Below are positions 1 through 64,000 of a stretch of DNA of 64,000 nt, in pieces. The DNA comes from Rhodothermus marinus. GTDB lineage: Bacteria; Bacteroidota; Rhodothermia; Rhodothermales; Rhodothermaceae. A model generated the notes under the pieces. The model had not been told where the DNA came from and made no database searches. It was given only the letters and a program-made list of their open reading frames with translations. Each line of letters starts with the position of its first letter. Position 1 is the first letter of the stretch. Location: positions 301,501-365,500 of the forward strand of contig NZ_AP019797.1 in assembly GCF_009936275.1 (NCBI RefSeq). Reading direction: 5' to 3'. The position numbers and the translations under genes were made by a program.

Positions 1-1
1 G

Positions 2-472
2 GGCGCGCCGATGATCTACTATGGCACGGAGGCGGGCATGTGGGGTGCCGACGACCCGGACGATCGCAAGCCCATGGTCTGGCCCGAGCTGACCTACGCC
101 GACGAGGCGTCCGATCCGCTGGGGCGGCCGCGCCGGCCCGATCCGGTGCGCTTCGACAGCACGCTCTTTCGTTTCTACCGGCAGGCAATCGCCCTGCGGA
201 AGCAGTCGGCCGCGCTGCGTCGCGGTACGTTCGAGGTGCTGGTGGCCGACGGCGGGCTGTTCGTGTTCCGACGGGCGCTGGCGGGCGAGCAGGTGCTGGT
301 GGCGCTCAACCGGGAGGAAAACGCGCGGGAGGTGGCCCTGTCGTTGCCTGAAGCGGAGCGTTTCCAGGTCCGACTGGCGACGGTGTCCGAAGGCTATGCC
401 GTCACCGCCACAGCCGATACGCTTCGTCTGACGCTACCCCCGCTGAGCGGCCTTGTGCTGGCCGGGCAGTGA
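2..472 (+). CDS. Glycoside hydrolase family 13 (alpha-amylase type), C-terminal part
   Basis: The gene enters from the left edge; reading frame 2 is open from the first bases to the TGA at 470-472, so only about 156 C-terminal residues are here. The fragment starts GAPMIYYGTEAGMWG, followed by DPDDRKPMVW. This is the conserved GH13 segment just after the last catalytic aspartate, where an active-site loop closes the TIM barrel. The rest is the end of the barrel and a small beta-sandwich C domain. GH13 enzymes of this kind hydrolyse or rearrange alpha-glucans. A neopullulanase or cyclomaltodextrinase-like enzyme is plausible, but the specificity residues lie outside the window. Nothing downstream is co-directional. 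Confidence 0.85.
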   Translation, partial: GAPMIYYGTEAGMWGADDPDDRKPMVWPELTYADEASDPLGRPRRPDPVRFDSTLFRFYRQAIALRKQSAALRRGTFEVLVADGGLFVFRRALAGEQVLVALNREENAREVALSLPEAERFQVRLATVSEGYAVTATADTLRLTLPPLSGLVLAGQ

Positions 473-529
473 GGAAGAACGGCAATCCTTTACGCTAAAT
501 ACTGGATGGAATAAAGCACAAAATCCTGT

Positions 530-982
530 TTACCTGAGAAAGGCAAACAGGAGGGCAACGAGTGTTCCGATCTGTCCCACCCAGAAGATAAACATCCACC
601 GGATCAGGTCGGCGCGTGTTGCGGCCATCTGGGTGCTCAACCTCGTCTCCAGACGAGCGACTTCTTCGGTGAGGCGACGGTCCAGCCGAGCTACCTCCTC
701 CGTGATTCGGTTATCCAGTTTGGCAATTTCCTCGGTGATCCGGTTGTCCAGCTTGGCCACCTCCTCCGTGATTCGATAATCCAGACGCTTTTCCGTCTCG
801 GCTATCTGCACTTCCAGCCGCTTACCTTCCTCCGTCACCCGCCGCTCGAAGCGTTCCTCCAGGATGCCCAGCAGGTTGTTGCGCTCGTGATGGGCCGCTT
901 CGTTCAAAAGCGCGATGAGCGCCTCGACGCCATCGTCGCCGAGTTTTTCGCGGAGCACTTTAGGAACGGTCAGAATGGCCAT
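530..982 (-). CDS. Hendecad coiled-coil protein with C-terminal membrane anchor
   Basis: 150 residues. An N-terminal globular segment (about 1-42) is followed by seven uninterrupted 11-residue repeats (about 45-121; core type LDNRITEEVAR), then one hydrophobic helix at about 128-149 (WMFIFWVGQIGTLVALLFAF) ending in a single Arg. Hydrophobic positions recur at 1, 5 and 9 of each repeat, the signature of a hendecad coiled coil. The build resembles small bacterial DUF1640/CCDC90-like proteins, which are thought to form tail-anchored oligomeric stalks; no activity is known for this one. It stands alone, convergent to the glycosidase gene and 61 bases downstream of the phosphatase gene on the same strand. 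Function unknown. Confidence 0.8.
   Translation of the reverse strand: MAILTVPKVLREKLGDDGVEALIALLNEAAHHERNNLLGILEERFERRVTEEGKRLEVQIAETEKRLDYRITEEVAKLDNRITEEIAKLDNRITEEVARLDRRLTEEVARLETRLSTQMAATRADLIRWMFIFWVGQIGTLVALLFAFLR
653..784. repeat. Four 33-bp in-frame tandem repeats
   Basis: Within the coiled-coil gene, residues 67-110 are encoded by four consecutive 33-bp units that are still visibly similar as DNA; on the + strand, forms of CTCCTCCGTGATTCGG and ATCCAG recur every 33 bases. More diverged protein repeats extend the array to about 620-850. It probably grew by unequal crossing over or slippage, so copy number may differ between strains. Confidence 0.75.
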
Positions 983-1043
983 GGCACCTGGCGATCAGCA
1001 GCTACTTTTGCAGAACTTGTGATGTTGTGATAAAGGTTCCGGC

Positions 1044-2762
1044 TCAGGAAGGCAGCACTTTCAGAACGACCAGGGTGAAGTCGTCGTCGCTGTTGGCCGG
1101 GCGACCGGTGAACTGCTCGACGGCCTGGCGTACGGCCTCGACGATGGCCCGGGCCGAGGCGTGGCGGTGGGCCTGCAGGCAGGCCAGCAGGCGGTCTTCG
1201 CCGAAGGGTTCGTCGCCGGGTCCCATCGCTTCGGTGACGCCGTCGGTGAACAGCACGAGCAGGTCGCCCGGCGCAAGGGAGAGGCGTTCGGCTTCGTAGC
1301 GGGCGTCGGGAAGCACGCCCAGCAGCAGGCCGCCGCGGCTCAGCCGCTCCGCCCGGCCGGACGCGCGGAGCAGCATCGGCGGATTGTGGCCGGCGTTCAC
1401 GTAGGCAAGCTGACGGGTGGAGGGGGTGTAGCGTGCCTGGAAAAACGTGATGAAGCGGTCGGCCTCGGTGTTTTCGCAGACGACGCGGTTGATCTGGGCC
1501 GTGCTCCGTTCCAGCGTGCTTTCGAGCGGCACGAGCACGTGCAGGCAGGCCTGCAGGTTGGCCATGAGCAGGGCGGCGGCCATGCCTTTGCCGGCCACGT
1601 CGGCGATGGCCAGGCGCAGACTCCCGTCGGGTTCGCGCAGTACATCATAATAATCGCCGCCCACCTCCTGGCTGGGCAGGGCACAGGCGGCCAGCTCCAC
1701 GCCCGGCACTTCGGGCAGTCGCCGGGGCAGCAGGCGCTGCTGGATCTGGCGGGCCTGCTGCAGCTCACGCTCCAGGTGCTGGCGTTCGATCTGGGCTTCG
1801 ATCAGAAACGTGTTGCGGATGGCCGAGGCGGCCAGCGTCCCCAGCGCGTAGAGAAACTCCAGTTCGCCCGGACCGTAGGGCGCGCCGTTGATGCGCCGGC
1901 CCAGGCCCAGCACGGCCTGGGTGATCCCCTGTTGCCGGATGGGCAGCACCAGGTAGAGTTGAAAGGCCCGCAGCCAGTCCCAGGCGGGGGGCGCTTCTTC
2001 CAGCAACAGCGGCTGTTCGAGGCGGCCCAGTTGTTCGATACGCTCCGGAGGCAGTGAGGAGGGCAGTCCGCGGCTGGCAAGTACCTCGAACGTGGCGTTG
2101 CCGTCGGCGGCCTCGATGCGGACCAGCAACAGATAGCGGTTGATGAGGAGCTGGCCCATCAGCGCCAGCGAGAGCAGATGCGCCAGCCGGTTTCGATCGA
2201 TCGTCGCATTGAATTCCTGTGCCAGCTCGAACAGCGTGTCGAGTTGCTGCAGGCGCAGATCCAGGTCCCGGTTGGCCTGTTGCAGTTCCTCGATGAGCAG
2301 CGCGTTGTGCAGCGCGGCGGCCGACAGCGTGGCCAGCGCCTGCACGAACTCCAGTTCGCGCTTCGAAAACGGCTGGCCCGTAGCCTTACGGCCCAGTGCC
2401 AGCAGACCCAGCAGCCGGTGGCGAAACATCAGGGGCACCAGCAGGCAGAGTCCCCGGGCGCGCAGGGTTTCGGGCACCTCCGCGTCGTGCAGCAGGCGAT
2501 CCGTATTCGGTAGCGGCAGCGCCAGTTCGGTGCCCGGTGCCAGATCGATCGGTCCCCGGGCGTCGGCCACCCGGAAGCGTTGCGTCAGCGGGTCGAACAG
2601 CAGCACGGCACCGCGTGTGACCAGCAGCTTGCTCAGCGTCGAGAGCAGCAGGTTGCGCACGACGGCCGCCCGGTCGTCCGAAGTGCTCAGCAGGCGGCTC
2701 GCTTCGTAGAGCGCCCGCAGGTCGAAGCGGTCGGTCGGTCTGACCGTGGTGGTGTTGCTCAT
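1044..2762 (-). CDS. GAF-domain PP2C-type (SpoIIE/RsbU) serine phosphatase
   Basis: 572 residues. Two GAF-like sensor domains (about 15-160 and 185-330) are joined by a helical, probably coiled-coil linker (about 330-350) to a SpoIIE-type PP2C phosphatase domain. Metal-binding motifs are visible in order: VGGDYYDV, ADVAGKGMAAALLM, NAGHNPP, FTDGVTEA and DDDFTLVVL. Such proteins usually dephosphorylate an anti-sigma-factor antagonist in a partner-switching cascade, with the GAF domains sensing a ligand or redox state. No anti-sigma kinase or STAS gene is nearby, so the partner is unknown. The start ATG overlaps the phosphodiesterase stop (ATGA), so the two genes are probably translationally coupled. 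Confidence 0.92.
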   Translation of the reverse strand: MSNTTTVRPTDRFDLRALYEASRLLSTSDDRAAVVRNLLLSTLSKLLVTRGAVLLFDPLTQRFRVADARGPIDLAPGTELALPLPNTDRLLHDAEVPETLRARGLCLLVPLMFRHRLLGLLALGRKATGQPFSKRELEFVQALATLSAAALHNALLIEELQQANRDLDLRLQQLDTLFELAQEFNATIDRNRLAHLLSLALMGQLLINRYLLLVRIEAADGNATFEVLASRGLPSSLPPERIEQLGRLEQPLLLEEAPPAWDWLRAFQLYLVLPIRQQGITQAVLGLGRRINGAPYGPGELEFLYALGTLAASAIRNTFLIEAQIERQHLERELQQARQIQQRLLPRRLPEVPGVELAACALPSQEVGGDYYDVLREPDGSLRLAIADVAGKGMAAALLMANLQACLHVLVPLESTLERSTAQINRVVCENTEADRFITFFQARYTPSTRQLAYVNAGHNPPMLLRASGRAERLSRGGLLLGVLPDARYEAERLSLAPGDLLVLFTDGVTEAMGPGDEPFGEDRLLACLQAHRHASARAIVEAVRQAVEQFTGRPANSDDDFTLVVLKVLPS

Positions 2763-3271
2763 GGCGCCGACGCTTCGGGGATTTCATCCAGATGCACGAC
2801 TTCGGCCTGGCGCGCGCGGCCGTCGGCCAGGTGCAGCCGCACGCAGGTCTTGACGCGGTGAAAGCCCTCGCGTCCGGCCGCGCCCGGATTCAGGTAGAGC
2901 ATGCCGCCCAGCGAGGGGACGCGCTCGATGCGCAGGATGTGGCTGTGGCCGCAGATGAACACGTCCGGCCGCTCCTGACGCAGACGGGCGGCGATGCCCG
3001 GCGCCCAGCGCCCGGGACGTCCGCCGATATGCGTCATCCAGATACGCAGGCCCTCCATCGTCAGCCAGAGTTCAGACGGAAGGCGCCGGCGCAGTTCGGG
3101 GCCGTCGATGTTGCCGTAGACGGCGTGGACGGGCGCCAGCGCTTCGAGTCGCTCGAGCACCTCCGGAGAGCCCACATCGCCGGCGTGCAGAATCAGGTCG
3201 ACGCCCGCGAACGCCTCGGGAAGCGCCGGATGAAAAAAACCATGCGTATCGGAGAGAATGCCGAGGATCAT
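2759..3271 (-). CDS. YfcE/MJ0936-type metallophosphoesterase
   Basis: 170 residues, the usual length for the small calcineurin-like phosphodiesterases. Metal-ligand motifs are in order: SDTHG (about 7-11), HAGDVGS (about 30-36), VYGNIDG, and a C-terminal GHSH (about 108-111) followed by LNPGA. Family members hydrolyse phosphodiesters with Mn2+ or similar metals; the physiological substrate is generally unknown. It is the first gene of a two-gene unit with the SpoIIE-type phosphatase, overlapping it by 4 bases. The pairing might point to a shared signalling theme, but that is inference. Confidence 0.9.
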   Translation of the reverse strand: MILGILSDTHGFFHPALPEAFAGVDLILHAGDVGSPEVLERLEALAPVHAVYGNIDGPELRRRLPSELWLTMEGLRIWMTHIGGRPGRWAPGIAARLRQERPDVFICGHSHILRIERVPSLGGMLYLNPGAAGREGFHRVKTCVRLHLADGRARQAEVVHLDEIPEASAP

Positions 3272-3316
3272 CGCACCGAATACGACCGCTTATTCGCCTG
3301 CCGTCCCGATACGCCT

Positions 3317-4309
3317 TCAGCGCAATGTCAGGCGCAGGCCTGCCTGCACACGCGGCGCGGCTTCTTCGGTTTCCGAAGACCAGAACAGCAACGGAAGCCC
3401 CACGAAAGGCGAAAGCTGATAGGACGGCCGGTTGTATTCCAGGCCACCCTGCGCCCAGACGATGCCGCCGTTGTAGGTGCGTTCCCAGACGGTCGCTTCC
3501 TCGGCGCCGCGCTTGCCGGCTCCTTCCGTTACGGTGCGCGTCTCGCGGGCCGACTCCATCAGGTTGTAGTAGCGGGCTGTGCCGGTCAGGCCCACGAAGA
3601 CGTTGCTGCGGGCCGGGTTGAGCAGCAACGCATAGCTCATCAGCAGGTGCAACTCCCAGCCGAAAGCCTGCTGGTAGGTGATTTCGAAGCGCGGCGGAGG
3701 GTCGGCGGCAATCAGTACGGCGTTCGGGGACGTCTCGACTTCCTCCAGCGGCGTCCAGCGCTCGTAGCCGGTGCGGACGCGGCGCAGGCCGATGGCGTAG
3801 TTGGCCACTACGAACGGCGAAAGCAGCGACGAGGTGAGCAGCGCCACATCGATCTGTGGAAAGCCCAGCATGCCGTCTACCGACGGATCGACGGCCAGCC
3901 GAAACGCATAGCTGTCGTTTTCCGAAGCCTGATAGAACTTGAGCAGGATCCAGTCGACGGCCAGCGTGCGCCCTGTGGTGCTGCCGCTGGCGTTGAGCAC
4001 GGCGCCCAGATCGAGCCGGTCACCCAGCGCATAGTTCAGGTGAAAGCGCAACCCCAGCGGCAGACCGAACAGGCCGCTGCTGGCCGGACCGCTTTCCTGA
4101 TTGAGCGTGCGGGCGCAGCAGAACAGCTCGGTTCCCACGGCATAGCCGTCGAAGAAACTACGGCGGGCCGTTTCGCTCTGATACAGCCCGTCGTTGAGCT
4201 GGGCGGGCGCCTGCGCTGCGGCCGGGTCGCTCAGACCGGTGCCCAGCAGCAGCAACATGCTGCCCGTACGGGCAAGCCGACGCAGCGCCTGAAATCCAGC
4301 GCCTCGCAT
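3317..4309 (-). CDS. Predicted outer-membrane beta-barrel protein, function unknown
   Basis: 330 residues. The start at 4309 gives a signal peptide: Arg-rich N-region, MLLLLGTGL core and a cleavage site near AAAQA. The mature part is rich in alternating aromatic and glycine strands (RFHLNYALGDRLDLGA, FVGLTGTARYYNLM) and ends LRLTLR, as expected for a barrel that closes at the C-terminal strand. Two adjacent cysteines (FCCAR) are present near residue 63. I do not recognise a characterised family. A promoter-like motif and a hairpin lie in the 92 bases upstream. It ends 45 bases before the phosphodiesterase gene starts, so read-through is possible. Confidence 0.7.
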   Translation of the reverse strand: MRGAGFQALRRLARTGSMLLLLGTGLSDPAAAQAPAQLNDGLYQSETARRSFFDGYAVGTELFCCARTLNQESGPASSGLFGLPLGLRFHLNYALGDRLDLGAVLNASGSTTGRTLAVDWILLKFYQASENDSYAFRLAVDPSVDGMLGFPQIDVALLTSSLLSPFVVANYAIGLRRVRTGYERWTPLEEVETSPNAVLIAADPPPRFEITYQQAFGWELHLLMSYALLLNPARSNVFVGLTGTARYYNLMESARETRTVTEGAGKRGAEEATVWERTYNGGIVWAQGGLEYNRPSYQLSPFVGLPLLFWSSETEEAAPRVQAGLRLTLR

Positions 4310-4332
4310 GGTGGGGGATGGCTGGTGAAGGC

Positions 4333-4360
4333 AAAAGGGGTACGGGATCGGACCGTACCC
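4333..4360 (-). terminator. Hairpin plus short U-run between two minus-strand genes
   Basis: On the minus strand an 8-bp perfect stem, GGGTACGG with CCGTACCC, encloses a 7-base loop and is followed by C and TTTT. It lies downstream of the UPF0173 gene and could terminate it. It also lies just after a promoter-like element, so it could instead be a 5' leader hairpin of the barrel-protein mRNA. Confidence 0.4.
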
Positions 4361-4366
4361 GCAACC

Positions 4367-4378
4367 ACAATTTACAAA
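4367..4378 (-). promoter_or_regulatory. Possible -7 promoter element TTTGTAAATTGT
   Basis: The minus strand reads TTTGTAAATTGT 58 bases before the barrel-protein start codon. The same 12-mer precedes the PKD-OmpA lipoprotein gene at 19596-19607. It resembles the Bacteroidota -7 box (TAnnTTTG). No convincing -33 TTTG is visible here at the usual distance, so the call is weak. Confidence 0.3.
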
Positions 4379-4401
4379 TTATCTGCAAAAAGTCCAGCCC
4401 C

Positions 4402-5085
4402 TTAGAGCGTCAGGCTTTCGCCCGGCTTCATGACCTGCACTTTGAAGCCCTCCTGCTCCAGACGCTTGCGGCACTGCTCGATGTCGATCTGAATGGGCGG
4501 GAACGTGTTGTAGTGAATTGGAATGATCAGGCCGGGTTTGAGCATCTTGGCGGCCCGGACGGCCCCCTCGACGCCCATCGTGAACAGATCGCCCACCGGC
4601 ATGAGCGCCACGTCGATGTTGTAATCCTCACCGTACCAGGCCATCTCGGCGAAGGGGCAGGTGTCGCCCAGATCGTAGATCACCTTGCCTTCGATCTCAA
4701 GGATATAGCCGTTCGGGTTGCCGCCATAGGTGCCGTCCGGGAATGACGACGAGTGCCGGGCGTAGGTCTGCGTCACGCGGCCCCACGGGAATTGCCAGGA
4801 GCCGCCGGTGTTCATGGGGTGGACGTTGCTGTGCCCGTGCTTCTGGGCATACTGAGTGATCTCGAAGTTGGCGATCAGCAGCGCGTTGGTGCGGCGGGCG
4901 ATGGACAGCGTATCGCCCCAGTGATCGCCGTGCGCATGCGTGAGCAGAATCACATCCGGTCGCAGCTGGTCGGCCGTCACGACGCCCTGCGTGTGCGGAT
5001 TGCCCGTGATGAAGGGGTCGAAAAGCAGCGTCGTGCCGTTCGTCTCGATCTGGAAGGCCGAATGTCCGAAATACGTGAGCTTCAT
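4402..5085 (-). CDS. UPF0173 metal-dependent hydrolase (metallo-beta-lactamase fold)
   Basis: 227 residues, full length for the family. It opens MKLTYFGHSAFQIET and carries the zinc motif THAHGDHWGD (about 49-58), a later GDT and a C-terminal PIHYNTFPPI, all typical of UPF0173/YtkL-like proteins. These are cytoplasmic hydrolases with a metallo-beta-lactamase fold; the natural substrate is not established. An AGAGGATCACC stretch before the ATG could serve as ribosome binding site. It is a single gene, separated from the toxin-antitoxin pair by 118 bases. Confidence 0.9.
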   Translation of the reverse strand: MKLTYFGHSAFQIETNGTTLLFDPFITGNPHTQGVVTADQLRPDVILLTHAHGDHWGDTLSIARRTNALLIANFEITQYAQKHGHSNVHPMNTGGSWQFPWGRVTQTYARHSSSFPDGTYGGNPNGYILEIEGKVIYDLGDTCPFAEMAWYGEDYNIDVALMPVGDLFTMGVEGAVRAAKMLKPGLIIPIHYNTFPPIQIDIEQCRKRLEQEGFKVQVMKPGESLTL

Positions 5086-5203
5086 GGTGATCCTCTGGTT
5101 TGCGTTAAGACCGGATCCATCCTCTCTAATAAACGAGAAGGCCAGGTCTTTTGCCAGTCCGAGCGGCCGAGGTGCCTGTTACGATCCGGCTACGAGGGGT
5201 TGA

Positions 5204-5566
5204 TTATTCGGGAAGTTTGCGAAAGCGAACACGTTCAGGCTGCAAAACGATAAAGGCCCCGGCCAGTTGATTCTCGTACCGCTGAATTAGCGAGAGAAGC
5301 GCCGGGCACAGGTCGGCTCGACGGGAGGCGGGAAAGCGCACCAGCACAACGCCTGTTTGCGTCTGTCGCTGCGCATAAACCAGACGTCCAAAATCTTTAT
5401 CTTCCGTGATAACGATGCGTTTTTCCCGCCAGGCGTATTCAGCTACTTTCTGGTCTTCAGCGCCGCGTAATGACTCCGCAACCGCCAGTACATCGTGGCC
5501 AGCTTGCCGAAGCGCTTGAACAACTATGTAGTCGCAACTTTCGTCAACCAGGAAACGCAGTGGCAT
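5204..5566 (-). CDS. DUF5615 PIN-like toxin
   Basis: 120 residues. It begins MPLRFLVDESCDYIVV, with the acidic pair of a PIN-type active site at DE, and has ITEDKDFGRLVY in the middle, the second acidic cluster of DUF5615 proteins. The family is predicted to be PIN-fold ribonucleases acting as toxins of type II toxin-antitoxin pairs. The DUF433 gene ends 3 bases before this one starts, the usual antitoxin-toxin order. Function is by family only; the cellular RNA target is unknown. Confidence 0.85.
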   Translation of the reverse strand: MPLRFLVDESCDYIVVQALRQAGHDVLAVAESLRGAEDQKVAEYAWREKRIVITEDKDFGRLVYAQRQTQTGVVLVRFPASRRADLCPALLSLIQRYENQLAGAFIVLQPERVRFRKLPE

Positions 5567-5569
5567 GAA

Positions 5570-5806
5570 TTAAAGCGTTAAGGACTCTTCGTTGGCCAAT
5601 AGGGCGGCAGCGAAAGCCAGGGCAGCCCGAATGTCCTCACGCGTCAGGTGGGGGTAAGCTTCCAGGAGCATTTCTTCGGTGGCACCTTCGCTTAATTTGC
5701 GCAGAATGAGTTCTACGGGAATGCGTGTGCCGCGAATGACCGGCTTCCCGAGCATGATGCGCGGATTGACTTCAATACGCGTCCACAGGGCCTCTGGCTT
5801 TTCCAT
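5570..5806 (-). CDS. DUF433 antitoxin
   Basis: About 78 residues from the ATG at 5806; a TTG five codons upstream is less likely. It has the DUF433 signature NPRIMLGKPVIRGTRIPVEL (about 14-33) followed by a small helical part (LSEGATEEMLLEAYPHLTRE) that resembles a winged-helix or VapB-like DNA-binding fold. DUF433 proteins commonly sit directly before DUF5615 toxins and are thought to neutralise them and repress their own promoter. It is the first gene of the pair. Confidence 0.85.
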   Translation of the reverse strand: MEKPEALWTRIEVNPRIMLGKPVIRGTRIPVELILRKLSEGATEEMLLEAYPHLTREDIRAALAFAAALLANEESLTL

Positions 5807-5894
5807 GGGTTGTGCAGGCAAGATGTCAACGCTCAGGCTGAATTACGCATAAAGGACACGGAGGATCGCCGCATGTTTTCGATGCAGCAGGTGA

Positions 5895-7886
5895 TTACGT
5901 ACGCGCGACGCGGTAGAGCCAGTACACGAAGCCGAGGAAAACGAGCACGCCCAGCGTGTGGGCCACGGGGGCGAAGCTGTCGGGCACCAGGCGCAGCACG
6001 TCGGTGCTCTGGGCCAGCGCGAACGGAATGGCCAGCAGAATGCCCACGAGCGCCTCGCCGGTAATCAGCCCGGAGGCGAACAGCAGCCCGCGCGACGACT
6101 CCTGGCGCCCGCCGAGTGCCCGTCCGGCCGCATACGAGACGAGTCCGCCCACGAAGATCGGCACCGACAGCTCCAGCGGCAGGTAGATGCCCACGGCTAC
6201 GGCCAGCACGGGCATCCGGAAGCTGCTGCCACGCGCCTTCAACACCTGATCGGCCGCAATGATGGCGACGGCGATCAATGCGCCGATCCCGATGATCGTC
6301 CAGTCCAGGCTCCGGGCAAAGACGCCCTGCGCCACCGATTGCATGAGGCTGGCCTGGGGAGCTGCGAGCATCTGGGACGGATCCATGCCCTCGCGCGGAA
6401 AGACGCCGCCGAGTCCGTAGGCATTGAAGAGCAGCTCCAGCACGGGTGCCAGCACGAGCGCACCGGTCAGCACGCCCACCATCTGCATGATCTGCTGTTT
6501 GTAGGGCGTGGCGCCCACCAGGTGGCCGGTTTTGAGGTCCTGCATGTTGTCGCCGGCGATGGCCGCCGCGCAGCAGACCACCGCGCCGATCAGGATGGCC
6601 GTGGCGGCCGCCGCCGTGGCCCGTTCGGCGTTCACCTGCAGGTCGATCTGGCTGCCCAGCAGCAACAGCAACAGCAGCGAGGCCGTCAGGATCGTGGCGA
6701 TCGTGACGCCGGAGATCGGGTTGTTCGACGAGCCCACCAGACCGGCCATGTAGCCGGCCACCGATGAAAACAGAAAGCCGGCCACGAGCGCAAACAGGAC
6801 GCCGAAGGCGATGGTCGCCGCGTAGGTGCCGTCTGAGGCGCCCAGGTGCGGTTGATCGATCACGTGCAGGAAGACGAACACCAGCGGCAGCGCCATGGCC
6901 AGCGTGCCGGCCAGCACGAAATGAATGGGCGTGTCGCGTTCGGTGCGGGGGATGGCCACCTGATGCCCCTGGCGGGCCTCCCGAACAGCCTGCCACGAAG
7001 CCCGCACGCCGTCGCGGATCGGACGGATCAGCGACAGCAGCGCCCACAGGCCCCCGACCGCCATGGCACCCACGCCCAGGTAGCGAATCCTGGTGCTCCA
7101 GATCTGCAGGGCGGCCTCGTAGCCTTCAGCACCCTCGGGCAGGCCGTGCAGCGCCGTGTAGATGGGAATCCCGAACAGCCACGAGATCAGTCCGCCCGCG
7201 AAGACCAGCGTCGCGATGCGGAGCCCCACGATGTAGCCCACGCCCAGCAGCGCCACGCCCAGCTCGCTCCCGAAGCCGAACAGCGCGCGGCCCACCTGCA
7301 CGGCGCCGTCCACCGTGCCGGCCAGCACTCGGAAGCCCGTCTGGGCCAGCTTGACCAGGCCGCCGGCAACGGCCGCCACGGCAATGTCGCGCACGCCCCG
7401 CCCGCCTTCGTCGCCCGCAATGAGCACCTCGGCCGTGGCGATGCCTTCGGGAAAGCGCAGGCCCCCTTCGATGATGAGCGCCCGTCGCAGCGGGATCGTG
7501 AACAGCACACCCAGCACGCCGCCGGCCGCCGCCACGGCCAGTGTGTCGAGATATGGAAAGCCCTGCCAGTAGCCCAGCAGGATCAGCGCCGGCAGCGTGA
7601 AGATCACGCCGGCCGCCAGCGACTCGCCGGCCGAGGCGGCCGTCTGCACGATGTTGTTTTCCAGAATGTTCGCGCGTCGAAACAGCCGCAGCACGCCCAT
7701 CGAGATGACGGCGGCCGGAATCGAGGCCGATACGGTCATGCCCACCTTGAGGCCCAGGTAGGCGTTCGCCGCGGCGAGCACGGCGGCCAGAATCACGCCC
7801 AGAATCAGCGCCTTGACGGTAATCTCCGGCAGCGATCGATCGGGCGGGATGTAGGGACCTGTCGAAACCGAAGCAGGACGTTCCAT
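5895..7886 (-). CDS. OPT-family oligopeptide transporter
   Basis: 663 residues, with about 14-16 hydrophobic segments over the whole length and a short cytoplasmic N-terminus (SVSTGPYIPPDRSLPEITVK) typical of the family. The first membrane segment has the conserved pattern AANAYLGLKVGMTVSASIPA, and a later one SSNNPISGVTIATI, both OPT hallmarks. OPT proteins are proton-coupled importers of oligopeptides or, in the YSL branch, metal chelates; bacterial members are mostly peptide-type but few are tested. The gene starts 4 bases after the LamG secreted-protein gene ends on the same strand, so they are probably one transcript. Confidence 0.93.
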   Translation of the reverse strand: MERPASVSTGPYIPPDRSLPEITVKALILGVILAAVLAAANAYLGLKVGMTVSASIPAAVISMGVLRLFRRANILENNIVQTAASAGESLAAGVIFTLPALILLGYWQGFPYLDTLAVAAAGGVLGVLFTIPLRRALIIEGGLRFPEGIATAEVLIAGDEGGRGVRDIAVAAVAGGLVKLAQTGFRVLAGTVDGAVQVGRALFGFGSELGVALLGVGYIVGLRIATLVFAGGLISWLFGIPIYTALHGLPEGAEGYEAALQIWSTRIRYLGVGAMAVGGLWALLSLIRPIRDGVRASWQAVREARQGHQVAIPRTERDTPIHFVLAGTLAMALPLVFVFLHVIDQPHLGASDGTYAATIAFGVLFALVAGFLFSSVAGYMAGLVGSSNNPISGVTIATILTASLLLLLLLGSQIDLQVNAERATAAAATAILIGAVVCCAAAIAGDNMQDLKTGHLVGATPYKQQIMQMVGVLTGALVLAPVLELLFNAYGLGGVFPREGMDPSQMLAAPQASLMQSVAQGVFARSLDWTIIGIGALIAVAIIAADQVLKARGSSFRMPVLAVAVGIYLPLELSVPIFVGGLVSYAAGRALGGRQESSRGLLFASGLITGEALVGILLAIPFALAQSTDVLRLVPDSFAPVAHTLGVLVFLGFVYWLYRVART

Positions 7887-7890
7887 AGGC

Positions 7891-9528
7891 TCAGCGGACC
7901 AGGATCATCTTGTGCGTCTGCACGCCCTCGGGCGTCTCCAGGCGGAGAAAATACGTACCGCTGGGCAAATCTGTAGCGTCGAAGGTGAGCGTGTACCGTC
8001 CGGGGGACTGCACGGCATCGACCAGCACGCGCACTTCGTGGCCCGAGAGGTCCCAGATCGACAGCCGGACGGGCATCGGCTCGTGCAGCTCGTACTGAAT
8101 GGTGGTGCGTCCCTGGAATGGATTCGGGAAGTTGCCCACCAGCAGTGCGCGTCCGGACTGCACGGGCGCCCTTCCCAGCTTGAGCACGGCGGAAGGGTAA
8201 AGCACGCCGCCTTCAAGTTCCTGCTGGATCCGATAGTAGAGCACCGGGGCGTCAGGCGGCGACGGATCGCGGAACGTAAAGGGCAGGCCCGAGCAGTCGG
8301 CCGGCACGCGGGCAATCATGGTAAAGTCGCGACCGTCGGTGGAGCGCTCCACCACAAAGGCGCGGGTCTGCCGGTCCGTGCACGTCCAGCTCAGCAGCAC
8401 CTGGCCGTCGTCGGTGCTCAGCGCCTGCAGGTGTTGCAGGGGCTCAAAGAAAAATAGATCGGCGCGGCGACGACGCATGCCCGGCGGCAGGCGAAGCGTA
8501 GCCGCCTCGAAGTCGAGACGCAGGCCGTCGGCGGGCGGATCGGCCCTTCGGAAGAGGCGGCGCACCTGAGCGGCCGACCAGGCATGTCGATCCAGCACGA
8601 TCGCATCCAGCAGGCCCCCGAAGTCGGTTTCCATCTGGCCCGGGCGACCGCCGAGGGCGAGCGCTTCCGGCGGATCGATAGACGCGACGTCCGGTGCGTA
8701 GAGCGAGTCGACCGCGCGGCCGTCCAGATAGAGGCGGGTCCAGCCCGAGACCGGATCGTAGCTCAGCGCGATGTGATGCCAGCTTCCGTCGGCGACGGGA
8801 CGTGGCGTGATCAGGCCCTGGTGCAGGCCGGGGCGGCCCCGGTAGGCCCGCAGAAAGCCGGCCGCGTCCAGCACGAGCTCGATCGGATAGGGCTGCTGCT
8901 CGTCGCCGCGCCAGGTGGAGAGCACCACGGCGTCGCGGTCGGTGCTTTTGAGCCAGAGGGCCACGGTGAACGGATGCCGCAGGTCCAGTCGGCGCAGCAG
9001 CGTGTCCGTCACCAGGAGCGGCCGGGCGCCGCGCCGCACCGCCAGCACGTAGTTGCGCGGGTTTTCCGTATCGGCCGGTTGCACGAAAAGCGCCTGTCGC
9101 TGCACTTCGGCCGTCCGGGGTTCGAGCTTTTTTGCGGAAGACTCGGAGGGCTCAAGCGATGCCAGTTGCCAGAGCGTCAGGCCGGGACTGCCCGGCGTCG
9201 TCTCGATGCAGAGCACCAGTGGACCGTCGATCGGCCGATCCGGCCGCAGCCGGAAGCGACCGCTTGCCAGCGTGTCGAGCCGAAGGAGAATCGGTCCGAG
9301 GCCCGGACGCACGGCCCATGCCCGGCGCACGGACCAGTCGGGCGGCACGTCCAGCAGGGTTCCGTAGAAGGGCACCGTACCCTCCCAGCGGGCAAACAGG
9401 TTGGCCGTCTGGCCAGCCTGCAACCGCTCGCCGCTCCAGAGCGCCTGCAATTGCGCCCGGGCCGTGCCCGCCCGCAGACACGAGGCCAGCACCGCGGCCA
9501 GCAACAGCACACGCGCCCGCGTCTTCAT
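7891..9528 (-). CDS. Secreted LamG-domain protein with T9SS sorting domain
   Basis: 545 residues. The signal peptide (MKTRARVLLLAAVLASCLRA, then GTARAQ) is followed by a domain of unknown type, then a LamG/concanavalin-like jelly roll (about 170-330) with SWHHIALSYDPVSGWTRLYL. A fibronectin-like segment follows, then a C-terminal domain of about 80 residues starting NFPNPFQGRTTIQYEL and ending THKMILVR. The last part matches the type A C-terminal sorting domain of T9SS cargo, which directs outer-membrane passage and surface attachment. LamG folds often bind carbohydrate. It precedes the OPT transporter gene by 4 bases. Cargo function is unknown. Confidence 0.85.
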   Translation of the reverse strand: MKTRARVLLLAAVLASCLRAGTARAQLQALWSGERLQAGQTANLFARWEGTVPFYGTLLDVPPDWSVRRAWAVRPGLGPILLRLDTLASGRFRLRPDRPIDGPLVLCIETTPGSPGLTLWQLASLEPSESSAKKLEPRTAEVQRQALFVQPADTENPRNYVLAVRRGARPLLVTDTLLRRLDLRHPFTVALWLKSTDRDAVVLSTWRGDEQQPYPIELVLDAAGFLRAYRGRPGLHQGLITPRPVADGSWHHIALSYDPVSGWTRLYLDGRAVDSLYAPDVASIDPPEALALGGRPGQMETDFGGLLDAIVLDRHAWSAAQVRRLFRRADPPADGLRLDFEAATLRLPPGMRRRRADLFFFEPLQHLQALSTDDGQVLLSWTCTDRQTRAFVVERSTDGRDFTMIARVPADCSGLPFTFRDPSPPDAPVLYYRIQQELEGGVLYPSAVLKLGRAPVQSGRALLVGNFPNPFQGRTTIQYELHEPMPVRLSIWDLSGHEVRVLVDAVQSPGRYTLTFDATDLPSGTYFLRLETPEGVQTHKMILVR

Positions 9529-9658
9529 GGAAAAGCGCCGGCAGAGCGGCGATTCGGTGGGGGATTCGTTACCAGTTGGAAAAGATAGGCGCGGACCCTT
9601 CGCCTGTCAAACGGGGTTGACCCTTTGAAGCCCTGAAAAACATACGGTGCTACCAGCC

Positions 9659-10786
9659 ATGCCGCGACGTTTACGCATCGGCCTGCTGACCGGCGGCGGC
9701 GATTGCCCGGGCATGAACGCCGTCATCCGCGCCGTCACCAAGAGCCTGATCCTTCAGGCCAACGCCGAGGTGATCGGCTTCGAAGACGGCTACGAAGGAC
9801 TCATCGAAGGTCGATTTCGGACGCTCGAATTTCAGGACGTCAGCGGCATCCTGACGCGGGGCGGTACGATTCTCGGCACGAGCAATCGGGCCAATCCGTT
9901 TCGCTACTACCGACGGGGGGAGGCCGACGTGTCGGCCGAAGTCATCGCGCTGTACCGCGAGCTGGAGCTGGACGGCATCGTGGCCATCGGCGGCGATGGC
10001 ACGATGACGATCGCCCACGGACTCTCGGAGCGAGGACTTCGTTTCATCGGCGTGCCCAAGACGATCGACAACGACATCTGGGGCACCGAGCGTACGTTCG
10101 GATTCGATACGGCCGTACACATCGCCACGGAGGCCATCGATCGACTGCACACCACGGCGCAGAGTCACCACCGCGTGATGATCTGTGAGACGATGGGACG
10201 CTATGCCGGGTGGATCGCGCTCTATGCGGGTGTGGCGGCCGGAGCCGACGTGATCCTGATCCCCGAGCTGCCCTTCGACGTGGAGGTGGTGGCCGAGGTG
10301 TGCCGCGAGCGCGAAAGCGACGGCCGTCGCTTTACGATCGTCGTGGTGGCCGAAGGGGCGCGTCCCGAAGGGGGCTCCTTCCACGTGCGGGAGCGCGTGC
10401 CCGAAAGCCCCGACCCGATCCGGCTGGGCGGGATCGGCTACGAACTGGAGCGCCAGCTTCGCGAGCGCCTGCGGAGCGAGGTGCGCACCACCGTGCTGGG
10501 CCACGTGCAGCGGGGCGGCACGCCCACAGCCTACGACCGCAGCCTGGCCTCGGCCTTTGGCGCCTACGCGGCCGCGCTGGTGCAGGCCGAACGGTATGGC
10601 TGTATGGTGGCACTTCGCGACGGCCGACTGACCACCGTCCCGCTGGCCGAGGTGGCCGGACGCACGCGTACCGTACCGCTCGATCACCCCATGCTGGGGG
10701 CCGCGCTGGCCGTGGGTACGTCGCTGGGCGTCCGGGCGCTGACCTCGCCGCTGGTGGGCGCCGAGCCGACCACGCCGCTGGCCTGA
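9659..10786 (+). CDS. pfkA: 6-phosphofructokinase (group III)
   Basis: About 375 residues from the ATG at 9659; a GTG four codons earlier (9647) is possible. Nucleotide and substrate motifs are clear: LTGGGDCPGMNAVIR, IGGDGTM, PKTIDNDIWGTE, MGRYAGWIALYAG and GHVQRGGTPTAYDR. The enzyme phosphorylates fructose 6-phosphate to the 1,6-bisphosphate in glycolysis. The residues that separate ATP from pyrophosphate users are Gly in GGDGT (ATP-like) and Lys in PKTIDND (typical of the mixed-substrate group III), so ATP is the likely donor. The promoter region is shared with the divergent LamG gene. The NDUFA9-like gene follows after 33 bases. Confidence 0.95.
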   Translation: MPRRLRIGLLTGGGDCPGMNAVIRAVTKSLILQANAEVIGFEDGYEGLIEGRFRTLEFQDVSGILTRGGTILGTSNRANPFRYYRRGEADVSAEVIALYRELELDGIVAIGGDGTMTIAHGLSERGLRFIGVPKTIDNDIWGTERTFGFDTAVHIATEAIDRLHTTAQSHHRVMICETMGRYAGWIALYAGVAAGADVILIPELPFDVEVVAEVCRERESDGRRFTIVVVAEGARPEGGSFHVRERVPESPDPIRLGGIGYELERQLRERLRSEVRTTVLGHVQRGGTPTAYDRSLASAFGAYAAALVQAERYGCMVALRDGRLTTVPLAEVAGRTRTVPLDHPMLGAALAVGTSLGVRALTSPLVGAEPTTPLA

Positions 10787-10819
10787 GGTGCATTAATGCT
10801 TCCAACCATGGCCTGAACC

Positions 10820-11740
10820 ATGAAAGTCTATCTGACCGGTGCCACCGGATTCGTCGGACGCTACGTGCTGCAGGCGCTGCGGGCGGCCGGCCACGAGGTG
10901 CGGTGCCTGGTGCGGCAGCCCGACCATCCGCTACCTTTCGAGGAGGAGGGCGTCGAGAAGGTGGGCGGCGATCTGCTTCGCCCCGAGACGTTCGCGGGCA
11001 CGCTCGACGGTTGCGAGGCCGTGGTGCACCTGGTGGGCATCATCGCCGAAAAGCCCCGCCAGGGCATTACGTTCGATGCCGTACACCGTCGGGGCACGCT
11101 GCACATGGTGGAGGCGGCTCAGCAGGCTGGCATTTCGCGCTTCATCCACATGAGCGCCAACGGTGCACGCCCCGACGGCACGACGGCCTATCAGACGAGC
11201 AAATGGGAAGCGGAGGAAATCGTCCGGCATGCCGGCTTTGCGCACTGGACGATCTTCCGGCCTTCGATCATTTTCGGCGATCCGAAAGGGGCCCCGATGG
11301 AGTTCGTCACGGAGCTGGCCCGACGGCTCGTCCGGCCGCTCCCGGTACTGCCCGTCTTCGGCGACGGGCAGTATCGGTTGCAGCCGGTGGCCGTCGAGGT
11401 GGTGGCGGCTGCTTTTGCGCAGGCGCTGACCAGGCCGGAGGCGCGTGGCCAGACCTACTGCGTGGCCGGCCCGCAGCCGCTCGCCTACGACGAGATCCTG
11501 GACGTGATCGCCCGGGCCCTTCGCGGACGGCCGAAACCCAAATTGCATTTGCCGTTGGGGCCGGTGCGTCTGCTGGTCGGCACGCTGGGACGCATCGGCC
11601 TGCTGCCCGTCACCCCGGAGCAACTCGCCATGCTGATCGAAGGCAACACGTGCGATCCGTCGGCTTTCTACCGCGACTTCGACGTGCCGCAGGTACCCTT
11701 CACGCCCGAGACGATCGCCTACGTGCGCCGGGCGGCCTGA
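10820..11740 (+). CDS. NAD(P)-binding SDR protein, complex I NDUFA9-like
   Basis: 306 residues. It is an atypical short-chain dehydrogenase with the N-terminal Rossmann motif TGATGFVG (about 6-13), then HLVGII, HMSANGA, YQTSKWEAE and FRPSIIFG. The order and spacing match the NDUFA9-like branch, which is structural or regulatory in respiratory complex I of eukaryotes; the bacterial role is unproven. A nucleoside-diphosphate-sugar epimerase activity cannot be excluded, but the usual YxxxK is present only as YQTSK. It follows phosphofructokinase on the same strand by 33 bases. Confidence 0.88.
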   Translation: MKVYLTGATGFVGRYVLQALRAAGHEVRCLVRQPDHPLPFEEEGVEKVGGDLLRPETFAGTLDGCEAVVHLVGIIAEKPRQGITFDAVHRRGTLHMVEAAQQAGISRFIHMSANGARPDGTTAYQTSKWEAEEIVRHAGFAHWTIFRPSIIFGDPKGAPMEFVTELARRLVRPLPVLPVFGDGQYRLQPVAVEVVAAAFAQALTRPEARGQTYCVAGPQPLAYDEILDVIARALRGRPKPKLHLPLGPVRLLVGTLGRIGLLPVTPEQLAMLIEGNTCDPSAFYRDFDVPQVPFTPETIAYVRRAA

Positions 11741-11830
11741 GGACGTATGCTTTACCTGAGAGAAGCTGGTTGCGCAGGCGTGGTGGCATCCCTACTTTTC
11801 CCGTAACGCGGATCACAAACGGCTCGGATC

Positions 11831-12751
11831 ATGTCGGTCCCGCAACCGGTCGTGGCCATCGTGGGAGCCGGCGCCGTCGGGCGGGCGCTGGGGCAATCGT
11901 TGCGGGCGGCCGGCTACCCGATCGCCGCCGTGATCAGCCGCAATCCGGTCTCGGCCCGCGAGCTGGCCGCGCAGGTGGAAGCACCGGTGGCGTCGGCGGC
12001 CCTGGAAGATCTGCCGGGTGAAGTGCGCCTGGTGTTCTGTTGTGTGCCGGACGACGCGCTGCCCGGCCTGGCCGAACAACTGGCACTGGTGCCGCACGAC
12101 TGGCCGTGTACGGTGGTGGCGCACACCTCGGGCGCGCTCCCGGCGCGCGTGCTGGAACCGGTGGGACGCCGCGGCGCCCTGCTGCTGAGCTTTCACCCGG
12201 TCCAGTCGTTTCCCCGTCAGGGGCCACCGCCCTCGCTGGCGGGCGTTGCCGTCGGGCTGGAAGGCGATCCGGAGGCGGTCGCGCTGGGACGCGAGGTGGC
12301 ACGGGCGCTGGGGGCCCGACCGGTCGAACTCTCGGCCGAGACGAAGCCGCGCTATCACCTGGCCGCCGTACTCGCCTCGAACGGGCTGGGAGCGCTCATG
12401 GCCATGGCCGGCGAAGTGCTGGCCAGCATCGGCCTTTCGCGACCCGAAGCGCATGCCATGCTGCTGCCGCTGGTGCAGGGCACGCTGCACAACCTGGAGC
12501 AGTTGCTGCCGGAGGAGGCGCTGACCGGACCGGCCGTGCGGGGCGATCTGGGGCCGATCACGCAACACCTGGAGACGTTGCAGCAACACCTGCCCCACCT
12601 GCTGCCCGTCTATGCGGCGCTGACCACCGAGATGATCCGCGTGGGCGTGCGCAGTGGGCGTCTGGCCCCCGAGCGGGCGACAGCCCTGCTGGATCGGCTG
12701 CAGGAAGCGCTCGATACGCGGTCGGATATACCGCCGGAACGTCTGCCATAG
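11831..12751 (+). CDS. Rossmann-fold protein with DUF2520 domain
   Basis: 306 residues. An N-terminal Rossmann domain, VAIVGAGAVGRALGQSL (about 8-24), is followed by CCVPDDAL and HTSGALPA. The all-helical C-terminal domain (about 165-290) contains KPRYHLAAVLASNGL and FHPVQSFP lies at the junction. The architecture resembles 3-hydroxyisobutyrate or ketopantoate reductases, and DUF2520 proteins are presumed NAD(P)-dependent reductases of unknown substrate. The gene lies 90 bases after the NDUFA9-like gene and may start its own transcript. Confidence 0.87.
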   Translation: MSVPQPVVAIVGAGAVGRALGQSLRAAGYPIAAVISRNPVSARELAAQVEAPVASAALEDLPGEVRLVFCCVPDDALPGLAEQLALVPHDWPCTVVAHTSGALPARVLEPVGRRGALLLSFHPVQSFPRQGPPPSLAGVAVGLEGDPEAVALGREVARALGARPVELSAETKPRYHLAAVLASNGLGALMAMAGEVLASIGLSRPEAHAMLLPLVQGTLHNLEQLLPEEALTGPAVRGDLGPITQHLETLQQHLPHLLPVYAALTTEMIRVGVRSGRLAPERATALLDRLQEALDTRSDIPPERLP

Positions 12752-12828
12752 CGACAGACCGGAACATCCCTTGCCCTGCAAAGTTGGGCGCCGTCGGACT
12801 AAGTGACGGAGAATGAGTTGTTTGAAAT

Positions 12829-13383
12829 ATGCGCATACGACGCCGTCGCGCTGCGGCTTTACGAAAGAGCTGGACGCAATCTTCCGAAACACCAACCGTT
12901 GAGCTTGCTACGATCGAGCATCCGGCCCTGGAACGACTGGAAACCCTGCTGAGGGGTGAAGAAGCGGCCACGCTGGCATTCCAATCGGTGCTGGCCGCGT
13001 TGCTGCCCATGCTCGAGCGCGTGCTGCAGCGCGAGCAGCAGGCGGCAGACGCCTCGCTGTCGCTGGCCCAGCGGGAGACGCTGCAGGAGATGACCGAGAC
13101 GCTGGCGACCGCCATCCAGATGCTGCGCGGGGCGCTGAACGAACGCGGGCAGCAGGTGCTGCGCTACGAGCGGCCCGTCGAATCCGGACCGCCGGAGCGG
13201 TCGTGGTGGTTCGCTCTGTCCGAAGCACTCGAAGCCGTCGAAGACGCGCTGCAGCGTATTCCACCGCTCGTCCGGGCGCAACCCCGGAGCAGCCTGTCCC
13301 GTCGCGTTGGAGCGTTGCTGCTTCGCCTGTTGCGACAGCATCAACGACATCTCCTCCATGAAGCCCGTGAGTGGATCGAATAA
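12829..13383 (+). CDS. Conserved hypothetical helical protein
   Basis: 184 residues, not recognised. The basic N-terminus (MRIRRRRAAALRKSW) is encoded with codons unlike the rest (ATA, TTA) and might be untranslated, but no better start is visible. The remainder is predicted helical, with a leucine-rich segment (ALERLETLLRGEEAATLAFQ) and many Glu/Gln/Arg; no signal peptide or membrane helix. The last 26 bases overlap the next gene, suggesting coupled translation. A cytoplasmic partner of the next protein is a fair guess and no more. Confidence 0.65.
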   Translation: MRIRRRRAAALRKSWTQSSETPTVELATIEHPALERLETLLRGEEAATLAFQSVLAALLPMLERVLQREQQAADASLSLAQRETLQEMTETLATAIQMLRGALNERGQQVLRYERPVESGPPERSWWFALSEALEAVEDALQRIPPLVRAQPRSSLSRRVGALLLRLLRQHQRHLLHEAREWIE

Positions 13384-13753
13384 CACGGAACCGATCGCGC
13401 GCTGGCTCGCCGAGGCCGATCAGGAGCTGGAAGCGCGGTGGGCGTGGCTCCTGGCGCATCTGGAAAATCTGGTGGGCCGAACGCCAACCGGCATCGAACA
13501 GGTGCTGTTTCTGATCGGCATTCAGGAACGGGGGCGCGGCTTCGAGCCCGGAATGTCCCGGGAACAGAAGCAGGAGGTGATCATGGAAGGCGCCCGGCAT
13601 GCGTTTGCCGCCATCGGCCTGTACCGGCGCGTCGCGAACGATCCCACGGCCTGGGAGCCCGCCTTTTCACCCTGGCCCGAACTCTCGCGCGACGATCAGG
13701 AAAAGCTGCTGCGCATTGCCATTCTGGAATACTTCAAACCCTTGCTGTCATGA
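13358..13753 (+). CDS. Conserved small protein of Bacteroidota type, function unknown
   Basis: 131 residues from the ATG at 13358; frame-open codons upstream lie inside the previous gene and are Cys-rich, unlike coding sequence here. A central segment, QVLFLIGIQERGRGF, then REQKQEVIMEGARHAF and a Tyr-Arg region, recalls an uncharacterised family I associate with Bacteroidota, where it is a soluble helical protein. Its stop codon overlaps the start of the cyclophilin gene (ATGA). The unit 12829-14532 therefore reads as a three-gene operon. Confidence 0.75.
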   Translation: MKPVSGSNNTEPIARWLAEADQELEARWAWLLAHLENLVGRTPTGIEQVLFLIGIQERGRGFEPGMSREQKQEVIMEGARHAFAAIGLYRRVANDPTAWEPAFSPWPELSRDDQEKLLRIAILEYFKPLLS

Positions 13754-14532
13754 ACATACGATGGCTTGCAGGCGTGGCGCTGGCGTTTTTTGTAGCAGCC
13801 TGTCAGTCGGCCCCGTCCACACCGTCGGTCGAAGCCGATAGCCTGGCGCAGGCGACCGACACGCTGGCGCTTCCCGCCACCAACTACTACGAAATCCGTA
13901 CGCCGCTGGGCCGTATGGTCGTGCGGCTCTACGACGAAACGCCGCTGCACCGGGACAACTTCAAGCGGCTGGTGGCGGCAGGCTTCTACGACAGCACGAC
14001 GTTTCACCGGGTGATCGACGGGTTCGTCATTCAGGGCGGCGATCCGAACTCGAAGGACGCCGACCCGTCGAATGACGGCACCGGCGGGCCGGGCTACACG
14101 CTTCCGGCCGAGATTCGTCCCGGCCTGTTCCACAAACGCGGCGCACTGGCCGCCGCCCGTCAGGGCGACGAGGTGAACCCCGAGCGGCGCTCCAGCGGCA
14201 GCCAGTTCTACCTGGTCGTCGGGCGCACATTCGACGAGGCCACGTTGGACGAGATCGAAGTCTACCTGCGGGAGCAGATCCCGGCCCCGGACTTCGCCTT
14301 CCCGGACTCGGTCCGGCAGCTTTACCAGACGGTGGGCGGGGCGCCGTTTCTGGACGGACTCTACACGGTCTTCGGTGAACTGGTCGAAGGCTTCGAGGTG
14401 ATGGACGCCATCGCGCGGGTGCCCACGCCGCGAAGCACCGGTCGGCAGGCTCCGCCGACAATGCTCGATCGGCCGCTGCAGCCCGTTCCCATGACGATTC
14501 GCCCGCTTGAAAACTATTCACCCGGCTCCTGA
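13750..14532 (+). CDS. Lipoprotein peptidyl-prolyl cis-trans isomerase (cyclophilin type)
   Basis: 260 residues. It has a lipoprotein signal (MNIRWLAGVALAFFVAAC; lipid-modified Cys18) and a linker rich in Ser/Thr/Pro, then a cyclophilin fold from about residue 40. Motifs include TTFHRVIDGFVIQGGDP, SGSQFYLVVG and YTVFGELVEGFEVMD. A loop of about 40 residues (DEIEVYLREQIPAPDF onward) is inserted before the last strands, common in Bacteroidota homologues. The protein would catalyse proline isomerisation in the periplasm, probably helping envelope protein folding. A terminator follows at 14587. Confidence 0.93.
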   Translation: MNIRWLAGVALAFFVAACQSAPSTPSVEADSLAQATDTLALPATNYYEIRTPLGRMVVRLYDETPLHRDNFKRLVAAGFYDSTTFHRVIDGFVIQGGDPNSKDADPSNDGTGGPGYTLPAEIRPGLFHKRGALAAARQGDEVNPERRSSGSQFYLVVGRTFDEATLDEIEVYLREQIPAPDFAFPDSVRQLYQTVGGAPFLDGLYTVFGELVEGFEVMDAIARVPTPRSTGRQAPPTMLDRPLQPVPMTIRPLENYSPGS

Positions 14533-14586
14533 AACCCGTTTTGCCGGCGTACGGTACCACCTGCTACCCGGTTTTCCGGCAGAAAG

Positions 14587-14619
14587 GACGTAGCTCGTCG
14601 GGCTGCGTCTTTTGTTTTG
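14587..14619 (+). terminator. Rho-independent terminator after the cyclophilin gene
   Basis: GACGTAGC pairs with GCTGCGTC (one T-G pair) around a 7-base loop, followed by TTTTGTTTTGTTTTT. It ends the 12829-14532 operon 35 bases before lysS. Confidence 0.75.
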
Positions 14620-14653
14620 TTTTTCCGAAAGTCAGGCCGTCGGATCGCAAGCC

Positions 14654-16225
14654 ATGAAGCGCGTACTGACCGAACAGGAACTGGAACGGCGCCGGGCGCG
14701 CCAGCAGCTCGAAGCGATGGGGATCAATCCGTACCCCTATCGCTGGGAGGTTACGGCCCATGCGGCCGAGATCCTGCAGAACTTTGACGATGAACGGCAC
14801 CAGCCGCGGGAGGACGGGCCGGCGCCCGAACCCTACGAGGTGTCGATTGCCGGCCGGATCATGACGCGGCGCATCATGGGCAAGGCCGCCTTCTTCGATC
14901 TGCAGGACGAAACCGGCCGCATTCAGGTGTACGTCCGGCGCCAGGACCTGCCCGAAGGCTTCTACGATCAGGTCTTCAAGAAACTGCTGGACATTGGCGA
15001 CATCGTGGGCGTGGAGGGCTTCGTGTTCCGCACGCGCATGGGCGAAATCACCGTTCACGCCCGACGCCTCGAGTTGCTGGCCAAAGCGCTCCGTCCGTTG
15101 CCCGTCGTCAAAGAGCAGGACGGGAAGGTGTACAACGAGGTGACGGACAAGGAATTTCGCTACCGGCAGCGGTACGCCGATCTGATCATCAACCCCGAAG
15201 TGCGGGAGGTTTTCCGCAAGCGGGCGCGCATGATTACGACGATCCGACGGTTCCTGGACGAACGGGGCTATCTGGAGGTCGAAACGCCCATTCTGCAGCC
15301 TATGTACGGGGGCGCTTCGGCCCGGCCCTTCATCACGTACCACAACGCGCTCGACATGCAGCTCTACCTGCGCATTGCCGACGAGCTGTACCTGAAGCGG
15401 CTGATCGTGGGCGGCTACGAGGGCGTCTACGAGATCGGTAAAGACTTCCGGAACGAAGGGCTCAGCCGCTTCCACAATCCGGAGTTCACGATGCTCGAGC
15501 TGTACGTGGCCTACAAGGACTACTACTGGATGATGGACTTCGTGGAGGAGTTGCTCGAGCATGTGGCCACCGAAGTGACCGGCTCGCCGGAGGTGCAGTG
15601 GGGCGAGCACACGATCTCGTTCCGCCGGCCCTGGCCGCGCATCCCGATGTTCGAGGCGATCAAGGAGCGGACAGGCTACGATCTCTACGGCAAGTCGCGC
15701 GACGAGCTGGCCGAGATCGCCCGCAAGCTGGGGCTGGAGATCGACGACACAATGGGCAGCGGCAAGATCATCGACGAGATTTTCGGCGAATTCGTCGAGC
15801 CCCACCTGATCCAGCCCACCTTCATCATTGATTATCCGATCGAGCTGAGTCCGCTGGCGAAGCGCCACCGCGAAAAGCCCGGGCTGGTCGAGCGCTTCGA
15901 GGTGATCGTGGGCGGCAAGGAGCTGTGCAATGCCTTCAGTGAGCTGAACGATCCGGACGATCAGCGGGCACGCTTCGAGGAGCAGGCGCGGTTGCGGGCG
16001 GCCGGCGACGAGGAAGCCATGCAGATCGACGAAGACTTCCTGCGGGCACTGGAGTACGGCATGCCGCCGACGGCCGGGCTGGGCATCGGCATCGACCGGC
16101 TGGCCATGATTCTGACGAACCAGCCTTCGATTCGGGACGTGATTCTGTTTCCGCTGCTGCGGCCCGAGCAACCGGCCGTGCCGGCCGGATCCGACGGGGC
16201 CGAAAAGGAGACGTCCGAGGCCTGA
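14654..16225 (+). CDS. lysS: Lysyl-tRNA synthetase, class II
   Basis: 523 residues from the ATG at 14654 ([18 protein letters not shown]); the open frame upstream runs into the terminator. The N-terminal OB-fold anticodon-binding domain (about 60-165) has [20 protein letters not shown]. The catalytic domain carries class II motif 2 ([19 protein letters not shown]) and motif 3 ([14 protein letters not shown]). The enzyme charges tRNA-Lys; a tRNA-Lys(TTT) gene is at 49128. The MFS gene begins 7 bases after its stop and is probably co-transcribed. Confidence 0.97.
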
Positions 16226-16232
16226 GCGTCCC

Positions 16233-17513
16233 ATGGAGGCCGCTCCGTCCCGGCCGGTTGGTCGCGCCGCCCCGGCGACGGGTTATGTGGCGCTGGTGCG
16301 CCGGAACGTGCATTTCCGCCGGTTGTGGCTGGGCAACCTCATCTCGCTGCTGGGCGACTGGTTCAACACGATCGCTCTGTACACGCTGGTTTCGGAACTG
16401 ACCGGCTCGCCGTTCGCGCTGGGCGGCGTGTTTCTGACAAAGCTGCTTCCCTGGGCGCTGGCTTCGCCGCTGGCCGGGCTGCTGGTGGATCGGTTCGATC
16501 GGCGGCGGCTCATGATCGGGGCCGATCTGGTGCGGGCGGTGATCGTGCTGGGCTTCCTGCTGATCGACGAGCCCGGCGAGGTGTACCTGGTCTATGTGCT
16601 GACCACGCTGCAGGTGGTCGTGACGGCCGTCTTTCAGCCGGCCAAGAGCGCATCGATCCCGAACATCGTCCGCACCGACGAACTGTTGACGGCCAACGCG
16701 CTCATGTCGGCCACCTGGTCGGTGATGCTGGCGCTGGGCGCGGCATCGGGCGGACTGGTGACGGCCTGGCTGGGCACGACGCCGGTGTTCGTGATCGACA
16801 GCCTGACCTATCTGGTCTCGGCCTTTTTCATCTACCGGACCGTCATCCCGCAACAGACGGCCCCGGCCGCGGGCGGCCTGCTGCGGACGGCCAGGCGCGA
16901 GCTGCTGGACGGCTGGCGCTACCTCACCACGCACCCCGGTGTCGGGCGCATCGCCCTGGCCAAGAGCGCCTGGGCGCTGGCTGGCGGAGGGCTCGTCTAC
17001 ATGCTGGCGCTGATCGGCGAAGCGATCGAGCCGACGGCGCAGGCGGCCGGGATCGGCTGGCTGTTTGCCGCACGGGGGCTGGGCACGGGAATCGGACCGG
17101 TGCTGGCCCGGGCGATCTTCCGGGATGCGCGGCGCTGGCCGGCCGTGCTGGGCTGGAGCATCGTGCTCAGCGGCCTCTGCTATGGCGTGGTGGGGTTGCA
17201 GGACTGGACCTATGCCGTGGCGCCCGCCGTGCTGCTGGCCCATGCGGCCAGCGGCGCCAACTGGGTGCTGGCAAGCGTGCTGCTCCAGCAGCGCACGGAA
17301 GACGCCTTCCGGGGACGCGTGTTTGCCACGGAGTGGCTGGGCGTGCTGTTTTCGGAGAGTTGCTCGATTCTGGCGGCCAGCATGCTGCTGGAGTGGCAGG
17401 TGCTCTCGCTGCGAGAAGCCGTGCTGGCATTTGCGCTGGTGCAGGGACTGATCGGGCTGGCCTGGCTGGCCGTGATCGTACCGCGGGAGCGACGGGCTTA
17501 CTCGGGCGTCTGA
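16233..17513 (+). CDS. MFS transporter
   Basis: 426 residues with 11-12 hydrophobic helices. The N-terminal half contains the MFS loop-2/3 signature in the form GLLVDRFDRRRLMIGADLVR. The helix order and the phrase YVALVRRNVHFRRLWLGNLI at the start fit the EntS/MFS_3-like branch, often exporters of siderophores or drugs. Substrate unknown. It lies 7 bases after lysS and overlaps the 3' end of queG, on the opposite strand, by 16 bases. No terminator is visible between the two convergent genes. Confidence 0.9.
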   Translation: MEAAPSRPVGRAAPATGYVALVRRNVHFRRLWLGNLISLLGDWFNTIALYTLVSELTGSPFALGGVFLTKLLPWALASPLAGLLVDRFDRRRLMIGADLVRAVIVLGFLLIDEPGEVYLVYVLTTLQVVVTAVFQPAKSASIPNIVRTDELLTANALMSATWSVMLALGAASGGLVTAWLGTTPVFVIDSLTYLVSAFFIYRTVIPQQTAPAAGGLLRTARRELLDGWRYLTTHPGVGRIALAKSAWALAGGGLVYMLALIGEAIEPTAQAAGIGWLFAARGLGTGIGPVLARAIFRDARRWPAVLGWSIVLSGLCYGVVGLQDWTYAVAPAVLLAHAASGANWVLASVLLQQRTEDAFRGRVFATEWLGVLFSESCSILAASMLLEWQVLSLREAVLAFALVQGLIGLAWLAVIVPRERRAYSGV

Positions 17514-18478
17514 AGCGTGGCGCGGCGCACGTTCTGCAGCGCGATCCGCACGTTGCGCTTGAAGCCGTCAAACTTGGCCCGTTTGACGGCGTTTTTGCGG
17601 AATTTCTGGCGGAACGCTTCCAGGTCCAGTTCTTCCCAGCGTTCCAGCGGCGTGTCGGGCAGGCCGGGGCGCGGCATGAAGCGCGGTTCGCTCGTGGCGT
17701 ACTTGAACTTGTTCCAGGGGCAGACGTCCTGACAGATGTCGCATCCGAAGATCCAGTTGCCCATTTTTTCCTGCAGCTCCGGCGGGATGTCGTCGCCCCG
17801 GTGCTCGATGGTCAGGTAGGAGATGCAGCGGCGGGCGTCGAGCACGTAGGGTTGCACGAGCGCGCCGGTGGGGCAGGCGTCGATGCAGCGCGTGCAGGTG
17901 CCACAGTAGTCCGGGATGGGTCCGTCAGGTGGCAGGGGCACGTCCACGATTAGCTCGCCGATGAAGAAGAACGAGCCCATTCGGCGGTTGATCAGGTTCG
18001 TGTTTTTGCCAATCCAGCCCAGGCCGCTGCGGCGGGCCCAGGCCTTGTCCATGACCGGCGCCGAATCCACAAAGGCGCGGCCGTGCACCTCGCCCACCTG
18101 CGCTTCGAGCCAGGCGAAGAGCTGGTAGAGCTTTTCCTTCAGCACCTCGTGGTAGTCGTCGCCCCAGGCGTAGCGGCTGATCTTGCCGGTCTCGGGCGAG
18201 GGGTCGTGTGCGACGGGCTGGTAGTAGTTGTGCAGTACCGAGATGACCGAGCGGGCGCCCTCGACGAGTCGGGTCGGGTCGATGCGTTTGTCGAAGTGGC
18301 GCTCCATCCAGTACATGGTGCCGTGGTAGCCCGCCTTCAGCCAGGCTTCCAGGCGACGGGCTTCTTCGTCGAGCGGCTCGGCCTTCGAGATGCCACAGGC
18401 GTCGAAGCCGAGCCGCCGCGCTTCGGCCTTCAGGGCCTGCGCCAGCCGTTGCTGTGCGTGTTCGTCGAAGCCGGGCAT
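17498..18478 (-). CDS. queG: Epoxyqueuosine reductase
   Basis: 326 residues. The cobalamin-binding N-terminal part has FDACGISKAEPLDEEA and HNYYQPV, and the C-terminal part two [4Fe-4S] clusters: CGTCTRCIDACPTGA and CDICQDVCPWNK. The enzyme performs the last step of queuosine synthesis, reducing epoxyqueuosine in tRNA to queuosine. The C-terminal tail is shorter than in enzymes with a HEAT-repeat domain. The earlier pathway genes (queD, queC, queE, queF) lie in the window at 35.9-38.4 kb, so the pathway is split into two loci. Confidence 0.95.
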   Translation of the reverse strand: MPGFDEHAQQRLAQALKAEARRLGFDACGISKAEPLDEEARRLEAWLKAGYHGTMYWMERHFDKRIDPTRLVEGARSVISVLHNYYQPVAHDPSPETGKISRYAWGDDYHEVLKEKLYQLFAWLEAQVGEVHGRAFVDSAPVMDKAWARRSGLGWIGKNTNLINRRMGSFFFIGELIVDVPLPPDGPIPDYCGTCTRCIDACPTGALVQPYVLDARRCISYLTIEHRGDDIPPELQEKMGNWIFGCDICQDVCPWNKFKYATSEPRFMPRPGLPDTPLERWEELDLEAFRQKFRKNAVKRAKFDGFKRNVRIALQNVRRATLQTPE

Positions 18479-18543
18479 AGGGGGAGGCGGTTGGCGTACG
18501 CGTAGAAAACAACGGACGCGGTCGCCCGGAGATCCGGCGCCAT

Positions 18544-18578
18544 AAAAAAGCGGGCTTCCCCCGAAGGAGAAGCCCGCT
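18544..18578 (-). terminator. Rho-independent terminator of the PKD-OmpA gene
   Basis: On the minus strand a 10-bp perfect stem, AGCGGGCTTC with GAAGCCCGCT, around a 10-base loop, is followed by TTTTTT. It lies 25 bases after the stop of the PKD-OmpA gene, between it and queG. Confidence 0.9.
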
Positions 18579-18602
18579 GCTGTTTTCAGCCTGAGGAGGC
18601 GA

Positions 18603-19547
18603 TTACATGCCGCCCCGCACCGGGATGGTGTCGGCGCGACGGTACTGCGCCAGCCCTTCCTTCTTGCTCGTCACGCCGGTGACGCGGCCCTTGCCTTCCA
18701 CCACCAGGCGGCTGGCCGGGATACCGTTGCTCGTGTAGAACTGCTCCACGGCACGGGCACGGTCGGTCGAAAGCTGCTGCGGGTTGCGCTCACCCGGCGC
18801 GGCCCAGCCCTCGATGCGCACCGACAGGTTCGGGCAGTCCTGCAGGATCTGCAGGTTCTCCTGCAGGGCCTCGCGGGCGGCGTCGTTCAGCACGCTCGAG
18901 TTCCGGTCGAAGAAGACCGGGTTCATCTCCGTCACGTCGGCGCAGTACTCCGCCTCGTAGGGGCGCACGGTGATCGAAAGCGTGCGCGAGTCGGAGCCCG
19001 CGTTGTTCGACACGTTCAGCGTGACGGTGTAGGTGCCCGGACGGCTGTAGGTGTGCGTGGGGTTGGCACCCGAGCCGGTGCTGCCGTCCCCGAAGTTCCA
19101 CTGATACGTGATGGGCTGGTCGCCGCGCACGTTCGCGCTGAAGCGCACGGCCGTGCGCGTATCGGGCTGCATCGGGTTGGCCGTGATCGAGATGATCTCG
19201 GCCGGCACGGGCGGGCGGTAAACGACCACCGAGGTCGAACCCGTGCTCGTGGACTTGCCGCCCCGGTTGGAGGCCGTGACGGTCACCGTGTAGGTGCCGG
19301 GCTCCGTGTAGGCGTGCGTGACCGGGTTGCCCGCCGCGGAGCTTCCGTCCCCGAAGTCCCAGCTGAATTCGACAGGCGGCTTGGCGTCTTCGTTGATCGT
19401 GGCCGTGAAGGTGCCGCTCTGGTTGACCTGCAGGCTGTCGGGGCCTTCGACGCCCAGCACTTCGACCGGAGTCGAACGGCAGCCCGTCAGGCCCAGAATG
19501 GTCAGGGCCGTCAGCGCGGTCAGCAGAAGGTAGCGTTGGGGTTTCAT
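18603..19547 (-). CDS. PKD-OmpA outer-membrane lipoprotein
   Basis: 314 residues. The start MKPQRYLLLTALTALTILGL leads to a lipobox, LTGC, with Cys23; an ATG three codons earlier (19556) is an alternative. Two PKD domains follow (about 40-125 and 130-215), each with a WDFGDGS or WNFGDGS and a THAYTEPGTYTV-like strand. An OmpA/Pal-type domain (about 225-314) follows, with VFFDRNSSVLNDAA and LSTDRARAVEQFY. OmpA domains bind peptidoglycan, so the protein probably ties the outer membrane to the wall, with PKD folds as spacers or binding modules. It is monocistronic, with its own promoter-like element and terminator. Confidence 0.9.
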   Translation of the reverse strand: MKPQRYLLLTALTALTILGLTGCRSTPVEVLGVEGPDSLQVNQSGTFTATINEDAKPPVEFSWDFGDGSSAAGNPVTHAYTEPGTYTVTVTASNRGGKSTSTGSTSVVVYRPPVPAEIISITANPMQPDTRTAVRFSANVRGDQPITYQWNFGDGSTGSGANPTHTYSRPGTYTVTLNVSNNAGSDSRTLSITVRPYEAEYCADVTEMNPVFFDRNSSVLNDAAREALQENLQILQDCPNLSVRIEGWAAPGERNPQQLSTDRARAVEQFYTSNGIPASRLVVEGKGRVTGVTSKKEGLAQYRRADTIPVRGGM

Positions 19548-19595
19548 CGTGTGCATGGCTGGTTGAAGGTTACTGGTTAACAAGATTCTCTGGAT

Positions 19596-19624
19596 ACAAT
19601 TTACAAAAGCGAAAGCGAAAGCAA
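19596..19624 (-). promoter_or_regulatory. Possible promoter of the PKD-OmpA gene
   Basis: The minus strand has TTTGTAAATTGT (19596-19607), which contains a -7-like TAAATTG, and an upstream TTG (19622-19624) with 18 bases between the two boxes. This is close to the Bacteroidota promoter layout. The 12-mer is identical to the one at 4367-4378. The surrounding 19557-19790 is clearly AT-richer than the coding sequence. Confidence 0.4.
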
Positions 19625-19793
19625 GCTTTCCAATGCCGAACAGGAAATCGTTAACAGGATTTTCAGTAGGTACGAAACTGAATTTCCATACTGTCTGGAA
19701 GAGCCGTCCCGCTTTGCTCACAACCAGCTATATCATACGCAAAATTTCGCGTAGAGTAAAGCAACCGATTTGTAATTTTTGAAAGGAAGGTAC

Positions 19794-19819
19794 AAAAAAA
19801 GCCCACCCGCAGGCAGGCT
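19794..19819 (-). terminator. Rho-independent terminator of rpsT
   Basis: Minus strand: AGCCTGCC and GGGTGGGCT form a stem with two G-T pairs, followed by seven T. It lies 24 bases after the rpsT stop. Confidence 0.75.
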
Positions 19820-19842
19820 CAGGAGGGCAAAAGAGCCCCGCT

Positions 19843-20097
19843 TCAGGCCAGCTGGTTCACGTACTTTTCCAGCTTGCGCTTGTAGTTTGCGGCTTTGTTT
19901 TTGTGTATAATGCCCTTAACCACAAGGCGATCGAGCAGGCTTTTAGCCTGATTGAGCAGGGGAAGGGCCTCTTCGCGCGACTGGGCTGCCCGTACTTTTT
20001 TGATCAGGGTGCGCATCCAGCTACGGTAGTAGCGGTTACGGGCGCGCCGCTTGGCGTTCTGACGAATGCGCTTGATCGCCGACTTATGGTGTGCCAT
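19843..20097 (-). CDS. rpsT: 30S ribosomal protein S20 (bS20)
   Basis: 84 residues, very basic and helical, with the standard bS20 opening MAHHKSAIKRIRQNAKRRAR and ending KYVNQLA. bS20 binds 16S rRNA early in 30S assembly. An AGGAGA sits 4 bases before the ATG, a good ribosome binding site. The gene is single and divergent from the M23 peptidase gene. Confidence 0.97.
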   Translation of the reverse strand: MAHHKSAIKRIRQNAKRRARNRYYRSWMRTLIKKVRAAQSREEALPLLNQAKSLLDRLVVKGIIHKNKAANYKRKLEKYVNQLA

Positions 20098-20222
20098 GGA
20101 TCTCCTGTAAGGTTCAGTAACGTGACGGTTTGAGAAAAAAATCCTGCCGATGGCGGCTTTCGTAAACCGGAATGCCGGCCGGTTTGTTGCAGGCGTGTTG
20201 CAAAAAATCTTAAAACGTAGCC

Positions 20223-21119
20223 ATGTGGCCTTTTTTCAAAAAGTTGTTGGCGCGCTGGGATGAAGAAGTCGTGGTCCTGGTAGTGGAAGACGCCTATGCC
20301 GGGGCGCCCGTGCCCTATACGCTGCGGCCGCTTCGTTTGCTGGCACTGATCGGGGGAAGTGCGGTGCTGCTGGCCGCCATGCTGGTGGCGCTGGTGCTGC
20401 TGACGCCGCTGCGCGAGCTATTTCCCGGTGTGGCGACTGAGGAAATGCGGCAGCGGGCGCGGCTGAGCAGTATGCGGGTGGCTGCGCTGGAAGATTCGCT
20501 GGCGGTCCAGCAGGAGTACATTGCCCGGTTGCGTCAGCTTATCCTGGGAGAAGTGACGCCGGCCGGGGAAGGCGAGGAGCGGCCGGAGTCGCCCGGCGAA
20601 ACGGGTGTGATGCTACCCGAGGCCGCACCGACATCGGAAAACTGGCAGGAGCACCAGCCGCCTGCCCTGCCGGTACTGGAACTGACGGTTCCGACGACGC
20701 CGAAGGTGCAACCGGCCGTGCTCCGGAGCGATCCACTGTTGCAGCTTCAGTTTCCCGTGCTGCCGCCGGTGGCAGGTTTTCTGACTCGAGGCTTCGATGC
20801 CCGCAGCGGACACTACGGGGTCGATCTGGCTGTGGAGGAGGGCACCGTGGTACGGTCTATCGGCAGCGGCTATGTGATCTTTGCAGACTGGACGCAGGCG
20901 GGCGGATTCGTTATTATCGTACAGCATGCCGACGGCTACGTCTCGGTCTACAAGCACAATCAGCGCCTGCTCAAGCAGGTGGGTGATCGCGTGCGCGACC
21001 GCGAGGCGATTGCATTGAGCGGCAATACGGGCGAAATTACCACCGGCCCGCATCTGCACTTTGAACTCTGGCGCCACGGACTGGCGCAGGATCCGTTGAA
21101 CTATTTTGTCATCCAGTGA
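20223..21119 (+). CDS. Membrane-anchored M23 peptidoglycan endopeptidase
   Basis: 298 residues. A short cytoplasmic N-terminus, one membrane helix (LLALIGGSAVLLAAMLVALVL, about 40-60) and a short coiled coil (about 75-105) are followed by a Pro-rich linker and a C-terminal M23/LytM domain (about 185-298). All zinc and catalytic residues are present: HYGVD, then VSVYKH and HLHFE. An active LytM enzyme would cut peptide cross-links of peptidoglycan in the periplasm. The bactofilin gene follows on the same strand, a pairing known in other bacteria, where it localises wall hydrolysis and shapes the cell. Confidence 0.92.
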   Translation: MWPFFKKLLARWDEEVVVLVVEDAYAGAPVPYTLRPLRLLALIGGSAVLLAAMLVALVLLTPLRELFPGVATEEMRQRARLSSMRVAALEDSLAVQQEYIARLRQLILGEVTPAGEGEERPESPGETGVMLPEAAPTSENWQEHQPPALPVLELTVPTTPKVQPAVLRSDPLLQLQFPVLPPVAGFLTRGFDARSGHYGVDLAVEEGTVVRSIGSGYVIFADWTQAGGFVIIVQHADGYVSVYKHNQRLLKQVGDRVRDREAIALSGNTGEITTGPHLHFELWRHGLAQDPLNYFVIQ

Positions 21120-21147
21120 TCGTTATGGCCTTATTTAAAGGAAACAC

Positions 21148-21155
21148 AAAGGAGG
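21148..21155 (+). promoter_or_regulatory. Shine-Dalgarno motif deciding the bactofilin start
   Basis: AAAGGAGG is placed 5 bases before ATG 21161. The upstream in-frame ATG at 21125 has no such motif, and the codons between the two (TTA, TTT, AAA, ACA) are rare in this genome. Confidence 0.6.
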
Positions 21156-21160
21156 CGACC

Positions 21161-21619
21161 ATGAGCCGCGCATCCGGCACGCCGGCACCCGGCCAGTTGA
21201 ATCTGGTGGGCGAAGGCACCGTTTTCGAGGGGACGCTGCGCACGCCACACGACATCCGCATCAGTGGGAAGGTGATCGGTACGCTGTACGTGCAGGGGAA
21301 GGCGATCATTGCGGCCGAAGGGGTGCTGGAAGGACAGTTGCATGCCCGAAGCGCCGACGTCGCCGGTCAGGTCCAGGGCGATCTGATCATCGAAGAGACG
21401 CTCCTGCTCAAAGACTCGGCCCGGGTGGAAGGACGCATCCAGACTGGCCGGCTCGTTGTGGAGGCGGGTGCCATTTTCGACGGCGAATGCCGCATGGGCA
21501 AGATCGACCGGGTCATCGAGACGAAGGCGACGCCTTCGGCCGACAAAGAAGCGGCGACGCCCGCGCGGGATGCTGCGCGTGCCCGAAAGGCGGATGTTGA
21601 ACCAGGCGCCGGGGCATGA
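21161..21619 (+). CDS. Bactofilin
   Basis: 152 residues from ATG 21161. From ATG 21125 the protein would gain MALFKGNTKEAT, which resembles bactofilin membrane-targeting tails, so the start is not settled. The central domain (about 15-120) is a right-handed beta-helix of short repeats: GEGTVFEGTL, ISGKVIGTL, AEGVLEGQLHA, VAGQVQGDL and SARVEGRI. Bactofilins polymerise without nucleotide into membrane-bound filaments that recruit wall enzymes. It is preceded by an M23 peptidase gene, and its stop overlaps the start of atpZ (ATGA), so it is tied to the ATP synthase operon by translation. Confidence 0.9.
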   Translation: MSRASGTPAPGQLNLVGEGTVFEGTLRTPHDIRISGKVIGTLYVQGKAIIAAEGVLEGQLHARSADVAGQVQGDLIIEETLLLKDSARVEGRIQTGRLVVEAGAIFDGECRMGKIDRVIETKATPSADKEAATPARDAARARKADVEPGAGA

Positions 21620-21897
21620 AGGCCCGAAAGAAATCCGGCGAGGCGACTTCCTCCATGCAGGAAGCGCTTCGGGCGCTGGGGCCTTACATGGGACTGGGGT
21701 TGCAACTGGCCCTGGGGATGGCGTTTTTTGCGGTCGGGGGCTACCTGCTGGACCGCTGGCTGGGCACATTGCCCTGGCTTACGCTGGTCGGCGTCGTGCT
21801 GGGGCTGGTGGCCATCGTGGCCAAGCTCTGGCAGGTGAATACGCAACTGCAACGACGGTCGCGCCGGCCGGAGCACGACGCGGCTCATGAAAAATAA
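21616..21897 (+). CDS. atpZ: AtpZ/AtpI-family ATP synthase accessory protein
   Basis: 93 residues with two membrane helices (about 26-46 and 51-71). The motif GMAFFAVGGYLLDRWLGT is the AtpZ family signature; the tail is basic. AtpZ/AtpI proteins help assemble the c-ring or supply Mg2+/Ca2+ to F-type ATP synthase. It is the first of the atp genes, overlapping the bactofilin stop by 4 bases. Confidence 0.88.
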   Translation: MKARKKSGEATSSMQEALRALGPYMGLGLQLALGMAFFAVGGYLLDRWLGTLPWLTLVGVVLGLVAIVAKLWQVNTQLQRRSRRPEHDAAHEK

Positions 21898-22015
21898 AAC
21901 CCCTATTTATTCAGAATTCATTGCGTTGGGCCCAACCGGTGGGGTCTTTCGTTTTAGTTTTTACGTTCCAGGCGCGCGTCGATCGTTCCGGCGGGTTCAT
22001 CGTCCGGGCTTTAGC

Positions 22016-22315
22016 ATGGAAGACCTCTGGATCAGCCTGATGGCGGGAGCCGGCCTGGCCGGGGGTTACACGGGGGTGGGCCTCTGGGGCGTCCGACGGG
22101 CCTGGCGCTGGCCCATGGCGCGCTTTACGCGCTGGGTGCTCGGCGGCATGCTGGTGCGGATGATCGGCGCGCTTTTGCTGCTGGCCGTGTGCATCAGGGT
22201 GTTTAATCTGCACACGACGGCGCTGCTGGGAGGATTTGGGGGGGTGTTTATCCTGGGATTGATTCTGGAAATCTGGAGCTGGCATCGAACGGCTTTGCAA
22301 CGAACGCATGGGTGA
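22016..22315 (+). CDS. Small membrane protein in atp operon, AtpI-like
   Basis: About 99 residues from ATG 22016. The frame is open from 21887, but those codons are AT-rich and would encode a polar, Arg-rich stretch without similarity to the rest. Three hydrophobic helices are visible (WISLMAGAGLAGGYTGVGLW, GALLLLAVCIRVF and LGGFGGVFILGLILEIW) with a conserved-looking Arg in GGMLVRM. Its position between atpZ and atpB suggests the AtpI role of c-ring assembly, but sequence identity to AtpI is not obvious by eye. It overlaps atpB by 8 bases. Confidence 0.72.
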   Translation: MEDLWISLMAGAGLAGGYTGVGLWGVRRAWRWPMARFTRWVLGGMLVRMIGALLLLAVCIRVFNLHTTALLGGFGGVFILGLILEIWSWHRTALQRTHG

Positions 22316-23510
22316 TCGTACGCACATTCAGCAGGGGTGGCGTCGGACCGGTCTGTGGCTTGCCGTCGTCGCGTTGTTCGGATTGATACCGCGTCCGCTG
22401 CTGGCCGCCGAAGAGGGCGAAGGGAACGAGAACATCAGCGAGGTGCTTATCCATCATACAGCCGATGGTTACTACGTCGCGCTGGAGCCTTTCGTGACGA
22501 TTGAGTTGCCCCGGATCTTCTTGGTGCGAACGTCTGAGGGCTCCTGGCGACTGGACGCCTTCGGCAGCACGGCCTCGGCGCTGCACTCCGGTCGCTACGT
22601 GGCCGACTACGAGGGGCGTCGCTACGAGTCGCCCGCCGAACTGGAAGAGTTGATCGCGGCACATCATCACCTCTATGCCGAACTGCATCCACGCGAGGGC
22701 GAGCTGGTGCTGGATCTGTCGATCACCCGCCACTACGTATTCGGCCTGATCGCCGCCCTGCTGGTGCTGGCGCTGTTCATTCCGGTCGCGCAACGCTATC
22801 GCAAAGGGATTGGCCGCACCACGGCACCGCGGGGCGTGCTGCAGAATCTGGCCGAGGTGTTCATCGTTTTTGTCCGCGACGAGATTGCCCGGCCCAACAT
22901 CGGCGAGAAGGCCGACCGCTTTCTGCCCTACCTGCTGACGGCTTTCTTCTTTATCCTGTTCTGCAATCTGCTCGGCCTGGTGCCCAACCTGGGCGCCGCC
23001 ACTTCGAACCTGGCCGTTACGGGCGTGCTGGCGCTGTTTACGTTCATCATCGGCACGATCTACGCCTCGAAGGATCACTGGAAGCACATTTTCTGGCCGC
23101 CCGGCGTGCCTGTTTTCGTCAAGCCGATTCTGATTCCCGTGGAAATCATGGGGCTGTTCACCCGGCACGCGGCGCTGGCCATCCGTCTGTTTGCCAACAT
23201 GACGGCCGGCACGCTGGTGATCCTGAGCCTGATCGGCCTGATCTTCATGATCAACGCGCTGTTCGGGGCACTGGCGGCCTGGATGAGCACGCTGCCGAGT
23301 GTGCTGCTGACGCTGTTTATCTCGGCCATCAAGCTGCTGGTGGCCTTCATTCAGGCGTACGTCTTTACGCTGCTTTCGGCGCTCTTCATCGGCATGTCGG
23401 TGGTCGAGCACGACCATGAACATCACGAGCATGAAGAGGAAGCGGGCAACGAGCCGGTCGTGCATGCGGTGCCGACCTCCGATGGGGCGCGTGTGGTCGT
23501 CCATGGATAA
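22308..23510 (+). CDS. atpB: F0F1 ATP synthase subunit a
   Basis: 400 residues, long for the subunit. The N-terminus has a signal-peptide-like segment (WLAVVALFGLIPRPLLAAEE) and a periplasmic domain to about residue 140, as in Bacteroidota. Five to six membrane helices follow, with the essential arginine in LAIRLFANMTAG and ISAIKLLVAFIQAYVF near the end. The C-terminal tail is acidic and His-rich (EHDHEHHEHEEE). Subunit a forms the proton half-channels against the c-ring. The gene overlaps the preceding small membrane-protein gene by 8 bases. Confidence 0.96.
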   Translation: MGDRTHIQQGWRRTGLWLAVVALFGLIPRPLLAAEEGEGNENISEVLIHHTADGYYVALEPFVTIELPRIFLVRTSEGSWRLDAFGSTASALHSGRYVADYEGRRYESPAELEELIAAHHHLYAELHPREGELVLDLSITRHYVFGLIAALLVLALFIPVAQRYRKGIGRTTAPRGVLQNLAEVFIVFVRDEIARPNIGEKADRFLPYLLTAFFFILFCNLLGLVPNLGAATSNLAVTGVLALFTFIIGTIYASKDHWKHIFWPPGVPVFVKPILIPVEIMGLFTRHAALAIRLFANMTAGTLVILSLIGLIFMINALFGALAAWMSTLPSVLLTLFISAIKLLVAFIQAYVFTLLSALFIGMSVVEHDHEHHEHEEEAGNEPVVHAVPTSDGARVVVHG

Positions 23511-23569
23511 CGACAACCAACTTCTTTTACAACCAGCAACCCTGTAAAACCAACCATACGTAAGGAGCT

Positions 23570-23797
23570 ATGGAACCAACTGCTCTGGCATTCCTTGCCG
23601 CCGGTATCGGTGCGGGCATTGTGGCCATCGGTGCAGGCGTGGGTATTGGCCGCCTGGCCGCTTCGGCCATGGAGGGTTCGGCCCGCCAGCCCGAGGCTGC
23701 CGGCGACATCCGGACGTCGATGATCATTGCCGCCGCCCTGATCGAAGGTGTGGCGCTGTTCGGTCTGGTGATCTGCTTCCTGCTGGCGATCAAGTAA
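23570..23797 (+). CDS. atpE: F0F1 ATP synthase subunit c
   Basis: 75 residues: two membrane helices with the Gly-rich helix 1 (GIGAGIVAIGAGVGIGR), the polar loop SARQPEA, and the ion-binding Glu in helix 2 (ALIEGVALFGLV). Gly rather than Ser/Thr after the Glu, and no Gln in helix 1, argue for H+ rather than Na+ coupling. AAGGAG is placed 3 bases before the ATG. A perfect 12-bp hairpin lies between this gene and atpF. Confidence 0.97.
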   Translation: MEPTALAFLAAGIGAGIVAIGAGVGIGRLAASAMEGSARQPEAAGDIRTSMIIAAALIEGVALFGLVICFLLAIK

Positions 23798-23828
23798 GAC
23801 GCGCTCAGGGGGTGCCTGAAGCAGGCTG

Positions 23829-23865
23829 CCCCCGGAGAGGTAGGCCGAGGCTGCCTCTCCGGGGG
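23829..23865 (+). promoter_or_regulatory. Intercistronic 12-bp perfect hairpin after atpE
   Basis: CCCCCGGAGAGG and CCTCTCCGGGGG pair perfectly around a 13-base loop, 31 bases after the atpE stop and 41 before the atpF start. No T-run follows, so it is not a classical terminator. It may protect the atpE mRNA 3' end or partly stop transcription, raising c over the other subunits (inference). Confidence 0.65.
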
Positions 23866-23906
23866 TACAAGCGTGTGTGATACAGACCCAAGACCACAGG
23901 GCAACA

Positions 23907-24422
23907 ATGAACCTGATACTGGCAGCCAACCTGGTCTCGGTTGAGCCGGGACTGATCTTCTGGAAGAGCCTGACCTTCCTGCTGCTGCTCTTCCTGCTCT
24001 ACAAGTTTGCCTGGAAGCCGATTCTTCAGGCGCTCAAAGAGCGGGAAGAGAGCATCGATGCCTCACTGCGTCGCGCGGAGCGGGCGCTGGCCGAGGCGCG
24101 CCAGATCCAGGCCGAAAACGAGCGGATCCGCCGCGAGGCCGAGCAGGAAGCGCAGCGCATCCTGCGCGAAGCCCGTGAAGAAGCCGAGCGCCTGCGCCAG
24201 GAGGAACTCCAGAAAACCCGGGTGCAAATCCAGCAGATGCAGGCGCAGGCCCGGGCCGAGATCGAGCGCGAAAAGCAGGGGGCGCTCGACGAACTGCGAG
24301 CCGTGGTGGCCGACCTGGCCATTCAGGCTGCCGAGAAGATCCTTCGGGAAAGCCTGGACGCCGACCGGCAGCGGCGGCTGGTGGAGCGGTTCCTGGAGTC
24401 GCTTCCGGCAAGCAAAAACTGA
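23907..24422 (+). CDS. atpF: F0F1 ATP synthase subunit b
   Basis: 171 residues from ATG 23907; a GTG ten codons upstream lies next to the hairpin and is less likely. One N-terminal membrane helix (SLTFLLLLFLLYKFAW) is followed by a long charged helix (about 45-150; REAEQEAQRILREAREEAER) that dimerises as the peripheral stalk. A helical end follows that binds delta. It lies between atpE and atpH, 6 bases from the latter. Confidence 0.95.
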   Translation: MNLILAANLVSVEPGLIFWKSLTFLLLLFLLYKFAWKPILQALKEREESIDASLRRAERALAEARQIQAENERIRREAEQEAQRILREAREEAERLRQEELQKTRVQIQQMQAQARAEIEREKQGALDELRAVVADLAIQAAEKILRESLDADRQRRLVERFLESLPASKN

Positions 24423-24428
24423 AGCGTG

Positions 24429-25007
24429 ATGCAGGGAATCAGCCATCCGGTAGCCCGACGCTACGCCCGGGCGCTGTTCGAAGAAGCACGGGCGCGGGGT
24501 CAGGCCGAGGTGATCGACGCCGACGTGGCCGCGCTGCACGAAGCCTTCGCGGCCTCGCGGGAACTGGCCCGCGTGTTCGAAAGCCCCGTGATCCCGCGGG
24601 AAAAGAAGAAAAAAATCATCGAGACGCTTTTTACCGGGCGGCTGCAGCCGCTGACCATCCGCTTTCTGGAACTGCTGGTAGAAAAGGAGCGGGAAAACCT
24701 GCTACCGGCGATCGTGGCGGCCTACCGGGCGTTGCAGGACGAAGCGCAGGGGATCGTCGAGGCGCACGTCCGCACGGCCTTCCCGCTGGATGAGGCGGGC
24801 GCCCGGCCGCTCGTGGAAAAGCTGGAGCGGCTGACGGGGAAAAAGATCCGCCTGCAACTCAAGCAGGATCCTTCGCTCATCGGGGGCGTGGTGGTCCGGG
24901 TGGGCGATACGGTCTACGACGGCAGCGTGCGCCAGCAACTGGCGGCGCTGCGTGAGCGCCTGCGGCGCAGGGCAACGTTTGTAAACGGCAGCAACGAATC
25001 GAAATAG
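24429..25007 (+). CDS. atpH: F0F1 ATP synthase subunit delta
   Basis: 192 residues from ATG 24429; a GTG one codon upstream is also possible. The N-terminal helical bundle opens [17 protein letters not shown], and the C-terminal part has [12 protein letters not shown] and the conserved [14 protein letters not shown]. Delta (OSCP) links the peripheral stalk to the alpha3beta3 head. It is part of the atpFHAG run, 4 bases before atpA. Confidence 0.95.
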
Positions 25008-25011
25008 AACC

Positions 25012-26616
25012 ATGGCAACGATTCGACCGGACGAAATTACCGAGGTGCTCCGACGGGAGCTGGGCGGCTTCGAGGCTGAAGCCGACGTGTACGAGGTGGG
25101 CACCGTTCTGCAGGTGGGCGACGGGATCGCCCGCATCTACGGGCTGCGCGGCGTGGGAGCCGGCGAGCTGATCGAGTTTCCGCGCAGCGGCGTGACGGGC
25201 ATGGCGCTCAACCTCGAAGAGGACAACGTGGGCGTCGTGCTCTTCGGCGAAGTCGACAAGGTCAAAGAAGGCGACGAAGCACGCCGGACGCGCCGCGTGG
25301 CTTCGATCCTGGTTTCCGAAGAGATGCTGGGCCGCGTGATCGACCCGCTGGGCAATCCGCTCGACGGCAAAGGTCCCATCGGCGGCGAAAAGTACGAGAT
25401 GCCGCTCGAGCGCAAGGCCCCGGGCGTAATCTACCGCGAGCCGGTGCGTGAGCCGCTGCAGACGGGTATCAAGGCCATCGACGCGATGATTCCGATCGGC
25501 CGCGGCCAGCGCGAGCTCATCATCGGCGACCGCCAGACCGGGAAGACGGCGGTGCTCGTCGATACGATCATCAACCAGAAGTACACGCACCAGACCGACA
25601 AGCCGGTCTACTGCATCTACGTGGCCGTCGGGCAGAAGGCCTCGACGGTGGCCCAGGTGGTGCGGGCGCTCGAAGAGCACGGCGCCATGGAGTACACGGT
25701 GGTGGTGAACGCACCGGCATCGGCGCCGGCCCCGATGCAGTTCATTGCGCCGTTTGCGGGCGCCTGCATCGGTGAATTCTTCCGCGACACGGGCCGCCAC
25801 GCGCTCGTCGTCTACGACGACCTCTCGAAGCAGGCGGTGGCCTACCGCGAAGTGTCGCTGCTGCTGCGCCGTCCGCCGGGACGCGAGGCCTATCCGGGCG
25901 ACATCTTCTACCTGCACAGCCGTCTGCTGGAGCGTGCCGCCAAGATCATCAGCGACGACGCGGTGGCCCGCCAGATGAACAACCTGCCGCCTTCGATCAA
26001 ACACCTGGTCAAAGGCGGCGGCTCGCTGACGGCGCTGCCGGTCATCGAAACGCAGGCGGGCGACGTGTCGGCCTACATCCCGACGAACGTGATCTCGATC
26101 ACGGACGGCCAGATTTACCTGGAGTCCAACCTGTTCAACGCGGGCATCCGGCCGGCCATCAACGTGGGTATCTCGGTGAGCCGTGTGGGTGGTAGCGCCC
26201 AGATCAAGGCCATGAAGAAGGTAGCCGGTACGCTCCGCATCGAACTGGCCCAGTACCGCGAGCTGGAGGCCTTCGCGAAGTTCGGTTCGGACCTGGACCC
26301 GGCCACGCAGCGGCAGCTCCGGCGCGGCGAGCGGCTTGTCGAGGTGCTCAAGCAGGGCCAGTACCAGCCGATGCCCGTCGAAGAGCAGATCGCGATCATC
26401 TACGTGGCCACGCAGGGCCTGCTCGACCGCCTGCCCGTCGAGAAGGTGCGGCCCTTCGAGCGGGAATTCCTGGAGCGGTTGCGCCTGCGCCACGCCGACA
26501 AGCTGAAGGCGCTGGCCGAGACGGGTGACCTGACCGACGAGCTGACCGAAATCTTCCGCAAAGAGGCCGAAGCGCTCATCGAAGTCTACCTGAGCGGCGA
26601 AACCCAACCGGTCTGA
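25012..26616 (+). CDS. atpA: F0F1 ATP synthase subunit alpha
   Basis: 534 residues, with the three alpha domains complete. The Walker A is GDRQTGKTA (about 172-180), and [14 protein letters not shown] and the alpha signature [17 protein letters not shown] follow. Alpha binds a non-catalytic nucleotide and forms the head together with beta. The gene for beta (atpD), and also atpC, is not in this window, so head assembly depends on a second locus. It is followed by atpG after 14 bases. Confidence 0.97.
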
Positions 26617-26630
26617 GCTGAGCGCACGCC

Positions 26631-27560
26631 ATGGCAAGCCTTCGGGACATCCGCAACCGGATCAATTCGGTCAAGAGCACGCAGCAGGTCACGCGCGCCA
26701 TGAAAATGGTGGCGGCGGCCAAGCTGCGCCGGGCGCAGGAGCGCATCTTCCAGACGCGTCCCTATGCCTTCCAGCTGGCCGAGGTGATCAGCCACCTGCA
26801 GGGGCACGTTGATCCGAGCACGCACCCGCTCTTTCAGCCCCGCGCCGAACGGCAGGCGGCGCTGCTTGTGGTGGTCACGGCCGATCGCGGACTGGCCGGT
26901 GCCTTCAACGCGAACATCATCAAGCTGACCGAGCAGACGATCGCCCGCGACTACGCCGAACTGGAGCAGGCCGGCCGTCTGTACCTCTACTGCGTGGGGC
27001 GGAAAGGCTACGACTACTTCCGCCGGCGGAACTACCAGATCGTGGCGAACCGGCAGGGCTTCTTCGATCGGCTCACTTTCGACATCGCCCGTGAAATCTC
27101 TGAGGACATTGTGAGCGGCTACCTGGAAGGGCGGTGGGACGAGGTGCGCATCGTGTACAACGAGTTTCGTAACACGATCGCGCAGAACCGAATCGTGGAG
27201 CCGTTCCTGCCGATTCCGCCGGAGCGTTTCCTGACGCCTATCATGGAGCGTGAGCTGGGGCGGCGGCCACAGCTCCGGCCCGGCTACCGGGTGGATTACA
27301 TCTTCGAGCCGAGCTCGCAGGCCATCCTGGACGCGCTCGTGCCCCGCTACCTGAACTATCAGATCTGGCGCATCCTGCTGGAGTCGTACGCCGCCGAGCA
27401 GGGCGCGCGCATGGTGGCCATGGACAATGCCACCACGAACGCCGAAGAGTTGCTCCATCAGCTCCGGCTCAAGTACAACCGGGCGCGCCAGGACGCCATC
27501 ACGAAAGAAATCCTGGAGATCACCAGCGGTGCTGAAGCGCTGGCAAAAGGTGGCGGTTGA
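26631..27560 (+). CDS. atpG: F0F1 ATP synthase subunit gamma
   Basis: 309 residues, a little longer than the common 285-290 because of an extra segment in the middle (FLPIPPERFLTPIMERELGR). The N-terminal coiled-coil helix (MASLRDIRNRINSVKSTQQV) and the C-terminal signature ARMVAMDNATTNAEELL are intact. Gamma is the rotating shaft between the c-ring and the head. It is the last gene of the operon; a tRNA-Ser follows after 62 bases, then a terminator. Confidence 0.96.
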   Translation: MASLRDIRNRINSVKSTQQVTRAMKMVAAAKLRRAQERIFQTRPYAFQLAEVISHLQGHVDPSTHPLFQPRAERQAALLVVVTADRGLAGAFNANIIKLTEQTIARDYAELEQAGRLYLYCVGRKGYDYFRRRNYQIVANRQGFFDRLTFDIAREISEDIVSGYLEGRWDEVRIVYNEFRNTIAQNRIVEPFLPIPPERFLTPIMERELGRRPQLRPGYRVDYIFEPSSQAILDALVPRYLNYQIWRILLESYAAEQGARMVAMDNATTNAEELLHQLRLKYNRARQDAITKEILEITSGAEALAKGGG

Positions 27561-27622
27561 CGTTGCGAAACGTGGCCGGGAACGTTATTTTTCGAACATC
27601 GTACAGCACGCGGCTCCAATAC

Positions 27623-27712
27623 GGAGAGGTGGGTGAGCGGTCGAAACCAGCGGTTTGCTAAACCGCCGTACCGCCAAAAGCGGTACCGAGGGTTCGAATC
27701 CCTCCCTCTCCG
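27623..27712 (+). tRNA. tRNA-Ser(GCT)
   Basis: The acceptor stem GGAGAGG/CCTCTCC with discriminator G, T-arm GAGGG-TTCGAAT-CCCTC and a long variable arm (TACCGCCAAAAGCGGTA) make a class II tRNA. The anticodon GCT (27657-27659) reads AGC/AGT serine codons. CCA is not encoded. Confidence 0.95.
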
Positions 27713-27728
27713 CAACTCGCTGAAAAGG

Positions 27729-27765
27729 CAGGCCCTGTCGAAAAGCGACAGGGCCTGTTTGTTTT
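27729..27765 (+). terminator. Terminator after tRNA-Ser
   Basis: CAGGCCCTGTCG and CGACAGGGCCTG form a 12-bp perfect stem with a 5-base loop, followed by TTTGTTTT. It probably ends both the atp operon and the tRNA transcript. Confidence 0.88.
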
Positions 27766-27828
27766 CGGACTGGCATCGGGCGGGCGCTTCGCTTAACTTT
27801 GGGCCAGACGCAAACCGGTGCCACCGCC

Positions 27829-30930
<3,102 letters not shown>

Positions 30931-30943
30931 CCTGCAGGGATAA

Positions 30944-33900
30944 TCACCGCACCCGCAGCAGGGGCTGTGTGCGCGCCTCAACCCGGCCGTCCGGCCACAC
31001 TACCTCCGCCCGCACCATGTACCACCCACTCCGCCAGTGCCGTCCATCCAGCACCACCCGGTGCCAGCCCGCCGACTGCCACCCCTCCAGCAACACCCCC
31101 ACCTCGCGCCCCAGCACGTCGTAGACCACCACCCGCACCCGCGCCGCCTCCGGCAATCCCAGCACCAGCGTGCCCCGATCCCGAACCGGATGCGGATAGA
31201 CCGACAGCGTCAGCGCCTCCGGCTTTGCCGCCACTTCCGCCGCCGTCACTTCCGGCGCCGCCTCCAGCCGCTTCGCCGTTGCCTCCTCCGCGGCCGCCTT
31301 CGCACCCAGCGCCTCGGTCAGCACCGACCACGTCGCCCGCTCCGCCTCCGAAGCCTCCGCCTGCAGCGCCGCCAGCTCCGCCTGCGCTTCCGCCAGCCGA
31401 CCCGCCTGCTCCAGCAACACCAGCCGCGCCCACCGCAGCTCCTGCCGATGGGCCGGCTCGCGAATCCACCGATCGTAGAACTTCAGCCGGGCCGCCGCCT
31501 CCGCATACTGTCCCGCCGCCAGCAACGCCCGCAGCTCCAGCAGCAGCGCCACCTCGCCGGCCCGTCGCCCCGTCGCCGACAGCCGCTCGCCCGCCAGCAG
31601 GCGACCGGCCAGCCACGTCCGCACCTGACGGTTGGCCGCCCGTTCGCCCAGCCGGTCCCACCGGTCCGCCTGTTCCAGCGCGTACAACTCGCGCAGCCAC
31701 CGGTCCGCCTCCGGCGCTTCCGGCGCCGCCAACAGCCGCGCCCGCAACGCCCGCATCTGCGCCCGAAGTGCCTGCGCCGCGTCCTCTTCGGCTACCGCTG
31801 CCGAGACACTCATGCCCGGCGAAGCCGCCACCGAGGCGTTCAACCCCGCCGTCGCCACCTCGGGTGGCGCGTCCGAAGCCACCCGCGCCGGCACACCCCC
31901 TTCGTAGGCCCCCGAACTCCCCGTCGGATCGTAACTCAGCGGGTAGGCCCGATCCACCGTCCCGTAGAACTTATCCGCCCCGGCGCCTGCCCAGTAGTTG
32001 CAGCGCGCCACCACGTTCGTGCTCGTCCCGTTGTAGATGAGCCGCTCGTCGCCGGCCTGCGGCCCGTCGTCAAAAATGGCATTGTAATCCCCCAGGTGGA
32101 AGGAGCCCATGGGACCGCTCGAACAATAACCCAGCCAGGCCCCGTCGGCACTGGAGGCCAGATACACCTCGTGGTGCGCATTGCGCGCCACCCGGTTGAC
32201 GGCCGGTACAAAGGAGCTCGTGTAGTAAAACTGCACGTAGCTGTTGTAGTGCACCTCGATTCCGCTCCGATAGGACGCACCGGTGCCGTTTTGTTCGATC
32301 ACACTACTTCCTACGGTCCCGTAGCCGTCGTAGAGCCACAGACCGGCCTGGCCGTTGCCGCGCACCGTCACCTGCTGCAGCGTCACGTCGGCGTGGTAGG
32401 CCACCACCCCGACGGTCTGGTTGTTTTCCACGATGCTCTGTTCCAGCCGGAAGCTGCTCCGCCCCTGGTTAGCGGGATACTGGTAGAAATTCGAGCTGAG
32501 GCCCCGCCAGCCGTTGCGAAAGCGACAGAAGCGGAACATGTTCTCGCGGCTGAGAATCTCGACCGTCTTGGTGCCACCGTCGAAGACCACGTATTCGAAG
32601 CGGTTGCTGTCGGCCCGCAGCGTGAGTTCTTTCCAGGGCTGGGAGGGGTCGAGCCGTTCGAACCGCACCGGATGCGTCGCCGTGCCCACCACCTCGACCG
32701 GCCGCTCGACTACAAGTTGCGCATTGGATCCCAAACGAAATGTCGTTCCGGCAGGTATCGGAGGCGGTGCTCCTGTACCCTGTAGCACCAGTGCTCCCTG
32801 AAGCGACCAGACGCCGGTGGTATTCCGGGCTACCGTCTGACCGTCGAAGCCATAATTCGTGGTCAGGCGTCGCGTCTGAGAAGCCGCGGGAAAGTCACCC
32901 CAGATCGTAAACTGAAAACCATTGCCTGAACGCGTGATGTCGGTCAGGGCAAGGCGTCCGTCCAGGGTGCTGTTGCGATGAAAATCCCGCAGGTACCGGG
33001 AAAACGGCGTATAGGCATCACCGGGACCAAACGCCACGCTGGCTATGGGAGAACGACTTCCCCATCGAAACGATTTGTCGACACGTCGGTGATCAAAAGC
33101 CAGGCCTGTATTTTCCATACTGGAAAAGCGAGGATTTCCATTAAAGTCATAGCCACAGCCACTCCCGGACGGAGAGGGTGCTTTTTCTATGTAGAGCCCT
33201 TCCGGCAAATAGGTGTCTTCCCAGTCGCCGTCGGCATTGAACCCGTCTGGGGGACGGTCCCAGTAATTGGACCAGGTCCGTGCTTCCACCACCACGTCGC
33301 CGCATTGAGGACTGCCATCGTAGAGGTAGAGCACCTGGTTCGAGAGCGTCCCGTCGATCAGTTCGTAGCTGAGACGGCCTCCGTGCTGGTTCCGAATGTC
33401 TTCCAGATTGATCATCACAGCCTCCACCCAGCCCAGCTTGAGCCGATCGCCCGGCCCCATGACCGAGTAGCTCCCGCCCATCACGCTGAAAGCCGATTGA
33501 TAGGCAGAAGACTGTCCATCAATGGTGTGATAAAGACCAAAATGGCGATGGCCGAGCTCGTGGACGGTGATGGCAATGGCTCCTTTATGCGTGTGGGCCG
33601 CCCCAATAATGCCTGAACCCGCCGTGGTATTGTCGATCACCTGCAGGTCGTGTATCCAGAGTCCCTGACCGTTGTTCACCCGAGCAAAACCGTCGCCTGA
33701 AGAAGACGTGGATCCCAGGCTTGTAATTGACGATTTGTCTCTTTCCTCGGGTCTGGAGCTAAAATCAAACTTAGAAAAGCGCCAGAGGATCACGATCATA
33801 TCGAACTTTCCGTCCGGGGTCAGGTTGTCCCCCTGGCCGTTCGTATAGCGATCCCAGAGTGAAGAGTTCGCCAGAGGAATCCCGTGTGGATGATCCCGCA

Positions 33901-34597
33901 CGTACGTGATGATCTCGTAGGAGGCAGCGGCGGCTCCGTTTACGAAAAACCGGGCCTGGCTGTCGATCGAATCAGCTTTGTAATGGTCTTGCCCGTACTC
34001 GGTTACATAGACCCGCGGCCAGACGTAACCGCGCACGTCAAGCTGCCCACCCGACATGCGATGGTAGAAATCCGTCAGGCTTCCCGGGGTAATGCTTGTG
34101 ACGCCAGGGGGATCGATCAGGCGTGTGCCCTTTGCCCATTCCGGCAGCTCGTGTTCGTGCGCATTGTACACCTGGCGGTCCCTGGAAGGATCGCCCGTAG
34201 CAACGGGCCATTCCGTAGCCGGATCGTCCGTCCAGGACTGAAAGCCCCCCACTTCGAAGCTGTCACCATTACGGTTGGCGCAGAACGCCTGGTAATTGCG
34301 TTCCTCAAAGATGGGGTAACCGGTCGCATCGTAGCCGGTAATTTCGGCGCAATGCTCGTAGTTGTCGTCGCGAAACCTGGCCAGAATGAACAGCACGTTT
34401 ACCTGTCCGGTCACTGGAAAATGCCTGGCAGCAGTATAGGAAGGCTGGGTGCCGGTCAGCTGTACGCCCTGTGTAACCGCCTCGCCACTTCCGGAGGCGC
34501 AGCTCAACTCCGGCAAGCCCGACTGGGCAAGCGTTTCGGTAATGCCGAGCGAACAGACAAGAAGTACAAGGAAGACAAGTCGTTTGCCTGCATGCAT
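30944..34597 (-). CDS. Large secreted protein: zinc-protease-like domain, beta-helix, helical domain, T9SS tail
   Basis: 1217 residues from ATG 34597, which gives a clean signal peptide (KRLVFLVLLVCSLGITETLA, then QSG). Residues about 30-500 form an M6-like metalloprotease domain with VHELGHRHFGLYH and, further on, FSVMGG like a Met-turn. About 560-890 is a right-handed parallel beta-helix type region (NRFEYVVFDGGTKTVEI, SIVENNQTVGVVAY, GYGTVGSSVIEQNGTG). About 910-1130 is Ala/Arg/Leu-rich and helical. The last 80 residues (VYPHPVRDRGTLVLGL) are a T9SS C-terminal sorting domain. It ends 13 bases from the convergent EndoQ-UvrD gene. Possibly a surface protease; activity is not certain because the zinc motif spacing is unusual. 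Confidence 0.82.
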   Translation of the reverse strand: MHAGKRLVFLVLLVCSLGITETLAQSGLPELSCASGSGEAVTQGVQLTGTQPSYTAARHFPVTGQVNVLFILARFRDDNYEHCAEITGYDATGYPIFEERNYQAFCANRNGDSFEVGGFQSWTDDPATEWPVATGDPSRDRQVYNAHEHELPEWAKGTRLIDPPGVTSITPGSLTDFYHRMSGGQLDVRGYVWPRVYVTEYGQDHYKADSIDSQARFFVNGAAAASYEIITYVRDHPHGIPLANSSLWDRYTNGQGDNLTPDGKFDMIVILWRFSKFDFSSRPEERDKSSITSLGSTSSSGDGFARVNNGQGLWIHDLQVIDNTTAGSGIIGAAHTHKGAIAITVHELGHRHFGLYHTIDGQSSAYQSAFSVMGGSYSVMGPGDRLKLGWVEAVMINLEDIRNQHGGRLSYELIDGTLSNQVLYLYDGSPQCGDVVVEARTWSNYWDRPPDGFNADGDWEDTYLPEGLYIEKAPSPSGSGCGYDFNGNPRFSSMENTGLAFDHRRVDKSFRWGSRSPIASVAFGPGDAYTPFSRYLRDFHRNSTLDGRLALTDITRSGNGFQFTIWGDFPAASQTRRLTTNYGFDGQTVARNTTGVWSLQGALVLQGTGAPPPIPAGTTFRLGSNAQLVVERPVEVVGTATHPVRFERLDPSQPWKELTLRADSNRFEYVVFDGGTKTVEILSRENMFRFCRFRNGWRGLSSNFYQYPANQGRSSFRLEQSIVENNQTVGVVAYHADVTLQQVTVRGNGQAGLWLYDGYGTVGSSVIEQNGTGASYRSGIEVHYNSYVQFYYTSSFVPAVNRVARNAHHEVYLASSADGAWLGYCSSGPMGSFHLGDYNAIFDDGPQAGDERLIYNGTSTNVVARCNYWAGAGADKFYGTVDRAYPLSYDPTGSSGAYEGGVPARVASDAPPEVATAGLNASVAASPGMSVSAAVAEEDAAQALRAQMRALRARLLAAPEAPEADRWLRELYALEQADRWDRLGERAANRQVRTWLAGRLLAGERLSATGRRAGEVALLLELRALLAAGQYAEAAARLKFYDRWIREPAHRQELRWARLVLLEQAGRLAEAQAELAALQAEASEAERATWSVLTEALGAKAAAEEATAKRLEAAPEVTAAEVAAKPEALTLSVYPHPVRDRGTLVLGLPEAARVRVVVYDVLGREVGVLLEGWQSAGWHRVVLDGRHWRSGWYMVRAEVVWPDGRVEARTQPLLRVR

Positions 34598-34632
34598 GGC
34601 TGGAAGCGTTTTGGTGGTTGCGGAAAAAGCGG

Positions 34633-35526
34633 CTATCGCATGCTTATCAGGGTTCGAAAGGCCAGCAAGCGTCCGTCGCGGAAGATGCCCACCAGGTACA
34701 CGCCCGAAGCCCCGGCCCGCCAGGACCATTCCCGCCGGGCGCCCGGCACCATCTGGTAGCGCCAGCGCGCCTGCTCCCGCCCCAGCACGTCCCAGATCAC
34801 CACCTCGTACAGACCCGCCCGCCGGGCCGACAGCGCAAGGTGCACACGCTCCCGAAACGGTTGCGGATATGCCTGCAGCTCAAGCCCCTCCGCTTCCACA
34901 GGCTCTACCGCCGAAGGACTCAGGCTATCCCAGCTCACCGCCAACCACACCGTGTCCGGAAAAGGCACCTGCTGATAAAATGCGAAAACGTCCGGAATAT
35001 CGATCGCGTCGGCCTGTACGTTGCCCGCACCAGACCGCTTACACATCGGGCACATGTCCACGCCTCGAATCAAAAACCAGAGCGTGTCCTGCACTTCCAG
35101 CTCCAGGGTGATGGAATGAAAAGCAACGCAGCCTGGTACAGGCTGGGATATTCCGTTTTCATCCTCGTAGGTACATTTTGCAAAGCAATCGTCTGGACCG
35201 TAGAGAAACCCCTCTATCTTGTAGTCGGGAGCTTTGAAAAGCGTTACCCAGTAATTTCCCCAGCCATAGTAGATGTACCAGATTCCCTCGGGGTCATCGC
35301 ACAGCATGCCGAGGCTGTCGATACGGACGGGTTCGGTCCCGCGGTTGATCAGAGCGGCCCGGCCCTTGTAGCAGGCTTCTTCCTCGCCAATCCACATGCA
35401 GCCTGCCTCGTCGTGGAGAAGGAGTGTATCGGGCACCACCTGGAGCAGCGACTGGGCGTGGGAGGAAGGCGGGCCGAGGGCCAGGGCGCCCAGCAAACCG
35501 ATCGCGCACAGCCACCGACTTGGCAT
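34633..35526 (-). CDS. Secreted hypothetical protein with T9SS-type C-terminal domain
   Basis: 297 residues from ATG 35526, with a signal peptide (SRWLCAIGLLGALALGPPSSHAQ). The mature part has many cysteines (for example CMWIGEEEAC, CFAKC, CPMC), suggesting disulfides. The end (AYPQPFRERVHLALS to VYLVGIFRDGRLLAFRTLISM) resembles a T9SS sorting domain. The first part, with VPDTLLLHDE and GRAALINRGTEPVRIDS, looks like an immunoglobulin-like module. No known function. It is the first gene of a pair with the large protease-like protein gene, 35 bases ahead. Confidence 0.75.
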   Translation of the reverse strand: MPSRWLCAIGLLGALALGPPSSHAQSLLQVVPDTLLLHDEAGCMWIGEEEACYKGRAALINRGTEPVRIDSLGMLCDDPEGIWYIYYGWGNYWVTLFKAPDYKIEGFLYGPDDCFAKCTYEDENGISQPVPGCVAFHSITLELEVQDTLWFLIRGVDMCPMCKRSGAGNVQADAIDIPDVFAFYQQVPFPDTVWLAVSWDSLSPSAVEPVEAEGLELQAYPQPFRERVHLALSARRAGLYEVVIWDVLGREQARWRYQMVPGARREWSWRAGASGVYLVGIFRDGRLLAFRTLISMR

Positions 35527-35853
35527 GGCCCGAGATCCGCAGGCTCTGCCTCTAATCATGCGGCCGGACATGGCTTCTGAAAGTTGACGGTCTGCAGTTC
35601 GACCTGCCGCCTGAAAAGCACTGGCTCCGACAGGCCGACGGGTTTTGTACGAAGCTCTACATACAAGTTGTAAAAAAAAGCGTCTGCGAGGAAAGTGTTT
35701 AATGGTTAAGAAATTGTTAAGATGTGGTTTGAGGTAAGAGAAAGTCGGCCGCAGGAAGGTTGGGGGGACGATCGAAGACGCTGAAATGAGCAGCCGAAGC
35801 GGCTTTTCCCGAAAGACGATCGGGTTCGTTGGGGCATGTGCGGCCGGGTCGGC
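35527..35853. other. 327-bp intergenic region
   Basis: No gene, tRNA or clear terminator seen. The middle part (about 35640-35740) is AT-rich, with an A8 run and GTTAAG repeats (AATGGTTAAGAAATTGTTAAG), and probably holds the promoter of the minus-strand secreted-protein gene. A 5-bp hairpin (AGCCG-aag-CGGCT) followed by TTTT near 35794 reads toward +. Confidence 0.5.
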
Positions 35854-36555
35854 CTACGGTACGCCGAGGATTTTGTGGGTCTGGACGGAGACGCGCCAGT
35901 CGGGATGGGCCAGCGCCAGTTCGACGGCGCAGCGCCGGGCTTCCGCCAGACGGGGACCGTCCTCGGGCTGTAGCCACAGCAGCGGCACGCGCCGGCCGCC
36001 CGCCCGGTGCGGGCGCGCCCGCCGCGCAAAACGTGCATACTGCTCGGGCCGGTAGTCGGGCATGACCAGCTTCAGCTCGTCGAAGTACTCCAGTGTCAGC
36101 CGATCCTCGGGCAGCTTCGGACTGCACACGATCCAGTCGGGTGCCACGACCTGGCCGGTCTCCGGATCGGTGCAGGCCTGGCGCAGACTGATCGTTCCGT
36201 TCGTCTCGATGGCCACGAAGTACCCGGCCGCCTTCAGCGCGCGCATCAGCGCCGCGTCGAGTTGCAGCAGCGGCTCCCCGCCCGTGAGCACGCAGAAACG
36301 AATCGGACCGCCCACTTCCTGCATGGCCGCCACCAGCTCGTCGGCCGTATAGGCGCGGCTGCCTTCCTTCCGAAAGTCCGTGTCGCACCAGCGCGGACAG
36401 TCGGCGCCCGTGCGCCGGGCGTCGCGCTCCCGGTCCTGTTCGTAGCCCGACCACAGGTTGCAGCCCACAAAACGCACGAACACGGCCGGGCGTCCGGCAA
36501 AGAAACCCTCGCCCTGCAGCGTCTTCCAGATTGCTTTGATCCGATAGCTTCGCAT
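35854..36555 (-). CDS. queE: 7-carboxy-7-deazaguanine synthase
   Basis: 233 residues. It is a radical SAM enzyme that converts 6-carboxytetrahydropterin to 7-carboxy-7-deazaguanine in preQ1 synthesis. It opens with IKAIWKTLQGEGFFAGRPAV, then FVRFVGCNLWSG, and has FCVLTGGEPLLQLD and IETNGT, all QueE signatures. The cluster cysteines are spaced C-x20-C-x3-C, longer than both CxxxCxxC and the C-x14-C-x2-C I recall for Burkholderia QueE. It lies 2 bases after the queC stop, the last gene of queD-queC-queE. Confidence 0.93.
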   Translation of the reverse strand: MRSYRIKAIWKTLQGEGFFAGRPAVFVRFVGCNLWSGYEQDRERDARRTGADCPRWCDTDFRKEGSRAYTADELVAAMQEVGGPIRFCVLTGGEPLLQLDAALMRALKAAGYFVAIETNGTISLRQACTDPETGQVVAPDWIVCSPKLPEDRLTLEYFDELKLVMPDYRPEQYARFARRARPHRAGGRRVPLLWLQPEDGPRLAEARRCAVELALAHPDWRVSVQTHKILGVP

Positions 36556-36557
36556 GG

Positions 36558-37274
36558 TCAGTCGAGCCAGCCGCGGGCTTTCGCCTCCTCGTAGCCGCGG
36601 GCGCGCAGGATCGAGGCCGGGTTGTCGAGCCGGCCGTAGCCCCACGCATGGCGCTCGGAGCGGTCGCCGTTGTAGTCGGTGTGCGTCAGTTCGATGATCA
36701 CGTCCAAAATGCCCAGTTCGCGGGCAAGACGCCAGGTTTCGGCTTTGGTCAGGTGCATCAGCGGCGTGTGGATGCGAATCGTCGTGTCGAGCGCCAGCGA
36801 AAGCGCCCGCTCCATGGCGTCGATGAACGGGCGGCGGCAGTCGGGATAGCCCGAGTAGTCGGTCTGGCACATGCCGCCGACCAGGTCGTGGATGCCGCGC
36901 GTGAAGCCGTAGCTGGCGGCCAGCGTCAGAAACAGCGCGTTGCGGCCGGGCACGAACGAGGCGGGCAGATGGGGGGCCAGCGGATGGGCGGCCGAGACGT
37001 CCTGGTCGTGCTCGGTCAGGGCGCTGCCGCGCAGCAGGCCGCGCAGGTCCAGCACGGTGAAGGGCACGCCGGCCTGTTCGGCGATCTTGCGGGCCTGCTC
37101 GAGTTCGACGGCGTGCTTCTGGCCGTAGTGGAAGCCGATGGCCTCGACCTTCGGGAAGTAGTGCAGCGCCCAGTAGAGGCAGGTGGTCGAGTCCTGCCCG
37201 CCGGAGAGCAGCACCAGGGCCGTCTCGCCGTGCTCAGCGGGCTTCAGCGTGGGCAGCAGGTTCGGGGCGGACAT
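36558..37274 (-). CDS. queC: 7-cyano-7-deazaguanine synthase (zinc-site cysteines missing)
   Basis: 238 residues. The PP-loop SGGQDSTTCLYWAL (about 24-37) and FHYGQKHAVELEQA are intact; the enzyme uses ATP and ammonia to form preQ0 from 7-carboxy-7-deazaguanine. Family members carry four zinc cysteines near the C-terminus. Here the equivalent stretch reads THTDYNGD, then GYGRLDNPAS before LRARGYEEA; the cysteines are replaced by Asp, Arg, Asn and Ser. The rest of the region is preserved, so this is a clean loss of the zinc site and not a truncation. The gene overlaps queD by 41 bases. Confidence 0.92.
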   Translation of the reverse strand: MSAPNLLPTLKPAEHGETALVLLSGGQDSTTCLYWALHYFPKVEAIGFHYGQKHAVELEQARKIAEQAGVPFTVLDLRGLLRGSALTEHDQDVSAAHPLAPHLPASFVPGRNALFLTLAASYGFTRGIHDLVGGMCQTDYSGYPDCRRPFIDAMERALSLALDTTIRIHTPLMHLTKAETWRLARELGILDVIIELTHTDYNGDRSERHAWGYGRLDNPASILRARGYEEAKARGWLD

Positions 37275-37704
37275 CGCGGATCAGCGCGCATTCGGTTTCG
37301 GCAAACGAGGTCTCGGTTTCGGCCAGGCGCACCCACAGCCGCCGGACGCCCCGTGCCCGGAGCCAGTCGCCGGCCTCCCGGATCAGGTAGTCGGCCACGT
37401 AGGTGCACAGGTTCTCGGCCGTCGAGTCGAAGGGCAGTACCACGTAGCGCGAGCCGAGCGCGTCCAGCGCTTCCTGCAGCGCCGTGTCGTCGGAGGCTAC
37501 CAGCGTGGCGTGGTCCCACGTGTCGATCAGGGGCTGGACCAGCCGTTTCAGGTCCTGAAAATCCACCAGAATGCCCCGTGCGTCGGGATCGCCTTCGAGC
37601 CCGACGACGAGCCGGTAGGAATGTCCGTGCAGGTGGCGACAGGCGCCCGGGTGCCAGGGCAGCCGGTGCGCCGCCTCGAACCGAAACCGTTTGGCAACTT
37701 TCAT
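37234..37704 (-). CDS. queD: 6-carboxy-5,6,7,8-tetrahydropterin synthase
   Basis: 156 residues. Zinc ligands H13 (EAAHRL), H26 and H28 (LHGHSY) and the catalytic Cys22 (CRHLHGH) are present, as are DFQDLKRLVQPLIDTWDHATL and the C-terminal ETETSFAE. QueD converts dihydroneopterin triphosphate to carboxytetrahydropterin, the first dedicated step of 7-deazaguanine synthesis. First gene of the minus-strand que operon, divergent from queF. Confidence 0.95.
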   Translation of the reverse strand: MKVAKRFRFEAAHRLPWHPGACRHLHGHSYRLVVGLEGDPDARGILVDFQDLKRLVQPLIDTWDHATLVASDDTALQEALDALGSRYVVLPFDSTAENLCTYVADYLIREAGDWLRARGVRRLWVRLAETETSFAETECALIRDVRPEPAAHAEAR

Positions 37705-37834
37705 GGGATGCTCAATTTTTCAAGCACTTGCACGGCATACAACGCGCGATGGCGCCGGGGGTGTCGGCTCCGGGAAAATTTGAACCATCGCGAAGCCGAA
37801 GCGTTTGGCAGCGAGGCGTTGTAAACAGAACCCC
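37705..37834. promoter_or_regulatory. Divergent promoter region between queD and queF
   Basis: 130 bp between the two start codons must hold both promoters; no distinct boxes stand out. I looked for a preQ1 riboswitch on both strands and found neither the class I aptamer core nor a pseudoknot-like pattern. Confidence 0.5.
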
Positions 37835-38350
37835 ATGCAGGCGATGACCGAGCAGGAGCGGCAGGCGCTGGCCGAGAAGCTGGCGGCGCTTCGCGAAGAG
37901 GCGCTGGCGCACACCGAACAGGCCCTGGCCTACATGGCCCGCTTTGGCGTGCGGCCCGAAGGGCGCATTCAGCCCTTCTTGCCGCCGGAGGCGCGGCAGC
38001 AGCACATCGATCGATTGCCCTACGAGCACGCCGTGCGTCAGGTGGTCGTCTACGAGACCGAACCCGGCGAATTTTCGGCCGTCTGTCCATTTTCGGGGTT
38101 GCCGGATTACGGCGTGCTCCGGATCGAGTACGTGCCCGGAAGCTGGATCCTCGAGCTGAAAAGCCTCAAGTACTACATCGTCTCCTGGCGTAACATCGGC
38201 GCGGCGCAGGAAGACCTGACGGCCATCATCTACCAGGACCTGATGCGCCACCTCGAAGACCCCGAATATCTCCGCGTGACCACCGTGTACAACGTGCGCG
38301 GGGGAATCCGGACCACCTGCACGATCGACAGCCGCGAGCAGGGCCGTTAA
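37835..38350 (+). CDS. queF: NADPH-dependent 7-cyano-7-deazaguanine reductase
   Basis: 171 residues from ATG 37835; ATG 37844 is also possible. It is the short, single-domain type. The nucleophile Cys84 (CPFSGLPDYG, with Asp91) and the QueF motif ELKSLKYY (about 107-114), then WRNIGAAQED, are present. The enzyme reduces preQ0 nitrile to the preQ1 amine, the last free-base step before tRNA insertion. It overlaps the convergent dynamin-like gene by 4 bases. Confidence 0.95.
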   Translation: MQAMTEQERQALAEKLAALREEALAHTEQALAYMARFGVRPEGRIQPFLPPEARQQHIDRLPYEHAVRQVVVYETEPGEFSAVCPFSGLPDYGVLRIEYVPGSWILELKSLKYYIVSWRNIGAAQEDLTAIIYQDLMRHLEDPEYLRVTTVYNVRGGIRTTCTIDSREQGR

Positions 38351-40104
38351 CCGACAGGCACCGCTTTTTCGATGGCGGCCCGCAGGCGGCGCGTCTCGCG
38401 CTCGAGCGCCTGCAGCGCCTCGCCGGTTTCCTCGACCAGATGCTGCTCGTGATGCACGAACTCCCGGTAGGGGGCCAGTGTGGCCGCCAGGCGTTCGAGC
38501 AGGCCGTCCACCTCGCGTTCGAGTTGCTGCTCCAGCGCCGCCAGGAGTTCGGTGCGGAGCTGCTCGATCCGATCGCGAAATTCACGCAGCGCGCGGCGCT
38601 TCTGGATGGGCAGCACGACGAGTCCGACGACGGCCAGCGCCCCGGCCGCCACGAAGCCGCCCGTCACGTCCAGTCCGGCCGCCGTGATCACCATTGTCAC
38701 GAGCGCCCCGAGCCCGGCCAGCGCTTCGGTGCCCAGAAAGAGCGCCACGGCGTCGCGCGTGTTTTCCAGAATGCGGCGGGCCTCTTCGCGCAGGTCGTAG
38801 GTCTCGAGCTGGCGGGTCGCCTGACGCACGACGGCATCGAAGAGCTGGCGGCGATCGTAGAGCAGATCGGCCCGTACCTGGGGCGTACGACGCCGCACCA
38901 CCTGCTCGACGCGCTCGGTAAATTCGCTCAGCGTCTGATTCCAGAGCTGTAGGCCCTGCTGCAGCAGGCGATCGACGGCCTCGGCCAGCGTCGTTTCGAG
39001 CCGGTGGTCCAGATCGCGCACCACCTGGCGGGCGAACTCCTCCTTGAACCGGTCGCGGTCGCGCAGTAGTCCCAGACGGCCGATGCGGATCGTGTCCTGC
39101 AGAAACTGCAGCCCGCGGCGTTCGACCTGCAGGAGCTGGTTGTCGATCTCCGAAAGGTAAGGCCGCACGGTGGCAATCAGCTCGGTCCGAACTTCCTCCA
39201 GCCGGGCTTCGAGGCGCTCCAGGTTGGTCCGGTCCTGTTCGAGGAGCTGGCGGCGCTCCGCCAGGTGCGCCTGCAGGCGCTCGATCAGCTTCTCGGCCAC
39301 GTCGAGCGGGGCCGTCAGTTTGATCCGAAGCCGCTCCGGACCCGCCAGCCGATCGAGCAGCAGGCGCTCGAAGTCTTCAAAGCCGCTGCTTTCCCAGAGC
39401 CGGGCGCGCTGCTCCGGATCGTCGCTCGTGCGCGCCTCGAAGGCGCGGGCCGCGCTGATCGGAAAGATTTCCGGTTCGAAGCCCATCAGCTCCCGACAGC
39501 CTGTCCGAATGTGCGCGAGCACCTGCTCCAGATCCGCTTCGCTTCGGGCCAGATCGGCCTTGTTCAGCACGAACACGAGCCGCTTGCCCCACGTGTCGCG
39601 AATGTACGAGAGAAACTGACGTTCGCTTTCGGCCAGCGGGCGGTCGAACGAGGTCACGAACAGCACCAGATCGGCCCGCGGGATGAAATGCTCGGTCAGT
39701 TCCTGGTGGCGGCGGATGATCGAGTTGGTGCCGGGGGTGTCGACGAGCACCAGATGGCGCAGCCGCTCCGAGGGATGGTAGCGCTCGACCAGATATTCCG
39801 AGCGCGGCCGCTCCATGGGCGTTTCGCCGTAGCGCAGCAGCGTGATCTTTGCCGTGGTGGGGATCGGTCCTTCTTCCAGCAGTTTTTCACCGAAGAGCGC
39901 GTTCAGGACGGTCGATTTGCCCGCGTTGAACTCGCCCACGACGACCACCACGAAGAGCGCGTCGAGCGCCTCGATCACTTCCGAAAGCCGTTCGCGCAGC
40001 GACTCGTCGGCCCCTGTGCGCGCCAGCACCCCGTGCAGACGCGCCAGCAGGTTGCGCTCGGCTTCGAGCAGCGCTTCGTGTTCGGCCGTCAGGAGGGCTT
40101 CCAT
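38347..40104 (-). CDS. Dynamin-like GTPase
   Basis: 585 residues from ATG 40104 (MEALLTAEHEALLEAERN). The GTPase domain (about 50-290) has G1 GEFNAGKST (57-65), G3 DTPGTNS and G4 NKAD. Long helices of a dynamin stalk follow, then a hydrophobic hairpin at about 475-520 (GALVTMVITAAGLDV, FVAAGALAVVGLVVLPI) that would serve as membrane paddle, then more coiled coil. Bacterial dynamin-like proteins remodel or seal membranes under stress or phage attack. It follows rarA on the same strand by 57 bases. Members often come in pairs, but only one is seen here. Confidence 0.9.
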   Translation of the reverse strand: MEALLTAEHEALLEAERNLLARLHGVLARTGADESLRERLSEVIEALDALFVVVVVGEFNAGKSTVLNALFGEKLLEEGPIPTTAKITLLRYGETPMERPRSEYLVERYHPSERLRHLVLVDTPGTNSIIRRHQELTEHFIPRADLVLFVTSFDRPLAESERQFLSYIRDTWGKRLVFVLNKADLARSEADLEQVLAHIRTGCRELMGFEPEIFPISAARAFEARTSDDPEQRARLWESSGFEDFERLLLDRLAGPERLRIKLTAPLDVAEKLIERLQAHLAERRQLLEQDRTNLERLEARLEEVRTELIATVRPYLSEIDNQLLQVERRGLQFLQDTIRIGRLGLLRDRDRFKEEFARQVVRDLDHRLETTLAEAVDRLLQQGLQLWNQTLSEFTERVEQVVRRRTPQVRADLLYDRRQLFDAVVRQATRQLETYDLREEARRILENTRDAVALFLGTEALAGLGALVTMVITAAGLDVTGGFVAAGALAVVGLVVLPIQKRRALREFRDRIEQLRTELLAALEQQLEREVDGLLERLAATLAPYREFVHHEQHLVEETGEALQALERETRRLRAAIEKAVPVG

Positions 40105-40161
40105 GTGGTGAGTGGATGATGATCGGGGAACGATAAGGTACAAAAAAGTCCGCAACCGGCG

Positions 40162-41538
40162 CTACCGGTCGGCATCGTCGGGCAGGTAGCGTTGCAGGCG
40201 TTTTTGCAGGCCTTCGGCCAGATCGCGCTGGCGCCAGGCGGCCAGCCGCTCGGCGATGACGCGCTCGTAGCCCTGATCGGATGGTTCGTAGAAGTAGGTG
40301 CCCTGCATGTGCTCGGGCAGGTACTGCTGGGGGACGTAGTGCTCACGGTAGGCGTGCGGGTATTTGTAGCCCTGGCCGTGGCCGAGGCCCTGGCGGTCGC
40401 GGCTGGCGTCTTTCAGGTGGGTGGGCACCTCGCCGGACTGCTCGCGCTCGACGTAGGCCAGCGCGTTGAAGTAGGCCATGGTCGCATTGCTTTTCGGCGC
40501 GGTGGCCAGGTACAGGCAGCACTCGGCCAGAATGAACTGGCCTTCCGGCATGCCCACGTAGTCGAAGGCCTGGGCGGCGGCCGCCGCCACCTGCAGCGCC
40601 CGTGGATCGGCCAGCCCGACGTCCTCGGCCGCAAAGATGAGCATGCGGCGCAGGATGAAGCGCGGATCTTCGCCCGCGTAGATCATGCGGGCCAGCCAGT
40701 AGAGCGCCGCGTCGGGATCGGAGCCGCGCAGGCTTTTGATGAAGGCGCTGATCGTGTCGAAATGCGCGTCGCCTTCTTTGTCGTAGAGCACGGCCCGGCG
40801 CTGGATGGACTCTTCGGCCACCGGGAGCGTGATGTGGATGCGTCCGGATGCGTCGGGCGGGGTGGTCTCGACGGCCAGCTCCAGCGCGTTGAGGAGCGAG
40901 CGGGCATCGCCGTTGGCGACGTCGATCAGGTGGTCGAGCGCTTCGGGATCGATGACGACGTTCAGGCGGCCGTAGCCGCGTTCGGGATCGGTCAGCGCCT
41001 GCTCGGCAATGCGGCGCAGGTGCTCGGGCGTGAGCGGCTTCAACTCGAAGACGCGCGAGCGGCTCACCAGCGGCTTGATGACCTCGAAGTAGGGGTTTTC
41101 GGTGGTGGCGCCGATGAAGATGACCGTACCGTTTTCGACGTGCGGCAGCAGCGCGTCCTGCTGGGCCTTGTTGAAGCGATGGACTTCGTCGATGAACAGG
41201 ATGGTGCGCTGCTGGTGAAGCCGCAATCGTTCCTGGGCCGCTTCGATCGCGTCGCGGATGTCTTTGACGCCGGCCAGTACGGCGTTGAGTGCGGTGAAGT
41301 GCGCCCGGGTGGTGCGGGCGATGATGCGGGCCAGCGTGGTCTTGCCCGTGCCGGGTGGTCCGTAGAAGATCAGCGACGAGAGCCGGTCGGCCTCGATGGC
41401 GCGGCGCAGCAGTTTACCCGGTCCCAGGATGTGCTCCTGGCCGACGAATTCGTCGAGCGTGCGCGGCCGCATGCGTTCGGCCAGCGGCGCCTGCGCGGCC
41501 AGCAGCCGCTCGGCCGCCTGTTGAAACAGGTCCGCCAT
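40162..41538 (-). CDS. rarA: Replication-associated recombination protein A (RarA/MgsA)
   Basis: 458 residues. AAA+ ATPase with [19 protein letters not shown], Walker A GPPGTGKT (60-67), Walker [11 protein letters not shown] and sensor [10 protein letters not shown]. The C-terminal tetramerisation part includes [16 protein letters not shown] and [12 protein letters not shown]. It acts at stalled replication forks and gaps with SSB. Gap of 37 bases from ilvD and 57 to the dynamin-like gene, so the three may be one transcript. Confidence 0.95.
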
Positions 41539-41575
41539 CTCGTTCCCCGCTCAGAGCTTCCCCACGGAAACCACC

Positions 41576-43291
41576 TCAGGTGGTGGGAGATCCCGCGGGT
41601 TGGGGTTCGCCGATCGGGGCGTCGGTGATGCAGCCGCGCGAGGCGTCCTGCACGGTCTGCACGTAGCGGAAGAGGGCGCCGCGGGTGACCTTGAGCGGGG
41701 GCGGAGTCCAGGCGGCACGCCGCCGGGCCAGCTCTTCGTCGGACACGTCCATGTGGATAAGGCCGGCCTCGGCGTCGATCGTGATTATGTCGCCATCGCG
41801 CACGAGCGCGATGGGACCGCCCTCCTGGGCCTCGGGTACCACGTGGCCGATGATGAAGCCGTGGCTTCCGCCGCTGAAGCGGCCGTCGGTGATGAGCGCC
41901 ACGTCTTTGCCCAGGCCGGCGCCCATCAGCGCCGAGGTGGGCGTGAGCATTTCGGGCATGCCCGGACCGCCTTTCGGTCCTTCGTAGCGGATGACGATCA
42001 CGTCGCCGCGCTGAATGCGGCCCGCTTCGAGCCCGGCCAGCATGTCTTCTTCGGAGTCGAAGACGCGGGCGGGACCGCTGAAGCGGAGTCCTTCTTTGCC
42101 CGTGATTTTGGCCACGCAGCCGCCGGGCGCCAGGTTGCCGTAGAGGATGTAGATGTGGGCGCTCGACTTGATCGGGTTGTCCCAGGGGCGGATGATGTCC
42201 TGATCCTCGGGCAGGTCGGGCACGTCGGCCAGGTTTTCGGCGAGCGTCTTGCCCGTCACGGTGAGTGCGTCGCCGTGCAGCACGCCGTGCTCGAGCAGCA
42301 GCTTCATGACGGCCGGCACGCCGCCGATGCGGCACAGGTCTTCCATGACGTAGCGGCCGCTGGGCTTCATGTCGGCCAGAAGCGGCACGCGCCGGGCGAT
42401 GCGCTGGAAGTCGTCGAGCGACAGCGGCAGGTCAAAGGCGTGCGCGATGGCCAGCAGGTGCAGCACGGCGTTCGTTGAGCCGCCCAGCGCCATGACGACG
42501 GCGATGGCGTTTTCGAGCGAGGCGCGTGTGACGATGTCGCGCGGCTTGAGGTCCCGTTCCAGAAGCTGGCGCATGACGTGCCCGGCCCGGCGGCACTCCT
42601 CACGTTTGCGCGGGTCTTCGGCCGGGAGGCTCGAGCTGAAGGGCAGCGAGAGGCCCATGGCCTCGATGGCCGCCGCCATCGTGTTGGCCGTGTACATGCC
42701 GCCGCAGGCACCCGGGCCCGGACAGGCGTGGCGGATGATGGCGCGCCGCTGCTCGTCGGTGATTTTGCCCGCCAGGTACTCGCCGTAGCTCTGGAAGGCG
42801 CTCACTACGTCGAGCTTCTGGCCGTTGAGGCAGCCGGGGCGGATCGTACCGCCGTAGATCATCAGGGAGGGGCGGTTCAGCCGGCCCATGGCGATCACGC
42901 AGCCCGGCATGTTCTTGTCGCAACCGGGCAGCGCGATGAGACCGTCGTACCACTGGGCGGCCATGACCGTCTCGATGGAATCCGCAATCAGGTCGCGCGA
43001 GGGCAGGCTGTAGGACATACCCTCGGTGCCCATCGAGATGCCGTCGGAGACGCCGATCGTGTTGAACCGGAAGCCCACCATGCCGGCTTCCTGCACGCCG
43101 GCCTTCACCTCGGCGGCCAGGTCCAGCAGATGCATGTTGCAGGGGTTGCCCTCGTACCAGACCGAGGCGATGCCGATCTGGGGTTTGTCCAGGTCTTCTT
43201 CCTTCAGGCCGGTGGCCAGCAGCATGGCCTGCGACGCCCCCTGGGACTTCGGCTGAGTGATGCGACGACTGTAGCGGTTGAGCGGCGGCAT
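41576..43291 (-). CDS. ilvD: Dihydroxy-acid dehydratase
   Basis: 571 residues, complete. Fe-S cysteines are visible in [18 protein letters not shown] and [15 protein letters not shown], plus [14 protein letters not shown] and the C-terminal [14 protein letters not shown]. The enzyme makes the 2-keto acids of valine, leucine and isoleucine synthesis. No other ilv gene is present. The promoter lies in the 89 bases shared with the divergent DUF2459 gene. Confidence 0.96.
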
Positions 43292-43380
43292 GGCGGAACC
43301 TGGGCTTGGGTTACGCGGACAAACAGCAACGGCTGCACACCCCGGCCGCGCATTTCGGGTTCCCGCAAGATGGAGGATCG

Positions 43381-44034
43381 ATGAATCGGAAGCGCTTCTT
43401 TCTGCTTGGCTTAACGCTCCTGCTGGTCGGACTGGCCGTGGCGCAGGAGCGGCGTTTCCGGATCTACCTGATCCACCACGGCTGGCATGCCGGGATCGCC
43501 TTCTGTCAGGCCGATCTCGAAGGGACCGACTGGCCGGCCGAGGCTTTCTTTCCGGAGCGGCGCTTCGTCGAGGTGGGCTGGGGCGAGGCCGGCTACTACC
43601 CCGATCCGGACCCCGGTGCGGGCGATGCGCTTCGCGCGGCGCTCTGGCCCACGGACGCCGTGCTGCACGTGGCCGCGTTCGACCACCCGCCGGCTCTGAT
43701 CTTCAAAGGACCCGTACGTCAGATCGACCTCGACAGCACGGCATTCCGACGGCTGGTGGCCTACGTGGCCGATTATTTCAAACGGGACGCACAGGGCAGG
43801 CTCAAGCCCGTTGCGCCGGGATTGTACGGAATGGAGAGCCAGTTCTACGCGGCAGAGGGGCGCTATCACCTTTTCAACAACTGCAACCACTGGGTGGCGC
43901 GGGCGCTTCGCGCGGCTGGCCTGTCCGTTCATCCCGCCCGCGCGCTCACCCTCGGTGACCTCTGGCGTCAGCTTGAACCGTTGAGCCAGGCGGCCAGCCC
44001 GGAGGCGGCCGGGTGCCTGTCGAACATCCGGTAG
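43381..44034 (+). CDS. DUF2459 exported protein
   Basis: 217 residues from ATG 43381, which has GGAGG 4 bases upstream; the start gives a signal peptide ([20 protein letters not shown], then AQE). The mature part has [23 protein letters not shown] and [16 protein letters not shown], the DUF2459 pattern, in which a Cys/His pair suggests a papain-like (NlpC-like) hydrolase fold. No function is proven. It is a single gene before the decayed restriction locus. Confidence 0.85.
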
Positions 44035-44437
44035 CCAGCGAATCGGTGGAAGGCGTATCTTCCAAGCGCCAGATGAAGTAGTTCGACGAGCATTTTGCCG
44101 GCGGGCCGGGAGAGACATAGTGCTGTCACCGAGCATGTGCCAGCTTAGAGGCTGTGTGTTAGCCGGGAGGGCGGACAAATACCTGTTCGCGCTATCGTGT
44201 AACCCGGCGGCACCACAAAGCAGGCATTGTCAACGTGTTCAAAAGGTGATCGGGCATGAGTCGGGAGCCAGGTACGCATCTCGTTGCACATGGCTATGAG
44301 CGCGCGACGTTGCTCGCGTTGTTGAAAAAGACCGGGCGTTTTCGAGAGGATCTGACGGGGAACGCCTCCGCTGCACCGCCGCGGGCACAGGTGCTGGGCG
44401 TTTTGGAGCTTGAGGATATAGCTGTTCCGGTGTTGGA

Positions 44438-44538
44438 GGTGCCGGTTGCAGATGCCGAGCGTAAGCGATTCGAAGTGCGGTAGGACTTGATATTATCAGA
44501 TGCAGCGGTGCCGGTTGCAGATGCCGAGCGTAAGCGAT
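44438..44538 (+). repeat. 69-bp in-frame duplication carrying a stop codon
   Basis: A 32-bp segment at 44438-44469 (GGTGCCGGTTGCAGATGCC at its start) recurs exactly at 44507-44538. The 37 bases between them contain the in-frame TAG 44481-44483 and start near GTAGGACTT, the same 9 bases as at the left IS boundary. Period 69 = 23 codons. Confidence 0.9.
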
Positions 44539-45275
44539 GGAGCGACTGGGAAGCTGTGTGCGCCTGGTTACGTGCGCAACAGGGTGAAGCCGCACTGTGT
44601 GTGTTTTACGATGCGCGCAGGGCGTTTCGTCTGGCTTTGATAGGCCCACGTTCTGGAAAGGCACGTCCCCCCGTATCGGGAAATTTCCGACGCTGGAGCC
44701 TGCTGGTGCAGCAGGGTTATCCCAATCGAACCTTTAGCGAACGCGTACCCCTGTTGATGCGGGCGGATAGCCGGGAGGCTTTGCTGGAAGTTTTCGATGC
44801 GGAAGCCGTTGGACATGCTTTCTACGCAGCCTATGTAAAGATTTTTCAGAAGAGCGTAGTCTCCGGTATCTATGGGGAAGGCTCCCGGCAAGAATATCAG
44901 GATTGTTTCCTGGCCTTTACCGTACGGGTGTTGTTTTTGAGCTTTGTGGCCAAAAAGGGATGGCTTGGGGATCAGGGGGCGCGTTTTTTGCTCTGGCTCC
45001 TGGAACGCTACCAGACGGTCGCTCAGCAAGAGGAGGCGACCGGTTTCTACAACAGGTGGCTTCGGCCGCTGTTTTTTGAGGCGTTTCGTGCAGCTCCTTC
45101 GGCCAAAACGGCACGTTTCCGTACGCTTCCCGAAGACATCGCGATCATCTACCGAGACGCCCCTTTCCTCAACGGGGAGCTGTTTCGCCGTCAACCCTTC
45201 GATGCCCGTCTTGCGCTTACCGATGAGGCGATTGCCCGGTTTTTTCCTTGCTCTATGGGTTCAATTTTATTCTTG

Positions 45276-46358
45276 TAGGACTTACGCAGTTGACCGTGAT
45301 GATGTAACTTTGGGAGGCACACTGGGACAACGCTTTAGTCTGGGAGGCCAACCGTGAACGCGTCGAAAGTGGATGAGTTAGATTACATTCATTTCTTGGT
45401 TGCGGCCCAACGGGTCTTCACCACCACCGAAGCGGCTCGGATTCGGGCAGGGGAGCTCAACGCCCCGGCGCATGATGCCTATACGCGTCTGCTGAAGCGG
45501 ATTCCGCCCGATACGGAAGCCCTGTGGCAGGAGGTGGCCCCCTTTGTCCGGCCAGACCGTGGGGTGTTGGTGGTGGACGATACCACGCTGGACAAGCCCC
45601 ATGCTCGGAAGATGGCATGGGTGACACGCCATTGGTCGGGCAAGCACAAGCGGGTGGTCCAGGGCATCAACCTGATCTCGCTGTTGTGGACCGAAGGCCA
45701 AGCACGCCTGCCTTGCGATTTTCGCCTTTACAACCGGGCAGAAGACGGCCTGACCAAGAATGACCACTTTCGAGCCCTGCTGCAAACGGCCCATGCGCGT
45801 GGCTTTCAGCCCCGGTTGGTTGTCTTTGACAGTTGGTATGCCAGTCTGGCCAACTTGAAGTATGTGCGCCAGCTGGGATGGGAATGGTTCACGCGTTTGA
45901 AAGCCAACCGGTTGGTTTCGGTAGAGGGCGAGCGCCGGAATCGTCCGGTATCGAGTTGGCCGATCCCTGCTGAAGGTTGTGTGATGCATCTGAAAGGGTA
46001 CGGCTGGGTGAAGGTGTTCAAGACGGTGACCCCAGACGGTCGCGAGGAATACCGGGCCAGCAGCCGCCTGGATATGACCCTGGAAGAAACCGCCGCGTAT
46101 GGCCGGCATGCCTGGCAAATCGAGGTGTATCATCAGGGTCTGAAGCAGTTCACAGGGATCGAACGGGGGCAATTTCGTGTGGCTGAAGCCCAGCGCAACC
46201 ACATTGGTTTGGCCATTCGAGCCTTTTTGCGCTTGGAAGTGGCCCGTTTGCAGCGTGGTATCAGCTGGTTTGAGGCCAAACAGGCCATCCTTCGGGAGGC
46301 TATCCGTCATTACTTGGCCTCTCCCTCCCTGATCCTTCATTCAACTGCGTAACTCCTA
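45276..46358 (+). mobile_element. Insertion sequence, about 1083 bp, IS4/IS701-like
   Basis: Terminal inverted repeats of 18 bp with one mismatch: left TAGGACTTACGCAGTTGA, right end (reverse) TAGGAGTTACGCAGTTGA. The element is flanked by CTTG on both sides (45272-45275 and 46359-46362), a 4-bp target duplication. It holds one intact transposase gene. The element sits inside the type IIG gene in the same orientation. Confidence 0.88.
45354..46352 (+). CDS. IS transposase, DDE type (IS4/IS701-like)
   Basis: 332 residues with a GTG start and GGGAGG 6 bases upstream. DDE elements: VVDDTTLDKPHARK (first Asp, about 75), VVFDSWYASLANLKYV (second Asp) and WQIEVYHQGLKQFTG (Glu). The gene is complete and fills the element between its repeats, ending 6 bases from the right end. 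It should cut and rejoin the IS ends. The family name is by overall look; IS701 elements also give 4-bp duplications, which fits. Confidence 0.88.
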   Translation: MNASKVDELDYIHFLVAAQRVFTTTEAARIRAGELNAPAHDAYTRLLKRIPPDTEALWQEVAPFVRPDRGVLVVDDTTLDKPHARKMAWVTRHWSGKHKRVVQGINLISLLWTEGQARLPCDFRLYNRAEDGLTKNDHFRALLQTAHARGFQPRLVVFDSWYASLANLKYVRQLGWEWFTRLKANRLVSVEGERRNRPVSSWPIPAEGCVMHLKGYGWVKVFKTVTPDGREEYRASSRLDMTLEETAAYGRHAWQIEVYHQGLKQFTGIERGQFRVAEAQRNHIGLAIRAFLRLEVARLQRGISWFEAKQAILREAIRHYLASPSLILHSTA

Positions 46359-46580
46359 CTTGAAGAAAGCACGCATGAGGACGTCGATCTGGAGCTGACG
46401 CCTGAACTGCTGGGTCTGATCCTGGAGCAGCTCATCAATGGGGTGGGCATTACCGGAGCGAAAGAACAGGTGGGGGCCCACTATACGCCCCGGGTCGAAG
46501 TCGATCTGATGGTGCGGCTGGCGCTGATGGAAGCGCTGGTGCAGCGTGCGGTGCTGGATTGAGCGGCGGCGGCCCGCTTT

Positions 46581-48965
46581 GTGTTCGAAGGGAAGCTTGA
46601 GAGCGATCAGGCGCTGGCGGTACGCAAAACGCTGGAAGATCTCAAAGTACTTGATCCGGCGGTTGGCTCCGGTGCCTTTCTGGTCGGCATGCTTCAGGTG
46701 CTGGAAGAACTACTGGACCGCACCCATGAAAGCCTTGGAGATCGGTGTGCGGACCGGGTGCAACGACGGCGCCGCTTGATCGCCGAGGTGCTGCATGGCG
46801 TGGATGTGCTGCGCTGGGCGGTATGGATGACCGAACTGCGGCTCTGGCTGGCCCTCCTTGTCGATTTAGACGACAGGGTGCGGCATACTTCAGGACCGAT
46901 TCTTCCCAGCCTGGGTCTGCGCGTTGTGCAGGGCGATGCGCTGATCCAGCGGATCGGCAAGCGGCTGCTCCCGATGCGTCCCGACGGGCCGCTGTGGAAT
47001 CGCCCGGAAATCAGAGCACCGCTCCAACAGCTCAACGAATACCGCCGCGCTTACTTTGAAAATAAGGCGTCGCTGGAGCAGGTGCGTGCCGCCGAAACAG
47101 CGCTCTTTCAGGCGATGGTGCAGCAGGAGCGTCGCAGGTTGCAGCAACAGGCCAGCAGCACGGGCGAACTGTTCCAGAAAGCGCGCCGCAGCTCAGGCGA
47201 TGCAGAAACGCAGCAGCAATTGACCGCGCTACAGGAGCTGCTGGATGCTGCAGCCATGGGGCACCGCCCCTTCGTCTGGTGGGTGGATTTTTCCGATGTG
47301 ATGGTAGAGCGGGGCGGTTTTGATGTGGTGATCGGTAACCCTCCGTATGTGCGCCAGGAGCAGATTTCGGATGTACTGGGTGACCTTACGCCCTCGGCTT
47401 ACAAAGCAATGCTGGCGGCCGCTTACCGAATGGACTGGGAAGCGATCGCTGGTTCCCGTTTGCCTGCAGTGCAGCGGCGCGCTGACCTCTACGTCTACTT
47501 CTATGTCCGTTCACTTCGGCTGCTGAACGATCGAGGGGTGCACGTTTTTATCGCGTCGAATTCCTGGCTCGATGTAGACTTTGGGAGCTGGCTGCAGGAG
47601 TTGTTTCTGCGATATGCGCCCCTGCGGCTTGTGCTGGAAAATCGTAGCTATCGCTCTTTTGCCGCCGGTATCAACACCGCCATCACGGTAGCACTCGCTC
47701 CCCGTCCGATTGTGCATCGTGAGCCGGTGCGCTTCTACGCGCTTTACAGAGCCTTTGAAGAGGTACATCCGGCCGATATCCTCCAGATCGTAGAGGCTAC
47801 GCAGGATCTGCGTCAGGAAGCCTTCCGCGTGCTCGTGCGGGCGCCGAACGTGCTGTTGCAAGAAGCCGGGCGAACCGGAAAGTACTCGGGGAGCAAGTGG
47901 GGGGGCAAGTACCTGCGGGCTCCCGACATCTTTTACACCCTTTTTGAGCAGGGCCAGCGTCGGTGGGTGCGATTGGGAGAGATAGCCGAAGTGCGCCGTG
48001 GCATTACGACGGGCGTCAACGAGTTTTTCTATCTGGAGCCTGTAGGACAGACGGTCGAGGAGGTCGCAACGCTCGCAAAACAGGACCCATCGGCACGTGT
48101 GCCGGTGCGGAACAGCCGCGGGTGGGAAGGGCGCCTTGAGGCCGCCTGGTTGCGTCCCATCATCAAAAGCTCGCGAGAAATCCGCACGTTAAAGGTTGGT
48201 CTGGAAAATCTGCGATATCTGGTATTGATGCCCCCTGAGGAGGTGCGCGCTCATCTTGAAGCGAATCTGGATCCGCCACTTGCTCGGTATCCCGGTATCC
48301 TCGACTATATCCGATGGGGGGAAACCCGGGGCTATCCGAAGCGCCCCACGTGTAGCAGCCGCCGGTGGTGGTGGGATCTCGGCGAGCGGCCGATCGGCCA
48401 GGTGCTCTGCATGATGACCTACAACGATCGGCATCCATTCTGGGTCAATACGGTCGCGTTGAGCGATAACCGGCTCTACGATCTCTATGTGAAGACGACC
48501 GACCCGCTGCTTCTGGCCGCGCTGATGAATACCACGCTTGTCCCTCTACAGATGGAACTTCTGGGACGCATCAACCTGGGCGAAGGGGCGTTGGATTTCA
48601 AAGTGTACGAGGCGGCCGCGCTGCTGTGTCCCGCCCCAGACGTGCTTTCGAGCGACGAGCAGGCCCGGTTGCTAACCGCATTTCAGGCGATGGTAGATCG
48701 GCCCGTCCGCAGTCTTTTTGAGGAGCTGGGTTTTCCACGGTGCCGCCGTTCCCGATGCGCCCATCCTGATCATCCGTATGAGCACGTGGTGCCCGAGATG
48801 CTGACGCTGGACCAGGTACGACAGGCTTCCCCCGAGCGCTTTCAGATGGACACGGTGGTATGCCGGGCACTGGGGCTGAACGATAGGGAACAGCTTGAAG
48901 TGTATCGCGCCGTCACGCAGCTTGTGCTCGAGCGATTGCGCCGGGCGCGCACGGTGCACCCCTGA
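46581..48965 (+). pseudogene. 3' fragment of the type IIG enzyme, methyltransferase and recognition part
   Basis: 794 residues open from a GTG just after the TGA at 46560; part of the pseudogene above, listed separately because it is long and intact. It contains the SAM-binding motif DPAVGSGAFLVGML (about 27-40), IAEVLHGVDVLRWAV, the amino-methyltransferase motif NPPYVRQE (about 255) and a C-terminal recognition domain with VRRGITTGVNEFFYL. The part that normally carries the N-terminal nuclease and the GAHYTPR segment is cut off, so a stable, active methyltransferase is doubtful. No ribosome binding site is seen before the GTG. Confidence 0.7.
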
Positions 48966-48977
48966 AGGGCAACCGGT

Positions 48978-49015
48978 AAAAAAACAGGCCCGGCGGTAAA
49001 GCCAGGCCTGTTTTT
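48978..49015. terminator. Bidirectional terminator
   Basis: AAAACAGGCC and GGCCTGTTTT form a 10-bp stem around a 14-base loop, with A7 on one side and T5 on the other. It can end the type IIG transcript (+) and the tRNA-Leu/Lys transcript (-). Confidence 0.85.
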
Positions 49016-49035
49016 GTTCGATCAATTGGAAAAGG

Positions 49036-49120
49036 TGCCCGGGACTGGACTCGAACCAGCACGCCCTTAACGGGCACCGCCCCCTCAAGACGGCGCGTCT
49101 ACCAATTCCGCCACCCGGGC
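49036..49120 (-). tRNA. tRNA-Leu(GAG)
   Basis: Acceptor GCCCGGG/CCCGGGC with discriminator A, D-arm AATTGGTAGAC, long variable arm (TGCCCGTTAAGGGCGT) and T-loop GGTTCGAGTCC: a class II tRNA. Anticodon stem CCGTC/GGCGG with loop TTGAGGG gives anticodon GAG (49084-49086), reading CTC/CTT leucine codons. CCA is not fully encoded. Confidence 0.95.
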
Positions 49121-49127
49121 ATTACCG

Positions 49128-49200
49128 TGACCCCGGCAGGATTCGAACCTGCGACCCCCTGATTAAAAGTCAGGTGCTCTACCAGCTGAGCTACGGGGTC
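49128..49200 (-). tRNA. tRNA-Lys(TTT)
   Basis: 73 nt: acceptor GACCCCG/CGGGGTC with discriminator A, D-arm AGCTCAGCTGGTAGAGC, anticodon loop CTTTTAA with anticodon TTT (49165-49167), T-arm GCAGG-TTCGAAT-CCTGC. Only 7 bases separate it from tRNA-Leu; both are probably cut from one precursor. Confidence 0.96.
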
Positions 49201-49329
49201 CGCTGGTAGAGGCATGCCAAATTACAGCAGACCTCTCCCTTCAGGCAAGACCGCTAAACGCACAACACGCGTCAAAGGATTCGGGCCGGACGGAGCCTGC
49301 GCGCAATTAGGCAAAAATGCAAACGCGGC

Positions 49330-50166
49330 TCAGAGGTTCTGTTGAAAGAGTCGACGCAGCAGGGCCACGAACGCGTCACGATCGACGGTGCCCGTCGGCG
49401 GGCGAATGCAGAAAAGGGGCAAACCGGCCTGTTGCAGGATGCGGGCTTTGAGGGCGTCGCGTTGCCGGCGCTCCGGCGCGCCGTGCAGCGGACTGTCCAG
49501 CTCGAAGCAGTAGCGGGGACGGTAGCCGTCGTCCGGGTCGAACACGGCGCAGTCTACCAGTGCCTGGAGTGCATAGCGGCGTTCCGCTTCGCTGAGCACA
49601 TCGGCCAGGCGCTCATAATCGATCAGGCACGAGAGCGCCACGTTCGGATAGACCAGATAGGTGGGAAACACCTCCCGCACCGCCTGGAAAAACACGAACT
49701 CCTGCTGCGAACGAAAAAGCGAGGGCGATCTGACCTGCTGGATGGGCTGGTGCCGTCGAACGGCAAAGCCGTTCAGCTCTTCCCAGGGCGTCTCCGTGGT
49801 GGGTGTTGCGAGCAGACGGGCGCATTCGGGGTGCGTCGGGCACCAGCGGGCATAGCGCCGGGCCAGCTCAGGACGGTCGGCGTGGCGACGGACCAGCTCG
49901 GCCACCAGGTCGGCGAAAACCGTCTCCGGAAGGGCGTAGAGTCGGCCGGTGTGCAGCAGAAACAGCCGTTCCAGCACGGCCTCGCCGACTTCGGCCAGAC
50001 GCGGATGCAGCTCCCGGACGAGCACGTCGGCCGCATGCCGCCAGAGCGGATCGACCGCAAGCAGCGTCCGGTGCCGGTAAACCAGCTCCAGCGCCGGCGT
50101 CCAGGCCTGTGCCTGCACGTGGCGGTAGAGTGTTTCCACATCAGCCGGCGTGGAGGAGGTCGCCAT
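49330..50166 (-). CDS. DUF2726-containing protein
   Basis: 278 residues from ATG 50166; the frame is open much further upstream but that part lies antisense to the S9 peptidase gene and has no coding character. The N-terminal half is helical. The C-terminal half (about 150-275) has FVFFQAVREVFPTYLVYPNV, LIDYERLADVLSEAERR, DCAVFD and CFELDSPLHG, the DUF2726 pattern, which belongs to the PD-(D/E)XK nuclease-like clan. Whether it cuts DNA is unknown. Its start lies 63 bases from the divergent S9 gene, near the tRNA pair. Confidence 0.8.
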   Translation of the reverse strand: MATSSTPADVETLYRHVQAQAWTPALELVYRHRTLLAVDPLWRHAADVLVRELHPRLAEVGEAVLERLFLLHTGRLYALPETVFADLVAELVRRHADRPELARRYARWCPTHPECARLLATPTTETPWEELNGFAVRRHQPIQQVRSPSLFRSQQEFVFFQAVREVFPTYLVYPNVALSCLIDYERLADVLSEAERRYALQALVDCAVFDPDDGYRPRYCFELDSPLHGAPERRQRDALKARILQQAGLPLFCIRPPTGTVDRDAFVALLRRLFQQNL

Positions 50167-50229
50167 ATTTTGCACGGGCGACTTATCTTGCGGGCGTGTT
50201 GTCATCGACCAACAAGCCGGATCACACTC

Positions 50230-52632
50230 ATGAAACGTCTGACGGCCGGATGGATCCTGCTGCTGATGCTGGGCGGCGTGGCCTGGGCCCAGCCGCAGCT
50301 CACCGTCGAGAAAATCATGCAGGATCCGAAAACCTGGATCGGCGACTGGCCCGACAATCCGTTCTGGTCCGAGGACGGCCAGTACCTCTACTTCTGGTGG
50401 AATCCCAAAGGACAGTTTCCCTCCGACTCGCTCTACAGGGTGTCTCGGAGTGGCGGAGCGCCGGAGAAGGTCACGCCCGAAGAGCGCCGCAACCTGCCGC
50501 CGGCCTTCGACGGCTGGCATCACGGCGAATGGGTGTACGACGCGGACTTCCGGCGCAAGGTGTTCGCCCGTGACGGCGACCTGTACCTGTATGACCGCAC
50601 TACACGTCGGCTCACGCGCCTGACCCGCACGGCCGAGTGCGAAAGCAACCCGCGCTTTACGCCGGACGGCCAGGCCGTCGTGTTCGTCAAAGAGAACAAT
50701 CTGTTTCAACTGGATCTGCGCACGGGCGCGCTCACGCAGCTGACCGACCTGCGACGGGGTCAGGAGCCGCGCGAGCGCAGGCCCGACGCGCAGGACGCCT
50801 TCCTCGAAGCGCAGCAGCGAGCCCTCTTCGAAGTGATTCGCAAACGGGTGGAAATGCGCGAGGCGCGCGAAAAGGCACAGGAGCGTGATCGGAAGGCCGA
50901 AAATCCGCCGCCGACCTTCTACTACGGCGATAAAAACGTTGAACAACTCCAGCTCGACCCCACCGGGCGTTTCGTAACGTTCGCGCTGACGACCGACGAA
51001 CCGCGAGAAAAGGCCACGGCCGTCATGGATTATGTGACGGAGTCGGGCTATGCGCGGGAGTTGCAGGCGCGCCCCAAAGTGGGCGTGCCGCCGGGCAGCT
51101 TCGAGCTGTATGTGCAGGACCTGATGCGCGACACGACCTACCGGGTGAATCTGCACCAGGTGCCGGGCGCCTACGACGTGCCCGAGTACCTGCGCGAGCA
51201 GGGTGTCGAGCCCGATTCGCAGAAGACGAAGCGGTTCCTGTACGCATACGGGCCGTACTGGAGCGGCGACGGGCGCTATGCCGTGCTGGAGGTCCGGGCG
51301 CGCGACAACAAGGACCGCTGGATCGTCCGGCTCGATCCGGAAACGGGACGGCTGACCGTGCTCGACCGCCAGCACGACGAGGCCTGGATTGCCGGTCCCG
51401 GTATTTCCTGGTTTGGCGGACGCAGCACGATGGGCTGGCTACCCGACAATCGGCACTTCTACTTCCAGAGCGAGCGCACCGGCTACAGCCACCTGTACGT
51501 GGTGGACGCCGAAACCGGCCGGATCCGCCAGCTCACCGACGGGGAATTTGAGGTGTTCGAGCCGTTCGTTTCCCGTGACGGCCGCTACTGGTACTTTATC
51601 AGCAGCGAGGGCTCGCCCTTCGAACGCCATTTCTACCGGATGCCCATCGACGGCGGATCGCGTGAGCGATTGACCACGCTGACCGGCCGCAACGACGTGG
51701 TGCTGAGCCCGGACGAGCAGGTGATGGGGATCCTGTATTCCTACAGCAACCGGCCGCCGGAAATCTACCTGCAACCGCTCCGGCGCGGGCGGCCGGGCGA
51801 GCCGCAGCGTATCACGCACTCGCCCACCGAAGAATGGCTGGCCTATCCCTGGCGGGATCCGGAGATCCGGTTCATCCCGGCCTCCGACGGCGCGCAGGTG
51901 CCGGCCCGCGTCTACGAACCCGACTCACTCAACGGCGCGGCCGTCTTCTTCGTGCACGGCGCCGGCTACCTGCAGAACGTCCACCGCTGGTGGAGCAGCT
52001 ACTTCCGCGAGTACATGTTCCACAACCTGCTGGCCGACCGGGGCTACCTGGTGCTGGACCTCGACTACCGGGGCTCGGCCGGCTACGGCCGCGACTGGCG
52101 CACGGCCATCTACCGCCACATGGGCGGCCGTGACCTGCAGGACTACGTGGACGCCGCCCGCTACGTGCAGGAGCGCTATGGCATTCCGCCCGAGCGCGTC
52201 TTCATCTACGGCGGTTCGTACGGCGGCTTCCTTACGCTCATGGCGCTCTTTACCGAAGGCGAACACTTCGGCGGAGGGGCCGCGCTTCGGGCCGTGACCG
52301 ACTGGGCGCACTACAATCATCCCTACACGTCGAACATCCTGAACACGCCCGAGACCGATTCGATCGCCTACGTGCGCTCCTCGCCGATCTACCATGCCGA
52401 GGGGCTCGAAGACCCGCTGCTCATGTGCCACGGACTGGTGGACACGAACGTCCAGCCGCAGGACATCTTCCGGCTGGTGCAGCGGCTGATCGAGCTGGGC
52501 AAGGAGAACTGGGAACTGGCCGTCTACCCGGTCGAAGGCCACGGCTTCCAGGAGCCCTCGAGCTGGACCGACGAGTACAGACGCATTCTGAAACTGATCG
52601 AAACGACCGTGGGCCCAGGCCGACGGCGGTAA
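50230..52632 (+). CDS. Secreted S9-family prolyl oligopeptidase-like peptidase
   Basis: 800 residues from ATG 50230 with a signal peptide (MKRLTAGWILLLMLGGVAWA). An N-terminal beta-propeller (about 30-560) with WD-like blades (NPRFTPDGQAVVFVKENNLF) precedes an alpha/beta-hydrolase domain. The catalytic triad is Ser663 (GGSYGG), Asp738 (HGLVDTNV) and His771 (EGHGF). The layout fits the DPP-IV/acylaminoacyl peptidase branch, which trims short peptides, often after proline. It would act in the periplasm or outside. Strong terminator follows. Confidence 0.94.
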   Translation: MKRLTAGWILLLMLGGVAWAQPQLTVEKIMQDPKTWIGDWPDNPFWSEDGQYLYFWWNPKGQFPSDSLYRVSRSGGAPEKVTPEERRNLPPAFDGWHHGEWVYDADFRRKVFARDGDLYLYDRTTRRLTRLTRTAECESNPRFTPDGQAVVFVKENNLFQLDLRTGALTQLTDLRRGQEPRERRPDAQDAFLEAQQRALFEVIRKRVEMREAREKAQERDRKAENPPPTFYYGDKNVEQLQLDPTGRFVTFALTTDEPREKATAVMDYVTESGYARELQARPKVGVPPGSFELYVQDLMRDTTYRVNLHQVPGAYDVPEYLREQGVEPDSQKTKRFLYAYGPYWSGDGRYAVLEVRARDNKDRWIVRLDPETGRLTVLDRQHDEAWIAGPGISWFGGRSTMGWLPDNRHFYFQSERTGYSHLYVVDAETGRIRQLTDGEFEVFEPFVSRDGRYWYFISSEGSPFERHFYRMPIDGGSRERLTTLTGRNDVVLSPDEQVMGILYSYSNRPPEIYLQPLRRGRPGEPQRITHSPTEEWLAYPWRDPEIRFIPASDGAQVPARVYEPDSLNGAAVFFVHGAGYLQNVHRWWSSYFREYMFHNLLADRGYLVLDLDYRGSAGYGRDWRTAIYRHMGGRDLQDYVDAARYVQERYGIPPERVFIYGGSYGGFLTLMALFTEGEHFGGGAALRAVTDWAHYNHPYTSNILNTPETDSIAYVRSSPIYHAEGLEDPLLMCHGLVDTNVQPQDIFRLVQRLIELGKENWELAVYPVEGHGFQEPSSWTDEYRRILKLIETTVGPGRRR

Positions 52633-52648
52633 GAGTTGCCCTGAACGC

Positions 52649-52684
52649 AAAAAGCCCCGCCCGGACTCCGGGCGGGGCTTTTTT
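52649..52684. terminator. Bidirectional terminator between S9 and TonB receptor genes
   Basis: AGCCCCGCCCGG and CCGGGCGGGGCT form a 12-bp perfect stem with a 3-base loop, with an A run before and T6 after. It serves both convergent genes. Confidence 0.93.
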
Positions 52685-52704
52685 GCAGGTGAGAGCCTCA
52701 GGCG

Positions 52705-55700
52705 TTAGAACACGTAGCGCACACCGAGCTGGAGCTGCCAGCGCGAAGCCAGGTCGTCCGTGATGAACAGATCGTCCCGGTCCTGCACCGGCGTGAAGCG
52801 CACGATGGCCCGGCCCTGATCGTCGTAGCCCAGGAAGTCCATCAGCCGGACCGTATCGAAAAGGGTGTAGCGAACTTTACCCCAGTCGCTGTTGAGCAGG
52901 TTGAGCACGTTCAGCAACGTGGCGGTAATCTCCAGACGCTGGGTACCCAATGTCTGAATCTCTTGAATGAGCTGCAGGTCCAGCAGGTTACGCCAGGGAG
53001 CCCGGGCCGAGTTGCGCGGCACGATCTGGCCGCGGTACTTCCGCAGGCTGGGTTCGCTTTCGATGAAGGCATTCAGTTCGTCCCAGCCGCCGGGCGAGTC
53101 CGACGTGAAGACGATCTCGTCCGGGCTGGCCGGCACGTAGATCGGGTCGTTATCGCGGCGCGTATCGGCATTCGCGTTGCCGTTGTAGATCCAGGTGAAG
53201 GGACTACCCGAGCGTCCTTCGTAGATCAATGTGACGGTGGTGGCAAAGCGCTGCTGGTAGCGCACGCGATAGGACAGGTGGGCCAGAATACGGTGGCGCA
53301 CCTCGAAGTCGGCCGTGCCCAGCTCCGGATTGTTCACGTCGCGGGCTTCGTTGTACTGCCAGTTCGAGATGGCGCGGCTCGAGGTGGCGTTGTTGACGTT
53401 TTCGGCCCGGTTCCACGTGTAGAACAGGGCGCCGCTCAGCCCTTCGGCCTGGGCTTCACGTTGTACGCCCACCGTCAGGCTCGTGCTGTAGCCCTTGTCG
53501 GTATTTTTGAGCAGGATGGCGTTCGTGAAGCGCGGGTCTTTGCGGGCGGTCGAACCGTTGAAGCTCGGTGTGCCGTACAGCACGCGGCCGCCCTGGGCCG
53601 TACCGGTCCGGACGATGTTCAGGTTCTCGAAGACCACATCGTTGATCGTCTTCGAATAGAGGAATTCAATGGTACCGATCAGCCCGTAGGGCAATTGCTG
53701 GTCGAGCGCCAGGTCGGTACGCCAGACCTGCGGGAACTTGAAATCCTCGTCGATCAGGTTGACCTCGGTGGTCGTGATGGGCGCCAGACCGCAGGTGGTA
53801 CCCAGCGCGGTGCCCGGACGCGGCTGGGCGGCGGGATCCGGTTCGGGCACGAAGCAGCCTTCGGGTAGATTCCGTGCGTCGACGCGTCCGAAATCTACAC
53901 CCGTGTTGCTGTACTGGTTGGAAATCCACACGAAGGGCGTGCGGCCCGAGAAGATGCCGGTTCCACCCCGGAGCTGGGTGGTACGGGCCCCCTTCGACAG
54001 ATCCCAGTTGAAGCCCAGGCGTGGCGACCAGAGCAGGTTGCCGCTGGCCGTCGTGGCGGTACTGTAGCCGGGGAAGGCCTCCGGCACGGCCGGGTTGTAG
54101 AGCGGCTTGTCCGGATACAGCGGTACGTCCACGCGCAGGCCAACCGTCACGCTCAGGTGAGGCGTCGCCTGATACTGGTCCTGTACGTAGAAGCCGAGCT
54201 GGTAGGCCGTGAATTCGGCGCGCGGCTTGGGATCATCCAGCAACGAGTAGCTGAAGAAGTAGCGCGAGGGCCGCCCGGCTTCGAAGTCGGCAATGCTGTT
54301 GAATTCGTAGGCGCCGTAGTAATCCTGAATGAACAGGTTGCTGAAGCGATAGATCTGGTTGCTGGTGCCTACGGTGATCGTATGCTTGCCGCGGAAGTAG
54401 GTCAGGTTGTCGGTGAACTCCCACAGGTCCTGGTCCAGCGCATTGGCCTGGGAGAAGCGGTCAATGCCCAGGTTGACCGTGTAGCGGTTGTTCACCAGAA
54501 TGCTCACCTGCGGGAACGGCTGGGCTTTAACGGTCCGCTTATCCCGGATGCGCGTATAGACCAGCCGCGCTTCGTTGAACAGATTGGTGCCAAAGGTGCT
54601 CTTCAGTTCCAGTACCGTCGAATTCTGGACGCTTTCGAAGATCCAGCGCCGGTTCGACAGGTCGAAGCTGAACGTGCCCCGGCTGATGCCCTCGTCCTTG
54701 TCGGCATTGACGTAGTTGTGGCGCAGCGTCAGCCGATGGTTGGGCGCCAGATTCCAGTCGATTTTGGCCAGCAGTTTGAAGTTGTCCGTACCGTTGGAAA
54801 GCGGATCGAAGCCGCCGGGGTCGTAGCCATAGCGGGTGCGCGCTATCTCGATGATCCGGTTCAGCGAATCCAGTGCTACCGGAAAGATGGTGGCGGCCCG
54901 GCTGCCCTGCACGCCCACGTCCAGCGGTGTTTTGCGGCGCTGGTATTCCGCGTTGACAAAGAAGAAGGCGCGGTTGGGCTGAATGGGGCCGCCGAGGTTG
55001 CCTACCAGCGTGTACTCCGAAAAGTCGCCGAAGGGGACCGTCTCGCCGTCGGGTGTTTTCAGATCGCCCACGAAGTTCTGGTTACGGCCCAGGTAACGCA
55101 CCGAGCCGCTCAAACGATTCGTGCCGCTTTTCGTGACGGCGTTGATGGATCCGCCGGTGAATCCGTTGTATCGGACGTCAAAGGGGGCGATGTCGATGTT
55201 GAACTCCTGGATGGCGTCCAGCGAGATGGGCTGGGCGTCGGCCTGACCGCCCGGCATCCCGGTGCCCGAAAGGCCGAAGACGTCGTTGAGCGTGGCGCCG
55301 TCGATCTGGATGTTGTTGTAGCGGTTGTTGCGGCCGGCCAGCGAAAAGCCTCCGGTGGCCTGAGGGGTCAGCCGGGTGAAGTCGGCCAGGCTTCGCGTGA
55401 TGGTGGGCACCCGCTCGATGGTGGCTTCGTCGATGTTGGTGCGGGCGCCTGTGCGGTCGGAGTTCAGTACCGAGCTGCGCACGCCGACCACCTCGAGCGC
55501 CTGGAGTTCTACGGTCGCTTCGGCGAGCGTGAAGTCGAGCACGCGCGTCTGTCCCAGCGGGAGCATCAGGTCGGTTTCGCGACGGGTCTGGTACCCCACG
55601 AACGAAACCGTCACGGTATAGGGGCCGCCGGGCAGCAGGTTCAGCAGCGCATAGCGGCCGTCGATCTGGGTGGTGGTGCCGTACTGGGTGCCGGTGGGTT

Positions 55701-55848
55701 CATGCACGGCCACCACGTTGGCGCCCGGCAGGGGGTCGCCGCGTTCGTCGGTGACCGTGCCCGTCAGGGCGGCGGTCGTCACACCCTGGGCATAGCCTGC
55801 CAGGGGAAGCCCCAGCAGGCAAAGCAGTATCAGACTGATTCGTCGCAT
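52705..55848 (-). CDS. Oar-like TonB-dependent outer-membrane receptor
   Basis: 1047 residues from ATG 55848, with signal peptide MRRISLILLCLLGLPLAGYA. A carboxypeptidase-regulatory-like domain (about 25-105; GTVTDERGDPLPGANVVAV), a plug domain (about 125-240; QIDGATLNDVFGLSGTGMPG, FDVRYNGFTGGSINAVTKSG) and a large barrel ending LQLGVRYVF follow. This order and the FTGGSINAVTKSGTN motif are typical of the Oar group, linked in other bacteria to uptake of large ligands or to protein export. The ligand is unknown. The AT-rich upstream region holds the promoter. Confidence 0.93.
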   Translation of the reverse strand: MRRISLILLCLLGLPLAGYAQGVTTAALTGTVTDERGDPLPGANVVAVHEPTGTQYGTTTQIDGRYALLNLLPGGPYTVTVSFVGYQTRRETDLMLPLGQTRVLDFTLAEATVELQALEVVGVRSSVLNSDRTGARTNIDEATIERVPTITRSLADFTRLTPQATGGFSLAGRNNRYNNIQIDGATLNDVFGLSGTGMPGGQADAQPISLDAIQEFNIDIAPFDVRYNGFTGGSINAVTKSGTNRLSGSVRYLGRNQNFVGDLKTPDGETVPFGDFSEYTLVGNLGGPIQPNRAFFFVNAEYQRRKTPLDVGVQGSRAATIFPVALDSLNRIIEIARTRYGYDPGGFDPLSNGTDNFKLLAKIDWNLAPNHRLTLRHNYVNADKDEGISRGTFSFDLSNRRWIFESVQNSTVLELKSTFGTNLFNEARLVYTRIRDKRTVKAQPFPQVSILVNNRYTVNLGIDRFSQANALDQDLWEFTDNLTYFRGKHTITVGTSNQIYRFSNLFIQDYYGAYEFNSIADFEAGRPSRYFFSYSLLDDPKPRAEFTAYQLGFYVQDQYQATPHLSVTVGLRVDVPLYPDKPLYNPAVPEAFPGYSTATTASGNLLWSPRLGFNWDLSKGARTTQLRGGTGIFSGRTPFVWISNQYSNTGVDFGRVDARNLPEGCFVPEPDPAAQPRPGTALGTTCGLAPITTTEVNLIDEDFKFPQVWRTDLALDQQLPYGLIGTIEFLYSKTINDVVFENLNIVRTGTAQGGRVLYGTPSFNGSTARKDPRFTNAILLKNTDKGYSTSLTVGVQREAQAEGLSGALFYTWNRAENVNNATSSRAISNWQYNEARDVNNPELGTADFEVRHRILAHLSYRVRYQQRFATTVTLIYEGRSGSPFTWIYNGNANADTRRDNDPIYVPASPDEIVFTSDSPGGWDELNAFIESEPSLRKYRGQIVPRNSARAPWRNLLDLQLIQEIQTLGTQRLEITATLLNVLNLLNSDWGKVRYTLFDTVRLMDFLGYDDQGRAIVRFTPVQDRDDLFITDDLASRWQLQLGVRYVF

Positions 55849-56086
55849 GGCGGTAAGCACGGGTTTGGTTGAACCGATTCGCTCGCCAAATTACACAACG
55901 GCGCGTTCGCTATTGTTGAAGAGTCGGTTCATTTAGAATATTTAATTTTTAAAACTTTGCGCATAACATAAGCTTAACCTGAAACGGAAGCGGTCGTGCT
56001 TTAAATTGCCCGCCGCATTGTATTCTATGCGGCAACCTCGTACATTAAACACGGTATCAACGGTCGTTCGAGCAGTGCTTCCACAG
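55849..56086. promoter_or_regulatory. AT-rich divergent promoter region
   Basis: 238 bp between two divergent genes. The stretch 55925-55980 is nearly all A/T (TTTAGAATATTTAATTTTTA), unlike everything near it, and the minus strand has TGTAATTTGG about 37 bases before the TonB receptor start. Probably two promoters; precise boxes cannot be assigned by eye. Confidence 0.5.
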
Positions 56087-58318
56087 ATGAAGATGTGCAG
56101 GACATCTTGGGCCCTGAAGATATGGAAGCGCTTCCTTCTTGTGATGTGGCTGGGGTGGTGGAGTGCCGGAACGCTGGCGCAGGGCTTCGAGGAAGCGGTG
56201 GTGAACATCGGCAACGTGGGGCTCACGATCACGAACGCGGGCTTCGTGGGGAAAGCCAACGTGCGGAACAATCCGGCCGGACCGCCTTCGTTCGAATATC
56301 CGCTCGACTCGGGCGTCGAGCACCTGTTCGAGGCCGGGCTCTGGATCGGTGCCATCCGCAGCGACGGCCTCATCACGGTGCGCACCGGGGCTATCACTTC
56401 TTCTGGCGGCTATCGGCCCGGTGCAGCGGGCTACGAACTGGCGCCCCTGGAACCGATCATCGAGCGTTCCACGCTGCCCACCTCACCTGTCTTTACCCGT
56501 GCAGCCGTCAGCCATCAGGACTTCGTGACCGCCTACACCGACACGGCCCGCTTTCTGCCCGGCACGCTCATTCCCATGCCGGATCCGGCCGGGCAGCTCG
56601 GCGCCAAGATCATCCAGACCAGCTACGCCTGGAATTTTCTCTTCACCGAAAGCTTCGTCATCATCAACTTCGACATCATCAACATCAGCGACCAGCCCTG
56701 GGACAGCGTTTACGTGGGGCTTTACCACGACCTGGTCGTGCGCAACGTGAACACCACGCAGGATCAGGGCAGTGCTTTCTTTAACAAAAACGGCGTCGGC
56801 TTCATCGACAGCCTGCAGGCCACCTATGCCTTCAATGCAGGCGGCACCGAGGAGTCGATCAACACCTACGGGGCGATTGCCTTTCTGGGGGCCGAGTGGC
56901 GGGATCCGCGCACGGGACAGTACCGCTTCTTTCACCCGAATGTAGCCGACGAATACATCCGGGACGGCTACACGCCGCCCATCGTGAACCCGCGCTGGTG
57001 GCTGTTCAGCGGCGGAACGGACGAGCGCTCGCGGCCCGGCGACGACCGCACGCGCTATCAGCGCATGGGCACCCCCTACCCGAATCCGGCCGACTATCCG
57101 GGCTGCCGGGGCGTGCAGGATCTGGCCTGCCAGGATTCTTCGTACGTGCAGGCCGTGCGTGCCTGGCGTGAAGAGTTGCGCACGGCCGGCCAGCGCTCGC
57201 AGGGTAACTGGATCGGCCTGACGCCCGTCGGGCCGTTCCGACGCGTGCTGCCGGGCGATACGCTGCGCGTGACGTTCGCCTTCGTCGGAGCGCTCAAGCC
57301 CGAAGCCTATCAGGGACTGGCCGGGCGTCCCATCGACAACGCCGAAAGCCGGAGCCTGCTGCGCACGAACCTGTTCTGGGCCCGCCGCACCTACGCGGGC
57401 GAAGACCTGAACTACAACGGCCGGCTGGATCCGGGCGAAGATGTGAACGGCAATGGTCGGCTCGACCGTTACCTGATTCCTGAGCCCCCGCCGCCGCCTC
57501 GCGTGCGCGTCGAGTTCACCACCGACACCGATCCGCAAACAGGCCGCACGCGCACGGGCGTGGTGCTCTACTGGGACCGGAGCGCCGAGTCGGCCATCGA
57601 CCCGGTGACCGGCCGTCGGGACTTCGAGGGTTACCGGATCTACCGCACGAATCCGGGCGACGATCGGTTTGGCAACCTGCTCGACCGGGCCGTGCTGATC
57701 GCCCAGTACGACAGACCCGGCAACCGGACCGGCTTCAACAACGGATTTGAAGCAATCCGACTGCCCGAGCCCGTCACGTTTTCCGACGACACGACGCGGT
57801 ACTGGTACCGCTTTGAGATGTCCGATCTGAAGGCGGGCTGGCAGTATCTGTTCATCGTGACGGCCTTCGACGAGGGCGACCCCGATACCGGGCTGGAGCC
57901 GCTCGAATCGTCCCGAACGGCCGGGGCGGTGCGCGTCTTTCCGGGCACGACGCCTACGCGGCGCGGGCCGGTCGGCGTCTACCCGAACCCGTATCGGGCC
58001 GGAGCAGCGTGGGACGGCGGCACCAGCCGCACGCGCAAGCTCTACTTCTACAACCTGCCGCCTCGTTGCGAAATCCGCATCTACACGCTGGCCGGCGAGA
58101 TCGTCAAAACGCTCTACCACGACGCGGCCACCTACACGGGCGACATCCGCTGGTTCAACGACTTCAGCGGTCCCGGCCGCCGGCTCAGCGGAGGAGAACA
58201 TGCCTGGGACCTGCTCTCGGAAAACGGCCTGGACCTGGCTTCCGGACTCTACCTCTTCACCGTGAAGGACCTCGATACCGGCGAGGTCCAGCGCGGGAAG
58301 TTTGTAATCATCAAATAG
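56087..58318 (+). CDS. Secreted protein with T9SS-like C-terminal domain
   Basis: 743 residues from ATG 56087 (signal-like KRFLLVMWLGWWSAGTLAQG); ATGs further upstream (56027) would give an odd N-terminus. The mature protein has long beta-rich segments (NVGLTITNAGFVGKA, YAWNFLFTESFVIINFDIIN) and a calcium-binding-like DLNYNGRLDPGEDVNGNGRL. Fibronectin-like strands follow, and a final domain with GVYPNPYRAGAAWDG and ASGLYLFTVKD. The end resembles a T9SS or FlgD-like sorting domain with an insertion. No function recognised. It leads a four-gene run that ends with a TonB-dependent receptor. Confidence 0.78.
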   Translation: MKMCRTSWALKIWKRFLLVMWLGWWSAGTLAQGFEEAVVNIGNVGLTITNAGFVGKANVRNNPAGPPSFEYPLDSGVEHLFEAGLWIGAIRSDGLITVRTGAITSSGGYRPGAAGYELAPLEPIIERSTLPTSPVFTRAAVSHQDFVTAYTDTARFLPGTLIPMPDPAGQLGAKIIQTSYAWNFLFTESFVIINFDIINISDQPWDSVYVGLYHDLVVRNVNTTQDQGSAFFNKNGVGFIDSLQATYAFNAGGTEESINTYGAIAFLGAEWRDPRTGQYRFFHPNVADEYIRDGYTPPIVNPRWWLFSGGTDERSRPGDDRTRYQRMGTPYPNPADYPGCRGVQDLACQDSSYVQAVRAWREELRTAGQRSQGNWIGLTPVGPFRRVLPGDTLRVTFAFVGALKPEAYQGLAGRPIDNAESRSLLRTNLFWARRTYAGEDLNYNGRLDPGEDVNGNGRLDRYLIPEPPPPPRVRVEFTTDTDPQTGRTRTGVVLYWDRSAESAIDPVTGRRDFEGYRIYRTNPGDDRFGNLLDRAVLIAQYDRPGNRTGFNNGFEAIRLPEPVTFSDDTTRYWYRFEMSDLKAGWQYLFIVTAFDEGDPDTGLEPLESSRTAGAVRVFPGTTPTRRGPVGVYPNPYRAGAAWDGGTSRTRKLYFYNLPPRCEIRIYTLAGEIVKTLYHDAATYTGDIRWFNDFSGPGRRLSGGEHAWDLLSENGLDLASGLYLFTVKDLDTGEVQRGKFVIIK

Positions 58319-58345
58319 ACCTCAACAACCAGACCCCTTACTGCC

Positions 58346-60544
58346 ATGCGACGCATTGCTACCACGATGCTCCTGCTGCTGGGCATCGGGCTGCTGCTGC
58401 CGGCCCGCGCCCAGATCAAAGACGTGACCGTGCGGGAGATCAACCAGATTCACCCCGACAGCCTGGCGCTGCTCAAACAGCTCGGTACTTCCCTTACTAC
58501 AGATCGTATCGAAAGCCTCATTCAGTCGCCGCTCACCGGCGACACGGTGCGGTTCACGGCCGTGGTGATGAGCGATCCACGCAAGTCCGGCCTGGCCAGC
58601 ACGAACCAGGATGGCGTACCCTCCCGGCTGCACGTGTTCGTACGCGACACGTCGGCCGTCTCGCAGGGTAAAGATGGGATGACCATTCAGATCGTGGACG
58701 GCGCCTACGAGACGACGGGCCTGAAGAACCTGACAAAGGGTGATGTGGCTACGTTTACGGCCGTTGTGGACTATTATTTCAACACGATTCAGTTAGTGCC
58801 CATCTCAATTGAATTGCTGGGAGATTATAAAAGTCTCGGATTGCCCGACAGCCTGCTCGATCCGGTGGTGGTCACCACGGCCGACCTGAACGTGAACGTG
58901 GACGTAGGCAAAGTGCAGGTGAACTGGGACAACTTCGCCCGGCTGAACAATCAGTACGTCCGGATCGAAAACGCCACGATGCTGCGCAGCACGCTGGCCG
59001 ACCAGGGACGCCCCAACTGGCTGTTCTCGTCGGACGGTGGCGAGACGTTCGTGCAGGCCGACGACATCTCGCTGCGCTTCCGGAATGACCGCGCCGGCTA
59101 CCCGGACGAGTACAACAAGCGCGCTCCGAACGATCCGTTCCGCCCGCCGCCGCCGGGCGCACTGATCAACGTGCAGGGCTTTGTGGTTTTCCGCGGGTAT
59201 TTTGAGGCATTCGATCTGGGGGCTATTCCGCCTGGCGCCATGCTGCGGCTGGCCCCCTTCGAAGACACCGACCTGGAGGTGCTTGAGGCGCCGCCGACCA
59301 TCTCGGATGTGGGGCGCCCCGACTTTGTGCCGGGCAACGAGCCCGTGACAATCACCTTCGACGTGGCGGCCGACCCGAACCGTCAGCTCACGAGCGTCGA
59401 GCTGCACTACTACACCAGCTCGCAGCCCGACACGCAGGTGGTGCAGGCTTCACCGGCCGCTTCGAAGGCGGGCGCGCGGGGTACGCTGGCGCTCTACGAA
59501 GCGCAGATTCCGGCCGCACCGGACGGCGATTTTGTGACCTACTGGGTCGAGGCCGAGGACAACACGGGTGCCCGCACGCGCTCGGACGATCAGTACTACC
59601 GGGTGCTCTATGGCGGCATTACGCAGATCGCGCATGTGCAGGAAACGCCCAACGGCGGTCCGGGCGACAGTCCGTTTGCCGGTGTGACCACCGACATGGA
59701 TCTGCATGTGGTGGTGCAGAGTCAGCCGTCCGTTTCGGGCCTGGTGGCCGTGCAGGACGACGCCAACCTGGGGCCGTGGTCGGGCATCCTGCTGAACCTG
59801 CCTTCGGCCGCCCGCGATACGATCCAACGGGGTGACCGGCTGCACATCACGCGAGCTTACATCCAGGAAAACCAAGGTGTAACAGAGTTAGACAGCCTTA
59901 CGTTCACCAAAGAAGGCACGGGCGACTTTCTGGGCTACAAGACGATGACTACGAACGACCTGGTCGATCCGTCGATTGCCGAGGCCCACGAAGGCATGCT
60001 CGTGCGTTTCGAGAACGTGACGATCATCAATCCCGACGAGGGCTATGGCGAGTGGTCGTTCTCGTCGGACGGCACCGAGGAAAACAAGGTAAAGGCCGAC
60101 GACCGGTCCAGTGCCATTTCTTCGGACTTTGCCGTGAACACCTTCCAGGCGGGCGATCTGGTGGAATTCATTCAGGGCATCTGGTGGTACTCGTTCGGCG
60201 AGTACAAGCTGGTGCCCGAGGATCCGAACACGGACATCGGTCCGATCACGACCGACGTGGAACCCGGCGAAAACCTGCCGGCCGCCTTCACGCTGGCCCC
60301 GAATTATCCGAACCCCTTCGCCGAGGTCACCACGCTGCGCTACGCGCTTCCGCAGGCCGGTCCGGTGCGCCTGGAGGTGTTCGACCTGCTGGGCCGCCGG
60401 GTGGCCGTGGTGGTCGACGGTGTGCAGCCGGCCGGCGTGCACGAGGTGAAGCTGGACGGCCGCGGGCTGTCGAACGGCCTCTACGTGGTGCGGCTGACCA
60501 CGGAGGCCGGCACGGCCACGCGGATGATCGTTCGCATGAAGTAA
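58346..60544 (+). CDS. Secreted T9SS cargo protein with OB-like domains
   Basis: 732 residues, with signal peptide MRRIATTMLLLLGIGLLLPA and RAQ. Two modules with the look of OB-fold-like secreted domains (residues about 60-180 and 430-600; DTVRFTAVVMSDPRKSGLAS, MLVRFENVTIINPDEGYGEW) flank an Ig-like module. The C-terminal 80 residues (NYPNPFAEVTTLRYALPQAG to RMIVRMK) are a standard T9SS type A sorting domain. Function unknown. It starts 27 bases after the previous gene and is followed by a GC-rich hairpin. Confidence 0.82.
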   Translation: MRRIATTMLLLLGIGLLLPARAQIKDVTVREINQIHPDSLALLKQLGTSLTTDRIESLIQSPLTGDTVRFTAVVMSDPRKSGLASTNQDGVPSRLHVFVRDTSAVSQGKDGMTIQIVDGAYETTGLKNLTKGDVATFTAVVDYYFNTIQLVPISIELLGDYKSLGLPDSLLDPVVVTTADLNVNVDVGKVQVNWDNFARLNNQYVRIENATMLRSTLADQGRPNWLFSSDGGETFVQADDISLRFRNDRAGYPDEYNKRAPNDPFRPPPPGALINVQGFVVFRGYFEAFDLGAIPPGAMLRLAPFEDTDLEVLEAPPTISDVGRPDFVPGNEPVTITFDVAADPNRQLTSVELHYYTSSQPDTQVVQASPAASKAGARGTLALYEAQIPAAPDGDFVTYWVEAEDNTGARTRSDDQYYRVLYGGITQIAHVQETPNGGPGDSPFAGVTTDMDLHVVVQSQPSVSGLVAVQDDANLGPWSGILLNLPSAARDTIQRGDRLHITRAYIQENQGVTELDSLTFTKEGTGDFLGYKTMTTNDLVDPSIAEAHEGMLVRFENVTIINPDEGYGEWSFSSDGTEENKVKADDRSSAISSDFAVNTFQAGDLVEFIQGIWWYSFGEYKLVPEDPNTDIGPITTDVEPGENLPAAFTLAPNYPNPFAEVTTLRYALPQAGPVRLEVFDLLGRRVAVVVDGVQPAGVHEVKLDGRGLSNGLYVVRLTTEAGTATRMIVRMK

Positions 60545-60559
60545 CGTAGCGTCGGGAAC

Positions 60560-60587
60560 GGGGCGGCGGTCAGGCGGCCGCCGCCCC
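60560..60587 (+). promoter_or_regulatory. Intercistronic 10-bp GC hairpin
   Basis: GGGGCGGCGG and CCGCCGCCCC pair perfectly around an 8-base loop, 15 bases after the cargo gene stop. There is no T-run, so it is more likely an mRNA-stability or attenuating hairpin than a terminator. Confidence 0.5.
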
Positions 60588-60614
60588 GCCCGGCAATTAC
60601 TTGAGCAGGAGACC

Positions 60615-62231
60615 GTGACGTACTCGCTGCGCGCGTTACCGGGACTAATTGCGCTGATCGTGCTGCTGGGCGGTTGCGACGCCGGCTTCACGGGGGAGCC
60701 GCTACCCAACCAGCCGCCCGAGACCTACCTGAGCGTGCGCGACAGCTCGCTCGTCGATAACCTGTCGGACGAGGAGCGGCTCGTCAGCACCGTCTACGTG
60801 TCGTGGACGGGCGACGACCCGGACGGCTATGTGGCGGCCTACGAGTTCCGCTACTACGATGCCACCACGGGACCGGCCGACGTCTTCTGGACGCGCACGA
60901 TCCGCAACGACTCGCTCGTCCTGCTGCCCATCCCGCCCGGGAGCGCCACGGCCAATGTGGTGTTCGAGGTACGGGCCATCGACAACGAAGGGCTGGCCGA
61001 TCCCACGCCTGCGCGCACGGTCTTCCCGATCCGGAATTCGCCGCCGGAAATCCGGCTGGTCAGCTTCGAGCTGCCGCCCGACACGACGTTTCCGATCTTC
61101 TCCTTTAGCTGGCAGGCTGAAGATCCGGACGGTGCCGTCAACCTGGCCCGGATCGAAGTCAGCTTCAACGACTCGACGCAGTTCGTGGCGCTGCCGCCCG
61201 ACGTGGACTTCGTGACGTTCGTGGCGAACTTCGACCGCGACGATCCGACGCAGACCGAAGTAACGGCCCGCGTCTATACGGGACGTGCCTTCCGGTCTAC
61301 CACGATCGAAGTGCCGGGGTTGCGGCTCGACGCCGAAAACACCTTCTACGTGCGGGCCGTGGATCAGGCCGACACGAGCAGTGCGCTGGCCCGGCACACG
61401 TGGTTCGTCAAGAAGCCCCGGAGCCGGGTGCTGCTGGTCAACGACTACCGGAAGGCGACGGGTTCGGTCGTGATGGCCTACCATCGGGCCATCCTGCGCG
61501 ACTTTCTGCCGCCGGGTATGCCCATCGACGAGTGGGATATATCCCGCCCCTACGTAACCGGATCGGCCGGCAACACGCCGCGCTCCGACGCGCTGCCGCC
61601 CGTGCCCGACCCGACGCTGCGCCAGACGCTGGCGCTCTGGGACTACATCTACTGGGTCTCGACGGCCACGGTCAACAGCGTGGTTGGCAACAACCTGCCC
61701 TATGCCGCGGCGGTGATGGACCTGTTCTTCGAACGGGGTGGGCGTATCCTGGTGCACAGTCCGGTCACGCAACCGCGCGACCCCGAAGCGAACCTGGGCA
61801 ACCCGGCCATCCTGATGCTGCCGCTGAGCGACCTGCTCGTGCTGCCCGATTCGGTGCGGCGGCTGGAGCTGCCCTCCGGCGCAGCCATCACGCCCGTCAG
61901 CGCACCGCCGGGCGTGGCCGAAGCACTGCCGCCGCTGCAGAGCAACCGGTTCTTCATCAACGAACTGCCTTACTTCGCCGAAGGGGCCACAATCATCCCG
62001 CTCTACGAGGCGGATTATCGGTACCTGAGCCGGAGCGGCCGGCGCGGCACCTGGCCGTATCCGCGTACCGTGGCGTCGATCAGCGCCGACGCCCGCGTGG
62101 CGCTTTTCGGGCTGCCCCTGGTGAACGAACTCAGTGGCGAGCCCGAGCTGGTCGGGGCCGACGGCGACCCGGAGGCCGGTCGCCGGGCCGTCATGCTCCT
62201 GCTCCGAAGCCTTGGCTTTCCCGAACGATGA
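60615..62231 (+). CDS. Lipoprotein with Ig/fibronectin-like domains
   Basis: 538 residues with a GTG start preceded by AGGAG. Lipobox at LIVLLGGC (Cys21). Two Ig/FN3-like domains (about 30-130, 135-245) with VSWTGDDPDGYVAAYEFRYY and FSWQAEDPDGAVNLARIEVS are followed by an alpha/beta-like domain (about 260-538; RVLLVNDYRKATGSVVMAYH, FERGGRILVHSP). This resembles surface lipoproteins of Bacteroidota with a ThuA- or GATase-like tail, but no active site was recognised. Its stop overlaps the start of the TonB-dependent receptor (ATGA), a strong sign of a shared role. Confidence 0.8.
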   Translation: MTYSLRALPGLIALIVLLGGCDAGFTGEPLPNQPPETYLSVRDSSLVDNLSDEERLVSTVYVSWTGDDPDGYVAAYEFRYYDATTGPADVFWTRTIRNDSLVLLPIPPGSATANVVFEVRAIDNEGLADPTPARTVFPIRNSPPEIRLVSFELPPDTTFPIFSFSWQAEDPDGAVNLARIEVSFNDSTQFVALPPDVDFVTFVANFDRDDPTQTEVTARVYTGRAFRSTTIEVPGLRLDAENTFYVRAVDQADTSSALARHTWFVKKPRSRVLLVNDYRKATGSVVMAYHRAILRDFLPPGMPIDEWDISRPYVTGSAGNTPRSDALPPVPDPTLRQTLALWDYIYWVSTATVNSVVGNNLPYAAAVMDLFFERGGRILVHSPVTQPRDPEANLGNPAILMLPLSDLLVLPDSVRRLELPSGAAITPVSAPPGVAEALPPLQSNRFFINELPYFAEGATIIPLYEADYRYLSRSGRRGTWPYPRTVASISADARVALFGLPLVNELSGEPELVGADGDPEAGRRAVMLLLRSLGFPER

Positions 62232-64000
62232 ACCGACGGACAGCCGGACGCAACGCGATCCTGTGGTTGCTGCTGACGCTGGTCGGGGCCCTGCCGGCCC
62301 GCGGCCAGGGAAGCATTGCGGGCACCGTGCGTGACGAGCGCGGCGAGCCGCTGCCCGGCGTGAACGTGGTGGTGGTCGGCACCAGCTACGGGGCGGCCAC
62401 CGACCTGGACGGACGCTTCCGTATCGATGGATTGCGGCCGGGCGAGTACTCGGTGCGCGTCTCCTACGTGGGATTCGAGACCGTGCTCTTCACCGGCGTG
62501 CGCGTCCGCGACGGCGAGACGACCACGCTGGACGTTACGCTCCGGGAGCAGGTGGTGGTCGGCGAAGAGGTGGTGGTCGTGGGCGAGCGGCCGCTGGTGG
62601 ACGTCGAACAGTCGTCGAGCGCCTACATCGTCTCGCGTGAGCAGATCGAGGCAGCGCCGCTGCGTTCGGTGCAGGAGGTGGTGGGCCAGCAGGCCGGCGT
62701 CCTGCGCGATCCGACGGGCCTGTACATCCGCGGCGGCCGCGCCTACGAGACCGGCTACTACGTGGACGGCGTCTCGGCCCGCGACCCGCTGGCCGGCACC
62801 GGCTTCGGGCTCGACCTGGGCACGAACGCCTTCCAGGAAGTGGAGGTGATCACCGGCGGACTGGACGCCCGCTACGGCGACGTCACTTCGGGCGTGGTCT
62901 CGATCCAGACCCGTGAGGGCGGCGAGCGTCTTTCGGGTAGCTTCACGCACAAACGGGATAACTTCGGGAGCCTGAACGAAAGCTGGGGCAGCAACTTCCA
63001 CGAAGACCTCTACGAGTTGACGCTGGGCGGACCGCTCGGCACCGACCGGCTTCGCTTTTTCGTGGCCGGTCAGGTGCAGCTCTCCGACGGCTTTACCCGG
63101 CACGTATCGGATCCCGACTCGGTGCGCTCGTCGCTGGTGAAGTGGGACTTCCTGCTGCCCCGCACGGGCAACCGCTGGAATGGCTTTCTGAAACTGACCT
63201 ACACGCCCTGGCCGGGACTGAAGCTGCAGGCCGCCTACCAGCGCTCGCTGACGGTCAACCAGAACACGCGCATGCTGCAGGTGACGGGCAACGAGGCCGT
63301 GGTGGCACCCGGCTTCCAGTATGCCTTCATCCTGCAGCCTGAAAACGCCAACACGTTCGCCCACGACAACGTGCTGGCCTACGTGAAGGCCTCGCACGTG
63401 ATCAACGAGCGCTCCTTCTACGAAATCCAGATCAGCCGTCTCTTTACCCGGCTTCGGGCCGATGCGAACGGGCGACGCTGGCGCCCCCGTGCCGTTACCA
63501 CCGAGCTGGACCCGCGAAGCATCGTCACCTACCCGGCCACGATCTTCGTGGACGAAAACGGCCAGCCCTTCGACCCCAACGCGCTCTTCGTGTTGCCCGG
63601 CCCCGGCCTGTACAACAACGGCGGGATCGCCACGCGCTTCCACGATCACTTTGCCGAGGAGTGGACGCTGCTGGGCACCTACACGCTGTTTTCGACGGAC
63701 CGCAACCGGCGGCTGAATGCCGGACTGGAGCTGAAATTCAACGACTACCAGTGGATCGACATCATCCGGCCCTGGGTGGGGGCGCCCATCGGCTCCGAAG
63801 CGGCGGAAGCGACCGGACGCCTCGGTGAAAGCGCCGACATCTGGCGCGTCAAACCGCGCCGCGGTGCACTCTTTACGACGGGCCAGGTGCGTTACCGGGG
63901 CCTGATCCTGAACGCCGGGCTTCGGCTGGAATGGTGGTCGCCGGGGCGGTACGTGGACCGGCTCGTGGACGATCCGCGCGCGCCGATTCTGGAGACCGTC
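62228..64000 (+). CDS. TonB-dependent receptor, N-terminal part (cut by window end)
   Basis: The frame from ATG 62228 is open to the right edge, 591 codons. Signal peptide NAILWLLLTLVGALPARG, then a carboxypeptidase-regulatory-like domain (about 28-110; GTVRDERGEPLPGVNVVVVG) and plug (about 115-230) with a TonB-box-like EEVVVVGERP. The plug has IRGGRAYETGYYVDGVSARD and GLDARYGDVTSGVVSIQTR. Barrel strands follow to the edge. Such receptors import ligands through the outer membrane with energy from TonB-ExbBD. The 4-base overlap with the lipoprotein gene suggests the two work as a receptor and surface partner. Confidence 0.92.
   Translation, partial: MNRRTAGRNAILWLLLTLVGALPARGQGSIAGTVRDERGEPLPGVNVVVVGTSYGAATDLDGRFRIDGLRPGEYSVRVSYVGFETVLFTGVRVRDGETTTLDVTLREQVVVGEEVVVVGERPLVDVEQSSSAYIVSREQIEAAPLRSVQEVVGQQAGVLRDPTGLYIRGGRAYETGYYVDGVSARDPLAGTGFGLDLGTNAFQEVEVITGGLDARYGDVTSGVVSIQTREGGERLSGSFTHKRDNFGSLNESWGSNFHEDLYELTLGGPLGTDRLRFFVAGQVQLSDGFTRHVSDPDSVRSSLVKWDFLLPRTGNRWNGFLKLTYTPWPGLKLQAAYQRSLTVNQNTRMLQVTGNEAVVAPGFQYAFILQPENANTFAHDNVLAYVKASHVINERSFYEIQISRLFTRLRADANGRRWRPRAVTTELDPRSIVTYPATIFVDENGQPFDPNALFVLPGPGLYNNGGIATRFHDHFAEEWTLLGTYTLFSTDRNRRLNAGLELKFNDYQWIDIIRPWVGAPIGSEAAEATGRLGESADIWRVKPRRGALFTTGQVRYRGLILNAGLRLEWWSPGRYVDRLVDDPRAPILETV

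Follow-up and report, generated by a model that had tools for sequence, protein, structure and literature searches.

A Rhodothermus marinus QueC without its four zinc cysteines, probably still a preQ0 synthase

Canonical QueC, represented by the enzymes of Escherichia coli and Bacillus subtilis and by the structures 3bl5 and 2pg3, is recognised by the motifs SGGxDS, YxQxHxxE, VPxRN and YPDC, a lysine and a zinc motif; according to a family study of July 2026, the latter is one of the two hallmark motifs of QueC, and zinc is required for function (PMC13329287). Mutagenesis of the E. coli enzyme demonstrated that Tyr35, Arg99, Tyr131 and Tyr189 are needed, Tyr189 being located within the zinc region (PMC13329287). 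Cap9 of type IV CBASS and QatC belong to the same superfamily and share the ATP-dependent chemistry on the 7-carboxyl with the QueC described here; they differ from it in having kept the zinc cysteines and in acting on proteins (PMC13329287). The nearest zinc-type relatives of our protein are QueC of Alphaproteobacteria, Campylobacterota and Queuovirinae phages (HxWGYGCGxCPAC), which share with it a WGYG insertion but keep all four cysteines (CCCC). No published Cys-free or zinc-free QueC was found in the open-access literature. Loss of zinc ligands with retention of function is known from the C-minus paralogues of ribosomal proteins (L31, L36 and S14 type), which have lost the zinc-ribbon cysteines and are often found together with C-plus copies under the control of Zur. 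Unlike these, QueC is an enzyme, is usually present as the sole copy, and is accompanied by QueD and FolE that keep their zinc motifs.

The window, a stretch of 64,000 nucleotides of the R. marinus chromosome, contained a single QueC open reading frame (Table 1). In profile searches its product scored 212 bits with PF06508 and 215.9 bits with TIGR00364, thus passing the family threshold of the latter (cut-off 150.3), and the best hit of a phmmer search against solved structures was B. subtilis QueC 3bl5 (E 2e-53), followed by the Erwinia enzyme, 2pg3. The alignment with 3bl5 covered the PP-loop as well as FHYGQKH, VPGRN and SGYPDC. The initial annotation had considered the PP-loop intact, in agreement with the invariance of S24, G25, G26, D28 and S29 across 84 aligned sequences of both the zinc and the Cys-free types; the main catalytic residues, including Tyr201, were also invariant in this set. 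Y50, Q52, H54, E57, R111, N112, YPDC (143-146), K177 and Y201 were all present, and every QueC residue of the family study was kept with the exception of the zinc motif (PMC13329287). The protein shares with canonical QueC the fold, the PP-loop, YxQxHxxE, VPxRN, YPDC, the essential Tyr and the que context, and differs from it in the replacement of the four zinc cysteines (by D, R, N and S), in a LDNPAS loop and in a GW C-terminal tail. The only further PF06508 match in the genome (21.5 bits, or 32 bits with in-frame neighbours) corresponded to another PP-loop protein, and a hidden second QueC was ruled out for this genome and its relatives.

Table 1. Location of queC, its former zinc site and the neighbouring que genes in the window
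Feature	Position	Strand	Remarks
queC (lineage A, Cys-free QueC)	36558..37274	(-)	238 aa; matches to PF06508 and TIGR00364; AF2 model matches 3bl5
Former zinc-site region	36612..36677	(-)	Family alignment columns
Asp200 codon	36675-36677	(-)	Zinc column 1
Arg215 codon	36630-36632	(-)	Zinc column 2
Asn218 codon	36621-36623	(-)	Zinc column 3
Ser221 codon	36612-36614	(-)	Zinc column 4
queD	37234..37704	(-)	PF01242, 98 bits; lies upstream of queC and shares 41 bases with its start; three-His zinc motif kept (AAHRL..CRHLHGH)
queE (radical SAM CDG synthase)	35854..36555	(-)	ATG 2 bases after the queC stop; TIGR04508, 179 bits, best family, below the cut-off of 240
queF (preQ0 nitrile reductase)	37835..38350	(+)	Divergent from queD; PF14489, 81.8 bits at G000:C1:339602-339841

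The C-terminal region of the protein reads THTDYNGDRSERHAWGYGRLDNPASILRARGY, and its zinc region, aligned to 3bl5, is THTDYNGDRSERHAWGYGRLDNPASILRARGYEE; in the nearest zinc-type relatives the same region is roughly SHTCYxGxRxxxHxWGYGCGxCPACxLRxxGW. The replacement of the four cysteines by Asp, Arg, Asn and Ser, originally noticed in the single sequence, was confirmed by the family alignment, in which D200, R215, N218 and S221 occupy the zinc columns. The canonical Cys4 site was absent from this protein and from 63 of 63 members of the clade to which it belongs, hereafter lineage A; judged by its sequence, the protein is a zinc-site-less QueC variant and no canonical member. Within lineage A, Asp200, Asn218, Ala220 and Ser/Thr221 were each found in all 63 sequences. 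In the combined alignment the four columns were CCCC in 73 of 73 zinc-type QueC and every other scorable sequence was entirely Cys-free, no QueC with one to three of the four cysteines being found among the aligned, scorable sequences. A site that still binds a metal, with altered ligands or affinity, through Asp, Asn and Ser or through residues elsewhere would be compatible with the fixed positions of Asp and Asn, both able to ligate metals; however, the second column, with Lys or Arg in 43 of 63 sequences and Val and Gln tolerated, fits a metal site poorly, and no new conserved Cys or His appeared in the former zinc region of the 63 lineage A sequences. We consider a remaining metal site unlikely, and the window QueC would carry no bound metal.

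The Cys-free form was the sole QueC, in one copy and with the same motif, in each of the 24 QueC-bearing genomes of the order (60 sampled, window genome included), and in nine of 10 further genomes. It had been suggested that the same four changes be sought across Rhodothermota: they were present in all of these 24 genomes, but they were not private to the group and extended to several phyla and to phages. The initial annotation had named the presence of an additional, standard QueC in related genomes as an argument against its reading; among the 60 genomes of the order and the 10 further ones, such a copy was encountered solely in one Ignavibacteria metagenome-assembled genome (MAG), whose Cys-free copy lies within a prophage-like cluster. 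Outside the order, lineage A sequences with 61-77% identity were found sporadically, in Spirosoma, Rhodocytophaga, Cesiribacter and Cyclobacteriaceae (Cytophagales), in a few Planctomycetes, in Myxococcota and in the Ignavibacteria MAG, whereas relatives below about 56% identity in the same search retained the cysteines. Across a sample of 198 genomes of the phylum, matches reached at least 66% identity in eight genomes, all from the order of the window, or at most 42% in 63, with none between these values; the examples of the latter class that were fetched were CCCC. A pattern scan of 294 genomes from the phylum of the Planctomycetes MAG, which used the exact pattern and misses near variants, matched only the starting genome, so the Cys-free form would be sporadic there. 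Among seven Rhodothermus genomes dN/dS was 0.02-0.09 in 20 of 21 pairs and 0.22 in the closest pair; these data show that the Cys-free site is fixed and that purifying selection acts on the gene.

The Ignavibacteria MAG carried a chromosomal zinc QueC and a separate lineage A QueC (L115, 3814-4506, and L114, 4326-5039), and the cluster of the latter was arranged as queD-queE-folE-queC-DpdA-like-ParB-like-TerL; the coexistence of two QueC in this genome may reflect contamination of the MAG. A viral contig of 71.6 kb displayed the same layout, and homologues of QueD, QueE, FolE and DpdA occurred at 19 of 22 viral or prophage-like loci of lineage A, within the DNA available. A separate phage QueC family, lineage B, showed mostly Ser, Thr, Asn and Asn, or similar residues, in the zinc columns; its members are L133-L178, L199 (Pseudomonas phage Iggy), L200 (Sphingomonas phage MMDA13), L201 and L217. 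The queC genes of Iggy and MMDA13 were accompanied by queE, queD, folE and dpdA, and at least three of these four genes were present on 42 of 47 lineage B contigs. In a QueC tree built without the C-terminal region, lineage A formed a single branch, with an SH-aLRT support no higher than 65-70, whose position differed from that of lineage B; one zinc-type phage QueC was nested inside lineage B. A single origin of both lineages was rejected when they were forced together (p-AU 0.005, log-likelihood difference 90). Since the tree separates the two lineages and their joint grouping was rejected, the zinc site appears to have been lost at least twice.

At the R. marinus locus queD, queC and queE overlap or abut one another, queF lies next to them in divergent orientation, and TGT and QueA are encoded elsewhere in the genome. 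The queF product scored 99.9 bits with TIGR03139 (QueF-II; cut-off 86.9). Among the 60 genomes of the order, QueF above the family cut-off was present in 23 of the 24 with Cys-free QueC and in none of the 36 without it (Fisher p 1e-15, with no correction for shared ancestry), an association that would also arise from joint inheritance as one cluster; the exception, G024, with QueC and no QueF, is a MAG that is 83% complete. Relatives of the order such as G009, G013, G019, G020 and G023 were devoid of QueC and QueF and yet carried TGT, G009 having QueA as well, which suggests salvage of preQ1, or of a precursor further along the pathway, in these genomes.

The initial annotation had left a choice between a zinc-free, working QueC and an enzyme making a different product. 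The latter would be 7-amido-7-deazaguanine (ADG), released by a QueC that stops half-way. ADG is indeed the QueC intermediate (PMC13329287), dADG has been described as a base in phage DNA (PMC6884629, PMC8306585), and the altered region touches the essential-Tyr loop. Against this, QueF, which reduces the nitrile preQ0, tracks the Cys-free QueC as described above; an enzyme stopping at the amide would starve QueF, and preQ0 is therefore the most likely product. In addition, TGT and QueA are present in the genome, and neither it nor its relatives have a second QueC to supply preQ0. As to lineage B, a paper by Olsen et al. (2023), cited in PMC11008142, states in its title that dPreQ0 is present in the DNA of Iggy; because Pseudomonas hosts possess their own QueC, this is no proof of the product of the phage enzyme. 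Release of ADG is thus disfavoured, by the need of QueF for preQ0 and by the dPreQ0 reported for a lineage B phage with DpdA, and we regard it as quite improbable. The first option, a zinc-free working QueC, was well supported by the catalytic signature, the sole copy of QueC, the link with QueF, purifying selection and two independent losses.

The AF2 model of the window QueC, obtained metal-free, had a mean pLDDT of 94.6, with values of 93-96 over residues 201-238, and the C-terminal part is predicted to be placed correctly without the cysteines. Over residues 16-235 the model matched 3bl5 with Z 25.4 and an rmsd of 2.0 Å for 190 residues, followed, in this order, by 2pg3, Cap9 and QatC; the model of a lineage B protein was also QueC-like (pLDDT 94.9). 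The third position of Cap9 among these matches, together with the fact that the superfamily was repurposed in this way twice (PMC13329287), could point to an enzyme that attaches a deazaguanine to protein. Nevertheless, Cap9 and QatC retained their zinc cysteines (PMC13329287), the canonical substrate motifs are kept here, and the partners of queC are queD, queE and queF, no CD-NTase or qatABD partner genes adjoining it; such repurposing is very improbable. A sequencing error or a decaying gene, with hardly any probability left to it, was refuted by the related genomes, where the same changes recur in 63 different sequences, spread over numerous genomes and contigs, and by the low dN/dS.

Zinc ligands have also disappeared from a later enzyme of the pathway. 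In the TGT of this genome (L109, G000:C1:849389-850462, outside the window) all four ligands were replaced (C, C, C and H by L, G, S and Q), the sequence being DPGLDGYVSQ...TIQN as compared to DPxCDCYTC...TIHN, whereas both catalytic Asp residues were kept. None of the scored TGTs of the order had any of the three Cys or the His in place. Loss of the TGT cysteines extended to Cytophagales, the Ignavibacteria MAG and some other Bacteroidota, where the His was in some cases retained. Strict coupling of the two losses was rejected: in Myxococcota and Planctomycetes with Cys-free QueC the TGT keeps CCCH, and some Bacteroidota have a zinc QueC alongside a zinc-ligand-free TGT. The zinc losses of QueC and TGT thus overlap and, as far as these sequences indicate, are uncoupled. 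A stripping of zinc from the whole pathway was likewise rejected, the three-His motif of QueD and the C..H..C ligands of FolE being kept.

Taken together, the window QueC is very probably a functional preQ0 (7-cyano-7-deazaguanine) synthase without the Cys4 zinc, and zinc is probably unneeded for the chemistry of QueC. We propose that in ordinary QueC the metal acts as a structural pin that clamps together the C-terminal helix and the loop bearing the essential Tyr (Tyr201 in our protein, Tyr189 in the E. coli enzyme), and that in lineage A this pin would be replaced by a metal-free polar network of Asp200, Asn218 and Ser/Thr221, usually with a basic residue at position 215, in which the clade-specific LDNPAS loop and the C-terminal Gly-Trp tail would also take part. 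It is the fixation of these elements in the sequences, and not measured contacts, that suggests such a clamp. The ATP-dependent conversion of CDG to the amide and then to the nitrile would be unchanged; in bacteria preQ0 would proceed through QueF, TGT and QueA to queuosine, and in phages with the same form of QueC it would be used by DpdA for DNA modification.

It is likely that QueC can dispense with its zinc and has lost it on at least two occasions, in a clade of bacteria and phages and in phages only, with the four cysteines giving way to a fixed polar set converging on Asn at the third position, that zinc-free QueC moved between phages and bacteria, and that both QueC and TGT of Rhodothermales run without structural zinc. 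If this is true, the existence of a clade that lacks the cysteines but has the complete catalytic signature would mean that the zinc of QueC is structural and replaceable, and would identify the residues that take its place. Annotation based on motifs could discard Cys-free QueC, which this finding would correct. These enzymes would provide a ready-made test of the role of the metal in enzymatic nitrile synthesis, the zinc-free enzyme of an organism that is probably thermophilic could prove convenient as a catalyst, and the phage members would link the loss of the zinc site to DNA modification.
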